The translations under genes were made by a program, and so were the position numbers. The notes under the pieces are model-generated. The model was not told where the DNA came from. It did no database searches and saw nothing but the letters and a program-made list of their open reading frames with translations. From NCBI RefSeq assembly GCF_016841685.1, contig NZ_JAENYR010000017.1:1-59091 (forward strand): a stretch of 59,091 nt of DNA, written 5' to 3'. How positions within the stretch are numbered: the first letter of the stretch is position 1; every line of letters begins with the position of its first letter. The stretch comes from Thiohalomonas denitrificans. Lineage in GTDB: Bacteria > Pseudomonadota > Gammaproteobacteria > Thiohalomonadales > Thiohalomonadaceae. Positions 1 through 59,091 of this stretch are shown in pieces.

Positions 1-216
1 TACCCCCTGCTGCGCAGGCCCGAATCAGTGATGAACCTTTAGCCGTCATTGCGAGCCGTACCCCCTGCTGCGCAGCCCGAATCAATGACGAACTGTTAGC
101 CGTCATTGCGAGCCGTACCCGCCGGCGCGCGGCCCCGAATCAATGACGAACTGTTAGCCGTCATTGCGAGCCGTACCCCCTGCTGCGCAGGCCCGAATCG
201 GTGACGAACCTTTAGC
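1..216. repeat. Four tandem ~58-bp direct repeats
   Basis: Units begin near 1, 59, 116 and 174. Each runs from TACCCCCTGCTGCGCAG through CCCGAATCARTGAYGAAC to GCCGTCATTGCGAGCCG. Copies 1 and 4 are closest; copy 3 has a GC-rich variant of the first 17 bases. The units abut without unique spacers, so this is not a CRISPR array. The last unit runs directly into the inverted repeats that follow. Confidence 0.85.
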
Positions 217-491
217 CGTCATTGCGAGGAGCCACAGCGACGCGGCAATCTGGGGCTTCGGGAGCAGGAGATTACTTCGTCGCCGGGGCTCCTCGTAATG
301 ACAGCGGGGCAAGTTCATCAGGAGGAGCCTCAGCGACGCGGCAATCTGGGGTTTGGAAGCAGGAGATTACGTCGTCGCTGGGGCTCCTCGTAATGACAGC
401 GGAGGGAAGTTCTTCAGGAGGAGCCCCGGCGACGAAGTAATCTCTACTCCCAACCCCGAGATTGCCGCGTCGCCGGGGCTCCTGAAGAACG
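217..491. repeat. Three tandem imperfect palindromes (CATTGCGAGGAGC family)
   Basis: Three hairpin-forming units lie at about 217-303, 315-398 and 407-491. Each has a left arm with GGAGCC..CAGCGACGCGGCAATCT and a right arm with AGATTACNTCGTCGCYGGGGCTCCT, i.e. its inverted complement around a short loop. Elements of the type CGTCATTGCGAGGAGC...GCTCCTCGCAATGACG are a widespread class of short dispersed bacterial repeats. The short ORFs running through the block are an effect of the repeat and are not credible genes. Confidence 0.85.
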
Positions 492-547
492 TAACGATTC
501 ACCCCTTGAATTTCGAACTAGGAAAAACGGGGCGCACTCGGTCCTGC

Positions 548-617
548 GCAGCCGGGAGATAGTTCGTCACTGATTCGGGCTCCGGAGCGGCGGGTGTGCT
601 CGTAATGTCAGGCTAAA
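548..617. repeat. Inverted, diverged copy of the left-end repeat
   Basis: GTTCGTCACTGATTCGGG here is the reverse complement of the CCCGAATCAGTGAYGAAC segment repeated at 1-216, and GCTCGTAATGTCAGG echoes the right arm of the palindromes. The whole 1-617 block therefore has an overall inverted organisation. It abuts the stop codon of the lipoprotein gene at 613. Confidence 0.6.
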
Positions 618-948
618 AATTGCCGGCAAGTTTCCCATCTATATACACTTGGCACTGGGGTTTGGTGGTGCCCACGTCCGTATGATAGCGGCACGCAAAA
701 TCCACCGGGCGCCCGCCATGCTCACCTTGAACCCGCTCAAAACGATTCGCCAGGGACAGTGCGATCGTGGCAACAGACTGCCCGTTTATCACGAGTTCCA
801 TGTCATCCTTAATCGCTTTGTTTTCCTGATTGATTTGTAGCTGCCAGGCGGGGCCGGAGTAATTGGCGGGGCGGTATAATTGCGATGACGAAGTAGAGGC
901 GCAACCGGACACGGCGGCGATGACAAGAATGATCGGCAGTATACGCAT
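613..948 (-). CDS. Small lipoprotein of unknown function
   Basis: About 111 residues. The N-terminus MRILPIILVIAAVSGC is a lipoprotein signal peptide with a lipobox (VSGC), so the mature protein should be lipid-anchored in the envelope. The start at 948 is chosen over the longer frame because AGGAGG lies about 8 nt upstream and the signal peptide starts exactly there. The rest (TIALSLANRFERVQGEH, then a short segment with two cysteines) matches no family I recognise. It stands alone, next to the repeat cluster. Confidence 0.7.
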   Translation of the reverse strand: MRILPIILVIAAVSGCASTSSSQLYRPANYSGPAWQLQINQENKAIKDDMELVINGQSVATIALSLANRFERVQGEHGGRPVDFACRYHTDVGTTKPQCQVYIDGKLAGNF

Positions 949-1163
949 GGTTACGTCCTCCTGGTTCGGGACCGAAAAGCCTACCATGAACCATGAACGA
1001 TAGGCCGGACTTGACTGGCAGAACCTTGCACCTTGTCGCATGCTGTGGTTCGCATAATGTATATTATGTAAAATTAGAGAACCGTGAAGATGCAGACTGG
1101 GACCTGCAGCCTCACCGTGGTCCAGTCCGCAACTCCAAATACAGCCAAGGTACCCTCGTACTT

Positions 1164-1463
1164 TTACCGCCCGCAGGCTTCAGCTGTAAGGGGCTGTACT
1201 TCTTCTGTTACCAGATTGTTGGTTCTGGCGAAATCCAGCAGAAACTTCAACAGCATCGGCTCATTCTGTTCCAGACTGACGTCCACCAGCACGCAGTTGG
1301 CACCGTCGATGGTGATCACGCGAACTTTGGGATTGAATCGAATACGGCCCCCTGAATCTGTAAGGCCGGCGACAGATGCCAGGCGTTGTGCCCAGTCGCT
1401 GGGTCGGAATCGCTGTCCGTCCTTGGTGAAACTCCTGATGATGAACTGCTCTGAAGAACCCAT
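1164..1463 (-). CDS. DUF3579-like conserved protein
   Basis: About 99 residues. The core FTKDGQRFRPSDWAQRLA, followed by a VRVITIDGANCVLVDVSL strand and an EPMLLKFLLDFARTNNL helix, resembles the proteobacterial DUF3579 family, whose function is unknown. The start MGSSEQ at 1463 is preferred over the upstream in-frame start at 1517 because an AGGGAG motif lies just before it and the family normally begins close to this point. It is divergent from the rhodanese gene across an AT-rich gap. Confidence 0.7.
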   Translation of the reverse strand: MGSSEQFIIRSFTKDGQRFRPSDWAQRLASVAGLTDSGGRIRFNPKVRVITIDGANCVLVDVSLEQNEPMLLKFLLDFARTNNLVTEEVQPLTAEACGR

Positions 1464-1503
1464 AAGCTCCCTGGATGTGAATACAAAAAGTTGCGAACAA
1501 GCC

Positions 1504-1532
1504 TTGTTTAGGGCCAAGTGAATTCTATATAC
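1504..1532 (+). promoter_or_regulatory. Possible sigma-70 promoter for the rhodanese gene
   Basis: TTGTTT at 1504-1509 and ATATAC at 1527-1532 are separated by 17 nt in a short AT-rich stretch ahead of the ATG at 1564. The spacing and -10 are reasonable; assignment is by eye only. Confidence 0.35.
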
Positions 1533-1563
1533 TTATAACATATACTGATGGACTTAAACAATT

Positions 1564-1992
1564 ATGCCGGAATCCTCACTGCGCCATCTGAAGCCCAGCG
1601 GCGCCTATGAACTGCTTCAGCACGAACCACGGGCCGTACTCATCGATATTCGTTCGAGCATGGAGTTCCTCTTCGTCGGCCATCCGGTCGGTGCCATTCA
1701 CATTGCCTGGATTGACGAACCGGATTGGGACATCAATCCAAACTTCGTCAGACAGGTAAAGGCCCTGATGCTGGGAGGGGTAATCTGTGAGGCGGACAGT
1801 ATGTGCGCCCCCGTGATTCTCATCTGCCGAAGTGGCAAACGTTCGCTCGAGGCGGGCAAGGCGCTGGTCCAGGCGGGGCTCCCACAGGTCTACAACGTGC
1901 TGGACGGCTTTGAAGGGGAACTGGATGAGCACCATCACCGGAGCAGTGTGGGTGGTTGGCGTTTCGAAAACCTTCCTTGGGAGCAGTGCTAA
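1564..1992 (+). CDS. Single-domain rhodanese (sulfurtransferase)
   Basis: 142 residues forming one rhodanese domain. The early LIDIRSSMEF segment is the usual substrate-binding region, and the active-site loop is CRSGKRS with the persulfide-carrying cysteine at about residue 88. The C-terminal VYNVLDGFEGELD is the standard glycine-rich strand-turn. No signal peptide, so it is probably cytoplasmic. Rhodaneses move sulfane sulfur between donors such as thiosulfate and acceptors such as cyanide, thiols or proteins; the physiological partner is not shown here. It is the first of two rhodanese-containing genes in 10 kb. Confidence 0.88.
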   Translation: MPESSLRHLKPSGAYELLQHEPRAVLIDIRSSMEFLFVGHPVGAIHIAWIDEPDWDINPNFVRQVKALMLGGVICEADSMCAPVILICRSGKRSLEAGKALVQAGLPQVYNVLDGFEGELDEHHHRSSVGGWRFENLPWEQC

Positions 1993-2067
1993 CTCTCCCG
2001 ACGGCATTTTGAACAGCTAAAGGTCCGCCCGCTATTTGCCCGGGCGGAACTGTAGTGCCTTACGAGG

Positions 2068-2265
2068 TCAATGCTTCCGCTGAAACTCGTCGGCCTTTTT
2101 CTCGGCATCATCCCTGGCGATGCCATAGCGCTCCTGGAGATAGCCGACCAGACGGTCACGTTTGCCTTCGATGCGATCGAGATCATCATCGGTCAGCTTG
2201 CCCCACTGCTCCTTTGCGCGTCCTTTCCATTGCTTCCAGTTGCCCTCGATCTGATTCCAGTCCAT
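2068..2265 (-). CDS. CsbD-like stress-response protein
   Basis: 65 residues, charged and helical, starting MDWNQIEGNWKQWKGRAKEQW, which is the typical CsbD-family opening, followed by LTDDDLDRIEGKRDRLVGYLQ. The start at 2265 is supported by GGAGG five bases upstream; the longer frame to 2325 lacks this. Family members are abundant small proteins of general stress responses with no defined biochemical activity. It converges neither with nor overlaps a coding neighbour. Confidence 0.88.
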   Translation of the reverse strand: MDWNQIEGNWKQWKGRAKEQWGKLTDDDLDRIEGKRDRLVGYLQERYGIARDDAEKKADEFQRKH

Positions 2266-2438
2266 GGCTGCCTCCATTTGGTTTCCCTTCCTTATTTCTA
2301 GACGTTGAACTCGGGTATGGGCCATCCGTTCAAGTACGGAGTATTTCGGAACGTACCTTGCATCAGTCCGGTCTAGAATCGTTTAAGCAGGCCCCTGGCG
2401 TTCACGGCCTGCCTACCAACGACAGGGAGTTTGGGGCA

Positions 2439-2696
2439 ATGATAATGGACATTGTGTGGCTAGGAGCCATTGTGGTCGCTGCCATTGGCCCGATGGTGCA
2501 GTCCACCTTTTTACGGGATCCCGCCGTGAATCCCGTCAAATACGTGGCGTTCACCTTTGTCTGGCCCCTCGTGGTTTTAAGCAGTCTGCCACTGCTCTGG
2601 AGCGACCAGCTATCCCCGGACATACTGGTGATTGCTGTACTGGTATCCATCTCCATGGTGATTTGTGCAGGGGTGTTCATTCTCCGGCGGAGGTGA
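2439..2696 (+). CDS. Small integral membrane protein
   Basis: 85 residues beginning MIMDIVWLGAIVVAAIGPM. Three hydrophobic stretches (about residues 5-20, 35-53 and 62-80) suggest three membrane helices, ending in a charged ILRRR. An AGGGAG motif nine bases before the ATG supports this start, and the longer frame upstream overlaps the CsbD gene and is not credible. No family recognised. It ends 55 bp from the convergent hydrogenase operon. Confidence 0.6.
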   Translation: MIMDIVWLGAIVVAAIGPMVQSTFLRDPAVNPVKYVAFTFVWPLVVLSSLPLLWSDQLSPDILVIAVLVSISMVICAGVFILRRR

Positions 2697-2750
2697 ACGG
2701 CGCAAGGTTAGAAGATACAGCCGCTGCCGATCGTTTCGGTGGCGGTCAGT

Positions 2751-4046
2751 TCAGTCGCCGCGATCGATGGTCGTCTTCAAGAAGTGGGTCGAACAGGAGA
2801 TGCAGGGATCGTAGTTCCTGACCCCTGCCTCCAGATGCGCCTGCAACGCGCCATCATCCAGGTCCAGAGATTCCAGCACACTCTGACGCAGATCGTTTTC
2901 CATGTGCGCCTGGTTCTGGCTGGTGGGCGGGGTAATCACCGCCTTGACCACCTTGCCTTCGGCATTGAATCGATATCGGTGCCAGAGAAGTCCCCGCGGG
3001 GCTTCTGTGCAACCAGCCCCCTCGCCCTCTTTCGGTACGATGTTCACATACGGCTTGGGCAGGGGTTGCTTGAGATAGGCTGCCAGGATGCGGATGGCCT
3101 CTTCGATGGCGATATGTATTTCCACCGCCCGCGCCACAGCACTGTGAAAGGGATTGTTGCTCGGAAACCGGATGCCGGTCTTCTCCAGGAGGTGGGCCGT
3201 AGCATCCGGCAGTCTGTCCAGGTTGTTATTGAGTCGCGGCAACGGACCGACCCAATAGGGTTTGCCGTCTAGATGGGCGTGCAGGGCCGTGGAGTGCGGG
3301 ACCTGGAATTCCCGATAGTGATGCTCGAAGTCCGCAACATCGATTTCCAGCCCTGTACTGGCAAGGATATTACCCTGCGCCATGGGGTACTCACTGTGGT
3401 GGCGAAGGCTTACCCGGGGGGCGTCCCGCTGAATATCGGGAAAGTTGAACTTGGCAGTCCAGGCAATGAGTTCCGCTGCATCGTCCTGAGCCGCACGGAA
3501 GCGCTCCAGCATGGCGCGTACTTCCGAGTACGAGGGCGCCCGATAGAAGCCGCCCGGCCGTGCACCCACCGGGTTGACGGCCCGGCCGCCGAACATCTTG
3601 ACCAGGTCATTGCCCAGGCCCTGGAGATGCAGACCACGGCGGACCTCTGCGGGGTGAGATTTTGCCAGCGACATGGCATCCGGGAATCCGAAAAAATCGG
3701 GCGCCGCCAACAGATGAATATGCAGCGCATGGCTCTCGATCCACTCCCCGCAATAGTAGAGACGGCGAAGAGCACGGATCTCCGGGGTCAGTACCGCGCC
3801 AAACGCGGCTTCAATGGCCTGGGAAGAGCTAAGCTGGTAGGCCACTGGACAGATACCGCAAATGCGTGAGGTGATATCGGGAATTTCCCACCAGTCCCGC
3901 TGCTGAAGAAAGGTCTCGAAAAAGCGCGGCGGCTCGAAGATGCGCAGCCTCAGATCCTCGACCTGACCGTCACGGATTTTGACATGGAGTGCACCCTCCC
4001 CCTCGACCCTCGCCAGAACGGGGACTTCGATCTTTCGCTCGCTCAC
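2751..4046 (-). CDS. hydA: Group 3b [NiFe] hydrogenase (sulfhydrogenase) large subunit, alpha
   Basis: 431 residues, the NiFe-centre subunit. The N-terminal L1 motif RICGIC carries Cys63 and Cys66 and the C-terminal L2 motif DPCISCSTH carries Cys415 and Cys418, so all four nickel ligands are present. About ten residues follow His421, fitting the peptide removed by a maturation endopeptidase. There is no export signal; the partner subunits identify a cytoplasmic bidirectional NAD(P)-linked enzyme of group 3b, known in Pyrococcus as sulfhydrogenase for its additional sulfur-reducing activity. Last gene of a tight operon; its start overlaps the delta-subunit stop by 4 bp. Confidence 0.93.
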   Translation of the reverse strand: MSERKIEVPVLARVEGEGALHVKIRDGQVEDLRLRIFEPPRFFETFLQQRDWWEIPDITSRICGICPVAYQLSSSQAIEAAFGAVLTPEIRALRRLYYCGEWIESHALHIHLLAAPDFFGFPDAMSLAKSHPAEVRRGLHLQGLGNDLVKMFGGRAVNPVGARPGGFYRAPSYSEVRAMLERFRAAQDDAAELIAWTAKFNFPDIQRDAPRVSLRHHSEYPMAQGNILASTGLEIDVADFEHHYREFQVPHSTALHAHLDGKPYWVGPLPRLNNNLDRLPDATAHLLEKTGIRFPSNNPFHSAVARAVEIHIAIEEAIRILAAYLKQPLPKPYVNIVPKEGEGAGCTEAPRGLLWHRYRFNAEGKVVKAVITPPTSQNQAHMENDLRQSVLESLDLDDGALQAHLEAGVRNYDPCISCSTHFLKTTIDRGD

Positions 4047-4870
4047 GATCTCATCCCTCCATGTTTATGGGGTTGCGGCGGCAGCGGTGCACCTTGAGCC
4101 CCCTGCTCCCATCTCCGGGATGCCTCCCGGAAAGGTTCGGCCCAGCTGTAGATTAGTCGCAGTCGACTCACCACATCGGTCGGCGTCAGTCCGGCGCCAT
4201 TGAAGCGGCGGCCGAGGGCATCGATATTGCCTCCCCCCTGGGGTCCGAAGCAGCCGTAGCAGTCCCGCTCTTGATGGGGGCAGAGTGCACCGCAGCCAGT
4301 GCGCGTAATCGGCCCCATACAGGGCTGTTCCTGCGAGACCAGCACGCAGACATTGCCGTCGCGTTTGCACTGCAGGCACACCGCTTCACTGGGCAGGTTC
4401 GGCTTGGCGCCCGACAGCAGACTATTGATGACATATTTGAGTTGCCCCTGGTCCGGCGGGCAACCGGGCACCTCCCAGTCCACATCAATGTGGTCATGAA
4501 AAGCCGTGGACTGCGGCAGCGCGTCGATGTGCTCGGGTTCGGTATAGAAGTCATTGAGGTAGTAGGTGAGATCCCCCCAATTTCGCAGTGCCTGAAGACC
4601 ACCGGACTGACCGCAGGCACCGATGGAAACCACGACCTTGCTGATATCCCGAACATGCTGGATTCGCTCTATCTCATGCGGAGTGGAAACCGAACCTTCG
4701 ACGAAAGAGACGTCGTACGGACCCGGATTCATACGGCTGGTGGCCTCGGCGAAGAAGGCGATATCCACCCGGTCGGCCAGCTGCAGCAGTTCTTCCTCGA
4801 GGCTCAATATCTGAACCTGGCAACCGTCACAGGAAGAAAACTTGTGAACGGAGATCTTCGGCTTCTCCAT
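4043..4870 (-). CDS. hydD: Group 3b [NiFe] hydrogenase small subunit, delta
   Basis: 275 residues. The proximal-cluster motif SSCDGCQ (Cys14, Cys17) starts the protein, followed by the SIGACG and PGCPPD segments and a cysteine-rich C-terminal part (CLQCKRDGNVC, GCGALCPHQERDCYGCFGP) expected to hold the remaining [4Fe-4S] clusters. There is no Tat signal peptide, which sets it apart from membrane-bound uptake hydrogenases. It passes electrons between the NiFe subunit and the flavin-containing gamma subunit. It lies 3 bp after the gamma gene and overlaps the large-subunit gene by 4 bp. Confidence 0.92.
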   Translation of the reverse strand: MEKPKISVHKFSSCDGCQVQILSLEEELLQLADRVDIAFFAEATSRMNPGPYDVSFVEGSVSTPHEIERIQHVRDISKVVVSIGACGQSGGLQALRNWGDLTYYLNDFYTEPEHIDALPQSTAFHDHIDVDWEVPGCPPDQGQLKYVINSLLSGAKPNLPSEAVCLQCKRDGNVCVLVSQEQPCMGPITRTGCGALCPHQERDCYGCFGPQGGGNIDALGRRFNGAGLTPTDVVSRLRLIYSWAEPFREASRRWEQGAQGAPLPPQPHKHGGMRS

Positions 4871-4873
4871 TGT

Positions 4874-5722
4874 TCAGTATCCCTTGACCTTCATCAGTTT
4901 ACGGACCCGTGCATAAGGAAAAACGGGACCATCCTTGCAGATGAAATCGGGCCCGTACTGGCAATGCCCGCAATGTCCCAGACCGCACTGCATACTCCGC
5001 TCCATCGACAGATAAATATCATCGATGGGCCGCCCCCGCCTCAACAACTCCTCGGCTACGGCACGCATCATCGGCTCAGGGCCGCACATCATGATCATTC
5101 CCTCGATAGCCTCAGGCTCGACCTGGTCGAGTAGTTCGGTGACCAGTCCGAGGTGCCATTTCCAGTTCGGGCCCGACTCCTGGGAAGCGAACAGGCACTG
5201 CGTGTCTTTCGCATCGCACCAGGCATCGAATCGATTGCCGTAGATCAGATCCCGCGGCTGGCGAACACCATGCAGCACCGTGACCTTTCCGTACTGATCA
5301 CGGCGTTCATGGGCATAGCCCACCACCGAGGCGGTCGGAGCACAGCCGATACCGCCGGTAATCACCAGCAGATTCCGGTCTTTCGCCTTTTGCATCGGCC
5401 AGCCGGTACCGAAAGGACCGCGCAGCCCTACCTTGTCACCCTCGCGAAGTCGGACCAGGCCCTCGGTCACGCGCCCTACTGCGCGAATGGTGTGGTCGAT
5501 GAGCTCCGGCTCGGCCGGATCCGATGAAATGGAAATGGGGACCTCCCCTACCCGTCCCAAATACAACATGTTGAACTGGCCAGGCTCGAAGCGATAGGCA
5601 TCCCGCTCATGCGGCTCCGTCAGGCGCAGGCGCAATGTGACGATATCGGGTGCCTCCTCCATCTGGTCCACCACTTCGGCGACCATCGGCAGATAAGGAT
5701 TGTTGCTCGGTAGTGCACTCAC
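4874..5722 (-). CDS. hydG: Group 3b hydrogenase gamma subunit (FAD/NAD(P)-binding, 2Fe-2S)
   Basis: 282 residues of the ferredoxin-reductase/dihydroorotate-dehydrogenase electron-transfer type. An FAD-binding barrel contains FEPGQFNMLYL and a GDKVGLRGPFGTGW loop, the NAD(P)-binding fold begins LLVITGGIGCAPTASV, and the C-terminal MQCGLGHCGHCQ plus a downstream cysteine bind a [2Fe-2S] cluster. It should exchange hydride with NAD(P)H and feed electrons to the delta subunit. Its start overlaps the beta-subunit stop by 4 bp (ATGA). Confidence 0.92.
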   Translation of the reverse strand: MSALPSNNPYLPMVAEVVDQMEEAPDIVTLRLRLTEPHERDAYRFEPGQFNMLYLGRVGEVPISISSDPAEPELIDHTIRAVGRVTEGLVRLREGDKVGLRGPFGTGWPMQKAKDRNLLVITGGIGCAPTASVVGYAHERRDQYGKVTVLHGVRQPRDLIYGNRFDAWCDAKDTQCLFASQESGPNWKWHLGLVTELLDQVEPEAIEGMIMMCGPEPMMRAVAEELLRRGRPIDDIYLSMERSMQCGLGHCGHCQYGPDFICKDGPVFPYARVRKLMKVKGY

Positions 5723-6825
5723 GATGCCTTCTCCCCCGGTTGATCCCTGATGGCGGCGATCTCTTCGGTCAGATCAATCCCGGTGGGACACCAGGTGATG
5801 CAGCGGCCGCAACCGACACACCCCGAGGTTTCGAACTGTTCCCACCACGCCCCCACCTTGTGCGTGAGCCACTGCCGGTAACGTTGACGTACCTCGGGCC
5901 GAAGGTGTCTGCCGTGAGTACTTCCGTGTTCGAGGGTAAAACAGGCATCCCACTGCCGAACGTGATCACTGCCGGTACCGTCCATAGAGGGCACTTCCAC
6001 TTCACGGTGGCAAAAACAGGTGGGACACACCATCACGCAATTGGCACAGGAGAGACAGCGTTCGGCGACATCATCCCAACGGGGATGCTCCAGATTATTG
6101 AAAAGCAATTCATAGATACCGTCATTATCGATATAGCGCACCTGGGCTTGGGCACAGGCCTTGATGGACTCTTCGGCGCGCTCCCTGGCACCTTTGGGTG
6201 GTATCAGGTCCAGCTTTGCTGCAATGGCCTCACCCGCGGCACTGCCGGTCTCCACTACGAACCCGTCCTCCAGCTCTGTTAATGAGATATCGAAACCGTC
6301 TTCTGCCATGGGCCCGGCGTTTTGGGAGGCGCAGAAGCAGGTGCTGACGCAAACAGTGCAATTAACCGCAACTACAAACAGGTTTCTCCGTCGATCGGCG
6401 TAGTAAGGGTCCGTATGGGGCGAGTGTTTCCCTTTCAGGAAAGTCCGGTCCTGGACCTTCATCCCCGCGATGTCACAGGCCCTTGCCCCGATGACTGCGG
6501 TTCTGGGGGATTCGGACAGACCGGACTGGAAGGTCCCATCGGCAGAAAAGGACCACAGTTTTTCCTGAGAAGCGAAGGTGAAACGCTTGAGCGATTCATG
6601 ACCATTGACGAAGTCGAAGAACCGGCGGTTGCCGCTTTCCTCCAGCCGGTAGCGGCCCGGCTCCTGAACGCTCGCCAGCCCTACCGGCAGCTGCGCCGCA
6701 GAATCGACCCGATCGAAAACCACGGCCCCGGCCCGGACCGTCGGCCCGAACACACGATAACCCGAATCGGCTAGCTGCCTGATCAGGTCATCCAGCCCTT
6801 CCTTCGGCATGAATGCAGTGTCCAT
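5719..6825 (-). CDS. hydB: Group 3b hydrogenase beta subunit ([4Fe-4S] electron-transfer protein)
   Basis: 368 residues. A long N-terminal region with CTVCVSTCFC is followed by two ferredoxin-type cluster motifs, CLSCANCVMVCP and CVGCGRCITWCP, near the C-terminus. This arrangement is characteristic of sulfhydrogenase beta subunits, which pass electrons within the heterotetramer and have been linked to sulfur reduction. First gene of the operon; GGAGAG just before the ATG at 6825 is a good ribosome site. No maturation (hyp) genes or endopeptidase lie nearby, so these must be encoded elsewhere. Confidence 0.9.
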   Translation of the reverse strand: MDTAFMPKEGLDDLIRQLADSGYRVFGPTVRAGAVVFDRVDSAAQLPVGLASVQEPGRYRLEESGNRRFFDFVNGHESLKRFTFASQEKLWSFSADGTFQSGLSESPRTAVIGARACDIAGMKVQDRTFLKGKHSPHTDPYYADRRRNLFVVAVNCTVCVSTCFCASQNAGPMAEDGFDISLTELEDGFVVETGSAAGEAIAAKLDLIPPKGARERAEESIKACAQAQVRYIDNDGIYELLFNNLEHPRWDDVAERCLSCANCVMVCPTCFCHREVEVPSMDGTGSDHVRQWDACFTLEHGSTHGRHLRPEVRQRYRQWLTHKVGAWWEQFETSGCVGCGRCITWCPTGIDLTEEIAAIRDQPGEKAS

Positions 6826-7226
6826 AGGCTCTCCGGTTCGTTATCAGTAAACGCGGGATGTTGCTGCAAGGTCCCCCCTAAGCAAAGCAGCGGGACAGTG
6901 AATTTCAACTCGGCCCGTCGACACTGCAGAATACCTGTGTTGTCACAACCAGAGAACACCGAATACGCCGTCAACCGTTTAGCCCCTCCGGGCAGGGTAA
7001 ACCATCTCACAAGCTAGATAGAAGTTCCGAAATGGTGCCCGTTACTCCCCTCATCCTAACCTTCTCCCTGAGGAAGAAGGGACTATAGGTGGATACCATT
7101 TCCCAACACGTATCGGTGCATCACTCGCTTCAATGTACGGTTGCCCTGCCCCTCTGGGTCACCTGATGGAAAAAGCTGTTCTCCACGCGCTAAGGTAGAT
7201 GTCTATTCGACAAGCTGGCAAAAAAC
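6826..7226. other. Intergenic gap between hydrogenase operon and aminotransferase
   Basis: About 400 bp separating divergent genes. It must hold promoters for the hydrogenase operon (minus) and probably for the aminotransferase gene (plus). I see no perfect TTGAT-N4-ATCAA FNR box. A dispersed repeat fills 7017-7113. No credible gene. Confidence 0.5.
7017..7113. repeat. Dispersed composite repeat, copy 1
   Basis: Begins GATAGAAGTTCCGAAATGGT and ends ACCATTTCCCAACACGTAT; the GAAATGGTRYCC and GGATACCATTTC segments form outer inverted repeats. The core CCCTCATCCTAACCTTCTCC is present in the opposite orientation in the second copy at 48655-48750, while the outer ends are co-linear. Confidence 0.8.
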
Positions 7227-8351
7227 ATGACCGAACAGGAGTTCCCCCTCAAAGAGGGCTTCATTCATCTCAACCATGCCGCCGTTTCGCCCTGGCCCCG
7301 CCGTACCGTCGAGGCATTGAAGGCATTCGCCGAGGAAAACGGAACCCAGGGTTCACTCGGCTATCCACGCTGGCTGAAAACCGAAGAGCAGCTGCGGGAG
7401 CAACTGCGCAGGCTGATCCATGCGCCGGCAGTCGAGGATATTGCGCTGGTTAAAAACACCTCCGAAGCCCTTTCCTTCGTGGCTTATGGTCTCGACTGGC
7501 GGGCCGGAGACTCCGTCGTTATCACCGATCAGGAATTCCCTTCCAATCGGGTGGTTTGGGAATCGCTGCAGGACCAGGGTGTTTCGGTCCGAAAGGCCAG
7601 ACTCGACCAGCATGCCTCTCCCGAAGAGGCGATTATGGCCGAAACGGACGGCTCCACCCGGCTGGTGGCGGTCAGTTCCGTTCAGTACGCCAGCGGACTG
7701 CGGATGGATCTGGCCCGAATCGGCCGCTTCTGCCGCGAACGGGAGGTCCTGTTCTGTGTCGACGCGATTCAGAGCGTCGGCGCGCTGCCGATGGACGTTC
7801 AGGCAATCCATGCTGATTTCCTGGCCGCCGATGGGCACAAGTGGATGCTGGGTCCCGAAGGGCTCGGGGTGTTCTATTGCCGTTCGGAGATTCGACCCCG
7901 CCTGAAACTGATGCAATATGGCTGGCATATGCTCGAAGCCATCGGTGAATTCGATCGCCAGGAGTGGAAAGCGGCGGAAAGTGCCCGCCGTTTCGAATGC
8001 GGCAGCCCCAACATGCTGGGGGTTCATGGGCTGCACGCCAGCCTTTCACTGCTTCTGGAGATCGGGATCCCCGCCGTGGAGGAATCCATCCACAGGCGAA
8101 TGAATCGACTGGTGACCGGTCTTCAGGCGATACCGGATATCGAAATCCTGTCGGATCTCCGTTCGGAACGGCGCTCCGGAATCTTGACCTTTCGCCACCG
8201 TCGGCTATCGGATGAAGTGATCCATGATGTCCTGAGCCGGCAAGGCGTCTTTTGCGCCCGTCGAGGCGGGGGAATACGTCTGTCCCCGCATTTTTATACG
8301 CCACTGGAAGCGATTAACCAAACCTTGAAGTGGATCACCGAATGCCGATGA
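7227..8351 (+). CDS. Class V aminotransferase / cysteine-desulfurase-like PLP enzyme
   Basis: 374 residues of PLP fold type I. The cofactor lysine is Lys205 in ADGHKWMLGPEG, and the PLP-contacting aspartate is in FCVDAIQS. KNTSEALSFVAYGLDW binds the phosphate. Family members include cysteine desulfurases, selenocysteine lyases and isopenicillin-N-epimerase-like enzymes; no cysteine is placed where a canonical mobile desulfurase loop would have it, so the substrate is open. The next gene, about 120 bp downstream on the same strand, ends in a rhodanese domain, which would fit a sulfur-transfer role but does not prove one. Confidence 0.82.
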   Translation: MTEQEFPLKEGFIHLNHAAVSPWPRRTVEALKAFAEENGTQGSLGYPRWLKTEEQLREQLRRLIHAPAVEDIALVKNTSEALSFVAYGLDWRAGDSVVITDQEFPSNRVVWESLQDQGVSVRKARLDQHASPEEAIMAETDGSTRLVAVSSVQYASGLRMDLARIGRFCREREVLFCVDAIQSVGALPMDVQAIHADFLAADGHKWMLGPEGLGVFYCRSEIRPRLKLMQYGWHMLEAIGEFDRQEWKAAESARRFECGSPNMLGVHGLHASLSLLLEIGIPAVEESIHRRMNRLVTGLQAIPDIEILSDLRSERRSGILTFRHRRLSDEVIHDVLSRQGVFCARRGGGIRLSPHFYTPLEAINQTLKWITECR

Positions 8352-8472
8352 GGCCGAGCCCCTTTGCCCATGTCTCGTTGTGAGGTGCGATGGCAGGTGT
8401 TAGCATCAGCCCCGTCCAGCATCCCGGCTCTCCGATTTATGCCGGCCCCCTTGACCAGCCGATTCTTCAAAG

Positions 8473-9555
8473 ATGAGCGAGAGCACACACGTCAATGCCC
8501 AGGAGTTGAGGCGCTTTATTCCCCTTGCGGAATTGACGCATGAAAACCTCATCGACGTGTCGAAGAAAGCCGTTATCGAGAAGCTTTCCAAGGGGCGGGT
8601 CCTTTTTAAAACAGGCGATACGATCAACCAGTCGTTTTACCTGCTCTCGGGAGAAGTGCAGCTCGCCGCAGCCGGCTCTGAGAAAGTGATAGCGGCCAAT
8701 ACACCCCAGGCGCGTTATCCGCTGGACCACCACAACCCCCGTTTGGCTACGGTAACCACCCGCACCGATATCCGCTTCTGCCGGATCGATAATGATCTGC
8801 TGGATATCCTGCTCACGTGGGATCAAAACGCCGGGTATATGGTCAGCGAGATCGATGCCGCCAAGAGTGCTGAGAAAGGTGTCATCGCGGATAAGAAGGA
8901 TCGAGACTGGATGACCCAGATGCTGCGCTCCAGTATTTTCCATCGCATTCCACCGACCAATATTCAGGCCGTATTCATGCATATGGAGCCGATATCCGTC
9001 CGTGCCGGTGATGTGGTCATCCAACAGGGTGACGAGGGGGATTATTATTATCATCTCCAATCCGGCCGCGCCATCGTGACCCATACCTCGGCAAAAAGCG
9101 GCAATATCATCAAGCTGGCAAATTTGGGGCCCGGTCAGGGATTCGGAGAAGAGGCGCTGATCTCCAATTCCAGACGTAACGCCAACATCACCATGCTGAC
9201 CGACGGTTCACTGATGCGGCTGGCCAAAGAGCATTTTGGAAAGCTGCTCAAATCACCGGTCCTGCGGACGGTTGACTGTCAGAAGGCCCAGGCCATGCTG
9301 AAAAACGGCGCCCTGTTTCTTGACGTTCGTCTCGACAGCGAGCATCGGAACGCGAGCCTTCCGAACAGCCTCAATATTCCTTTTTACCTGTTGCGTATCA
9401 AGGCGAAGAGCCTCGACCCGGGAAAAACCTATATCGTTTACTGCGATACCGGACGGCGCAGTTCCTCGGCCGCCTATCTCCTCAGTGAGCGAGGCTTCAA
9501 CGCCTACGTCCTCGACGGCGGTCTGATGGCCGTTAAACAGGCCAAAACCACTTGA
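8473..9555 (+). CDS. Tandem cyclic-nucleotide-binding domain protein with C-terminal rhodanese
   Basis: 360 residues in three modules. Residues about 15-115 and 145-255 each look like a cNMP-binding beta-roll (for example GRVLFKTGDTINQSFYLLSGEVQ and GPGQGFGEEALISNSRRNANI). Residues about 262-355 form a rhodanese domain with active cysteine near 324 in CDTGRRSS. There is no DNA-binding or catalytic kinase domain, so the ligand signal may act directly on sulfur transfer or on a partner. The first roll has a less complete phosphate-binding cassette than the second. No membrane segment. Confidence 0.85.
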   Translation: MSESTHVNAQELRRFIPLAELTHENLIDVSKKAVIEKLSKGRVLFKTGDTINQSFYLLSGEVQLAAAGSEKVIAANTPQARYPLDHHNPRLATVTTRTDIRFCRIDNDLLDILLTWDQNAGYMVSEIDAAKSAEKGVIADKKDRDWMTQMLRSSIFHRIPPTNIQAVFMHMEPISVRAGDVVIQQGDEGDYYYHLQSGRAIVTHTSAKSGNIIKLANLGPGQGFGEEALISNSRRNANITMLTDGSLMRLAKEHFGKLLKSPVLRTVDCQKAQAMLKNGALFLDVRLDSEHRNASLPNSLNIPFYLLRIKAKSLDPGKTYIVYCDTGRRSSSAAYLLSERGFNAYVLDGGLMAVKQAKTT

Positions 9556-9722
9556 TTTTTTCCTGATTGTGGGAAGACAAAACCCGGGAGGCTTCTCCGT
9601 TTCCCCGGAAAAGCCGCCCCGGCACGATATCTCCGTGGGGAAATTCGCCACGGGGATATGCCCCCTGGCGGGATGTGCCTCTGTTCTTAGTCGGATTACC
9701 TGGATACCGGCGGCTGCATCCT
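9556..9722. other. Intergenic hairpin-rich stretch
   Basis: Convergent gap between the cNMP-rhodanese gene and tatD. GGGGAAATTCGCC/ACGGGGATATG and TTTCCCCGGAAAAG can form small hairpins that may serve as terminators, but no clear stem plus U-run is present. No gene seen. Confidence 0.3.
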
Positions 9723-10505
9723 TTAGCCGGCACTGGGAAACAGTCGGCGGTAATTCTCCGTAGTCCGGCGCGCCACACTCTCCAAATCCACGCCGCGCTC
9801 CTTGGCAATCCGCTCGGCCACATGCAGCACGTAAGCGGGATAATTCGGCTTTCCACGTTTCGGCACCGGGGCCAGATAGGGCGAGTCGGTTTCGACCAGC
9901 AGGCGGTCATCGGGCACCTGCTTCGCCACTTCCCTCAGTTCCCGGGCGCTGTTGAAGGTGATGATCCCGGAAAAAGAGATATAGAAACCGAGTTCGATGG
10001 CCCGCCGGGCGGTTTCCCAATCCTCGACAAAGCAGTGCATGATGCCACCGGCTTCGTCTGCCCTCTCCTCCTGCATGATCCGAATGGTGTCCTCGCGCGC
10101 CTCACGGGAATGGACAATGAGCGGTTTTCCGGCACGTCGCGCGGCACGAATGTGGGTACGGAACCGGGCCCGTTGCCATTCCAGATCGCCTTCACTGCGG
10201 AAATAATCCAGCCCCGTCTCCCCGATGGCCACCACGTCCGGGACATCGGACAGCCGCAGTAGTTCATCCTCGTCCAGTGCATCTTCCTCTTCATTGGGAT
10301 GCACGCCCACCGACGCCGAGACATTCGGGTAGCGGCGGGCGATCTCAAGAACGTCGGGAAGGCTGTCACGGCTGATGCCGACGCACAGGAGGGAGACGAC
10401 GCCATTTTCGGCCGCCGCTTCGATGACTCCGTCCAGGCTGCCGCCGAAAGGTTGGAGATCGAGACGATCAAGATGACAGTGTGAATCGACGAGTTTTGAA
10501 TGCAT
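9723..10505 (-). CDS. tatD: TatD-family metal-dependent deoxyribonuclease
   Basis: 260 residues, a TIM-barrel metallohydrolase. Metal ligands are visible in SHCHLD near the N-terminus, GETGLDY, IVHSRE, MHCFVED and the C-terminal ETDSPYLAPVP. Family members are 3'-5' exonucleases acting on DNA and RNA. The start at 10505 (MHSKLVDSHCHLD) fits the family; the longer frame to 10586 adds an unrelated leader. It ends the tmk-holB-pilZ-tatD series that is standard in gammaproteobacteria. Confidence 0.93.
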   Translation of the reverse strand: MHSKLVDSHCHLDRLDLQPFGGSLDGVIEAAAENGVVSLLCVGISRDSLPDVLEIARRYPNVSASVGVHPNEEEDALDEDELLRLSDVPDVVAIGETGLDYFRSEGDLEWQRARFRTHIRAARRAGKPLIVHSREAREDTIRIMQEERADEAGGIMHCFVEDWETARRAIELGFYISFSGIITFNSARELREVAKQVPDDRLLVETDSPYLAPVPKRGKPNYPAYVLHVAERIAKERGVDLESVARRTTENYRRLFPSAG

Positions 10506-10599
10506 AGAATTCGCTGGTATTTTCCCTGCACCGCAAAGATACCGGAGGAAGGGGGCGTGCCTTTTGCGGTGGATAACCGGGGTCATCCTTGGGAGAATC

Positions 10600-10950
10600 T
10601 TACATCGTATGGGTTTGGCGTTCCGACTTCAGGGCCCCGGCCAGGTAGGTTTCGACCTTGCTGCGCACCGTGCCTTTATCCTGCTCACTGAATTGCACAC
10701 CAATGCCGGCGGCACGGTTGCCTTGGGCACCTTTTGGCGTGACCCAGACGACCTTGCCGGCGATGGGCAGTTTTTCCGCTTCATCCATCAGGGTCAGGAG
10801 CATGAAAACCTCATCCCCAAGCTGATAGTCCTTCTCGGTGGGGATAAACAGGCCACCGTTTATAACAAATGGCATATAAGCGGCATACAGCGCGCTTTTA
10901 TCTTTAATGGCCAGCGAAAGAATGCCTTGTCGGCCTCCACCAGGGATCAT
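10600..10950 (-). CDS. pilZ: PilZ domain protein (type IV pilus assembly)
   Basis: 116 residues, the length of stand-alone PilZ. It contains VINGGLFIPT and VVWVTPKGAQGNRAAGIGVQF, typical PilZ-barrel strands, but the c-di-GMP-binding RxxxR motif is not evident at the N-terminus, as in the pilus-assembly PilZ of Pseudomonas and Xanthomonas, which works through PilB and FimX. Its position between holB and tatD is conserved in many gammaproteobacteria. Confidence 0.88.
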   Translation of the reverse strand: MIPGGGRQGILSLAIKDKSALYAAYMPFVINGGLFIPTEKDYQLGDEVFMLLTLMDEAEKLPIAGKVVWVTPKGAQGNRAAGIGVQFSEQDKGTVRSKVETYLAGALKSERQTHTM

Positions 10951-11033
10951 GTCCGCCTCGTCTCAATATCAACTGTTAGCCGCAAAGGCACAAAGAACCC
11001 AATAGATACTTCAGGTATGGCTTCGTTCGCATT

Positions 11034-12676
<1,643 letters not shown>

Positions 12677-12764
12677 TCATGGAGTAGACCCCGCAATCGT
12701 ACCGGGCGCCCGCAGGTCGGGCAAATGCATGGACCACTAGAACACTAAACAGATAAATCCCGAG

Positions 12765-12920
12765 CGGGGTGCAAGTCATTGATTTTGAGGCGTCGGCCGC
12801 ACGCCGCCAGGGACGGCGGTGTTAGACAATGCAGGAGCACACTTGTCGAGGGATGCGGCCGTCGAGCCTACAGGGATGTATTCATGGCGTCCCCGAAATC
12901 AATGATTTGCACCTCGCCCC
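12765..12920. repeat. MITE-like element with ~25-bp imperfect inverted ends
   Basis: GGGGTGCAAGTCATTGATTT at the left and AAATCAATGATTTGCACCTC at the right are inverted complements about 110 bp apart. The interior has CCGCCAGGGACGGCGG and TACAGGGATGTATTCATGGC, segments seen in dispersed intergenic repeats of other gammaproteobacteria. It fills most of the gap between tmk and the next minus-strand gene and holds no credible ORF. Confidence 0.7.
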
Positions 12921-13012
12921 ACAGGTATCTGATCGGTGCTTTAGGGGCGGGATCCAAATAAAGCGCAGTGCACCTCGAATCTTGCATCTCGAATCCCGTA
13001 TCTGCGATGCGA

Positions 13013-13558
13013 TCAGCCGAACGGCCCCTCGAAGGCGGTACGCAACCTTTTCAGCGCGGCCGGGGTCTCTACTTCCATCACCTGCTCCTGGACCCATTTG
13101 TTATCGGCACCCATTACAGACTCGACATGGCTTCCGAACAGGCGCAGAAGTGGATAGCTCGGCTCGCCGTCGATGACCTTGTATTGGGAGTAGTCGGACA
13201 GGCGCGCATTGAGCCGCTCGAGGAATTCTTCCCGGTAGTCGCCCGGACCGAGCTCCTCGACCCGGTTTTCATTCATGGTATCGACTAGCTTCAGTGCCAG
13301 GGCATTGGTGAAGCGCTGGCGCTCAGCGTCATCGGAAACACGCTCGACGACCCAGTGATCGGCCATGATGATAAAAAAACCGAGGAACTCACCGATAGTA
13401 TCCAAAAGCTGTTCATTGGAGCGGAAATTGAAACCGTCACTGTACATCTTGTTGACGCTGTCCTGGGCGATTCGCCAGCCGTTGAATGCGACCACGCCGG
13501 CAATCTCCTCAATGGACTTCTCACGCTTTTTGTTGTGCCATTTACTCTTGACGCGCAC
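13013..13558 (-). CDS. Conserved hypothetical protein
   Basis: About 181 residues, soluble and rich in charged helices. The GTG at 13558 (MRVKSKWHNKK) is chosen because AGGAG lies seven bases upstream; the longer frame also begins with GTG but lacks a site. Segments such as GFFIIMADHWVVERVSDD and LVDTMNENRVEELG look well conserved, but I recognise no domain and suggest no function. Divergent from the next gene across an AT-rich 130-bp gap. Confidence 0.65.
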   Translation of the reverse strand: MRVKSKWHNKKREKSIEEIAGVVAFNGWRIAQDSVNKMYSDGFNFRSNEQLLDTIGEFLGFFIIMADHWVVERVSDDAERQRFTNALALKLVDTMNENRVEELGPGDYREEFLERLNARLSDYSQYKVIDGEPSYPLLRLFGSHVESVMGADNKWVQEQVMEVETPAALKRLRTAFEGPFG

Positions 13559-13689
13559 GGGGAATCTCCTGGTTGGTGGCCGCACAGAGGCAGCCGGGAT
13601 GCAAACGCTAGCGCTACCGCCATTGATAGTTTAGTATTTTACTCAACATTTATCTGGAGGCAACCTCTCCAGGCGATATGGAGTCCATC

Positions 13690-14736
13690 ATGGTAACCGC
13701 CAGCGACGAGATGCTGCACGCCCTTGTAGCGACCGTGCAGCACAATTGTGACATCTCCGACGCCCTCTATGCCCGTGAATACACGATCTGCATCTATTTG
13801 CTGAAAATGCGTGAGTTATTCCGCTGGGAGCAGGCCTATGGTTACGCGGATCCCCTTCCCAAAGAGGCGTTGGGCGCCTGGGTGATGGCCCGGGAAGCCC
13901 ACTGGGAAACCCTCGAAGGCCAGGAGTACGCGCCTGTATCGATAGACGGGGAGGAGTTTGACCCCTTTGCCGACCAAGAGATCAACAACAGGCTTTCCGA
14001 ACTCGGCATGGTCTATTCGGGTGGCATCGGCACCTGGCGGAAACCGCACTTTTTTCTCGCCGACCTGGAGCGCCGCGAGACCCTCGATGAACGCACGATC
14101 TACATCGCCGGTCGTGAACGGGCCAGAGACATCACCGCGCCGCCGGCCATGACCCGGGAAGGCAGCGTTTTCGTCCGCCGGGAGTCACTGCGGCGCACGA
14201 TTTGGGAAAAAGTCGAAGAGTGGCAGTGGCGCAAGGACTATGAGCACCCGATGGCGCATCTGATTCAGGCCTATCGACTGGACGATAATGTCGAAAAGGG
14301 GCTCGATCGGCTCACGGATGATGAAATCGAAACGCTGATCCTCCACGAACTCGGCGAAATCGAAGCCGGGAAACGCCTGGGGAGGGAGTGGGAGGAGATG
14401 CTGGCCGAAAGCGGTCGCACCCGCTTCGAACTGATTGCCCGGTCGGTGCGGGACCACCTGGCGGATACCCTGGTGACCCTCCCCCGTCTGCTGGAGCGGG
14501 ACAACCCCGCCGCCCTGCACTTTTACATGGCCAATCTGTCCGGCATCCGCCGTGAACTTTTCCCCTCTCTGCGCAATGCCAACGCCACCTGGTTGAACAA
14601 GGGGCGTATCGAACCCCTCCTGAAAGTGATCGAAAAGGGCCAGTCCCACTGGGAAGCCGTGGCGCGCCAGCTTCTCGCGAACTACCGGGAGCAGCCGGAG
14701 CCGGAGGCCATGGCCATAGAAGAGGTCGCGTTGTAA
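13690..14736 (+). CDS. Conserved protein resembling the Sfum_1244 family
   Basis: About 348 residues, soluble. The opening HNCDISDALYAREYTICIYLL followed by MRELFRWEQ strongly recalls the uncharacterised Sfum_1244 family found in Deltaproteobacteria and gammaproteobacteria. The start at 13690 has GGAG six bases upstream, better than the ATG at 13678. No catalytic motif, membrane segment or signal peptide is visible. Function unknown. Confidence 0.65.
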   Translation: MVTASDEMLHALVATVQHNCDISDALYAREYTICIYLLKMRELFRWEQAYGYADPLPKEALGAWVMAREAHWETLEGQEYAPVSIDGEEFDPFADQEINNRLSELGMVYSGGIGTWRKPHFFLADLERRETLDERTIYIAGRERARDITAPPAMTREGSVFVRRESLRRTIWEKVEEWQWRKDYEHPMAHLIQAYRLDDNVEKGLDRLTDDEIETLILHELGEIEAGKRLGREWEEMLAESGRTRFELIARSVRDHLADTLVTLPRLLERDNPAALHFYMANLSGIRRELFPSLRNANATWLNKGRIEPLLKVIEKGQSHWEAVARQLLANYREQPEPEAMAIEEVAL

Positions 14737-14741
14737 GTTTC

Positions 14742-15000
14742 ACCACGGGGTGCACTGGGAACACTGGGAAGACAATCCACGAGGGCGAGCCCACGGCGAT
14801 GACGGCTTCGCCGTGTTTGGCCACGGGGTGGCCTCCTACCGGCGTAGAACCTCCGCCGGTGCAGGAAGCCGGCCCTCCGGCCGAAAACGGCCCGCAGGGC
14901 CATCCCTGTGTTCCCGGCAGGGCCAATGCGCCTCCAGACCGGGAACGCTTCGCGGTGCCTGCCCAATAAATCCCCCGTGTTCCCCGTGTCCCCGTGGTTA
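14742..15000. repeat. ~260-bp element with CCACGGGG-type inverted ends
   Basis: The left end ACCACGGGGTGCACTGGGAA and the right end TTCCCCGTGTCCCCGTGGTT are inverted complements. The interior is GC-rich and made of smaller palindromes (CACGGCGATGACGGCTTCGCCGTG; CCGGCCCTCCGGCCG). The right end supplies the TAA stop codon of rarA. No gene inside. Confidence 0.75.
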
Positions 15001-16347
15001 ATCTTTCTTTCGCGCCTTGCGATCCAACTCCGCCAGATGGGCCAGTTTCTCGCCGATCTTGATCTCCAGGCCGCGGGGTGCTGGCTGGTAATAGTGCCGC
15101 TCGGGAAGTTCCTCGGGAAAGTAGTGTTCGCCTGCGGCATAGGCGTCCGGCTCGTCATGGGCATAGCGGTATTTACGTCCGTAGCCCAGTTCCTTCATGA
15201 GCTTGGTGGGGGCGTTGCGCAGATGGATCGGCACCTCCAGCGAGCCGTGCTGCTTTACCTCTTCCATGGCCGTGTTGAAGGCCTTGTAGACCGCATTGCT
15301 CTTCGGGGCGGCGGCCAGATACAGGATGGCCTGGGCGATCGCCAGCTCCCCTTCCGGGCTGCCCAGGCGCTCCTGGACGTCCCAGGCATTCAGGGCGATT
15401 TCCATGGCCCGGGGATCGGCATTGCCGATCTCCTCCGAGGCCATCCGCACCACGCGACGGGCGATATAGAGCGGATCGCAGCCCCCGTCCAGCATGCGCG
15501 CAAACCAGTAGAGCGCCCCGTCAGGCGATGAACCACGAACCGATTTATGCAGAGCCGAAATCTGATCGTAAAAGGCCTCGCCGCCTTTATCGAAACGGCG
15601 CACACCACCGGCCAACACCTCCTTGAGGACCGCTTCACTGATGACTTCCCGACCGGCCTCCGGCTCGGCGAGATCCGCAGCGATCTCCAGTAGATTCAAC
15701 GCCCGCCGGGCATCGCCGTCCGCCACTTCCGCCAGGTAGTCCCGGAGCGCCGGATCCAGAGCGAGGTGGCGCGCTCCGAGTCCCCTTTCGGGCTCATCCA
15801 GGGCACGGTCGACAATCGTCCGAATGTCCGCAGCCCCGAGCGTCTTCAGCACATAGACACGGGCCCGGGAGAGGAGCGCGTTGTTGAGTTCGAACGAGGG
15901 ATTTTCGGTCGTGGCGCCAATAAAGGTAACGGTGCCGTCCTCGACGTAGGGCAGAAAGGCATCCTGCTGGGCCTTGTTGAAGCGGTGTACCTCGTCGACG
16001 AACAGCACGGCTCCCCTTCCCTCCCTTGCCTGGAACTCCCGGGCCTTCTCGACCGCAGCACGAATATCCTTGACTCCTGAGAGCACGGCCGAGAGGGAGA
16101 GGAAAAGTGCCCGGGCGCGGCCGGCCGCCATGCGCGCCAGGGTGGTCTTACCGGTTCCCGGCGGCCCCCAGAGGATCATGGAGTGCAGATTGCCCGATTC
16201 GATGGCGGTACGCAGCGGCTTGCCCGGCCCAAGCAGATGAGCCTGTCCAAAGAACTCATCGGGGCTACGCGGGCGCATCCGATCCGCCAGCGGTCTCAGC
16301 GGTTCCGTTTCATGATCGCCCATGCCGTTTTCAAACAGGTCCGTCAC
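14998..16347 (-). CDS. rarA: Replication-associated recombination AAA ATPase RarA (MgsA)
   Basis: 449 residues. Walker [10 protein letters not shown], Walker [16 protein letters not shown] and sensor segment [14 protein letters not shown] place it in the RarA/Mgs1/WRNIP1 branch of clamp-loader-like ATPases, which act at stalled replication forks. The C-terminal tetramerisation and lid region ([17 protein letters not shown]) is intact. The 16347 start is GTG; an ATG at 16323 is an alternative. Downstream of lolA and ftsK, the conserved enterobacterial order. Confidence 0.94.
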
Positions 16348-16366
16348 TGGTTGGCCCGGATTATTT

Positions 16367-16494
16367 ACCGCAGAGTACGCAGAGGATGAAATTTCATAAA
16401 ACTAGAACCGACCCTGTTAGAGCTAGCTGATTGATAACCGTTCGACGCCCTTACAGGAACTGCTTTCTCTGCGTTCTCCGCGTCTCTGCGGTGA
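16367..16494. repeat. CGCAGAG-type palindromic repeat, copy 1
   Basis: ACCGCAGAGTACGCAGAGGA at the left and CTCTGCGTTCTCCGCGTCTC plus TGCGGT at the right form an inverted pair around about 80 bp. Related copies lie at 19647-19711 and 22098-22148. It fills the rarA-lolA gap. Confidence 0.75.
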
Positions 16495-16499
16495 TTGGT

Positions 16500-17129
16500 C
16501 TAGTAGCCCTCGCCAACGACGTCCACGCCCTCCGGCGGCTGGAAATCGAAGGCGGCGGGCCTGATGCCCGGATTGCGTTCCACGGTGTTGAAGTAGAGCC
16601 GGGTGATCTGGCCGAGCCCGTCGACCATCTCCATGGCCCGAAGCAGGTTCGGTTCGAGGGCGAGGCGTATCGACTCAAAGGTGGCATCGCCACCCTTGGG
16701 GCGCAGTTCCAGCCAGGTGAAACCTTCGTGATAGCCTAATTCCTTGATTTCGAAACCTTCGTCAATCGGGCGGGTGCCGGAAAGCAGCATCGCCGGGGTA
16801 TCACCCAGCGTGTCGCCCTGTTCGCGGACGGAGACCTGTTCCAGATCGTGATCATACATCCAGAACCGTTCGCCATCGGCCACATAGGTTTGCCGGTAGG
16901 GCTTCAGGTACTCCAGCCGGAAGCGGCCCGGCCGCTTGACCAACAGCTCCCCCTGGCTCTCCTCGACAATGCTGCCGTCGGCCTCCACCAGGGTCTGGAC
17001 GAATTCCGCACGCATCGTATCGAGGCCGCTCAGAAAGGATTCCAGATGCTGCTGTCCTTCGCCGCCCTGCGCCAGGGTGGCAAAGGCCAGCAGGGGTATC
17101 GAAAGCAGGAGGTTTGTTAAAGGTCGCAT
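16500..17129 (-). CDS. lolA: Outer-membrane lipoprotein carrier protein LolA
   Basis: 209 residues with a signal peptide (MRPLTNLLLSIPLLAFATLA) and the LolA fold segments MRAEFVQTL, GELLVKRPGRFRLEY, YVADGERFWMYDHDLEQV. In the periplasm it shuttles lipoproteins from LolCDE to LolB. The start at 17129 coincides with the signal peptide; the upstream part of the frame overlaps ftsK. It lies just downstream of ftsK. Confidence 0.92.
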   Translation of the reverse strand: MRPLTNLLLSIPLLAFATLAQGGEGQQHLESFLSGLDTMRAEFVQTLVEADGSIVEESQGELLVKRPGRFRLEYLKPYRQTYVADGERFWMYDHDLEQVSVREQGDTLGDTPAMLLSGTRPIDEGFEIKELGYHEGFTWLELRPKGGDATFESIRLALEPNLLRAMEMVDGLGQITRLYFNTVERNPGIRPAAFDFQPPEGVDVVGEGY

Positions 17130-17172
17130 TATGGGTGTCTCTAGGTTGTGAAGGGCCACGGGCGTTGTGTAG

Positions 17173-19494
17173 CTACTTTTCGGGTGGCGGTGGCGCGAGC
17201 ACCTCGCGGGAGCCGTTGGACTGCAGTGGTCCGACGATACCGGCCCGCTCCATATCCTCGACCATCCGGGCGGCACGGTTATAACCGATTTTCAGCCGCC
17301 GCTGCACACCGGAAATCGAGGCCCGACGCGTCTCGGCAACAATCTGGACCGCCTCGTCGTAGAGCGGGTCCGATTCATCACCACCGCCGCCACTACTTTT
17401 TTCACCGGGAAGCAGTATCTCCGCGCCGCCGCTGTTGCCTTCAAGGATCTCGTCCAGGTAATTCGGCTCGCCGCGCCTTTTCAGGTCCTCGACCACATTG
17501 TGGACTTCGTGATCATCCACGAAGGCCCCGTGTACGCGGGTTGGCACCGCCTGCCCCGGTGGCAGATAGAGCATATCACCGTGTCCCAGCAGGGCCTCAG
17601 CGCCCATCTGGTCCAGGATAGTGCGCGAATCGATGCGCGACGAAACCTGGAAGGCGATTCGCGTGGGGATATTGGCCTTGATAAGGCCGGTCAAAACATC
17701 CACCGAAGGCCGCTGGGTAGCGAGTATCAGGTGGACACCGGCGGCCCTCGCCTTCTGGGCCAGGCGGGCGATCAACTCCTCCACCTTTTTTCCTACGACC
17801 ATCATCATATCGGCCAGTTCGTCGACCACGACAACAATGTAGGGAAGCGGTTCAAGATCGGGGCGCTGCTCCTCCAGTTCCGGCGCATCCGGCACCAGGG
17901 GCTGCCAGGTCGGATCCTTGATGGGCTGTCTGGCCTCTATCGCCTCACGTACCTTGCGATTGTAGCCATTGATGTTTCGCACCCCGAGGGATGCCATCAA
18001 TTTATAGCGGCGCTCCATCTCCGCCACACACCAGCGCAATGCGTTGGAGGCATCCTTCATGTCGGTGACTACCGGGGCCAGCAGGTGCGGGATCCCCTCG
18101 TACACTGAAAGCTCCAGCATCTTCGGGTCGACCATGATCATTCGCACGTCGCGCGGACTGGCGTTGTAGAGTAGCGAGAGGATCATGGCGTTAATCGCCA
18201 CTGATTTACCCGAGCCGGTAGTGCCTGCCACCAGCAGGTGGGGCATCTTGGCCAGATCGGCCACCGCCACCTGGCCATTGATATCCTTGCCCAGCGCCAG
18301 GGTCAGGGGTGAACCGGCCTTGTCATAGGTAGGAGACTTGAAGCATTCGGCGAGCTGAACGATTTCCCGGTTTTCGTTGGGGATTTCCAGGCCGACCGTG
18401 GTTTTGCCCGGGATCACCTCGACCACACGCACGCTGATGGCGGATAGCGAACGCGCCAGATCCTTGGAAAGGTTGCTGATTTGACTGACTTTTACGCCCG
18501 GTGCGGGCTGCAACTCGAAGCGGGTAATCACCGGGCCGGGATGGACTGCTTCCACCACCACCTCGATACCGAAATCCTGCAGCTTCATCTCCACCAGCCG
18601 CGACATCGCCTCAAGCGATTCCCTGGAGATGCTGTGCTTGGGGCCGGTCACCGCATCCAGCAGCGCCAGTGACGGCAGCGCTGCATTGGCATTCGGCTCG
18701 AACAGCGGAACCTGCCGCTCCTTTTGTTCCCGCTCGCTCGGTTTCGGTTTCGGGAGAGCCCCTATAGTGGGGGGGATGCGTCCGGATTGGCGCTTCTGCG
18801 CCGTTTCGCGGACCTGTTCGCGTTCACGGCGCGCCTTCCGGGCGGCTACGCGATCCGGGATCGAGGCCACCTGCTCAACGATCCGGTTGGCGATCCGAAG
18901 CGTAAGTGCGCCGGTCGCATCTATCACCCTGAGCCAGGAGATGCCGGTAAAAAGAGTGGCGCCGCTCAGAAAAAGGGCTAGCAGAAACAGCGTGGCCCCC
19001 AAAAAGCTGACGACACTTGCCAATCCGCGGCCGACCACATCGCCCAGCACGCCGCCCGCCGTCAAAGGTACCGAGGCCGGATCAAATTCAAAGTGCAGAA
19101 ACGCCAGACCGGCACCCGAAGCCAGGGTGACGACGAATCCAAGCCCCCGAAGCCCGAGTTGCGCGGCCGAGGCCTGTTCCTCCACCCCGCTCCCACCACG
19201 GAACAGCAGCCATCCTGCATAAGCCACCATGATCGGAAACAGAAAGGCCATATGTCCGAACAGATAGAGGAAGATGTCAGCGAACCAGGCACCAGCCTGT
19301 CCGCCCCAGTTCGCGACCGGCCCCTCTCCCCCACTGTGCGACCAGCCGGGATCCGTCGGGTGATAACTGCTCAGCGAAATCAGCAGATACGCCGCTAGGG
19401 CGGCCGTCAAATAGAGCGCACCCTCACGGAGCCCACGGTGCAGGTGAGTTCCGAGACCGAAGCCGCTTTCATTTTTTGAGGTTGCCTGAGCCAA
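17173..19494 (-). CDS. ftsK: DNA translocase FtsK
   Basis: 773 residues. Four N-terminal membrane helices (within about residues 25-190) anchor it at the septum, a short linker follows, and the RecA-like motor has Walker [14 protein letters not shown] near residue 420 and Walker [14 protein letters not shown]. The C-terminal gamma winged helix ([20 protein letters not shown]) should read KOPS sequences and activate XerCD. The linker is short compared with E. coli FtsK (1329 aa) but normal for many proteobacteria. Confidence 0.95.
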
Positions 19495-19646
19495 GAATTA
19501 ATCTCTAACTTTAATTTAGTTGTGCAAGTTATTGTAAACGCGTATTAAATAGAAACCAAGAAACCGCAAAGGGATGGATTACATGGCCTCAGCTTAACAG
19601 GTCATAATGACCTTGCCCGGACCTCCGTTTCACTAACCAGAATTAT

Positions 19647-19711
19647 TCACCGCAGAGGCGCAGAGCACGCAAGGATTAAGCAGAGATCATGTTCTTTGGG
19701 TCTCTGCGGTA
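19647..19711. repeat. CGCAGAG-type palindromic repeat, copy 2
   Basis: CACCGCAGAGGCGCAGAGCA on the left and GGGTCTCTGCGGT on the right form inverted ends around about 35 bp in the ftsK-ald gap. Same family as 16367-16494. Confidence 0.75.
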
Positions 19712-19745
19712 ATTCATGACTTCGGCCAGCGGGCCTCGGACCACA

Positions 19746-20801
19746 TCAGGTCTTCAGCGCCGGATGGACTATCTCTCCGTCCCGGAGATTGATACCGGCG
19801 GCCAGTGACGGGTCTTCCTCCCAGCCGGGTTGGGCGAGACGTTCGGCAAACGGGAGCAGTGCTGCCGAAAGCGCCTGTGAGGCGGAGCGCGGCACGGCAC
19901 CGGGCATGTTGGTCACACCGAAGTGCACGACACCTTCCCATATAAAGGTGGGGTCGGCATAGGTGGTGGGGCGTGTGGTTTCGATACATCCACCCTGATC
20001 GACCGAGATGTCGATCACGGCACTGCCCGTCGACATCCGTCGAATAACCTCCCCGGAGACCAGATGAGGCGCGCGGGCGCCGGGGATCAATACGGCCCCG
20101 ATGAGCAGGTCCGCCGCTGTCACTGCGCTTTCCAGTTCGTGTGTGTACGGGTAAAGGGCGGTAACGTTCGGTCCCAGGTCGCGCATGGCCTCCAGCTTCT
20201 CCCGTTTCTTGTCGAATACGGTCACTTCGGCGCCCAGCGCGGCGGCGACTCGTGTGGCACTGCCTCCGGCCACTCCGGCGCCGAGTACCACGACCCGCCC
20301 CCGCTCTGCGGCAGGCAATCCACCGAGCAGCAGGCCTTTGCCGCCCTGGGGCGCATGCAGCAGGTGAGCACCGACCTGAGCGGCGACACGCCCGGCAATA
20401 TCGCTCATTGGTGCCAGCAGGGGCAGACCACCATCTGCCTCCACAGTCTCGAAGGCGACCGCTGTCAAGCCGATATCGAGCAAATCGGCCATCAGTTTCG
20501 GCTCGGCGGCGAGGTGCAGATAACAGAACAGCAGATGGCCCCGATGGAGCAGCTTCAGCTCTTCCGGCTGCGGCTCCTTGACCTTGATGACCATCTCCGC
20601 CCGCTCGTAGACGGCAACGGCATCCGGCAAAAGACCCACGCCCGCGGCGCGGTACTGTTCGTCATCGTAACCACTGGCGGTACCCGCCCCCATCTGGATG
20701 AACACCTCGTTTCCGCGGCGTACCAGTTCCGCTGCGGCGGCGGGAACCAATCCGACACGACCCTCCAGCGTCTTCATTTCCGTGGGGATACCGATGCGCA
20801 T
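19746..20801 (-). CDS. ald: Alanine dehydrogenase
   Basis: 351 residues. MRIGIPTEMKTLEGRVGLVP is the family start, and GGAGA five bases upstream of 20801 supports it. The NAD-binding motif is VVLGAGVAGGSATRVA, and the segment VIDISVDQGGCIETTRPT carries the conserved catalytic aspartate. It interconverts alanine and pyruvate plus ammonia with NAD. It is divergent from trxB. The protein is slightly shorter than the usual ~370 residues, the difference being at the C-terminus. Confidence 0.92.
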   Translation of the reverse strand: MRIGIPTEMKTLEGRVGLVPAAAAELVRRGNEVFIQMGAGTASGYDDEQYRAAGVGLLPDAVAVYERAEMVIKVKEPQPEELKLLHRGHLLFCYLHLAAEPKLMADLLDIGLTAVAFETVEADGGLPLLAPMSDIAGRVAAQVGAHLLHAPQGGKGLLLGGLPAAERGRVVVLGAGVAGGSATRVAAALGAEVTVFDKKREKLEAMRDLGPNVTALYPYTHELESAVTAADLLIGAVLIPGARAPHLVSGEVIRRMSTGSAVIDISVDQGGCIETTRPTTYADPTFIWEGVVHFGVTNMPGAVPRSASQALSAALLPFAERLAQPGWEEDPSLAAGINLRDGEIVHPALKT

Positions 20802-21083
20802 AGCGTCTCCTTTACCCTGTGTACCGCATTTCGTACCATAGCCGGCCTTCGCCACCTACACTTCTGCACTAGCTGACGAACCGTCATCCAAGGTGCGTTA
20901 GTTAGAAATGCAGGTTTAAAAAGGTGCATAGAGCACCCACATAGTTCACATCCATGGAAACGGGTGCCGTCACACGAGATACCGGGGCTGTTGGGCCCAA
21001 GGGCACCGTGGCTGGGCACTTACAGCCGATACCCGTTTGCGAATGGCAACTACAAATACGGTCGAATTGCGTTCGGAGTCTAA

Positions 21084-22043
<960 letters not shown>

Positions 22044-22097
22044 AGCGGCACCTCTGCACAGCGCCAAGGCACCGAATATCTGCAATAAAGGAGCTGC

Positions 22098-22148
22098 ACC
22101 ACAGAGGCGTTAAGTAGGCAGAGCTTCGCTCTTCGTCCTCTGCGGTGA
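22098..22148. repeat. CGCAGAG-type palindromic repeat, copy 3 (short)
   Basis: ACCACAGAGGCGTTAAGTAG on the left and CGTCCTCTGCGGTG on the right are degenerate inverted ends of the family seen at 16367 and 19647. Only about 50 bp. Confidence 0.55.
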
Positions 22149-22230
22149 ACGTCTTCCTTCCGGGCCATCGGCTGGTACCGGCGTCAGCACGGCACTACAC
22201 TGCCTGAGTAGACTTCCACCGGGACCGCTA

Positions 22231-23382
22231 ATGCAGGTTTCTGTTGTTGCCAGCCTGTCCGAGATCGAATGCGAAGCATGGGATCGCCTCGCCGAGCCGA
22301 CAGGCAACCCGTTTCTTCGTTACGCATTTCTTGAGGGGCTCGAACGATTCGACTGTCTCGGTGAACGCTGGGGCTGGCTGCCCCGCCACCTGGTCGTTCA
22401 TGAAAAAGACGAGTTGATCGGTGCCGCTCCCCTTTACCTCAAAACCAACTCCTATGGTGAGTTCGTCTTCGACTGGTCATGGGCAGACGCATGGGAGCGG
22501 GCCGGAGGCCGCTATTATCCCAAACTGGTATCCGGCATCCCCTACACTCCGGTGACCGGCCCCCGACTTTTGACAGCCGAAGGTACCGATACGGCAGCTG
22601 TTCGACAGACCCTCGCCACAAGCGAACTGGAGTTGGCCAGAGAGTTGGGGGTCTCCTCGCTGCACTGGCTTTTCCCGACAGTGGAAGAGCTCGATAGCCA
22701 CCTCGTCGGTGGAGAACTGATGCGCCGCCTTGGCACCCAGTTCCACTGGTACAACCGGGGCTACCGCGACTTCGATGACTTCCTCGATCGCTTCACCGCA
22801 CAAAAACGCAAGAAGATAAAACGGGAGCGAAAACGGGTCGCGGAGGCCGGGATCGAGCTGGAGGTGCTCTCGGGGCAAGAAGCAACCAATGAGCACTGGC
22901 GGGTCTTTCATCGCTTCTATTGCACCACTTTCGAGCGGCATGGTGGCTATCCAACCCTCACCGAGGGATTTTTTCGTCATCTGGGCGAGACCATGCCCGA
23001 TGCAATACTCCTCGTGCTCGCCCGCAAGGGTGGGGACTACGTGGCCGGCGCCTTTAATCTGCGGGGCCGGGACGCTTTATTCGGCCGCCACTGGGGCTGT
23101 GCCGAAGCATTCCACAGTCTTCATTTCGAGGCCTGCTACTATACCGGCATCGAGTACTGCATCCGGGAGGGGCTGGCCCGATTCGAACCGGGAGCCCAGG
23201 GCGAACACAAGGTCTCCCGTGGCTTCGAACCGGTGCCCTCCTGGTCCGCCCACTGGCTGGCCGATGCCGGGTTCAGCGCCTCTGTTCGCCGCTACGTGGA
23301 AAACGAAGAAGCACTGATGCGCGATTATATGGACGAACTTGCCGGGCACTTGCCGTTCAAACAGGATACAGCGGCAAAATGA
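22231..23382 (+). CDS. FemAB/GNAT-like N-acyltransferase (COG3146 type)
   Basis: 383 residues. The opening of [25 protein letters not shown] and the segment [21 protein letters not shown] are typical of the COG3146/DUF482 group of predicted N-acyltransferases related to peptidoglycan-interpeptide FemAB enzymes. The C-terminal half ([32 protein letters not shown]) carries the most conserved blocks. The substrate is unknown. It overlaps the start of aat by 4 bp, so the two are probably translated together, which hints at a link to aminoacyl-tRNA-dependent transfer. Confidence 0.8.
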
Positions 23383-24104
23383 GAGAGACCGGCGCCCCGT
23401 TTCTGCTGGAGCCCGGGCGGCCCGGATTTCCCGATCCGGAGCTGGCCCTGGAGGATCCCGACGGTCTGCTTGCGATCGGGGGCGATCTCTCGCCGCGGCG
23501 CCTGCTGTCCGGCTACCGGATGGGTATCTTCCCCTGGTATAGCGAGGAACAGCCGATTCTGTGGTGGACCCCCGACCCGCGAGCGGTGCTGTTTCCCGCG
23601 GACCTCAAGGTCTCCCGCAGTCTTCGCAAGGCGCTGCGCAAACACCCCTTCGAGGTGACCCTGGATCGTGCTTTTGACGCCGTCATCGAGGGCTGTGCGG
23701 CCCCGCGCGGCGACGGCCTGGGCACCTGGATCACCCCTGAAATGAATGCCGCCTACCACCGGCTGCATGAAATGGGCTTCGCCCATTCGGTGGAGAGCTG
23801 GGAGGCGGATGAGCTGATCGGAGGGCTTTACGGTATTGCCATCGGGAGGGTATTTTTCGGCGAATCGATGTTCACCCGCCGAACCAATGCGTCGAAAATC
23901 GCCTTCGTACACCTGGTTCGCCAGTTGCAGGCCTGGGGATTCGAATTGATCGATTGTCAGGTGGCTTCGGAGCACCTGGCCAGTTTTGGCGCAATGGATA
24001 TTCCGCGCCGGGAATTTATGAGCCTTTTGGATGATCATTGTGAGCGTCCCGGGGTCCCTTCACCGTGGCATTTCGATACGGACCCGACGGAGTTTCTCTG
24101 GTGA
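23379..24104 (+). CDS. aat: Leucyl/phenylalanyl-tRNA-protein transferase
   Basis: 241 residues. [26 protein letters not shown] is the diagnostic N-terminal region (shown here as key segments LLAIGGDLS and GIFPWY), with [15 protein letters not shown] and FFGESMF following. It adds Leu or Phe to proteins with N-terminal Arg or Lys, creating N-degrons read by ClpS. It overlaps the acyltransferase stop by 4 bp and its own stop shares a base with the bpt start. Confidence 0.95.
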
Positions 24105-24829
24105 TGAATGAACTGAATCACTTCATTCCGCCGGATATGGCCTTCTACGCCACCCCGCCGCACGAGTGCAGCTATTTCCCCGAGCGGCGCGCGGTCACCC
24201 TCTTCGCCGATCCTCATGTGCCGATGAGTAACCAGCTCTACGGCGTGCTGGCTCCGCTCGGTTTTCGCCGCAGCGGAGAGTATGTCTATCGTCCACGCTG
24301 CTCTCACTGCGATGCCTGCCAGCCGGCACGCATTCCGATCCGGGATGTTCGGCTTAACCGCAGCCAAAAGCGCACCTGGAAAGAAAACCGGGACCTCCGG
24401 GTCATACGCCGCCCCGCCGGATATCATGAAGAACACTACCGGCTCTATCGAGACTATATCCACGCGCGTCACGCCGAAGGCGGCATGGATGTGGACAGCG
24501 TCGAACAGTACACGGCCTTTCTGACCAGTAGCTGGTCCGACACCGACTTCGTGGAATTCCGCAGCCCTGAGCGACTGCTCGCGATTGCGGTCGTGGACCG
24601 ATTCGACCATGGCCTGTCGGCGGTGTACACCTTCTTCGACCCCCGGGAGCGCAGGCGTGGACTCGGCACCTATGCCGTGCTCTGGCAGATGGAAGAGGCG
24701 CGGCAGCTTGGACTCGACTATGTCTATCTCGGCTATTACATCGCCGAATCGCCAAAGATGGCCTACAAGCGAAACTACCGCCCCCTCGAGATCCTTGTGA
24801 ATGGTTACTGGAAACCGATAGAAACCTGA
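24104..24829 (+). CDS. bpt: Aspartate/glutamate leucyltransferase (Bpt, arginyltransferase-like)
   Basis: 241 residues. CSYFPERRAVTLFADP, the cysteine cluster RCSHCDACQPARIP, and YYIAESPKMAYKRNYRP are hallmarks of the ATE/Bpt family. Bacterial members transfer leucine to N-terminal Asp or Glu, feeding the same ClpS-ClpAP route as Aat. The ATG at 24104 overlaps the aat stop by one base (GTGATGA), which fixes the start; the longer frame lies inside aat. Confidence 0.93.
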   Translation: MNELNHFIPPDMAFYATPPHECSYFPERRAVTLFADPHVPMSNQLYGVLAPLGFRRSGEYVYRPRCSHCDACQPARIPIRDVRLNRSQKRTWKENRDLRVIRRPAGYHEEHYRLYRDYIHARHAEGGMDVDSVEQYTAFLTSSWSDTDFVEFRSPERLLAIAVVDRFDHGLSAVYTFFDPRERRRGLGTYAVLWQMEEARQLGLDYVYLGYYIAESPKMAYKRNYRPLEILVNGYWKPIET

Positions 24830-24869
24830 AAGCTCTTCTACTGCCCGTAGAGCACTTCCAGTAATCCAA

Positions 24870-25105
24870 CGCGGATTCTGTTGGGTCCACAAAATCGTCG
24901 AGGCCAGGGGGCGCTGCGCAGGCCGCGGCTTCGGGCGTCCTGCCCTTTCACCGCATACCGGCCATCCTGGCCATCAGGGTGGCTCCCTTTCAAGCGGCGC
25001 ACAAATCTGCCGGGAGCGGATTTGGACGGCCGCAGGCCGGCCCGAAGGGCGGGCTCCAGGGATGGAGTCCGCAACGCCGGGATCGGCGATTCAGGACCCA
25101 ACCCT
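24870..25105. repeat. GC-rich intergenic element with inverted ends
   Basis: TTGGGTCCACAAAATCG on the left and CGATTCAGGACCCAACC on the right are partly inverted. The interior contains repeated palindromes of the GGCCGCAGGCCGGCC kind and CAGGGATGGAGT. Together with 25106-25330 it fills the 500-bp gap between bpt and infA. No credible gene; no tRNA seen. Confidence 0.5.
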
Positions 25106-25337
25106 TCGGGCTCGGGACCGTTTTGCCCGCCTGGACTGCGTTACAGCTCGCTCATGTGAGGCAACCACATCACTCGCTGTGCCTTGCCAGCGAACAAAAC
25201 GGCCGCGAGCAGCGTTGGATGATTAGAAGTGCCCTATACTTGCTCTTTGATTCCTGCGGCGAGATCGGGCACTATAAGCCGCCTTTGAAACGTAGGTGTA
25301 AACGCCTACCTCATTTCCAACTAAAAACGAAGACTGC

Positions 25338-25556
25338 ATGGCGAAAGAAGAGAGCATCGAGATGGAAGGGGTGGTCATCGAGACCCTTCCGAATACCATG
25401 TTCCGCGTCGAACTGGAGAATGGCCACGTGGTTACGGCACATATCTCCGGCAAAATGCGTAAGCACTACATCCGCATCCTGACCGGCGACAAGGTCACGG
25501 TTCAGGTGACCCCCTACGACTTGTCGAAGGGGCGTATCACTTTCCGCACCCGCTAA
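25338..25556 (+). CDS. infA: Translation initiation factor IF-1
   Basis: 72 residues, the exact family length. An S1/OB-fold protein starting [18 protein letters not shown] with [12 protein letters not shown] and the conserved [14 protein letters not shown] strands. It binds the 30S A site during initiation. Position between bpt and clpA follows the aat-infA-clpA order of E. coli. Confidence 0.97.
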
Positions 25557-25686
25557 ATATCAAGCCGGCACCGCACCGCTGAAGGAAAAAGTGTCCGACC
25601 GGGTGACCGGCCGGCGCTTTGGCGTGCGCGCTTGTCCGAGGCGAATGCGCAGAGTTCAACCTGCGCCCTGCGGTTACCCTGAAACG

Positions 25687-25724
25687 AAAAACGCCCGACC
25701 GGTTTCCCGGGCCAGGCGCTTTCG
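25687..25724 (-). terminator. Rho-independent terminator after clpA
   Basis: On the minus strand CGCCTGGCCCGG, a GAAA loop and CCGGTCGGGCG form an imperfect GC-rich stem followed directly by TTTTT. It lies 23 bp past the clpA stop codon. The reverse direction lacks a clean U-run, so it mainly serves clpA. Confidence 0.6.
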
Positions 25725-25746
25725 TGCGTGCGGAGGGTCGGGCCGG

Positions 25747-28008
25747 TTAATGCACTACCGCCTCCTCCTTGCCCTCGAACTCGAAGGTGAGTTCGTCGTT
25801 TTGCTCGGTGACGATAACGTGACCGCCTCCCTCCAGCCGTCCGAACAGCAACTCCTCCGCCAGGGATTTCTTGATGTGTTCCTTGATAATCCGGGCCATG
25901 GGCCGGGCACCCATGGTGGGGTCGTAACCTCGCTTGGCCAGCCAGGCCTTCGCCGTCTCGTCGATATCGAGGGTGACGCCCTTCTCTTCCAGCTGCGCCT
26001 CAAGCTCCATGATGAACTTCTCCACCACATGCTTGATGGTGTCCGCCTCCAGGGACTTGAACTGGATGATGCCGTCGAGCCGGTTACGGAACTCCGGCGA
26101 GAACATCTTTTTGACCATCTCCAGGCTGTCCGTGGAATGGTCCTGCGGCGCGAAGCCGATGGAAGCCTTCGCCAGCTGTTCGGCGCCGGCGTTGGTGGTC
26201 ATGACGATGATCACATTGCGGAAGTCCGCCTTGCGACCATTGTTGTCGGTCAGGGTGCCGTGGTCCATCACCTGCAGCAGCAGATTGAATACTTCCGGAT
26301 GCGCCTTCTCGATCTCGTCAAGCAGCAACACCGCATGCGGATGCTTGGTGACCGCCTCGGTCAACAGGCCGCCCTGGTCGAAGCCGACATACCCCGGCGG
26401 TGCACCAATGAGACGCGAAACCGTGTGCCGCTCCATGTATTCCGACATATCGAACCGAATCAGTTCAATGCCGAGCACCCGTGCCAGCTGACGTGTCACC
26501 TCGGTCTTGCCGACCCCGGTCGGCCCTGCGAACAGGAACGAGCCAATCGGCCGCTGATCCTGACCTAGCCCCGAGCGCGCCATCTTGATGGCCGTCGACA
26601 GCGTACTGATCGCCTCGTCCTGACCATAGATCATCAACTTCAGATCCCGTTCCAGGGTACGCAGGCTCTCCTTGTCCGAGCTGGAGACCGTCTTCGGCGG
26701 GATGCGGGCCATCTTTGCGATCACCTCTTCGATGTCCTTAACGCCCACCGTTTTCTTGCGCTTCGATGCCGGCAACAGCCGCTGTTGGGCACCGGCCTCG
26801 TCAATGACGTCGATCGCCTTGTCGGGGAGATGGCGTTCCTGGATATAGCGGGCCGAGAGGTCCGCCGCTGTCTTCAGCGCCTGCTTTGTGTAACGCACAC
26901 TGTGGTGTGACTCAAAGCGGGTCTTCAGCCCCTCCAGGATCTGGAAGGTCTCTTCGGCGGTCGGCTCCGGCACATCGATCTTCTGAAAGCGGCGTGCCAG
27001 GGCGTGATCCTTCTCGAAGATGCCCCGGTACTCCTGATAGGTGGTGGAGCCGATGCACTTGAGCTCACCGGAGGCCAGCACCGGCTTTATCAGATTGGAG
27101 GCATCCATCGCCCCTCCCGAAGCCGCACCGGCACCGATGATGGTATGGATCTCATCGATGAACAGAATCGCGCCCTTTTCCCGCTTGAGCTGGGCGAGCA
27201 CCGCCTTCAGGCGTTTCTCGAAATCACCCCGGTATTTGGTGCCGGCGAGGAGCGCTCCCATATCCAGGGAGTGTACGGTGGCGTCTTTCAACACCTCCGG
27301 GACTTCGCCGTCCACCACCCGCTTTGCCAGCCCTTCCGCCAGCGCGGTCTTTCCCACGCCGGCTTCACCGACGAATAGCGGATTGTTCTTTCGGCGCCGG
27401 CAAAGCACCTGCATGGTCCGCTGCAGTTCCTGTTTGCGACCGATGAGCGGATCAATGCGACCTTTGCGCGCCATTTCGTTCAGGTTGGTGGCGTAGGATT
27501 CGAGGGGGCTGCGGGCGGACTCCTGTTCCGCCTCGGCGGCACCCAACTCATCCTCGTCGGACTCCTCTTCCCCCGGATTTTTGGCGATACCGTGGGAAAT
27601 ATAATCGACGATATCCAGGCGGGTAATCTGTTGTTTATTCAGGAAGAATACGGCCTGGGACTCTTTTTCACTGAAAATGGCGGCCAACACGTTGGCGCCC
27701 GTGGCCTCCTTTTTTTCAGAGGACTGGACCTGGAAAACCGCCCGCTGCAGAACGCGCTGGAACCCCAGCGTGGGTTGGGTTTCGCGATCGCTGTTCTCGG
27801 GCAGCAATGGCACGGTCTCGTCCAGAAAGGCGGAGAGCTCGCGTCGCAGCGTGTCCATATCAGAGCCGCAAGCCCGGAGCACCTCTACGGCTGACGGGTT
27901 GTCCAGCAATGCAAGCAACAGGTGCTCCACCGTCATATATTCGTGACGCTTGGCCCGCGCTTCCTTGAAAGCCAGATTCAGGGTGAACTCGAGCTCTTTA
28001 CTTAGCAT
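25747..28008 (-). CDS. clpA: ATP-dependent Clp protease ATP-binding subunit ClpA
   Basis: 753 residues. Two Clp-N repeats occupy about residues 1-145, an acidic linker follows, then two AAA+ modules with Walker A GEAGVGKT near 214 and GPTGVGKT near 495. The ClpP-docking loop reads IGF (family IGL/IGF). It unfolds ClpS-delivered N-degron substrates and SsrA-tagged proteins into ClpP, which is not in this window. It starts 16 bp downstream of the clpS stop. Confidence 0.96.
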   Translation of the reverse strand: MLSKELEFTLNLAFKEARAKRHEYMTVEHLLLALLDNPSAVEVLRACGSDMDTLRRELSAFLDETVPLLPENSDRETQPTLGFQRVLQRAVFQVQSSEKKEATGANVLAAIFSEKESQAVFFLNKQQITRLDIVDYISHGIAKNPGEEESDEDELGAAEAEQESARSPLESYATNLNEMARKGRIDPLIGRKQELQRTMQVLCRRRKNNPLFVGEAGVGKTALAEGLAKRVVDGEVPEVLKDATVHSLDMGALLAGTKYRGDFEKRLKAVLAQLKREKGAILFIDEIHTIIGAGAASGGAMDASNLIKPVLASGELKCIGSTTYQEYRGIFEKDHALARRFQKIDVPEPTAEETFQILEGLKTRFESHHSVRYTKQALKTAADLSARYIQERHLPDKAIDVIDEAGAQQRLLPASKRKKTVGVKDIEEVIAKMARIPPKTVSSSDKESLRTLERDLKLMIYGQDEAISTLSTAIKMARSGLGQDQRPIGSFLFAGPTGVGKTEVTRQLARVLGIELIRFDMSEYMERHTVSRLIGAPPGYVGFDQGGLLTEAVTKHPHAVLLLDEIEKAHPEVFNLLLQVMDHGTLTDNNGRKADFRNVIIVMTTNAGAEQLAKASIGFAPQDHSTDSLEMVKKMFSPEFRNRLDGIIQFKSLEADTIKHVVEKFIMELEAQLEEKGVTLDIDETAKAWLAKRGYDPTMGARPMARIIKEHIKKSLAEELLFGRLEGGGHVIVTEQNDELTFEFEGKEEAVVH

Positions 28009-28023
28009 GATTACCTCGTGGGC

Positions 28024-28350
28024 TTAGGCAGCTTCCATTGTGCAAAGGAGCGGGTGTTCGTGCTTGCGTGCATGTTCGCAGACCTGCACTACTTTCGTTT
28101 CGGCGATGTCCCGAGCAAAAGTGCCGCAAACTGCTTTACCTTCGGTATGTATCGCAAGCATCACCCGCGTCGCTTTATGGCGATCCATGCCGAAAAACTG
28201 CTCCAATACATGGACGACGAAGTCCATTGGAGTATAGTCATCGTTCAGTAAAATGACTTTGTACATGGGTGGCCGTCTTAGTTCCGGCTTACTCTCTTGG
28301 ACCACCAGACTTTCGTCGTGTTCGTGTTGGGTCTTGTCCTTTTTCGACAT
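28024..28350 (-). CDS. clpS: ClpS adaptor protein
   Basis: 108 residues from the ATG at 28350 ([13 protein letters not shown]). The core [19 protein letters not shown] has the N-degron pocket residues (NDDYT), and [22 protein letters not shown] completes the fold. It selects Leu, Phe, Tyr and Trp N-termini and hands them to ClpA. Cotranscribed with clpA. Confidence 0.95.
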
Positions 28351-28677
28351 GACCTGTTCCCCAAAAGCTTGCAAGAATTATGGGTCAACCCAAGACGGCC
28401 CTGGAACCTCTTTCCAGCGCCTGGTTGGATAAACCCTGTAAAAATTAGAGATTCCACGCATCTTCAGGTTCCCCTCGAACCCGTGTTGTTGCAGTGAAGC
28501 TCTTAGCCGTAAGTGTACTATGCCCAGCCACGGGTAAAACCATGAATTTTGTACGTGATGGTGGGCGGTTCGAGCGGGAATACCACTCCCCCTGGAAGGG
28601 TCCGATCTTCCGGTTAGCTAAACGAAAAAGGACGAAAGTCCAGCTTCGCCCTCCTCGTCTCCGGTGTCCGGTTCGAC
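28351..28677. other. clpS-icd intergenic region
   Basis: About 330 bp. A short stem GGAC-TTTC-GTCC followed by TTTTT on the minus strand near 28624-28640 is a weak terminator candidate for icd. Short ORFs on both strands show no conserved features. cspD, found here in E. coli, is absent. Confidence 0.35.
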
Positions 28678-29934
28678 TCACATGTTGTCGATGACGGCGT
28701 CGCCGAATCCTGAACAGCTCAACAGGCTTGCGCCCTCCATCAGCCGCTCGAAATCATAGGTCACGGTCTTGGCCGCAATGGCACCGGCCATACCCTTGAC
28801 GATACGATCGGCAGCTTCGCCCCAGCCCAGATGGCGCAACATCATTTCGGCAGAGAGGATCAGCGAGCCGGGATTCACCTGGTTCTTGCCGGCATATTTG
28901 GGTGCGGTACCGTGGGTCGCCTCGAACATCGCCACGCTGTCGGACAGGTTGGCCCCCGGCGCGATGCCGATGCCACCCACCTGCGCCGCCAAAGCGTCGG
29001 ATACGTAGTCACCGTTCAGATTCAGAGTGGCGATCACATCGTATTCGGCCGGGCGCAGGAGGATCTGCTGCAGAAAGGCATCAGCGATGGAATCCTTGAT
29101 GATGATCGCCTTCCCGCTTCTGGGGTTTTTCAGGGTCATCCAGGGGCCGCCGTCCAGCAACTCGGCGCCGAACTCCTCGGCTGCCAGTTCATAGCCCCAG
29201 TTTTTGAAGGCGCCTTCGGTGAATTTCATGATATTGCCCTTGTGCACCAGGGTTACCGAATCGCGCTCATTATCAATGGCGTACTGGATGGCCTTGCGTA
29301 CCAGGCGCTTGGTGCCCTCTTCTGATACCGGCTTGATGCCGATCCCCGAACTCTCCGGGAAGCGGATTTTGGTCACGCCCATTTCGTTCCGGAAGAAGTC
29401 GATTACCTTCCTGACCTCGGGGGTACCGGCAGCCCATTCGATACCGGCGTAGATATCTTCGGAGTTCTCGCGGAAGATGACCATATCGGTCTTTTCCGGC
29501 TCCTTTACGGGGCTGGGAGTACCCTGATAGTAGCGTACGGGGCGCAGACACACGTAAAGGTCCAGATCCTGGCGCAGGGTCACGTTCAGAGAGCGAATAC
29601 CGCCACCGACCGGCGTCGTCAGCGGGCCCTTGATGGCCACGGAAAAATCCCTGATCGCCTGTAGCGTCTCGGCCGGCAACCAGGTGTTCTCGCCGTAGCG
29701 TTCGTTGGCCTTCTCGCCGGCGTAGATTTCCATCCAGGCAATGGAGCGTTCACCACCGAAGGCTTTTTCCACGGCAGCGTCGACCACCTTGCGCATCACC
29801 GGCGTGATGTCGACTCCTGTGCCATCGCCTTCAATAAAGGGCACAATGGGGCGCTTCGAAACCTTCAGCGAAAAGTCGGCGTTCACGGTAATTTTCTCAC
29901 CGTTTTCGGGCACCTGGATCTTGTCGTAGGCCAT
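28678..29934 (-). CDS. icd: NADP-dependent isocitrate dehydrogenase
   Basis: 418 residues. The sequence [14 protein letters not shown], the regulatory and substrate serine in [34 protein letters not shown], and the metal-binding and cofactor segments [10 protein letters not shown] and [12 protein letters not shown] follow the E. coli-type homodimeric enzyme. It makes 2-oxoglutarate, CO2 and NADPH in the TCA cycle. GGAG five bases upstream fixes the start at 29934. Divergent from rluE. Confidence 0.96.
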
Positions 29935-30215
29935 GCTCACTCCACTTCCGGAAAGCCAAAAAGAGTCGCGGATTCTAGCATTCCGCCCGCAATTTTCGGT
30001 AGTTTCCCGAACACAGCGCCGCATACCGACCCCGGGGAAGCAAAGAATTACTTTAGTTTGGTACTGCAAGATATTGAATTAAAACAATAATAGATAAAAC
30101 CGGTTCTTAGTCCATCGAAACACGACGGCCTGAAGGCCGACAACAACGCAAGGCACGCCCCGGGAGATACTCACGTGACGAGCTAAAGCCCAACCTGTCG
30201 CGGTATTCGATTTCC

Positions 30216-30869
30216 ATGACGAGACTTATCCTGTTCAACAAGCCCTACGGCGTCCTCACTCAGTTTCGGGATAATGAGGGCCGTGTCACCCTGGCAGACT
30301 ACATTTCCATCAAGGGCGTCTATCCGGCCGGACGGTTGGACCGGGACAGTGAGGGATTGCTGCTGCTGACCGATTCGGGTCCCTTGCAGCACCGGATTGC
30401 CGACCCGCGTCATAAACTTGCCAAGACCTATTGGGTCCAAGTGGAGAGAGAGCCCGGCAAGGAGGTGTTGCAGCAGCTGGCCATGGGGGTGAACTTGAAA
30501 GATGGCCGAACCCGGCCGGCGAAGGTGGAGCGAATTGCCGAACCGGAACTCTGGCCGCGAGTTCCACCGGTGCGAGAGCGTAAGTCGATACCTACCGCCT
30601 GGCTGCAGCTGACCCTGACCGAGGGCCGGAATCGACAGGTCCGGCGCATGACCGCGGCGGTCGGTTATCCGACCCTGCGTCTGGTTCGTGTAGCCATCGG
30701 CCCGTTTGTACTGGAAGGGCTGGCGCCCGGCGAGTGGCGCGAGGTTGACCCCGAACAGTATCGGGGTATAGTTCCGCGGAAACCGACCCAGCGGCCGGTT
30801 CCTCGACACCGACGAGGAGACAGCCATGAGTACCGAAAAGCCACACGTCACCGTCGCCGCGATCATTGA
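30216..30869 (+). CDS. rluE: 23S rRNA pseudouridine synthase (RluE type)
   Basis: 217 residues. A compact RsuA/RluE enzyme without an S4 domain: [14 protein letters not shown], the catalytic [11 protein letters not shown] with Asp42, and [21 protein letters not shown]. RluE modifies U2457 of 23S rRNA in E. coli. The last ~15 residues are an arginine/histidine-rich tail encoded in a 44-bp overlap with nudJ, so the natural C-terminus has been extended into the next gene. Confidence 0.9.
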
Positions 30870-31275
30870 ACACGATGATCGGTTTTTGCTCGTGGAGGAG
30901 CAGCCTGCAGAGACGGTGGTGCTGAACCAGCCTGCCGGACACGTGGAACCCGGAGAGTCGATCCTCAGCGCCGTCATCCGCGAAACCTTCGAAGAGACGG
31001 GGCGTCACTTCACGCCCGATGCCCTGATCGGCATCTATACATGGACGAATCCACGTACTGGCGCCTGCTTTGTCCGCTTCGCCATCCATGGCCAGGCTTC
31101 GGATGCCGACGAGTCCCATGAGCTGGATAAAGATATTATCGAAACACTCTGGCTCAATCGGGTCGAGATTTGGTCTCAACGCCACAAATTGCGCAGCCCC
31201 ATGGTGCTGCGGGTAATCGACGATTATCTCGCCGGTCACCGCCATCCGTTGAGCATATTGACCGATATCAGCTAA
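30826..31275 (+). CDS. nudJ: Nudix hydrolase NudJ (phosphatase-like)
   Basis: 149 residues. The Nudix box begins [20 protein letters not shown] and ends TG, matching Gx5Ex7REUxEEx[22 protein letters not shown] and the C-terminal WLNRVEIW also fit NudJ (YmfB), which hydrolyses HMP-PP and nucleoside phosphates. GAGGAGA upstream is a strong ribosome site. The rluE-nudJ-mnmA-hflD order follows E. coli. Confidence 0.92.
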
Positions 31276-31491
31276 CCCGAAGATTTCATGATTCGTGCCG
31301 AGATCACGCAGGATATCGGTCTCGCCAAGGAAATTTTCGAGGGAGCGGCGTATCGGTCAGGTCTATGGACGGACTGTTAGGGCGAAGCAGAATGCCCGAG
31401 CCGAGATTACGGCCGACTGAGAAACTGTTTTTTGTGAATCAAGAGACAAGTGAGATCGGTGCAAATTCATGAAAGATTCGAGCTAAATCCG

Positions 31492-32622
31492 ATGCCCCAT
31501 TCCAAGCGCGTCATCGTCGGCCTGTCCGGCGGGGTAGACTCCTCTGTCGCCGCACTTCTTCTCCAGGAACAGGGCCACCAGGTCGAAGGCCTGTTCATGA
31601 AAAACTGGGAGGAGGATGACACCCCCGGCCACTGTACAGCGGCGGAAGACCTCGCCGATGCCCAGGCGGTGGCCGATGCCCTCGGTATTCACCTGCACAC
31701 TATCAATTTTTCTGCTGAATACTGGGACCGCGTCTTTACCCATTTCCTCGACGAATTTCGCGCCGGGCGAACCCCTAACCCCGACGTCCTGTGCAATACC
31801 GAGATCAAGTTCAAGGCGTTCCTCGAACATGCCATTGACCTGGGTGCTGATGCCATCGCCACCGGACACTATGCGCGGGTACGCGAGCGGAACGGAAGCT
31901 TCGAGCTCCTCAAGGGACTGGATGCGGTCAAGGACCAGAGCTATTTTCTGCACGGCCTCAATCAGTACCAGCTCTCCCGGGCCCTCTTCCCGCTGGGTGA
32001 ACTCGATAAGGGCGAGGTACGAAAGATCGCTGAAGCGGCCGGGCTGGTCACCTTCGCCAAGCGCGACAGTACCGGGATCTGTTTTATCGGTGAGCGTGAC
32101 TTTCGCACGTTTCTGAAGCGCTACCTGCCCGCCCAGCCGGGCGATATGCGGACCCCTGAAGGGGAGACGATCGGACGTCATGAAGGGCTCATGTACTACA
32201 CACTGGGGCAGCGGCAGGGACTCGGTATTGGCGGTATACCCGGTTATCCGGAGGCGCCCTGGTTCGTGGTGGACAAGGACCTGGAAAACAACATCCTTGT
32301 GGTCGCCCAGGGACACAATCATCCGCGACTGCTGAGCAGTGGACTGATCACCGGCCCCGTTGACTGGATCAGCGGCGAGACGCCAGTCATGCCGCTGCCC
32401 TGCTCTGCCAGAGTCCGCTACCGGCAGTCCGATCAGTCCTGTATGGTGGAGAGCCATTCCGGGAATACCGTCCGCGCCAGCTTCGATGTCCCCCAGCGGG
32501 CGGTAACCCCCGGTCAGTCGGTGGTATTCTATGCAGGCGAAATCTGCCTGGGCGGCGCGGTGATCGAGACCGCGTTCACCCTGGTGTCCTGTCCGAGCAT
32601 GGCAATGGGCTCCAAAATGTAG
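31492..32622 (+). CDS. mnmA: tRNA-specific 2-thiouridylase MnmA
   Basis: 376 residues. PP-loop [15 protein letters not shown] near the N-terminus; catalytic cysteines in [10 protein letters not shown] and [10 protein letters not shown]. It thiolates U34 of Lys, Glu and Gln tRNAs using sulfur relayed by the Tus proteins. The start at 31492 ([14 protein letters not shown]) suits the family; the longer frame starts with GTG at 31450. The stop TAG at 32620 lies inside a dispersed repeat, so the last residues may be repeat-derived. Confidence 0.95.
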
Positions 32623-32688
32623 GTTGGCGCTGAGGAACGAAGCCCAACAAAAAATGAGCGTTGGGGTTCGCGTAGCTCACCCCAACCT
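32619..32688. repeat. GTAGGTTGGG-type palindromic repeat
   Basis: GTAGGTTGGCGCTGAGGAAC GAAGCCCAAC is followed by GTTGGGGTTCGCGTAGCTCA CCCCAACC, making nested inverted segments around AAAAAATGAGC. This is a common dispersed repeat type in gammaproteobacteria. It sits in the mnmA-hflD gap and supplies the mnmA stop codon. Confidence 0.75.
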
Positions 32689-32785
32689 TCAAAAAACGAT
32701 GTTCTCGGACAAGCTCCTGGCCCCGGAGATTGAGTCGGGCTCTCTCCGCCCTTATCTTCCTATCGGATACATCCGTGGATCTTTC

Positions 32786-33403
32786 ATGAACAAAAGCATC
32801 ACCGACAGAACCCTGGCGCTCGCCGGTATCTTTCAGGCGGTCTACCTGGTCGATCAGGTTGCCCGGCGGGGGTCCGCTAATCCGGCGGCGTTCGAGACCT
32901 CCATCCGCAGCCTGTTCGCAACTACGCCAAAAAGTGCCGAGGATGTCTACGGGAGCAGTAGTCAACTGCGAACCGGACTGGAATGCCTGCAGTCCCAACT
33001 CGGCTTCGGAAAGTCGCCCAGAAACCTGGAATTGACCCGCTACGCCATCGGCATTCTTAACCTGGAACGGAAACTCGCTAAAAAACCCCGATACCTCGAC
33101 AATATCGGCAAGGGTATCGATCGCGCCCGTCGACAGGCAGAGCACTTCTCCCTCACCCACGAGAACGTCGTTGCCAGTCTGGCCGATACCTACGTGAACA
33201 GCGTCAGTATTCTTACGCCGCGAATCATGGTGGCCGGCGAACATGGCCATTTGAATCAAAGCGCCAATGCTAACCGGGTGCGCGCCCTGCTGCTCTCTGC
33301 CATACGCTCAGCTGTGCTCTGGAAACAGAGCGGTGGTGGCCGTCTTCAGCTGCTGTTCCGCCGCAAGGCGTTTTTCGAAGAAGCGCAGAGGCTGCTCAGA
33401 TAG
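32786..33403 (+). CDS. hflD: HflD, high-frequency lysogenization protein homologue
   Basis: 205 residues, all helical. The opening of MNKSITDRTLALAGIFQAVY and the conserved QVARRG and GQLLFRR-like C-terminal segment (LQLLFRRKAFFEEAQRLL) match HflD/YcfC, a peripheral inner-membrane protein normally encoded directly after mnmA. The start at 32786 is selected by family comparison; the upstream part of the frame passes through the repeat. Confidence 0.92.
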   Translation: MNKSITDRTLALAGIFQAVYLVDQVARRGSANPAAFETSIRSLFATTPKSAEDVYGSSSQLRTGLECLQSQLGFGKSPRNLELTRYAIGILNLERKLAKKPRYLDNIGKGIDRARRQAEHFSLTHENVVASLADTYVNSVSILTPRIMVAGEHGHLNQSANANRVRALLLSAIRSAVLWKQSGGGRLQLLFRRKAFFEEAQRLLR

Positions 33404-33548
33404 GCGGCAATCCTGCTGGCGGTTGGCATCACGTCATATCGCGCCGGGGGCGGTTCTCCACCGAGAACAGCGCCGGCAATCCCCGGGGTAGGTGGCACGC
33501 CCTCGCGGCGATTGGCGTCACGGAGCTCTCGCGCCGGCCGCTTTCCCC

Positions 33549-34220
33549 CTAAGCCCGGGCCCAAAACAGTGCCGCGCATCCGACGATCTCGATGCCGCTA
33601 TGTGGGAACCGCTCCTCAAGGGTCGTCTTCAGCTGCTCGAGATCATCATTGCTATTGCTGAAGATGCGCTTACGGTTATAGAGGGCCATCAGGCGTCGTG
33701 CCACCGGACTACGCGCAACCCCGTTTTGCAGGAGGGTCGAGCCAAACAGAGTACCGCCCGGATTGAGGTGCTGCCGCAGGTGGTCAAGCACCACCGCTTT
33801 CTCCATCATCGTCCCGGGAAGGCAGTGGAGAACGTAATTGAGACTGATGGAATCATAACGTTTGCCGTTCAGCTCGATGGGTTCAAGGGCGTTGCGCCAG
33901 AAAACCTCCGGCTTATAACGGGCGATGCGCTGAGAGGTACGGGCGAGGCTGCAGGGATTGAGGTCCAGCAGTCCAACACGCGGCGCCTCGGATGGAAACC
34001 GGCAGACATCGAGAAAATAGCCGGTACCAACGCCGACATCCAGGTGGTTATCCGTCACATGCCGGTCAAAATGCGCCACCAGCCGGTCTGTTGGGCACTT
34101 CCAGACGAAGCGGTTGGACACCCCGAGCACATACCAGTCGTAGACTGCGAGGGTAAACCGGTTATAGACCGAATGCCCCGAGGGTCCCTCGGGATACGTA
34201 CTACTGGCTTCCATGGACAT
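33549..34220 (-). CDS. Class I SAM-dependent methyltransferase
   Basis: 223 residues. Motif I is HLDVGVGTGYFLDV, followed by VGLLDLNPCSL (motif II) and ISLNYVLHCLPG (motif IV region), then a LNPGGTLFGSTLL strand. The fold and length fit small-molecule methyltransferases, but the substrate is not evident. An N-terminal GHSVYNRFTLAVYDWYVLG segment resembles that of bacterial quinone or hydroxamate-type methyltransferases. Divergent from the FNR gene. Confidence 0.8.
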   Translation of the reverse strand: MSMEASSTYPEGPSGHSVYNRFTLAVYDWYVLGVSNRFVWKCPTDRLVAHFDRHVTDNHLDVGVGTGYFLDVCRFPSEAPRVGLLDLNPCSLARTSQRIARYKPEVFWRNALEPIELNGKRYDSISLNYVLHCLPGTMMEKAVVLDHLRQHLNPGGTLFGSTLLQNGVARSPVARRLMALYNRKRIFSNSNDDLEQLKTTLEERFPHSGIEIVGCAALFWARA

Positions 34221-34387
34221 GTTCGGATACTTAGGGAATAGGTATCATGGGGCAATCACAAAGATCGATCAAATTCGATGTGATATTTTGCCTATAGAAC
34301 TCCCGGAACGGGTAATTGACTCATATACGGGGTGACGAAGGGTGGCAGTATCATTCAGGACGGTTCCTTGGAGAAAAGGTGAAGCCT

Positions 34388-35152
34388 ATGGCCCGCAGAG
34401 ATTGTCGCCGAAGGCCTGAAGTTGAATGTCGCGACTGTGAACTTTTTGGCATCTGCCGGGTTGCCGGGCTGGGTTCGATTGACGATTCACTACTGGACGA
34501 AGTGGTCTCACGACGATGCCCTGTTGCCAAGGGCGAGAGGCTTCTGATTCCCGATACGCCATTTCGCGGTATTTTTGCAGTGAAATCGGGAGCATTCAGG
34601 ACGATAAGCCATATCGGCCAGAGCGATCGTGTAATCAACTTCCATTTTTTGGGTGAATTGATTGGTCTTGAGACCATCGAAGGCGGCCATTACCTGCATA
34701 CCGTCGAGGCTCTGGAAGAGAGTAGTGTCTGCGAACTCGGGTTTGCCCATCTGCACCGACTGGGTCCACGCCTGGTTCAGTTTCAGGAGCAGCTCATCCA
34801 GGCGATGAGCCGGCGAATGCTGCACGACCAGCAGATATGTACTTTGCTCAGGGCGCAGAACTCCGAGCGGCGATTGGCCGCATTTCTATACAGCGTCGCC
34901 AACCGACTCAATGCAGGCCGGGAACCTGCGTCCGAATTCCGTTTGCCGATGCGGCGCGAGGACATCGCCAGCTATCTCGGCCTGGCGGTGGAGACGGTTA
35001 GCCGTCTTCTCACCCAGTTCAGCCAGCGCAGAATCGCCGAATTGCGCGGCCGCAACGCTCGCATTCTCGATTTTGACAGTCTGTGTACAGTGGCGGGGCT
35101 CAACCTCCGGGTGGGACGGGCCGAGACCGAACACCCGGTAAAACAGCTTTAA
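34388..35152 (+). CDS. fnr: FNR-family oxygen-responsive transcription regulator
   Basis: 254 residues. The cluster-ligand pattern Cys14-x2-Cys17-x5-Cys23 (VECRDCELFGIC) plus Cys115 in SSVCELGF reproduces the four [4Fe-4S] ligands of E. coli FNR. A cNMP-type roll and dimer helix follow. The recognition helix MRREDIASYLGLAVETVSRL keeps the E-x-x-S-R triplet that reads TTGAT half-sites. The start at 34388 has AAGGTG five bases upstream. It is the likely regulator of the site at 35281. Confidence 0.93.
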   Translation: MARRDCRRRPEVECRDCELFGICRVAGLGSIDDSLLDEVVSRRCPVAKGERLLIPDTPFRGIFAVKSGAFRTISHIGQSDRVINFHFLGELIGLETIEGGHYLHTVEALEESSVCELGFAHLHRLGPRLVQFQEQLIQAMSRRMLHDQQICTLLRAQNSERRLAAFLYSVANRLNAGREPASEFRLPMRREDIASYLGLAVETVSRLLTQFSQRRIAELRGRNARILDFDSLCTVAGLNLRVGRAETEHPVKQL

Positions 35153-35280
35153 AGCAGCCTTCGTCGACGCTGGACACTCGCCTCTGCGCCGTTTTCCCAA
35201 CAAACCCGCGGCGAACCCCGACTGCCCAGTTGCCAGTTGCGCTGAGTGACCGGGAGCATTTGCGAGCTGCTTCTGCCGCA

Positions 35281-35294
35281 TTGACCCAGGTCAA
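35281..35294 (+). promoter_or_regulatory. FNR/ANR box upstream of the PEPCK-like gene
   Basis: TTGACCCAGGTCAA has two perfect inverted half-sites TTGAC/GTCAA separated by four bases, the ANR/FNR pattern. Its centre (35287.5) lies 41.5 bp before a start point near 35329 predicted from a TATTCT -10 at 35318-35323. That is exactly the class II activator geometry. The gene for an FNR homologue ends about 130 bp upstream. Confidence 0.8.
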
Positions 35295-35317
35295 TAGGGT
35301 TTCTTTCCCGGCTCGTG

Positions 35318-35323
35318 TATTCT
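35318..35323 (+). promoter_or_regulatory. Probable -10 element of the FNR-dependent promoter
   Basis: TATTCT lies at the spacing expected for a class II FNR promoter. There is no good -35 hexamer, because the FNR box takes its place. The leader to the ATG at 35410 would be about 80 nt. Confidence 0.5.
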
Positions 35324-35409
35324 CCCGGGTCGTCGGAAGTCGCATCCTTTCGCATGAACCAACAAGAACCCCGCATCGCCTCTCCGCCCATTAAAGAAAG
35401 AACACACCT

Positions 35410-37320
35410 ATGGAAGAGATCCTGGAAATCCGTGACGGCTGTAGTACGCCTGAACAACTGCTGAAAAGCCTCGCCTTCGCCCGCTACCTGAAGATCTACA
35501 AGCAGGAGTTCATCGACGACTTGCGCCAGCGTAGCGGTCGCCAGCGACACGAGGCGCAGCAGAAGATCGCCGCGATCAAGGACATCCAGCCGCGTGACTT
35601 TCTCGAAATCCTGGGCACGGAACGTTTCCCGGACCCGCTCTCGGAGGAGCGGGCGCGTTCGCTGGTGCGCTTTCTCGATGGCGCATTCCACCACTTCCGC
35701 GGCACCGCCTACTCGCGGCTGGTGCGGTTGCAGAACGATGTGGTCTCCACCGGCACCGAAACCCCGGAGACGGTCAAGGACAAGGTGACCGACAAGGCGC
35801 TACACCTCTCGGACCTCATCAACGAGTCCCGTCGCCGCCTGTTGCTGCGGGTCGGCCTGGAGCGTGGCGTGCGGCGCACGCCGGGCACCGATGCCGCCCC
35901 CAACGTCACCGCCGGGGAGATCTCGGGTCACTACTTCAATCTCCCGGCAGGCTATGTCGCCCTCGCCCACGTGCCGCTCACCATTGCCGCTGATATCCGC
36001 ACCGGTGTCGACTACGCCACACCGTCCAACCGACGGGCAAAGCCCTTTTACGAGCTCGAGCACAACCCGCTGGATGAAGCCAGTTTTGTCCCCAACCACT
36101 GGGTCGCCGTACCACTGCAGGTAGGTGCATGGCTCATCGTTGCCTACATCCACAAGTCGCGCGGCTGCATCGAGATGGAGCCGGGGCTACTCAACATCTT
36201 TCCGTTTGCGCCGATCGAAGACATCGAAAACCATCGCCGCCCTGACGGCATCTTCATTTTCGGTGACCCGAACGCTGCCGACCACGACCTGGGCTATTGG
36301 TGGGATGAGCGCCACCAGGTGCTGGTGGGCATGGTGCCCAACCGTGACGAATTGAAATACTTCGGGTACTGCAAAAAACCGATTTTGACCCTCCATAACG
36401 TCCTCGCGATCCGCGCCGGTGAGGTGCCGCTGCACTGCGGCTGTACCCGTTATGTGGTGCGCTTCGATGAGCACGATGAACCCTATATCGCGGATATGCT
36501 GATCAAGGCCGACGATATGGGCCGGGTACGGCTCGAACGCGGTCCCGACAACCGCACCCGGCCCATCTTCTACGGCACCGAGACCGGTGCCTTCGCCTGC
36601 CTGGATGGCTTTTCGGAACAGGCCAAGCTGCAAATGGCCGGGCGTGAAGTGGGCTACAACAAGGACACCGGCTCCAACGCACGCCAGATCGTCCCGGTGA
36701 CCGACGAGGCGGAGATTGGCCGTGGCGATCGACTCGATATGCTGCTCTACGTAAACAATTTCACACTCATCGAACAGGGCGCCTCCACGCTTCACGCCAC
36801 GATGGATACCGAGGAAGCCATTCAACACTTCCGCCTCGGCGAACGGGTCGCCTCCGGCAGCACCGGCACCCACCGCGGCAACAAGGAAAGCAGCTACTGG
36901 GCCAACCCCTTTCCGCTTCTGGTCGACGATGACGGCACTGTTTTGCATCCCGAGCTGCACGACAAATTCCAGGAGAACGAGCAGGCCTTCATCGCCGACC
37001 TCAACGTGGCGATCTCGCACGGTGAGATGCGCATCGGCGTGGCGTATAGCCAGCTCATGGCCGGCGTCTACAAGAACAACAGCGACGAAGATATCACCCG
37101 CTGTGGCTACCGTGGCCGCGACGAGGTGGAGCAGCAGGGCCCCGTCCGTCTGGCCGAGGACCTCATTGATACCATCAAGGAACTCGCCCGCGCCAAGCGG
37201 GAGCGCCTCGGCGCGACCGACGAGGTCAGTATCACCGTGGCCCTGGTGGGCGACAGCCGTACCGGCAAGTCCGAGACCGCCGAAAAGATGGAGGGTATCC
37301 TGGGGCTGCAACTGGTGTGA
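35410..37320 (+). CDS. PEP-carboxykinase-like protein with C-terminal P-loop
   Basis: 636 residues, no export signal. Residues about 470-560 (EEAIQHFRLGERVASGSTGT, then SSYWANPFPLLVDDDGTVLH) resemble the C-terminal part of ATP-type phosphoenolpyruvate carboxykinase, where the order is a YHFLSGYTAKVAGTERG-like block followed by PFLxLHP. The only clear Walker A, GDSRTGKSE, is at residues about 617-625, and the protein ends eleven residues later. In PEPCK the P-loop precedes these blocks, so either the fold is permuted or the gene has lost its 3' end. Function unknown; probably coexpressed with the molybdoenzyme downstream. Confidence 0.6.
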   Translation: MEEILEIRDGCSTPEQLLKSLAFARYLKIYKQEFIDDLRQRSGRQRHEAQQKIAAIKDIQPRDFLEILGTERFPDPLSEERARSLVRFLDGAFHHFRGTAYSRLVRLQNDVVSTGTETPETVKDKVTDKALHLSDLINESRRRLLLRVGLERGVRRTPGTDAAPNVTAGEISGHYFNLPAGYVALAHVPLTIAADIRTGVDYATPSNRRAKPFYELEHNPLDEASFVPNHWVAVPLQVGAWLIVAYIHKSRGCIEMEPGLLNIFPFAPIEDIENHRRPDGIFIFGDPNAADHDLGYWWDERHQVLVGMVPNRDELKYFGYCKKPILTLHNVLAIRAGEVPLHCGCTRYVVRFDEHDEPYIADMLIKADDMGRVRLERGPDNRTRPIFYGTETGAFACLDGFSEQAKLQMAGREVGYNKDTGSNARQIVPVTDEAEIGRGDRLDMLLYVNNFTLIEQGASTLHATMDTEEAIQHFRLGERVASGSTGTHRGNKESSYWANPFPLLVDDDGTVLHPELHDKFQENEQAFIADLNVAISHGEMRIGVAYSQLMAGVYKNNSDEDITRCGYRGRDEVEQQGPVRLAEDLIDTIKELARAKRERLGATDEVSITVALVGDSRTGKSETAEKMEGILGLQLV

Positions 37321-37390
37321 TGCTCACCGACAGCGGTGAATGTCGCCCGGCCCAAAGGCTGAGCCGACCGCAATACGCAAGGCGAGACCA

Positions 37391-39745
37391 ATGGCTACCG
37401 AACAGGTCTACGGGTACTGTCCACTCTGCATCTCGCGCTGTGGCTGTATCTCTACCATTACCGACGGGCGATTGACGGCCGTCGAGCCCAACCCGGGCCA
37501 CCCGACCGGTCGGCACCTCTGCATCAAGGGACGCGCCGCCCCGGAGCTGGTCTACAGCCCCGGCCGGCTGCTGCGCCCTTTGCGCCGGACCCGCCCCAAG
37601 GGGGCCTCCGATCCCGGCTGGCAGCCGGTCAGTTGGGATGAGGCACTGAGTGAAATCGCCGAACGGATGCAGGCCATCCGGGCGAATCACGGCAGCGAAG
37701 GGGTGGCATTCGGCGTCACCACCCCGAGCGGCACCTCGATTGCCGACGCCTTCGGCTGGATCCACCGCCTCGCCCACGCCTTCGGTTCGCCGAACGTCAT
37801 GTTCGCGACCGAGAACTGCAACTGGCACAAGGATCAGGCGCCCGCCGAGACCTTCGGCTCCGGAATCGGTGTTCCGGATTTCGAGAACGCCGACTGCATT
37901 CTGCTCTGGGGCTTCAACCCGGCCGTCACCTGGCCCGCTTACGCCGATGCCATTCTCCAGGCAAAGCGACGCGGAGCACGCCTGGTCGTTGTGGACCCCC
38001 GACGGGCCGGACTCGCCGGACGTGCGGATAGCCACCTGCAGCCGCGACCGGGTACGGACGGGGTTCTCGCCCTCGGGCTGGCCGGTCTGATGATGGAACG
38101 GGGCTGGTTTGACCACGACTTCATTCGCAACTGGAGCAATGGCCCGTTTCTGGTACGGCCCGACGGGCAGATGCTAACCGAAGCGGATCTGCGTGGAGGT
38201 AACCGTGATCGGCGGGTCGTCTGGGATGAAGGGTTGCAACGTCCCCTGTTCTACGACCCGGCCACCCGCGCCTTCAACGAACCCGCAAAGCGCCCTGCCC
38301 TGTTCGGCTCGTATACCCTGCAGACAGCGACCGGTCCCCTTACCTGCCGGCCGGCCTTCGAGCTCTATGCGCAGGAGTGCCGCGCCTATACAACCGATCG
38401 CGTGGCCGAAGAGACCGGTGTACTGCCCGAGCAACTGGAGAACACCGCACGTCTTCTGTTCGAGGCCCGGCCGCTCGCCTACTATCACTGGACCGGCATC
38501 TGCCAGCAGCTCGAAGCCACCCAAATCGGGCGCGCGATCGGCCTGCTCTATGCCCTGACCGGCTCGCTCGACGCCCCCGGCGGCAATGTGCGCTTTCCGC
38601 GACCGGCCCTGAACGACATCTCCGGCCGCGAACTGTTAAATCCGGCCCAGGCACAGAAGAGTCTCGGCCATGCCGAACGGCCACTGGGTCCTCCCGCAAA
38701 AGGCTGGATCACCACCCGCGACCTGGCACGGGCGGTGCTCGACGGCGCTCCCTATCCGGTACGCGGACTGATCAACTTCGGAGCCAACTTCCGGCTCACC
38801 AAGCCGGCCACCCCCGGGCTCGAGGCGATGCTGAAGGAGCTCGACCTGTTCGTACATGTCGACCTGTTCGAAAACCCCACCGCACGGTTTGCAGACTTCC
38901 TCCTGCCGGCGGCCTCACCCTGGGAGCGCTCCGGACTGGCGGCGGGTTTTCAGCTCGGCGAACGGGGCGAAGCGCTGCTGCAACTACGCCCGGCAGTGAT
39001 TCCGCCAAGGGGTGAATCGCGTAGCGACAGTGATATCGTTTTCGATCTGGCCGAGCGGCTGGGACTCTCGGATCGGTTCTTCGGGGGAGACAGAGAGGCG
39101 GGACTGCGGCATACGCTCGCACCAGGCGGTGTAGGTGCCGGAACGCTTCGCGCTCACCCGCAGGGGGTGCCGGCCGCCGGACCCACCCGCTATCGTAAAT
39201 ACCGGCAAAAGGGCTTCGAGACGCCGAGCGGCCGAATCGAAATCTACTCCGAGCGACTGCTGGACGCCGGCCATGCCCCGCTGCCGCAATTCGGCGCGAC
39301 CGAACAGCGGGACGCCGGCTATCCGCTTGCGCTAACCACGGCCAAGTGGCCCCAGTTCTGCCACAGCCAGCATCGCGGACTGCCCTCCCTGCGCCGTCGC
39401 CTGCCGGACCCGCTGGTACAGCTACATCCGGATACCGCGGCAGCGCGCGGCATCATCGACGGGCAGTGGGTGCTCCTTCAAACCCCCGTGGGCCGCATGC
39501 AGGCCAAGGCCCAGCTCGATGGCGGCATCCGTCCCGATACCGTTTGCGCCCAGTATGGCTGGTGGGAGGCGTGCCCGGAACTCGGGCTGCCCGGACACGC
39601 CCTCGGCGGCGTGAACAACAGCAGCTACAACGCCCTGATCTCCGGCGAACGTTTTGACCCGATCAGCGGTTCCAACGGGTTGCGCACCCAGTGTTGCCAA
39701 ATACTGCCGCTGGCTCCCGGGCAGGAAGCTCACTCACGCCAGTAG
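37391..39745 (+). CDS. Cytoplasmic molybdopterin-dependent oxidoreductase, catalytic subunit
   Basis: 784 residues of the DMSO-reductase superfamily. An N-terminal [4Fe-4S] motif uses Cys10, Cys13, Cys17 and Cys44 (CPLCISRC and HLCIKG). The likely molybdenum ligand is Cys143 in ENCNWHKDQ. The pterin-binding segments LLWGFNPAVTWP and VVVDPRRAG, and the C-terminal QYGWWEACPELGLPG region, are present. There is no Tat signal. Substrate unknown: nitrate, formate-type or sulfur-oxyanion activity cannot be told apart by eye. The start at 37391 has AAGGCGAG upstream, 70 bp after the PEPCK-like gene; no iron-sulfur or membrane partner subunit follows. Confidence 0.85.
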   Translation: MATEQVYGYCPLCISRCGCISTITDGRLTAVEPNPGHPTGRHLCIKGRAAPELVYSPGRLLRPLRRTRPKGASDPGWQPVSWDEALSEIAERMQAIRANHGSEGVAFGVTTPSGTSIADAFGWIHRLAHAFGSPNVMFATENCNWHKDQAPAETFGSGIGVPDFENADCILLWGFNPAVTWPAYADAILQAKRRGARLVVVDPRRAGLAGRADSHLQPRPGTDGVLALGLAGLMMERGWFDHDFIRNWSNGPFLVRPDGQMLTEADLRGGNRDRRVVWDEGLQRPLFYDPATRAFNEPAKRPALFGSYTLQTATGPLTCRPAFELYAQECRAYTTDRVAEETGVLPEQLENTARLLFEARPLAYYHWTGICQQLEATQIGRAIGLLYALTGSLDAPGGNVRFPRPALNDISGRELLNPAQAQKSLGHAERPLGPPAKGWITTRDLARAVLDGAPYPVRGLINFGANFRLTKPATPGLEAMLKELDLFVHVDLFENPTARFADFLLPAASPWERSGLAAGFQLGERGEALLQLRPAVIPPRGESRSDSDIVFDLAERLGLSDRFFGGDREAGLRHTLAPGGVGAGTLRAHPQGVPAAGPTRYRKYRQKGFETPSGRIEIYSERLLDAGHAPLPQFGATEQRDAGYPLALTTAKWPQFCHSQHRGLPSLRRRLPDPLVQLHPDTAAARGIIDGQWVLLQTPVGRMQAKAQLDGGIRPDTVCAQYGWWEACPELGLPGHALGGVNNSSYNALISGERFDPISGSNGLRTQCCQILPLAPGQEAHSRQ

Positions 39746-40083
39746 TTATTCGCCGCCGAGATGGTCTGGAAATTGATCGCCACAACCTGTGAGGCCGCGA
39801 TCAGGCTGTCCGGGTCATGCGCATAGGCACCACGCAATACCTGGCGGACATTGGCGTCGGTCTGCGTGGTCGAGACGGCCTTCTGTGACAGCTTCACCGC
39901 GAGCGCAAAGCCCTCTTCAGGGGTTGCTGTGACCAGGGTGATCGGGCCGCCCTCGTCTGCCTTGGTCTCTTGCTGGTTCTCTTCCTGGGCCTGAACCGTG
40001 GCCGCCACCCCGAAGGTGAGTGCGATCGTCAGTAGCAGGACCAGAATCAGCCGCACCCCTGCCGATCTCGAGCGGTAATGCAT
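39730..40083 (-). CDS. Small secreted protein of unknown function
   Basis: 117 residues with an N-terminal signal peptide (LILVLLLTIALTFGVAATVQA) and a glutamate/glutamine-rich stretch after the predicted cleavage site. The mature part ends in a helical segment (SQVVAINFQTISAANNYWRE). I recognise no family. Its 3' end overlaps the convergent molybdoenzyme gene by 16 bp. Confidence 0.6.
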   Translation of the reverse strand: MHYRSRSAGVRLILVLLLTIALTFGVAATVQAQEENQQETKADEGGPITLVTATPEEGFALAVKLSQKAVSTTQTDANVRQVLRGAYAHDPDSLIAASQVVAINFQTISAANNYWRE

Positions 40084-40211
40084 TACTGTCCATTGGTCGT
40101 CTTCCTCCTTGTGCCTGTGCTCACTTGGGACTACTACCTACTCCCATAAGCTAGCAGCCGAGTTCGCGATTTGAATCGAACGATTTACAAGGAGCGATAG
40201 GGTTTTCAAGC

Positions 40212-41591
40212 TCAGTGCAGTGCCCGCACCTTGAAGCGCCGCCCCTTGATCTTCCCTTCCGACAGGACCCGCAGGGCCTTCTTGCGAATACTGCGTTCGA
40301 TGGCCACGTAGGCCACGTGATCGAAGATATCCATCTTGCCCACCTTGTCAGCAGGCACTGCATTGTCTGCGGTAAGCGCACCGAGAATATCGCCGGGACG
40401 CACCTTCTGCTTGCGCCCGCCGTCGATGCAGAGAGTGACCATGGGTGAAGGCAGACTGAAGCCTTCGGGCAGATCGAGGCCCCGCACCTGCCCCAGCTGC
40501 ACCTTGCTGTTTTGATACTCCTCGATAGCATTGACGCGGTAGGCCTCGGAGGGAATGAACAGGCTCAGTGCCACCCCTTTGCTACCGGCCCGACCGGTGC
40601 GGCCGATGCGATGGACATAGATCTCCGGATCCCGGGGCAGCTCGTAGTTGATAACCGCCTCGAGTTCCTTGATATCGAGACCGCGCGCGGCCACATCGGT
40701 GGCCACCAGCACCGGCACGCTCTTGTTCGAAAAACGCACCAGCACCAGGTCGCGCTCCTTCTGGTCCAGGTCGCCGTGCAACGCCAGCGCCTGAATCCCC
40801 CGCTGCTGGAGTTCTTCAGTGACCTCCTGACACTGTTGGCGCGTGTGGCAGAAGACAACCGTCGAAACCGGTCGGTGTTCCGCCAGCAACGCAGCAAGGG
40901 TCTTGGTGCGCTTGCCCTTGTCGACTTCGTAGAAGCGTTGCCTGATCTTCAGTTCACTGTGCTGCGACTCGACACTCACCTCCACCGGATCGCGCTGAAA
41001 GGCGCGGCTCAGCTCCCGGATCGTCGCCGGATAGGTCGCCGAGAAGAACAGCGTCTGGCGCTGCGACGGTGTGGCAGAAAGGATGACCTCCATATCGTCG
41101 TAAAAACCCATATCGAGCATGCGGTCCGCCTCATCGAGCACCACCGTCCTTACGCTCCCGAGCGTCAGGGTGCCCTTTTGCAAATGCTTGAGGACCCGCC
41201 CCGGCGTACCCACTACCACATGGGCGCCATGCTCCAGCGAACCGACCTGCGGCCCCAGGGGGGTGCCACCGCACAGGGTGACGATCTTGGTGTTGGCACT
41301 GGCGCGCGCGAGTCGGCGCAGTTCCCTGGCCACCTGATCGGCCAGCTCACGGGTAGGACAGAGCACCAGCGCCTGCACCGCAAAACACTGCCGGTCAAGC
41401 CTGTCCAACAGGCCAAGGCCGAAGGCGACCGTCTTGCCGCTACCGGTCTTCGCCCTGGCAATGAGATCGCTGCCGGCCAGTACATGAGGAAGCCCCTCGG
41501 CCTGGATCGGGGTCATTTGCTGATAGCCCAGCGAGTCGAGATTGCCGAGAACGGCGGGATCCAGCGGGAGGCAGGAGAAATTAGTATTCAC
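40212..41591 (-). CDS. dbpA: ATP-dependent RNA helicase DbpA
   Basis: 459 residues. DEAD-box motifs: Q motif QQMTPIQAEGLP, Walker A AKTGSGKT, PTRELA, VLDEADRMLDMGF, SAT in FFSATYP, and HRIGRTGR. The C-terminal domain (VTLCIDGGRKQKVRPGDILG) is the DbpA RNA-recognition domain that targets hairpin 92 of 23S rRNA. It acts in 50S ribosome assembly. Stand-alone gene. Confidence 0.95.
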   Translation of the reverse strand: MNTNFSCLPLDPAVLGNLDSLGYQQMTPIQAEGLPHVLAGSDLIARAKTGSGKTVAFGLGLLDRLDRQCFAVQALVLCPTRELADQVARELRRLARASANTKIVTLCGGTPLGPQVGSLEHGAHVVVGTPGRVLKHLQKGTLTLGSVRTVVLDEADRMLDMGFYDDMEVILSATPSQRQTLFFSATYPATIRELSRAFQRDPVEVSVESQHSELKIRQRFYEVDKGKRTKTLAALLAEHRPVSTVVFCHTRQQCQEVTEELQQRGIQALALHGDLDQKERDLVLVRFSNKSVPVLVATDVAARGLDIKELEAVINYELPRDPEIYVHRIGRTGRAGSKGVALSLFIPSEAYRVNAIEEYQNSKVQLGQVRGLDLPEGFSLPSPMVTLCIDGGRKQKVRPGDILGALTADNAVPADKVGKMDIFDHVAYVAIERSIRKKALRVLSEGKIKGRRFKVRALH

Positions 41592-41930
41592 GTGATGCTC
41601 TTGGCATTCCGGGGAACCGACACGGCGCCCGGGGAACGGTATGATAACAGCAGACGCGACCGATCGTCGGCGGGCTAACCGGATGAACTGCGGGAATCTT
41701 CATGTCCTCAGGAGGGCCTGGGCCGGCCGGAAGCTCCTCGGGATGCTGAACCGTCTTCATTTGATGTCCGGAACCATGACTGGTCATCTATCAATCAGGT
41801 GTTGAGCACATATCTTGGTACGCCACGGAACAGGATTCTCCCAAATAAACCGGACCACCGAAAGCACAACCCTGCGACCGCGCATCCAGATTCCTCTACC
41901 ATATGGAGCCCTTTTCACTGAGACCCTGCG
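41592..41930. other. dbpA-rapA intergenic region
   Basis: About 340 bp separating divergent genes. It presumably contains both promoters. No clear hexamer pair, repeat or small gene stands out. Confidence 0.35.
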
Positions 41931-44825
41931 ATGCATCACTTTACTCCCGGCCAGCGCTGGATCAGCGATACCGAACCGCAGATGGGGCTCGGCACGGTGC
42001 TTTCAGTCGAGCCGCGCACGGTCACGTTCCTCTTCCTCGCCATCGAGGAGGTCCGCACTTATGCCCGGCAAACGGCTCCGCTGAGCCGCGCGGCATTTGC
42101 TCCCGGCGACCGGGTACAGAGTCACGAAGGCTGGTTCCTGGAGGTACACTCGGTGATCGAGCGCGACGGGCTGCTCACCTATCGCGGCCAACACGAAAAT
42201 GGCGATGAAGCCGAATTGCCGGAGGGAGAACTCGATAACCTGATGCAGTTGAACCGCCCGGCCGACCGGCTCTTTACCGGCCAAATCGACCCGGACAGGT
42301 GGTTTGTCCTGCGCCAGCGCACGCGCGATAAGGCAGCCGAACTGGCCTCCTCCGATCTCCACGGACTCACCGGCGCCCGCACCAGCCTTATCCCCCACCA
42401 GCTCTACATCGCCCATGAGATAGCCGATCGCTACGCACCGCGGGTGCTGCTGGCGGACGAAGTCGGGCTCGGCAAGACCATAGAGGCGGGACTGATCCTG
42501 CACTACCAGCTACTCAGCGAACGCGCCCGGCGCGTGCTGATTGTGGTACCGGAGAACCTCCAGCATCAATGGCTGGTGGAGATGCGGCGCCGGTTCAATC
42601 TGCGTTTCAGTCTGTTCGATGAGGGTCGCTGCCGTGCCGCCGAGGAGAGCGAAAACGGCGTCAATCCGTTTCAGACCGAACAGCTCGTTCTGTGTGACCT
42701 CGCGTTCCTGGCCGAACAGCCGACCCGTTTAGCGCAGGCGCTGGAGGCCGGCTGGGACCTGTTGGTGGTCGACGAGGCCCACCACCTGCAGTGGTCGCCC
42801 AATGCCGTCAGCCGCGAATACCGCTGCATCGAGCAACTCGCTAGACGCACCGCCGGCGCGCTGCTGCTCACCGCTACCCCCGAGCAACTGGGCAAGGAGG
42901 GCCACTTCGCCCGCCTGCGCTTGCTCGACCCGGATCGCTTCCCGGACTTCGACCGCTTTATTGCCGAGGAACAGGCCTACGAGCCGGTTGCCGCGGCAGT
43001 CGGTGAACTGCTGGCGGGCACTCCCTTGAGCGAAGCGGCCGAGGCCACCCTGCGCGGCACGGTCGACGAAGGTGACAATCAACCGCTGCTCGACGCACTG
43101 GCGTCCGGCGATTTCGAGACTTCAGGCAGCGCGCGCGAGGAACTGGTCGAGCACCTGCTGGACCGCCACTGCACCGGCCTGGTGCTGTTTCGTAATACCC
43201 GCGCTGCGGTCAAAGGCTTTCCCGCAAGGCAGCTCCACGCCATCCCGTTACCGCTGCCCGAAGCCTATGCCGAGACCTTCTCCGCCGTTCAGACCACAGG
43301 CGCCCGCGAAACGCCGCTGCTGCTCTGCCCGGAGCGGCTGTATCAGCGTGAAGGGGCTGCAACCCCCTGGACCCGCATCGACCCGCGGGTCGGGTGGCTT
43401 GTCGCCCGGCTCCAACAGCTGCGGCCGGAAAAGGTGGTGGTGATCACCGCCAGCATGGAGAGCGCCGGGGATCTGGCCGAGGCGCTGCGGGTTACGGCCG
43501 GCATTCAGGCGGCCCTGTTCCACGACGGGATGACCCTGCTGGAGCGGGACCGCTCCGCCGCCTTCTTCGCCGACCGGGAGTATGGCAGCCCGGTACTGAT
43601 CTGCTCCGAGATCGGCTCGGAAGGACGCAACCTCCAGTTTGCACACCATCTGGTCCTGTTCGACCTGCCGCTCAATCCCGACCTGCTGGAGCAACGCATC
43701 GGCCGGCTGGATCGCATCGGCCAGAGCGAGACCATCCACATTCATGTCCCCTACCTCGAGGAGACTCCCCAGTCGGTCCTTTTCCACTGGTACCACGAGG
43801 GGCTCGGCGCCTTCGAGCATACCTGCCCCACCGGACACAGCGTATTCGTTCAGGTCGAAGCCGCGCTGGAGGAGGCACTGCACGATGTCGATGCCGACAC
43901 CGAAAGCCTCCCTGCCCTCATCACCGCCACGCGGCAACTGAACGAGCGCCTGCTGGACGCCCTGCACCGCGGCCGTGACCGCCTGCTCGAATACAGCTCG
44001 TGCCGACCGCAGCGGGCCGAGGCGCTGACCCGGCGGGCACGCACCGAGGCCGCCGCCGGCGAGACCGATCTGCTGAGCTATCTGGAAGAGCTGTTCGATG
44101 CCTTCGGTGTCGAGCTGGAGGAGCACAGCGAGCACGCCTTCATCATTCGTCCCGGCGCACAGATGCAGGAACCATTCCCCGGTCTTCCGGAAGACGGTCT
44201 TACCTTCACTTGTCATCGCGATACTGCGCTCGCCAATGAAGATATCGAGTTCTTCACCTGGGAACACCCACTCGTCCTGCGGGGGATGGAGATGGTACTG
44301 AGCGGCGAACGCGGCAATACCGGCATCACCGCGGTCAAGCATCCCCGCATCAGACCGGGCACCCTGCTGCTGGAAGGCATCTACCTGTTGGAGAGTGCGT
44401 CGAGTCGGGCGGTGCAATCCGGCCGTTATTTGCCCCCGTCCAGGATACGGGTGGTGGTCGACCCCCAGGGAGGCGACCACGCCGCTGAACTATCGGAGTC
44501 GTCGCTGAACACCAATGGTACTGCGGTGGAGAGCGAAACCGCCCGGGAAATCGTGAATGCCTATAGGCAACCGCTGCGCGACCTGCTCCGGCACAGTGAA
44601 GCGGCGGCACGCCGGCGTATCCCTGAGCTCCTGGAGCAGGCCGGGCATCGCCTTCACCAGATTTTGGATCGGGAAATCGACCGCATGCACGCCCTACGGC
44701 AGGTCAACCCGAATGTGCGTGAAGAGGAGGTATACTATCTGGAGCGCCAGCGAAAGGCGGCAGGAAAGGCCATCGACTCGGCGGTTCTGCGCCTCGATGC
44801 GCAGCGGGTGATCGTGGGGACATGA
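41931..44825 (+). CDS. rapA: RNA polymerase-associated protein RapA (HepA)
   Basis: 964 residues of the Swi2/Snf2 family. Two N-terminal Tudor-like domains (residues ~5-105, HFTPGQRWISDTEPQMGLGT region) are followed by Walker A LLADEVGLGKTIEAG near 170 and the DEAH motif VVDEAHHLQW. The helicase C lobe has ICSEIGSEGRNLQFAHHLV and QRIGRLDRIGQ. It releases stalled RNA polymerase for recycling. Length matches E. coli RapA (968 aa). Confidence 0.95.
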   Translation: MHHFTPGQRWISDTEPQMGLGTVLSVEPRTVTFLFLAIEEVRTYARQTAPLSRAAFAPGDRVQSHEGWFLEVHSVIERDGLLTYRGQHENGDEAELPEGELDNLMQLNRPADRLFTGQIDPDRWFVLRQRTRDKAAELASSDLHGLTGARTSLIPHQLYIAHEIADRYAPRVLLADEVGLGKTIEAGLILHYQLLSERARRVLIVVPENLQHQWLVEMRRRFNLRFSLFDEGRCRAAEESENGVNPFQTEQLVLCDLAFLAEQPTRLAQALEAGWDLLVVDEAHHLQWSPNAVSREYRCIEQLARRTAGALLLTATPEQLGKEGHFARLRLLDPDRFPDFDRFIAEEQAYEPVAAAVGELLAGTPLSEAAEATLRGTVDEGDNQPLLDALASGDFETSGSAREELVEHLLDRHCTGLVLFRNTRAAVKGFPARQLHAIPLPLPEAYAETFSAVQTTGARETPLLLCPERLYQREGAATPWTRIDPRVGWLVARLQQLRPEKVVVITASMESAGDLAEALRVTAGIQAALFHDGMTLLERDRSAAFFADREYGSPVLICSEIGSEGRNLQFAHHLVLFDLPLNPDLLEQRIGRLDRIGQSETIHIHVPYLEETPQSVLFHWYHEGLGAFEHTCPTGHSVFVQVEAALEEALHDVDADTESLPALITATRQLNERLLDALHRGRDRLLEYSSCRPQRAEALTRRARTEAAAGETDLLSYLEELFDAFGVELEEHSEHAFIIRPGAQMQEPFPGLPEDGLTFTCHRDTALANEDIEFFTWEHPLVLRGMEMVLSGERGNTGITAVKHPRIRPGTLLLEGIYLLESASSRAVQSGRYLPPSRIRVVVDPQGGDHAAELSESSLNTNGTAVESETAREIVNAYRQPLRDLLRHSEAAARRRIPELLEQAGHRLHQILDREIDRMHALRQVNPNVREEEVYYLERQRKAAGKAIDSAVLRLDAQRVIVGT

Positions 44826-44947
44826 CCGTCGTATTCTGCACCCGGATGCCTGCGGTCGACTCCCCGGATCGGATGGGAAGGTGAGCACCGTACAGCTGCA
44901 TTTACCTGGAGGTCGCAGACACTATTCGGATAAAGGACACTCGCCCC

Positions 44948-45475
44948 ATGAAGACCGCCTACATCGCCGTGTGGATACTGACCACCGCTCTGTGGTGGCC
45001 GACCATTGTTCTCGCGGAGGGGCTTGTAGACCCCGAATCGATGCTGTCCGAACACAATGCGATCCGCAGCCAGCACGAACTGCCGCCCCTGCGCTGGTCT
45101 CCCTCGCTTGCCGAAGATGCCGCCGCCTGGGCAGACCATCTGGCCGAACAGGAATCCTGTCGGATGGTCCACGGCGAATCCGGCCAGGGCGAAAACCTCT
45201 TTTGGGCCAGTCCCCGGCGCTGGTCCGACGGCAGGACCGTCATTCAGCCCATCGAACCTGAAGAGGTGGTGCAGCACTGGGCGGCCGAGCAGGCGTTCTA
45301 CGATTACGCCACCAATACCTGCCGGAGTGGCGAACAGTGTGGGCACTACACCCAGATCGTCTGGGAAGAGACCGAAGAGGTCGGCTGCGCCAAACGGATC
45401 TGTCCGGACCAGTCGCAACTCTGGGTCTGCCGCTATCATCCGCCGGGGAATGTCGTCGGCCGGAAGCCGTACTGA
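44948..45475 (+). CDS. Secreted CAP/SCP-domain protein
   Basis: 175 residues. A signal peptide (YIAVWILTTALWWPTIVLA) is followed by a CAP domain: SEHNAIRSQHELPPLRWSP, GENLFWAS, and the signature motifs GHYTQIVW and WVCRYHPPGNVVG. Six cysteines in the mature protein could form disulfides. Bacterial CAP proteins are extracytoplasmic with varied and mostly unknown roles. No operon partner. Confidence 0.88.
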   Translation: MKTAYIAVWILTTALWWPTIVLAEGLVDPESMLSEHNAIRSQHELPPLRWSPSLAEDAAAWADHLAEQESCRMVHGESGQGENLFWASPRRWSDGRTVIQPIEPEEVVQHWAAEQAFYDYATNTCRSGEQCGHYTQIVWEETEEVGCAKRICPDQSQLWVCRYHPPGNVVGRKPY

Positions 45476-45552
45476 CACAATCCCCTGCTAAAAAACCAGA
45501 CTCGGTTGTTCCAGAACAGGCCGGTATCCGCCTGCTCCCGTCGATGAACCTG

Positions 45553-45575
45553 CGGTGCGGCCCTACGGACAGGGC
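45553..45575. terminator. Hairpin between convergent genes
   Basis: GCGGCCCT, loop ACGGAC, AGGGCCGC is a perfect 8-bp GC stem in the gap between the CAP gene and the convergent pseudouridine-synthase-like gene. There is only a short T-rich tail on the plus strand (CCTGTTTCC), so termination is likely but not certain. Confidence 0.45.
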
Positions 45576-45592
45576 CGCGCCTGTTTCCGTTA

Positions 45593-46303
45593 CTAAAACC
45601 GCTCCCAATGGCCCATATAGCGCCACTCCCCCGCCGGCAGCTTCGCCATCGGCAGCCGGCCGATACGGATCCGCTTCATCGCCACCACCTTGAGCCCCAC
45701 CTGTTCGCACATATGGCGGATCTGGCCCGGCCGGGGATCCTTGAGCGCAAAACGCAGTCGGGTTTCATTCTGCCAACTGACATTGATACGCGGCAATACC
45801 CGGCCCTCAAAATCAAGTCCGTGCTGAAGCCGTTCGAGCCCGTCCGGCGCCAGCGTACCGGCCACCTCGACGATGTACTCCTGTTCGAATCGGTCGGCAT
45901 CTTCGGTGAGCTTTCGCATCAGGCGTCGGTCCTGGGTAAATACGGCCAGGCCACCGGCGCCCGGCTGCAGCGGCAACATCGGGGAGAGGCGTGCGAAGTG
46001 GCACTTGAGTACACGCCGTTCGCTCGGATCATCCGGCGAGTGCGAGGCGCGCGAAATCAGCTGCAGCGCGCTGTCCGGATCCACCTCCGACGGCTGGTTC
46101 AGCAGAAGCGTCACCGGTTCAAGGGGCACGGCCTTCGCCTGCGGGTCCACCTCGATTTTTTCGTCGGTGACCCTGAAGTGCGGCTCTTCCACCACCACCC
46201 CATCCACCCGCACCCAAGCGCCTTTGATGTAGAGCTCGGCCTCGCGGCGGGAACACGGCAGCAAACGGGCAAGGCGCTTGGAGAGGCGGAGACTTTCAGT
46301 CAT
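45593..46303 (-). CDS. RsuA/RluF-family pseudouridine-synthase-like protein lacking GRLD
   Basis: 236 residues. An N-terminal S4 RNA-binding domain (RLSKRLARLLPCSRREAELY) and a synthase-like domain ending GQIRHMCEQVGLKVVAMKRI. Where active enzymes have GRLDxxSxGL this protein reads LQPGAGGLAVFTQD, so the catalytic aspartate motif is absent. As I recall, similar proteins with this change exist in Pseudomonas, so the loss looks like an established lineage rather than a recent mutation. Likely an RNA-binding protein. Start at 46303 with AGGATG upstream. Confidence 0.8.
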   Translation of the reverse strand: MTESLRLSKRLARLLPCSRREAELYIKGAWVRVDGVVVEEPHFRVTDEKIEVDPQAKAVPLEPVTLLLNQPSEVDPDSALQLISRASHSPDDPSERRVLKCHFARLSPMLPLQPGAGGLAVFTQDRRLMRKLTEDADRFEQEYIVEVAGTLAPDGLERLQHGLDFEGRVLPRINVSWQNETRLRFALKDPRPGQIRHMCEQVGLKVVAMKRIRIGRLPMAKLPAGEWRYMGHWERF

Positions 46304-46371
46304 GACACGGCATCCTGGTTGGCAAGCGGCCATTGTAACCGGTACGGATTCGAAGGTATTCGGAACCGTGG

Positions 46372-47619
46372 CTATTTACCCTCCCCCGAAGTCGCATCCG
46401 AAACCGCATGCTCCCGACGGGCCAGCAGAACAAAAGGCAGCGCCAGAAGCGACACGCCCGCCCCTAACACATAGGAGATCGCATAACTCCAGACGTCGGC
46501 TGCCCGACCCAGCGCAGGCTGCAGCACCACGCCTCCGCTGGAGCTGAGCAGATTATCGAAAGAGAGCACCGTCGCCCTCTCCACGGACGGGATCAAACCG
46601 TTGATGAAGGCCTGACGGACCGGATAGCTGATCGCGTCCACAACTGCCCACAGCGTCAGCAACACCAACGCGATCCAGAACACCGAGGTAAAGCCGATTA
46701 GCGCCAATGCTCCCGCCCCCGTGAGGTAGGTGAAAAAGACCAGCGTGGTCCTGCGCCCGAACGCCCGTCGCACATACGGCACCAGGAAACCGCCCACAAT
46801 CTGCGCACCGGCAAAAATCGCCGCCGCCAGCCCGGCGATGGCGTAGGACTCTTCCCTGCCGTAGAGAGCGAGCAGGTAGGGTTGCATGGCATAGAAGGCG
46901 TAATAACCGACACCGGCCACAAAAAGTTCCGCCAGCATCAACCAGCGTACCGGCGGGTTTCGAAATCCATGGGTCAATGAAGAGCTGAAAACCCCGCGCA
47001 CCTCACCTGACACAGAGGCGCCACTTCGCCTGGTAAAGCCATAATCATGCATCAGGGCATAGGCCACCAGAAAGGTCAGACCCAGCATGAGCGCACGCAA
47101 AAGGTAAGGCACCCCAAGATGGGTCAGCTGAGCCACCACACCGCCGCTCACCGTCCCAATCAGCATGGCGATACCTCCGGCGATCTGCCCTTTGGCGAAG
47201 GCTGCATCGAGCGTCCCCCGATAGTCAGCAAACTTCAGGGCATCGACCAACCACGCTTCGGTGGCGCCGCTGAAGAAGGTAAAGCCAAGTCCAAGAGCGA
47301 TTGAAGTAATCGCCCACGCCCAGAACGGGCCTTCGATCTCCCAGAGCAGGAGGTACAAGGCCGTCGACACAAACAGCGTAAGCGCGCCGAGCAGATAGGA
47401 GACCCGTCGGCCAAACGCATCGGCAACGACACCAGTGGGCACCTCGAACAGTACCTGACCGACGGTAAAGAATGCGTTGGCAGCAAAAGCCTCGGTGATA
47501 CTGAGGCCCGCATCCAGCAGGAACAGCGTATTGATGCCCCAGATGAACGAAAAAGAAAAGGTCGAGAGCACGGTCAGCGTGAGGTAGGTATTGAGGATCT
47601 GCCGCGCGGTGACTCTCAT
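46372..47619 (-). CDS. Major facilitator superfamily transporter
   Basis: 415 residues with about 12 hydrophobic segments. The loop 2-3 signature is GVVADAFGRR, and a second RRAFGRRTT follows helix 8. No substrate-specific motif recognised. The 5' end of this gene is duplicated in degraded form near 50.4-50.6 kb. It ends 69 bp from the convergent-side pseudouridine-synthase-like gene, which lies downstream on the same strand. Confidence 0.88.
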   Translation of the reverse strand: MRVTARQILNTYLTLTVLSTFSFSFIWGINTLFLLDAGLSITEAFAANAFFTVGQVLFEVPTGVVADAFGRRVSYLLGALTLFVSTALYLLLWEIEGPFWAWAITSIALGLGFTFFSGATEAWLVDALKFADYRGTLDAAFAKGQIAGGIAMLIGTVSGGVVAQLTHLGVPYLLRALMLGLTFLVAYALMHDYGFTRRSGASVSGEVRGVFSSSLTHGFRNPPVRWLMLAELFVAGVGYYAFYAMQPYLLALYGREESYAIAGLAAAIFAGAQIVGGFLVPYVRRAFGRRTTLVFFTYLTGAGALALIGFTSVFWIALVLLTLWAVVDAISYPVRQAFINGLIPSVERATVLSFDNLLSSSGGVVLQPALGRAADVWSYAISYVLGAGVSLLALPFVLLARREHAVSDATSGEGK

Positions 47620-47667
47620 TTGCTCCAGTATAGAGTGTTTGTCCCTTCGTCCCTTTTATCCAGCGGT

Positions 47668-48024
47668 TCAATCCACCAGCAGCTTCACCTGCACTTCCGC
47701 CGTTGCTTTATCAAGCTCGATTTCCACCTCGCAGTATTCACTCAGTTCATCGACAGGGGTGGGGTCGTCGGCACAGCTGCAACCGGCAATGATGCTCGAG
47801 TAATGGATGCCGACCCTTGCACGAATAATCCCGGGGCTATCCGATATTCCGAGGATCATCACCTCAAACTGATCGCCACTCACATAGCTACCGTGTGATA
47901 GCCCCTGTTGCAGGAGTAATGCATCGGGATCCAGTTGCTCCAGCTCCAACTTGAGGGTGCCAGTGAAATCCGAGGTTCCCCAGGCAGCAACGACTTGCGG
48001 CAATCCAGAAAGCGGTACGCTCAT
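47668..48024 (-). CDS. Hypothetical protein
   Basis: 118 residues, no signal peptide or membrane helix. A strong GGAGGAGAA site just before the ATG at 48024 fixes the start; the frame continues far upstream, but that part is antisense to the VOC gene. The segment SGDQFEVMILGISDSPGIIR and a CSC near the middle (IIAGCSCADDPTP) are the only notable points. It looks like a single beta-rich domain. Function unknown. Confidence 0.65.
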   Translation of the reverse strand: MSVPLSGLPQVVAAWGTSDFTGTLKLELEQLDPDALLLQQGLSHGSYVSGDQFEVMILGISDSPGIIRARVGIHYSSIIAGCSCADDPTPVDELSEYCEVEIELDKATAEVQVKLLVD

Positions 48025-48177
48025 TTCTCCTCCACGTTGGCGGTTTTCCTGGCTGACCACCAGCTTTTTCCTCGATTCGCCCAGAGGCTGGGCTCCTTCG
48101 GGATGAACAAAATTTGCTCGTCGATGTGAGCCCCGGAGTGGCCTAAACTGGCAGCAAAGCCCACTGAGAAGAGTGCC

Positions 48178-48633
48178 ATGCCTACGATAAAAGGACGCCC
48201 GGAGGGGATAAATTGGCTCGTCCCCTATCTCACTGTCGCCGATGCCGAGGCTTCGCTCGATTTCTACCACCGTGCCTTTGGCTTCGAACCAGAGGATCCT
48301 GTGGCCGGACCCGAAGGCGGTATCATGCATGCGAGCATGAAATACCAAGGCGCGACCGTCATTATGTTTTCGCCGGAAGGGGCCATGGGTGATCAGAAAA
48401 TGCGCACGCCGGTGCACATGGGCGTAGAACTCCCGATCAATCTCTATGTCTACTGCCCGGACGTGGATGCACTGGCTGCGCAGGCGCGCGATGCCGGCGC
48501 CGTGATCCTGCAGGGACCGGAGGACATGTTCTGGGGTGACCGCTGGGTGGGACTCCGTGATCCGGACGGGTATTTTTGGTCCTTCGCCACCAACATCGGC
48601 CCGTTCGACGCGTCCAGGATACCGCAGGGCTGA
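48178..48633 (+). CDS. VOC-family (glyoxalase/bleomycin-resistance fold) protein
   Basis: 151 residues. LVPYLTVADAEASLDFYHRAFGFE opens the first beta-alpha-beta-beta-beta unit, with VDALAAQARDAGAVIL and DRWVGLRDPDGYFWSFATN in the second. This is the PhnB-like subgroup. Metal-ligand positions of true glyoxalases are not clearly conserved. Adjacent to a YciI-like gene on the other strand, a pairing that is frequent in bacteria. Confidence 0.85.
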   Translation: MPTIKGRPEGINWLVPYLTVADAEASLDFYHRAFGFEPEDPVAGPEGGIMHASMKYQGATVIMFSPEGAMGDQKMRTPVHMGVELPINLYVYCPDVDALAAQARDAGAVILQGPEDMFWGDRWVGLRDPDGYFWSFATNIGPFDASRIPQG

Positions 48634-48654
48634 GCGCTTTTGTCCACCTGGCTG

Positions 48655-48750
48655 GATAGAAGTTCCGAAATGGTATCCCTTTACTCCCTTCTCCCTCAGC
48701 GCGAAGGTTAGGATGAGGGGGAGTGATGGACACCATTTCTGAACACGTAT
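48655..48750. repeat. Dispersed composite repeat, copy 2
   Basis: Shares the outer ends GATAGAAGTTCCGAAATGGT and ACCATTTCTGAACACGTAT with the copy at 7017-7113. The internal core AGGTTAGGATGAGGGG is the reverse complement of that copy's CCCTCATCCTAACCT. Confidence 0.8.
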
Positions 48751-48751
48751 T

Positions 48752-49183
48752 TTAGTGCTGCGTCCCCTTCCCGATCTGTTCGGCACGGGCACGCTGCCGC
48801 TCCTCTTGCGCCCGCAACTCGGGCGTGAATTCGGCCCCGAAATCCTCAGCCTCAAACAGCGGGCGCAGTTCAATCTCGGTGTCCTGCATGGGTGAACGCT
48901 TGATCCAGTCGATCGCCTCTTCCAGTGACCCCACCTTCCATAGCCAGAAGCCCGCCATCATATCGTCCGTAAGCCCGAAAGGTCCATTGGTGACGGTGGC
49001 GTCCTTGCCGGAAAAGCGCACACGCACCCCTTTCGAGGTCGGGTGCAGACCCTCCCCCGCGAGGATCACCCCGGCATCAACGAGTTCCTCATTGAATTGC
49101 CCCATTGTCTTGAGCTCTTCTGTGGTTGGCATCAAGCCAGCCTCGGAATCTTTGGATGCTTTGACAATCACCATTACGCGCAT
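48752..49183 (-). CDS. YciI-like (DGPF-domain) protein
   Basis: 143 residues. MRVMVIVKASKDSEAG starts the domain, NGPFGLTDDMMAGFWLWKV is the DGPF-like core, and SLEEAIDWIKRSPM follows. Members are ferredoxin-like dimers of mostly unknown function, sometimes fused to sigma-70 factors. AAGGAG nine bases upstream supports the start at 49183. Confidence 0.85.
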   Translation of the reverse strand: MRVMVIVKASKDSEAGLMPTTEELKTMGQFNEELVDAGVILAGEGLHPTSKGVRVRFSGKDATVTNGPFGLTDDMMAGFWLWKVGSLEEAIDWIKRSPMQDTEIELRPLFEAEDFGAEFTPELRAQEERQRARAEQIGKGTQH

Positions 49184-49439
49184 TGTGATTAACTCCTTGG
49201 TTGAATTGGACTGCAGCCTTCCATGATTGCTGGTGTTATGCACGAAGGCCCCTTACCAACATAAAGAATAGGAGCTGGACGGCCTTGATGTTTTTTTTTA
49301 GCCGGAAAGATGACGACCGCCTCCTCCCTATGGTGGCGGAGGTGATTGGGACCGCTGCAATCTGCGGCATAGTCAAGCTCGAGGGGCGCAAAACAGATTG
49401 GAGTGGACTCTCCTCTTCCACCAACTAACAGCGCGTCCA

Positions 49440-49874
49440 TCACGCCTTACTGGGCGACAGACTCTCTACGAAATGAAAGCCGCCTTTCGACATGCCCTCA
49501 CGTTCGTAAAATCTGTGCGTGTCTTCTCTTTGAAGGCCTGAATCCAGGTGCAATTGCTTGCAATTTTCAGACACTGCATATTCACGCAACCATAACAGCA
49601 ACTTAGCACCGTAACCCTTCGAGCGGTGCTTTTTGGAAGTAACCAGATCGTCGACGTAAAGGAAGCGCCCCCATGCAAGGCTCTCTCCAATTCTGAACCC
49701 GGCTACCGCAACAATCTCCTTTTCCGCTTCCGCGGCCACCAACCTGTAACCGCTTTTCTCTTGGCGCCGTACTCGAGAAACAAACTCGTTTTCAGGAACG
49801 TGCGGCCGAAGCTCCCGCATCACGGGATAGCAAGCGGCGATCTCTCTATCTGTTCCGGCCTGACCTATCTTCAT
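49440..49874 (-). CDS. GNAT-family N-acetyltransferase
   Basis: 144 residues. The acetyl-CoA-binding segment is SKKHRSKGYGAKLLLWL, preceded by LYVDDLVT and followed by the C-terminal HRFYEREGMSKGGFHF. Start at 49874 with GGAAAG upstream; the longer frame is unlikely. Substrate unknown. Confidence 0.85.
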   Translation of the reverse strand: MKIGQAGTDREIAACYPVMRELRPHVPENEFVSRVRRQEKSGYRLVAAEAEKEIVAVAGFRIGESLAWGRFLYVDDLVTSKKHRSKGYGAKLLLWLREYAVSENCKQLHLDSGLQREDTHRFYEREGMSKGGFHFVESLSPSKA

Positions 49875-50839
49875 GGTTTTCGCTTTCCAGACGCCGACGC
49901 AGTAGGAACACTGATTACCCGGCCCCCATCCCAAGCCATTGCCATCCTCGCCCAGTTCTGAGGACCTGTAAACCCGCACCGCCATCAAGGAATAGATGCC
50001 ATACCCAAGCTAAGGAAAGCCTTCGTCTCGCTTGAGACCACCCCTACTCTCAGTGCGTCGCCCGTGGTGTACGCCGCGCCCTCCCCTGTGGTGAAGAGCC
50101 GTCTCGGGCAGCAGCTTTCGAGCATCGCCGACGCTGCGCGCCGACGGTATCCGCATGATGGTCAAGCCGGTTCCGGGTGAAGAGCCGGAAGCCGCCGACG
50201 GCGTACAGCGCTGGAAGGCTGATCTTCGTTTGGAACTCGAACAGGGACTCCGAGTCGGCTATCGAGGATTTTACTTCTGCGATACGGGTTGATATGGCAC
50301 CTCTAACCTTGGTTTCGTGCCGAACGGTCGCTAATTTCCGCTTTGCGACCAAAAAAAGCCCGAATTTTTTTCCGCAATTCAGGATCCAAAGAGAGCAAAT
50401 GGGTGACCCCCATCTTCTACTACCCCGGAGGAACCTCCAAAAACCACCTGACCGGCTTAAAGAGGCATTAGCGACAAAGGCTTCGGTGATACTCAGGCCC
50501 GCATCCAACGACAAAAGAGCGTGTTGATTCCCCGGATGGGCGAGGAGAAAAAGGTCGAGAGTGCCGTGAGCGTGAGGTAGATCTTGAGGTTCTGTCCGGA
50601 CGTCACCGGACGTTACTTCTATCTGCCTCGGTATTAAGCTTTCGGCTTTTCGTCCCCCCAGCCACTCCCAGGCGAAAGCTTTCTGGACCGTTGCCGCACT
50701 GCGGCTCCCCGGAATCGCTCCGCAGGCTGAGAAAATGACACTTCAGCAACAGTTGATACTATTAAATGAGTGTTGCGAATCGGCGGCATCATACATGCAA
50801 GAGCGCCTCCGGAAAGGGACATTCCCATGCTAAGCCCGA
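49875..50839. other. Gap with gene remnants
   Basis: About 960 bp with no intact gene. It holds an MFS-gene relic (50400-50605) and patchy short ORFs. Its composition is less uniform than the flanking genes, consistent with decay after rearrangement. Confidence 0.5.
50400..50605 (-). pseudogene. Degraded duplicate of the MFS transporter 5' end
   Basis: On the minus strand LDAGLSITEAFVANA is preserved against LDAGLSITEAFAANA of the MFS gene at 46372-47619. After a frameshift, GQVVFGGSSGVVEDGG parallels GQVLFEVPTGVVADAFG. The DNA match (for example CTCGGTGATACTSAGGCCCGCATCCA-like segments) runs for about 140 bp up to the start region. No start codon with a ribosome site and no downstream transporter sequence remain. 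Confidence 0.8.
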
Positions 50840-52294
50840 GTGGGAGCTATGGCAGGACGGAATGAAAAGAGGAACAAGTCAGTCCGTGACCACGCGCCGC
50901 ACGACGCGTTGATCCTCGCTGAACAGGTCCGACAGCTTTACGCCATGGCCCCAATAGGCTTCGCGGCAAGCTTGATCAATTCGCTGATTGTATTCTTCGT
51001 CACCAAGAATGTGATCGGCTACTCGTTCATTGTCCCTTGGCTTGTGGGTGTCTGGATGATCACCCTCCTGCGCATTGCCCTCAGGGTACGGTTTCAATCC
51101 GTTCCCTTCGAGCCCGAAACGGCGCCACTATGGAAGAAACGGTTCCTGGTTTCGGTTTTCCTCGCTGGACTCGCCTGGGGGAGCATCGGCCTTTTCACAC
51201 TCGGGGAAATCTCCTCAGCCTACCAAGTCTTTCTTGCCTTTGTGGTCGGAGGCATGGCGGCAGGCGCCTCTTCCTCCTTCGCCATGGTGAAGTATGGTTA
51301 TGCCGCCTACAGCTTCCCCGCTCTCCTCCCCCTTGCCGTGCATTTTGTTTATTTACAGGACGCCTTTCACTACGCCATGGCAGTGATGATCCTTTTGTTT
51401 GGAGTACTGCTCTGGAGGATGTCCCTGCACAACTATTCGGTCAACAGGACATCACTGCTGCTGCGCTTTGAAAACCTGGGGATGATCGACAGACTGAAGA
51501 CAGCGAAAGAACATGCGGAGGAACTCAACGTGCAGATGGTCGCAGAGATGAATGCCAAACTCAACGCGGAAGCTGAACTTAAACGATCACATGAGCACCT
51601 CGAACGCGTTGTCGAGGAGCGGACCGCAGACCTCAGCACGGCAAACAGGGAACTGGAACAATTCGCCTACGTCGCCTCCCACGACCTGAAGGCACCGCTG
51701 CGGGCGATATCCAATCTCGCACTGGTCATCGACGAAGATGCCACCGATCGGCTCGATGCAGAAAACCGCCGGCGCCTCGAGCTACTCCGCAAGCGTGTGG
51801 AGCGCATGGATGCTCTCATCGAAGGAATGCTCGCTTATGCCCGGCTCGGCCAGCCGTCCGCTGGAACTTCAAGCGTGGCACTTGCCGACGTCCTTACCGA
51901 GCTGACCGGTGAACTGCCGCTGCCCGCGGGCTTCGTTGTGGAATGGAAGGAGCCGTTGCCGCACCTAAATGCCAACCCGGCACATGTGCGGCAAATCTTC
52001 CAGAATCTCATTTCCAACGCGGTTCAGCATCACGATCGTTCCTCCGGCCACATCCGTGTTCGTGCTCGCGAGGTCGGAGACTATTGGCACTTGGAAGTGG
52101 CCGACGACGGACCGGGTATTCCCGAAGAGGAGCGACAACAGGTGTTTCGCATGTTCGCCACTGGCGACAAAAGAAGCCACACCGGAATTGGCCTGGCGGT
52201 GGTACGAAAGCTCGCACAGGGTTACGGCGCTCAGGTGGAAGCTCTGCCAAATCGCCCGCGCGGCACCGTCATTCGGATGGCTTGGCCGAAGTAA
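50840..52294 (+). CDS. Membrane-bound sensor histidine kinase
   Basis: 484 residues. Six predicted helices (about 38-56, 62-80, 103-120, 126-148, 157-172, 178-193) form a membrane sensor without a large periplasmic domain. A coiled coil (about 222-272) leads to the H-box with His281 in ASHDLKAPLRAI, then N-box NLISNAVQHHD, DDGPGIPEEE and GIGLAVVRKL. The start is uncertain (GTG 50840 or ATG 50849). No response regulator gene is adjacent, so it is an orphan kinase. Confidence 0.88.
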   Translation: MGAMAGRNEKRNKSVRDHAPHDALILAEQVRQLYAMAPIGFAASLINSLIVFFVTKNVIGYSFIVPWLVGVWMITLLRIALRVRFQSVPFEPETAPLWKKRFLVSVFLAGLAWGSIGLFTLGEISSAYQVFLAFVVGGMAAGASSSFAMVKYGYAAYSFPALLPLAVHFVYLQDAFHYAMAVMILLFGVLLWRMSLHNYSVNRTSLLLRFENLGMIDRLKTAKEHAEELNVQMVAEMNAKLNAEAELKRSHEHLERVVEERTADLSTANRELEQFAYVASHDLKAPLRAISNLALVIDEDATDRLDAENRRRLELLRKRVERMDALIEGMLAYARLGQPSAGTSSVALADVLTELTGELPLPAGFVVEWKEPLPHLNANPAHVRQIFQNLISNAVQHHDRSSGHIRVRAREVGDYWHLEVADDGPGIPEEERQQVFRMFATGDKRSHTGIGLAVVRKLAQGYGAQVEALPNRPRGTVIRMAWPK

Positions 52295-52503
52295 TCACCG
52301 TTTCGGGCTTGTTTACTTGGACACCCACCACAAGCTTGCCGGCAAAACCGCATTCTGCGATGGTGATTTGGACTAACGGAAAAACCCGGGGTAAGGAAAT
52401 GCCCAAGCCAAGTAGAAGCCCCGTGGCGCTCGAAGCGACACCCTACTAATCTCCCGCTGCGTTCGCCGTGCCTTTCTCGGCAATTGCTCCTGCATTGCTC
52501 TAC

Positions 52504-52523
52504 CACCTACATCCATGTAGGTG
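52504..52523. repeat. Perfect 9-bp hairpin CACCTACAT/ATGTAGGTG
   Basis: CACCTACAT and ATGTAGGTG flank a CC loop. It lies within a region of CTCCTGCATTGC and GCGGCGAGGAG flanks that are themselves partly inverted, typical of short dispersed repeats. Confidence 0.6.
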
Positions 52524-52672
52524 TCTGCGGCGAGGAGTTACTTTCTCCGACCTTGCGCGCCAGGCGCAGTATTCGCTGGGTGCGACACCGTACAGCGAAC
52601 ACCATTTTCCAACATTTCTACCGTTACGGTTCTTCTCGATGAGTTTGAAAGGCGAAGCTGTATCGCTGGCAA

Positions 52673-52858
52673 ATGGAGCATAGGAATGGCCAGCTACGGG
52701 AAAATAAGCACATGAAGCCAGAGAAAGTTCCTTCCAAAAGAAGGTCAGATCGAGCGGTTCCCACCCAGGAAATGCGAGACAAGCACACCGCTGCTGAAAA
52801 GCGAATCAAACAACTGGAGCGAGAGCTAAAAAACCGCAACGAGGAGCTCGATCTGTGA
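52673..52858 (+). CDS. Possible small coiled-coil protein
   Basis: 61 residues, highly charged, ending in a heptad-like helix (KHTAAEKRIKQLERELKNRN). An internal ATG at 52712 (MKPEKVPSKRRSD) is an alternative start. No strong ribosome site and no family recognised; it may be spurious. Confidence 0.25.
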   Translation: MEHRNGQLRENKHMKPEKVPSKRRSDRAVPTQEMRDKHTAAEKRIKQLERELKNRNEELDL

Positions 52859-53002
52859 GCAATATCTAGCCCTGCCCAATACATACCATGCTGGCTGGAG
52901 GGTATGCACAAATATTGCAAAGTAACTTTTTGATCGCCCTTCGGTGCGCTACCCTATGTGATACTAGGCGCCTCACATATTTCTTCAAGATGGGAAAGCA
53001 CT

Positions 53003-55024
53003 ATGGTCCGCCGCAACGCATCCCGCGTCGATACCTCTCGCCTGAAAACGCACGTCAACGCCATGGCGGAACAGATCGTCGACGTAACCCCGGATGCCTC
53101 ATCCCGGCATTTGCACAATGGCGTAGACACACCACTGCCACCCGCCGACCTGCATGGCAGCTATGTCAATCATCGCCCGCTGCCCACCGAAGGCATCGAG
53201 AATCGCCATGCCTACATTGTTGGCAGCGGAATCGGCGGCCTGTCCGCGGCCTTTTTCCTGATCCGTGACGGCCACATGCCGGCGGAGAATATCACCATTC
53301 TGGAATCCCAAAAGGTCGAGGGAGGCGCACTGGATGGCGCGGGCAATGCCGACGAGGGCTATATCGTTCGAGGTGGCCGCGAAATGGAGATGACCTACCA
53401 GAACTTCTGGGACGTTTTCTCCGAAATACCGGCACTCGAGTTGCCGGAACCCTTCACCGTGCTCGACGAGTACCGGATCGTTAACGATGCGGACAAGAAC
53501 TGGTCAAAAGCCCGGCTGCTGGAAAAACAGGGACAGGTCGGGGATTTCTCAACCATGGGGCTCAGCCGACTGCAGCAGCTCGAGCTGGTCCGGCTTTTCC
53601 TCGCACGCAAGCAAGACCTGGACGACGTCACGGTCGAGGAATGGTTCAGTGAAGGCTTTCTTGGCACCAACTTCTACACTTTCTGGCGCACCATGTTCGC
53701 CTTCCAGAACTGGCATTCCGTGCTCGAAATGAAGCTGTACATGCACCGTTTCCTGCATCTGATGGACGGGCTGAATAATATGACATCGCTCGTCTTTCCC
53801 AAGTACAACCAGTACGACAGCTTTGTGCGCCCGTTGATGAGTTGGCTGAAGGATCAGGGCGTCAACATTCAATACGACACGATTGTGCGTGATTTGGATA
53901 TGGATATCCGCGGCGAGTCCAAAACCACTACCGCGATCCAGTGCCACACCACCGACGGCGAGGAGACCATCAAGGTGGACCCGTGCGATCTGGTGTTCGT
54001 CACCGTCGGCTCGATTGTAGAGGACACCGCTTTCGGGACGGACGACACGGTGCCCGAACTGAGGGTCAACCAGCCAGACCCACAGACTGGCTCAAGCTGG
54101 CAGCTGTGGAAAAAACTCGCCGAGAAATCCCCCGACTTCGGGCGGCCCGAGAAATTCTGTGCCGACGTGCCCAGTTCAACCTGGGAATCTGCAACACTGA
54201 CGTGCAAGCCCTCCGCCCTGACCGAGAAAATCAAGGAACTGGCGGTCAACGATCCCTATTCCGGGAAAACTGTAACCGGCGGCATCGTTACCTTCACAGA
54301 CTCGGCCTGGTTGATGAGCATGACCGTCAACCGCCAGCCACACTTTCCGGACCAGCCCGCCGACGTGATCGTGCCGTGGGTGTATGCCTTGTTCATGGAC
54401 AAGCCCGGCGACTACGTAAAAAAGCCGATGCCGGAATGCACCGGCGAGGAAATCCTGACGGAGCTGTGCTACCACCTCGGCCTTATCGAACAGGTAGACC
54501 ACGTCATTGCGGCCACCAAAGTCCGAACCGCACTGATGCCCTACATCACCGCCCAGTTTATGCCCCGTGCGCAGGGAGACCGCCCCTGGGCCGTGCCGGC
54601 AGGCTCCACCAACCTCGCCTGCCTCGGCCAGTTCGTTGAAACCCATAACGACGTGGTGTTTACCCTGGAAAGCTCGGTTCGCACCGCCCGCACCGGTGTC
54701 TACAGCCTGCTTGACCTCAAAAAGCAGGTGCCCGACATTTACCCCGGCCAATACGACATCCGCAGCCTGCTGCGCGCCACACGCACACTGAACAATGACG
54801 AGGCATTCCTTGGCGAGGGCTTGCTGCGCCGGCTTCTGGCGGGGACCTATCTCGAGAATATCCTGCCCCTTGGCCCCGGTGAAACACCCGATGACCTGAA
54901 AGGCCCCGGCATGTTCGAGCAACAACTGACCAAGTTGCGTGAACTGGTCGAAGACAACCATTCACTGGAGACCGCAAAGGAATGGCTCCAGGAAGTTATA
55001 GACAGCCTCCGCAAACGGCACTGA
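53003..55024 (+). CDS. ohyA: Oleate hydratase (myosin-cross-reactive antigen family)
   Basis: 673 residues. FAD-binding GSGIGGLSAAFFL begins at residue 74, and the catalytic glutamate region is RGGREMEMTYQNFWD (Glu127/Glu129). NNMTSLVFPKYNQYDSFVRP and the conserved C-terminal LESSVRTARTGVYSLLDL also match. The enzyme adds water to the cis double bond of oleic acid to give 10-hydroxystearate. Start at 53003; a leading MILGASHISS extension in the same frame has no better ribosome site. It stands alone beside the cassette array. Confidence 0.93.
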   Translation: MVRRNASRVDTSRLKTHVNAMAEQIVDVTPDASSRHLHNGVDTPLPPADLHGSYVNHRPLPTEGIENRHAYIVGSGIGGLSAAFFLIRDGHMPAENITILESQKVEGGALDGAGNADEGYIVRGGREMEMTYQNFWDVFSEIPALELPEPFTVLDEYRIVNDADKNWSKARLLEKQGQVGDFSTMGLSRLQQLELVRLFLARKQDLDDVTVEEWFSEGFLGTNFYTFWRTMFAFQNWHSVLEMKLYMHRFLHLMDGLNNMTSLVFPKYNQYDSFVRPLMSWLKDQGVNIQYDTIVRDLDMDIRGESKTTTAIQCHTTDGEETIKVDPCDLVFVTVGSIVEDTAFGTDDTVPELRVNQPDPQTGSSWQLWKKLAEKSPDFGRPEKFCADVPSSTWESATLTCKPSALTEKIKELAVNDPYSGKTVTGGIVTFTDSAWLMSMTVNRQPHFPDQPADVIVPWVYALFMDKPGDYVKKPMPECTGEEILTELCYHLGLIEQVDHVIAATKVRTALMPYITAQFMPRAQGDRPWAVPAGSTNLACLGQFVETHNDVVFTLESSVRTARTGVYSLLDLKKQVPDIYPGQYDIRSLLRATRTLNNDEAFLGEGLLRRLLAGTYLENILPLGPGETPDDLKGPGMFEQQLTKLRELVEDNHSLETAKEWLQEVIDSLRKRH

Positions 55025-55605
55025 GGGCGCAGGCATCGATGACCTGGCAGCCTTCCGTTGCCAGGCAAACGGTCCTTCGAGAACCCGTAATATAATTTTG
55101 GGTTCAGGTCCTGTGTTTCGCGCACTTTAAAGACGGAAAAGGGAACGGAGGAATAACGCGCGGTACGGGACCTGCTTCGCCGGCGGCGCTTCCCGTGCGC
55201 CAGCGTTCCCTTCACCATTTAAGCCTTCAAAGCCTCATAGCCCAAGTGACCACACTCGCCCGTTCTTTCCCTGACTTCCCGGCCAGAACAACCCCGGACC
55301 TCACGCAGCCTATCTATGTCAACAGGATTCTTATCCGTGCCGCTTCGGCGCGTGAGGCCCCGAATAGCTGATCCGAGTCCGCCGAAATCAGCTCGCGGAA
55401 ACCGCCTGCCGGCCACCGCTTACGATGGGTGTCTATGTAGTTACTGTTATTCGGTTAATATGCTTGCTGTTCAATTGTTTTCCGGGCTTCGGGATAACAG
55501 ACTTCAACAATGTTCTTGCTCGGCGTGCGAAAGAGGGAAGTTCTTCCGCCTCTTTGCGCCTTGGGGCCTGCCACGACTGGCAAATTGGATTCGTTAATCT
55601 TCCTC
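55025..55605. other. Gap between ohyA and the cassette array
   Basis: About 580 bp. It contains the hairpin at 55139-55213 and no gene with recognisable features. A short plus-strand ORF from 55316 has no ribosome site. It may be the boundary of the array. Confidence 0.4.
55139..55213. repeat. Long inverted repeat (~75 bp)
   Basis: AAGGGAACG ... GCGCGGTACGGGA pairs with TCCCGTGCGCC ... CGTTCCCTT around CCTGCTTCGCCGGCGG. A large stable stem without a U-run, more likely a dispersed repeat than a terminator of ohyA. Confidence 0.6.
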
Positions 55606-55649
55606 ACCCAACCGTCAAACTCCGACTTCGGACACGCTGAGCGCTAGGT
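55606..55649 (-). repeat. attC-like site 6 (short)
   Basis: On the minus strand ACCTAGC ... TCCGA-AG-TCGGA ... GTTGGGT. The outer boxes are RYYYAAC/GTTRRRY-like, with the GTT of the core box intact and an inner 5-bp stem. At 44 bp it is shorter than usual attC sites, so this is the weakest call in the array. Confidence 0.45.
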
Positions 55650-55860
55650 GCGCCATTGTGAATGCTAAACCATCGTAATCAGGATTCTCTATCAGCCCAA
55701 TCACCGGTCCCTCTTTCGATTCTACATACGCCTGCCGGGGAGACTCCCTTTTTTTTGGAAAAAGTCACAACTCAATAAATCCGATGAAAAACTGGATTTC
55801 TCTTTCCAGGGAAACGGCATTAAGCGCTACGTAGTCGATATTCGTGCGAAATACTCTTCT
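55650..55860 (-). pseudogene. Decayed cassette between attC-like sites 6 and 5
   Basis: Minus-strand reading gives two coding-like stretches in one frame, NIDYVALNAVSLEREIQFF and EGPVIGLIENPDYDGLAF, separated by a stop codon. There is no start codon near the core box. It looks like a gene cassette that has lost its function. No family recognised. Confidence 0.4.
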
Positions 55861-55947
55861 GCCGAACGACTGGTTCAGGCGCGCACTAAAGTGGCCTACC
55901 AAAGATTCATCTCAACTGAAGTTCACGCCAGAACTCAATGGTTAGAG
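55861..55947 (-). repeat. attC-like recombination site 5
   Basis: On the minus strand it starts CTCTAACC and ends GTTCGGC, 87 bp. The arms TAACCATTGAGTTCTGGCG and the complement of the right arm AACGACTGGTTCAGGCG match at most positions, with one extra unpaired A, as in integron attC. It follows the 364-residue secreted-protein gene. Confidence 0.7.
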
Positions 55948-56029
55948 GCCTAGCTCCAAAAAGTTCGACATACAGTCTTCGAAAACCTTAAGGTGACTCG
56001 CTCCAGAACTGCCTAATCGCATGATCGGG

Positions 56030-57124
56030 TTAGTTACAGTTACCGCTCAAACCCAGTCCATCACGGTGTGTCGCTGCCTCTATGAAGCTCGGTGACCGGA
56101 ACAGAGACTCGAAGAGGGGTATCGTTCCGGAATTGATGAATTTTAGGTCGCCGTCGATGGACCCCACATAGTAAATAGCGGCATCTTCCCAGCTTTCTGT
56201 CGATGAGACATAAAGTATGCCGTGGTCCCGCCCTCCCAAGTACCCCAATACCTCGCGTCCGACCACGTCACGTATCCAACGCGTCGCATCGACACCTGTC
56301 TTCGGGAGCGACTCTACCCACACTTTGCTTTTCGCTGAATGTAATGCCCGGAAATTTTCAAAATCTCCGGACTTTAAGGCGGAAACGGCACGCTGATACA
56401 GAGCGAAGGCGGGATGACCTCCCAGATCGGCCCCGATGACCACCTCCGGGATGCCAATACAAACACCTTTAGTGTTCTCCTGCCCTACCCGACCACTCAG
56501 CGGAAACTTGACGGCTGCCGGGCCCAGTCCTACTGCTGCAGAAGACCCGTACCGGTGCGGCGACCTCTGATACTGACTCAACCACTTATCGAGCAATTGA
56601 TACTCCGCAGACTCTAGCCCCTTCGGGATGTAGTAGAGTTTTCCGGAAGTCGTCTGCCGAATGTCGAAAACAGGATTTAGCGTCTTCTCCCCAAGCTTCG
56701 CGCTCAATACAAACAGTTCACCATCGGACAGCGCTACCCGTTTTTCAACTTTTTTGTCACCTAGCCGCTGCCACAGGCCGAACCCGCTATCGAGGAAGCC
56801 CTTGGTTTCGGCGGTGTTCAGCTTCTCTGGTACAAGACCTAGCAGTTTCTCGATGTCGGCCGAGCCCAGTGCTTTGAGAATGACGGACAAAAGCCGTTCC
56901 TCAGGTGTTGTTGTTGTTGCGTAAAACGCATCCAGACTCATTCCGTACTCGTACTCCCTTACCAGTAGAGAAAATTCACTTGGCTGAAATCCATTATCGA
57001 CGGGGAACGGTACAGGATAGGCGTGTCGCGACTGTGCGGCTGCGTTCAGGGAGAGGGTCGCTATGGCTACGGTGCATATGGTAACTATCCAGTTCATCGA
57101 TCCCTTGGTTCCGAGGGTCAGCAT
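56030..57124 (-). CDS. Unrecognised secreted protein (integron cassette gene)
   Basis: 364 residues from the ATG at 57124, chosen for GAGG six bases upstream. An N-terminal signal peptide follows (NWIVTICTVAIATLSLNAAA). The mature part begins with HAYPVPFPVDNGFQPSEF and contains segments such as YGMSLDAFYATTTTPEERLL and KLYYIPKGLESAEYQLLDKW. There are no catalytic motifs that I recognise. It sits between attC-like sites 4 and 5 with its start just inside the cassette boundary, so it is a mobile cassette gene. A nearby start at 57097 is an alternative. Confidence 0.75.
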   Translation of the reverse strand: MLTLGTKGSMNWIVTICTVAIATLSLNAAAQSRHAYPVPFPVDNGFQPSEFSLLVREYEYGMSLDAFYATTTTPEERLLSVILKALGSADIEKLLGLVPEKLNTAETKGFLDSGFGLWQRLGDKKVEKRVALSDGELFVLSAKLGEKTLNPVFDIRQTTSGKLYYIPKGLESAEYQLLDKWLSQYQRSPHRYGSSAAVGLGPAAVKFPLSGRVGQENTKGVCIGIPEVVIGADLGGHPAFALYQRAVSALKSGDFENFRALHSAKSKVWVESLPKTGVDATRWIRDVVGREVLGYLGGRDHGILYVSSTESWEDAAIYYVGSIDGDLKFINSGTIPLFESLFRSPSFIEAATHRDGLGLSGNCN

Positions 57125-57130
57125 GTTTAC

Positions 57131-57217
57131 CTCTAACGCCACGCATCACCGGCAGCGAAAAGCAGAGCGAGGAAAGAGCGGCGCTTTTTGCTGTCCGAGT
57201 GCATGTGATTGTTAGCT
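57131..57217 (-). repeat. attC recombination site 4
   Basis: On the minus strand it runs from GCTAACAATCACATGC to GATGCGTGGCGTTAGAG, 87 bp. The two arms pair along CAC-GCA-C-CGG-CAGC-AAAAGC with small unpaired bases, the signature of attC. The TAA stop of the amidohydrolase lies within its first box, and the next gene starts seven bases after its core box. Confidence 0.88.
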
Positions 57218-58017
57218 GATTGCGGGTTTATAAAGTTTGATAGCATTTTTGCTAAATACCTTTTTTGCAGCCTCAACCCCGATAACATCCGCTACCTTAG
57301 CTATATCACTATCCTGAAATGGGGTTGGCGCTCTTATTGATGGTAAATCCGTTCCGAACATCAATGAATCGGGGTTTGTGTTATAGAGCTCAGCTATGGC
57401 ATGCAGGGCATCAAAGTCAATACGACCGAAACGGTAGCTTTTATTTTCACACCGTTACCCGCAAGCTTGAGCAAATGAGCAAACCCAGACTTGCTCATAC
57501 CAAGATGATCAATGCTCACGGATGGCAGTTGTATCAATGTGGTAGACAAGTATTCAAGTGCAGCTGAATCAACGTACAATTCGATATGCCAGCCAACCAA
57601 GTCATGAACTCGTTTTGCCATTGACACCATGTGTTCAAGCGTTTCAGAGCCACCGCGATACAGATTAAATCTCAACGCCCTCACCCCAGTTTCATGAAGT
57701 TCAATTATACATTCATCGGTAGTTGTATATGGCAGTTGCGTAACACCTACAAATGTAGGCCCCAAAGCATTTAATGCGGATACCAGATACCCTTGGTCGA
57801 ACGCTTGAAAGGAACCAGAAACGATTGCACCACCTACAAGGTTATACTTTGACAACCTCGCTAAATAATCTTCGTGCGTAAATGCCTCAGGTAGATAGCC
57901 ATTATTCGGCACCAACGGATAACGTGGATCGATAATATGGAAGTGGCTATCGAATAATTCAAATTCGTCTAACAAATATATGCTCCTCTCCGTATACCAA
58001 TGCCCAGCTTTCTTCAT
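57212..58017 (-). pseudogene. Frameshifted amidohydrolase (cassette gene)
   Basis: The first ~190 codons encode an amidohydrolase-2-type barrel (ELFDSHFHIIDPRYPLV, VRALRFNLYRGG, SIDHLGMSKSG). Near 57430 one G appears lost (ACCGTTTCGG where ACCGGTTTCGG would be expected). Reading on in the next frame gives GRIDFDALHAIAELYN and MFGTDLPSIRAPTPF, the expected C-terminal part, ending at TAA 57212. So the gene is complete except for a 1-nt deletion, or the deletion is a sequencing error. A TTG at 57975 with AGGAG seven bases upstream is a likely alternative start. Relatives hydrolyse lactones and similar carboxylates. Confidence 0.85.
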
Positions 58018-58019
58018 AC

Positions 58020-58047
58020 AGCTAACGCTAAAACTCAGCAGCGCCGC
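58020..58047 (-). repeat. Right half of attC site 3
   Basis: On the minus strand GCGGCGCTGCTGAGTTTTAG CGTTAGCT is the L'-R' half of an attC, ending in the GTTAGCT core box three bases before the amidohydrolase ATG. The other half is missing; IS-related sequence takes its place. Confidence 0.75.
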
Positions 58048-58200
58048 TTTTTCGGGTCGACTGGAGTGATGGAATGGACTCCTCCCGCCCTTTTTTCGGC
58101 ATCATAGTGCCACACGAGTGAACGAAGACAGGGAGGAATCCACTATGGAGCATTAAGTGATCGCCATCGACCTGGCAAAAGACGTGTTTGAGCTGCAGAC
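58048..58200 (+). mobile_element. Remnant of an IS110/IS1111-family insertion sequence
   Basis: The start of the transposase is recognisable at 58144: VIAIDLAKDVFELQ, the N-terminal catalytic-aspartate segment of IS110-family DEDD transposases, with stop codons before and after it. About 100 bp of typical leader (CGAAGACAGGGAGGAATC before the ATG) precede it. The rest of the element is gone. IS1111-attC elements are known to target attC sites, which fits the position next to half an attC. Confidence 0.75.
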
Positions 58201-58325
58201 TTAAAGAAGGCACCCCGATCGGCTCGGAGGTCAGTCACTGGCAGCGCACATGCTGCATCGTATATTCGACTATTCATCAGCCGGTTGTATTCCGCAAACA
58301 ACCGAAAGTGATCTGTCATGCTCAT
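58201..58325 (-). pseudogene. Truncated DinB-family gene (cassette gene)
   Basis: About 42 residues remain: TDHFRLFAEYNRLMNSRIYD followed by AACALPVTDLRADRGAFFK, which is the usual N-terminus of DinB-family proteins (metal-binding four-helix bundle). The reading frame then runs into IS sequence. The metal-binding histidine of the first helix-helix segment and all later parts are lost. It begins about 20 bp after attC site 2. Confidence 0.8.
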
Positions 58326-58347
58326 AGTGCGTCCATTTCAACATAAA

Positions 58348-58400
58348 GCCCAGCTGCACCCGCGGCCCACGAGCGCGTCGGGTGGAAGCGATGGTTGGGC
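58348..58400 (-). repeat. attC-like recombination site 2
   Basis: On the minus strand GCCCAACCATCGCTTCCACC CGACGCG ... CGCGGGTGCAGCTGGGC. The first box is GCCCAAC, the inner arms CACCCG/CGGGTG pair, and the core box reads GCTGGGC, one change from GTTGGGC. The stop codon of the P-loop gene is seven bases before it. Confidence 0.8.
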
Positions 58401-58406
58401 GTCGCC

Positions 58407-58940
58407 TCAGCGGATACCGGAATGCTCATTAGTAACAGCTCCGACAAAAGCCTTTATAGCGCTGGCCGATTTCAAGTGATGCACTCGCTTGTGAGTGGCC
58501 TGCTCTGCAACCAACTGCCGGTATTTGGGTGTCAGTTTTTCATGACAGAGCCGAAGTACTCGATAGCTGTTCAATGTGCTGCTCCATATTGGACTGTTCT
58601 CGGGCCACCCCTCGGGCGTGACGATTAAGCCCTTTACGAGACGCTTTGTCACCCAGACGTAATGCGTGAATAGCGATAGATCGACGTAGATCAGCGTGTC
58701 AGCAGCCGAAAAACGTTCCCAGGCTGATGGCACGCAGCCGAACCCGTCAATGATCCACTCGTCTCCGCGTAGCAGTTCGGAATGAATCTGAAGGTACTCG
58801 TTGTGAGGCACCTCACCGCCACCAGGCCTGTATTTAATGGTGTCGAGTGAGTGCAGCGGCAAACGGGTAATGCCGGCCAGTTGCCGAGCGAGCGTTGATT
58901 TACCGCCGCCAGCGTTGCCAAAAACTGCAACTCGCCTCAT
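58407..58940 (-). CDS. P-loop kinase-like protein (integron cassette gene)
   Basis: 177 residues. Walker A lies in FGNAGGGKSTLARQLAG near the N-terminus, followed by LDTIKYRPGG and DEWIIDGFG, then WERFSAADTLIYVDLS. This is the adenylate-kinase-like / topology-modulation (FlaR-type) P-loop family. The substrate is unknown. The ATG at 58940 gives the family start; ATG 58973, four bases after the attC core box, is an alternative. Flanked by attC-like sites 1 and 2. Confidence 0.8.
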   Translation of the reverse strand: MRRVAVFGNAGGGKSTLARQLAGITRLPLHSLDTIKYRPGGGEVPHNEYLQIHSELLRGDEWIIDGFGCVPSAWERFSAADTLIYVDLSLFTHYVWVTKRLVKGLIVTPEGWPENSPIWSSTLNSYRVLRLCHEKLTPKYRQLVAEQATHKRVHHLKSASAIKAFVGAVTNEHSGIR

Positions 58941-58976
58941 CTCAGACACTCTACTCACTGAGCTGTTCTCCATGAC

Positions 58977-59046
58977 GCCCAACGACTAAGCTCAGCCGCG
59001 GAAGGCCGCGTAGCGGCCTGACGTCGGATGGAGCGCATAGTTGGAC
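58977..59046 (-). repeat. attC recombination site 1
   Basis: On the minus strand GTCCAACTATGCGCTCCATC CGACGTC, a GGCCGCTACGCGGCC central hairpin, then GCGGCTGAGCTTAGTCGTTG GGC. Boxes GTCCAAC and GTTGGGC are both intact and about 70 bp apart. This is the most canonical attC in the window. Confidence 0.9.
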
Positions 59047-59091
59047 GAAGCCGCTACGCGGCAGAAAAGATAAGCGCGGGGACGTAAGCTC

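Follow-up and report, generated by a model that had tools for sequence, protein, structure and literature searches.

An eroding stretch of chromosomal integron cassette array in a Thiohalomonas denitrificans genome whose integrases look inactive

Short minus-strand genes and imperfect palindromes alternate at the right edge of a 59,091-bp contig of Thiohalomonas denitrificans, which raises the question of whether they form a chromosomal integron cassette array and whether such an array could still exchange cassettes. The window analysed here is this whole contig (C49, 59091 bp), hence there is no sequence to the right of its last position. It belongs to a host genome (G000) that is a 3.79 Mb draft in 160 contigs, and G001 below is a congener. 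GC content is 50.9% in the array versus 59.6% in the rest of the window. We are confident that positions 55448-59091 are a stretch of an eroding chromosomal integron cassette array, that the integrases of this genome look inactive, and that the array is probably frozen. The features of this stretch are collected in Table 1.

Table 1. Features of the cassette array at the right edge of the window, listed from its distal end
Feature	Position	Strand	Remarks
Cassette 5: VOC-like (glyoxalase-fold) gene relic	55448..55866	-	several frameshifts, own attC lost
attC site 5, degenerate	55861..55947	-	cassette boundary
Cassette 4: function-unassigned protein with signal-peptide-like start	56030..57124	-	open ORF, 355 to 365 residues
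attC site 4	57131..57217	-	R1 and identity to C12 attC
Cassette 3: amidohydrolase-like gene	57212..58017	-	Pfam Amidohydro_2 E 1.7e-12
attC site 3, 3' half only	58020..58060	-	R' GTTAGCT 58026-58020; just before ATG 58017; abuts IS left end
IS1111-type remnant, left end and transposase start, with stop codons	58061..58204	+	ISPa25 likeness
Cassette 2: DinB-like gene, 5' part, 3' part lost	58205..58325	-	Pfam DinB E 0.006, below curated cut-off
attC site 2, damaged	58341..58400	-	R1 and alignment with C140:1169-1240
Cassette 1: P-loop protein	58407..58973	-	ORF, open
attC site 1, intact	58977..59046	-	R1 and DNA hairpin
Cassette 3' end, rest cut off by contig end	59047..59091	-	upstream of first attC in array orientation

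A crude box-plus-palindrome score rated one place outside the array, 25096-25220, as highly as the array sites (47.5 versus 47.1) and was too unspecific, so a covariance model was used instead. This model, R1, is our own and is not the attC model of IntegronFinder. It was trained on 19 attC sites that lie in integrons of Pseudoxanthomonas, Lysobacter and further relatives, none of them from the host genome; the sites were aligned, the R-box and L-box pairing and the unpaired base in L'' were set, and the covariance model was then built. Since a stricter box-plus-palindrome scan gave no clear enrichment on the side upstream of intI when taken over all foreign loci (0.17 versus 0.13 per kb), the training sites were drawn only from loci with evident arrays. 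In a control run with filters off, R1 reached a maximum of 12.9 bits over window positions 1-55000. The attC covariance scan of the array, which the earlier note had proposed as its check, gave 47.3 bits for site 1 (E 6e-9), 26.8 bits for site 4 (match at 57131-57216) and 14.7 bits for site 2, the last just above the noise ceiling. Set against the control, two sites are thus certain, one is marginal, and the remaining sites need other evidence. All three matches lie on the minus strand; sites 3 and 5 are recognised by position only. An Rfam search of the window returned no match.

The predicted folds agree with the two clear scores. Site 1 is a full attC and has a predicted single-strand DNA fold with a z of -3.3 that no shuffle equalled in stability, and its attC family also occurs on C47, on C57 and in G001. 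Likewise, the attC at site 4 has a predicted single-strand DNA hairpin (z -2.2), and it shares 84% identity with the attC that opens the array beside intI on contig C12. Site 2 is a real attC as well, but its bounds of 58348-58400 had to be redrawn on the basis of an alignment with its counterpart at C140:1169-1240, which scores 44.2 bits with R1. Relative to this counterpart, site 2 has a 12-nt internal deletion, and its R' reads TTTATGT versus GTTATGC on C140. Start codons had been said to fall a few bases after the core boxes and stop codons at the first boxes, and this spacing was found: ATG 58973 is 4 nt past its R' (58983-58977), and the ATG of cassette 3 is 3 nt past the R' of site 3.

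Site 3 gave a weak partial R1 match at 58027-58069, likewise on the minus strand, whose 10.6 bits are within noise by score alone. The half site noticed at 58020-58047 is what is left of an attC interrupted by an IS1111-type fragment, and it is only half a site because this element begins at about 58061. Specifically, the fragment opens with 25 nt identical to the left end of ISPa25, followed by a transposase start (VIAIDLAKDVFEL versus VAVDLAKDVFEL), and window positions 58061-58088 match sequence that immediately precedes the transposase of ISPa25 in an integron carried by a plasmid. The fragment was recognised through this ISPa25 plasmid; translated with X at its stops, it had no Pfam match. 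ISPa25 and its relatives use attC sites as targets (PMC11187229). Among IS1111-attC elements such as ISPa25 and ISKpn4 (PMC11187229), the remnant agrees with ISPa25 at its left end and at the beginning of its transposase, and it directly adjoins half of an attC, but it differs from them in being reduced to about 140 bp and in containing stop codons. An IS1111-type element probably entered site 3, and a later deletion would have taken most of the element and, with it, the DinB-like gene's 3' part.

For site 5, neither the R1 score (4.6 bits) nor the fold (z -1.1) can be told from noise. The VOC-like cassette begins with the R' of this site, GTTCGGC, as do both homologues of the cassette in G001, which indicates that the site sits at a true cassette start. 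The earlier reading of this palindrome therefore stands as regards the cassette boundary, but finds no backing in score or fold. The VOC-like relic is 79-85% identical to the copies on G001:C15 and G001:C4, both of which are flanked by attC matches on each side, and the VOC cassette is thus seen in three contexts. The same homologues place 55606-55649, which had been put forward with a "perhaps" as one more attC, inside the broken VOC-like gene; this candidate was rejected, as it has no R1 match and a fold z of 0. Overall, the array does run leftward from 59046 at the right edge as described, but it extends beyond the left limit of 55606 given for it to about 55448.

Two observations concern the sequence past the distal array end. 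A gene of the MCRA family (oleate hydratase-like) lies just past it at window 52958-55024 and had no match among the 19 relatives searched. Short intergenic repeats at window 52477-52526 and 48657-48753 have at least 20 matches across the host genome and G001; the repeat at 52477-52526 comes after a fragment reading MPKPSRSPVALEATPY, which resembles the beginning of an ORF on C20 for a REP-associated transposase.

Additional analysis of the cassette genes showed that gene and attC recur together as one R'-bounded unit. The P-loop cassette of the window has a copy on C140 from which it differs at 7 of 576 nt (98.8% identity), and the identity ends at the attC boundaries, with unrelated flanks on either side; the VOC cassette in its contexts is the second case. 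The P-loop protein itself has a weak likeness to DNA topology modulation proteins, its NCBIfam score of 72.7 bits falling short of the cut-off. Its relatives include one of 86% identity that lies between two attC matches in G190, which belongs to another family, and one of 42% in G150 with attC matches on both sides. For seven further P-loop matches, partial or of 41-44% identity, the stretch examined contained no attC match, which indicates that the protein family is not confined to arrays. The second P-loop copy (L103 = G000:C140, 240-4470) has a HigB-like toxin gene upstream, and is followed by further cassettes (methyltransferase-like, GNAT-like and GFA-like by ORF reading), with three attC matches in this stretch. 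In regards to the other cargo, the amidohydrolase-like gene has a one-base frameshift near 57430-57440, after which another frame continues to the attC. Neither Pfam nor NCBIfam matched the cassette 4 protein, and a search at E 1e-8 across 369 genomes of this class turned up no relative.

The sites and the recurring units are evidence of past cassette recombination, which we infer to have been the work of IntI. Each gene with its attC would have been taken up as a circle by this tyrosine recombinase and joined in G|TT to G|TT in a single orientation, with the integrase end toward the right edge of the contig. Erosion has since cost site 2 its crossover base, rendered site 5 nearly unrecognisable, removed the last attC, and broken the DinB-like, amidohydrolase and VOC-like genes.

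No intI lies on C49, which ends at 59091, and the intI and attI that the earlier note placed to the right of this position would fall beyond the contig. A search of the host genome with TIGR02249 gave one match above cut-off, on C12 (371.8 bits), to which a second frame adds 81.1 bits. This C12 intI (L010 3692-4740) is split over two frames near L010:4444-4456, beside the palindrome CAGGCGCTTAGCGCCTG, a frameshift that is read from a draft assembly. The only other intI, on C20 (L205 2377-2540), is a remnant of about 47 codons; this contig has kept a stretch that is 81% like the region upstream of the C12 intI, along with two attC matches. A functional IntI reading frame was thus found at neither locus. 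Both genes appear inactive, and the array is therefore probably frozen; as far as the draft sequence of the two broken integrases can tell, present cassette activity looks unlikely. The array is notable mainly because the sole integrase genes found in the genome look broken.

The integron on C12 comprises an SDR cassette, a second cassette, two attC matches (45.0 and 29.3 bits) and a third small ORF; the second attC is separated from the cassette that comes after it by a group II intron and its reverse transcriptase. This intron (L010 6735-8669) has an 83% identical 5' part at L175 (C101) 1810-2506, adjoining the C101 attC. Group II introns beside attC are known (PMC7923331), and C12 is alike in having an intron and reverse transcriptase near attC, but its intron stands outside the window and its insertion point relative to attC is only approximate. 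Moreover, a stretch of about 260 bp adjoining the C12 intI (L010 3484-3746) recurs at 72-80% identity at L175 (C101) 346-604, L205 2219-2376, G001:C1:1898-2152, G001:C2:387933-388193 and C73:9432-9686, and some of these copies stand close to attC matches.

It is possible that the C49 array is joined to the C12 integron, since both arrays run toward contig ends. However, in view of the broken C12 intI, the short C20 remnant and interior attC clusters that have no intI, the C49 piece may equally be a CALIN. It would then be free-standing and unconnected to C12, being either an old array that has lost its own platform or a set of cassettes inserted in trans, and this reading has nearly as much for it as against it. 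R1 matches to attC occur on 10 contigs (C12, C20, C47, C49, C57, C84, C87, C101, C140 and C157), and those on C47, C57 and C87 lie at least 11 kb from either contig end without an intI, which indicates that not all attC are pieces of one broken array. G001 also has attC clusters, one of them at the locus matching C87, and no integron integrase match at E 1e-60; the G001 stretch after the syntenic region has no attC. In addition, CALINs located elsewhere than at the main locus are present in about 50% of Xanthomonas genomes (PMC12444791). On the other hand, the array meets the contig end on the side where the platform is expected, and the C12 array likewise runs toward the end of its contig, which makes a break in the assembly just as simple an account, and draft genomes overestimate CALINs according to the IntegronFinder 2.0 paper (PMC9024848). 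Measured against the CALIN as defined with IntegronFinder (PMC9024848), C49 is alike in having at least two attC in one orientation and no intI on the contig, but its array is cut by the contig end and may be part of a larger integron.

A less probable alternative to a frozen array, and one to which we give little credence, is that cassettes still move in the genus without an intact intI. The two P-loop copies of near identity in separate arrays suggest that the split C12 intI, for example by frameshifting, or another recombinase acting in trans may be at work, whereas the broken state of both integrases points the other way. Finally, that these are chance palindromes beside unrelated small minus-strand genes is scarcely credible: the crude score does give the site at 25096-25220 an equal rank, but R1 does not report it, site 4 closely matches the attC beside intI, and entire cassettes turn up again with attC at their edges and, in other genomes, next to attC. 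The one-orientation cassette array that the earlier note described is thus upheld by an independent covariance model, by the shared orientation, by recurring units that break at attC boundaries, and by an intI next to a homologous attC on C12.

The array at the right edge of C49 is ordinary in kind, a real chromosomal integron or CALIN in decay. Xanthomonas offers a described case of comparable decay (PMC12444791): it has CALINs and inactivated intI, and there are likewise chromosomal arrays, intI genes broken by frameshifts or deletions, and attC clusters at several loci away from intI. The present case differs in lineage and cassettes, and its C12 intI platform adjoins a dnaE2-like gene (error-prone DNA polymerase, by ORF reading) and not ilvD. 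Since pseudogenes make up almost a third of the intI genes surveyed (PMC2426708), no general idea is changed by this array. What it adds is a lineage with an apparently decayed chromosomal integron system whose arrays persist at several loci, the signs of decay being broken integrases, the relic of an attC-targeting IS and a group II intron beside attC. A comparison of the host genome with G001 would let the loss of the integrase be dated against cassette turnover.
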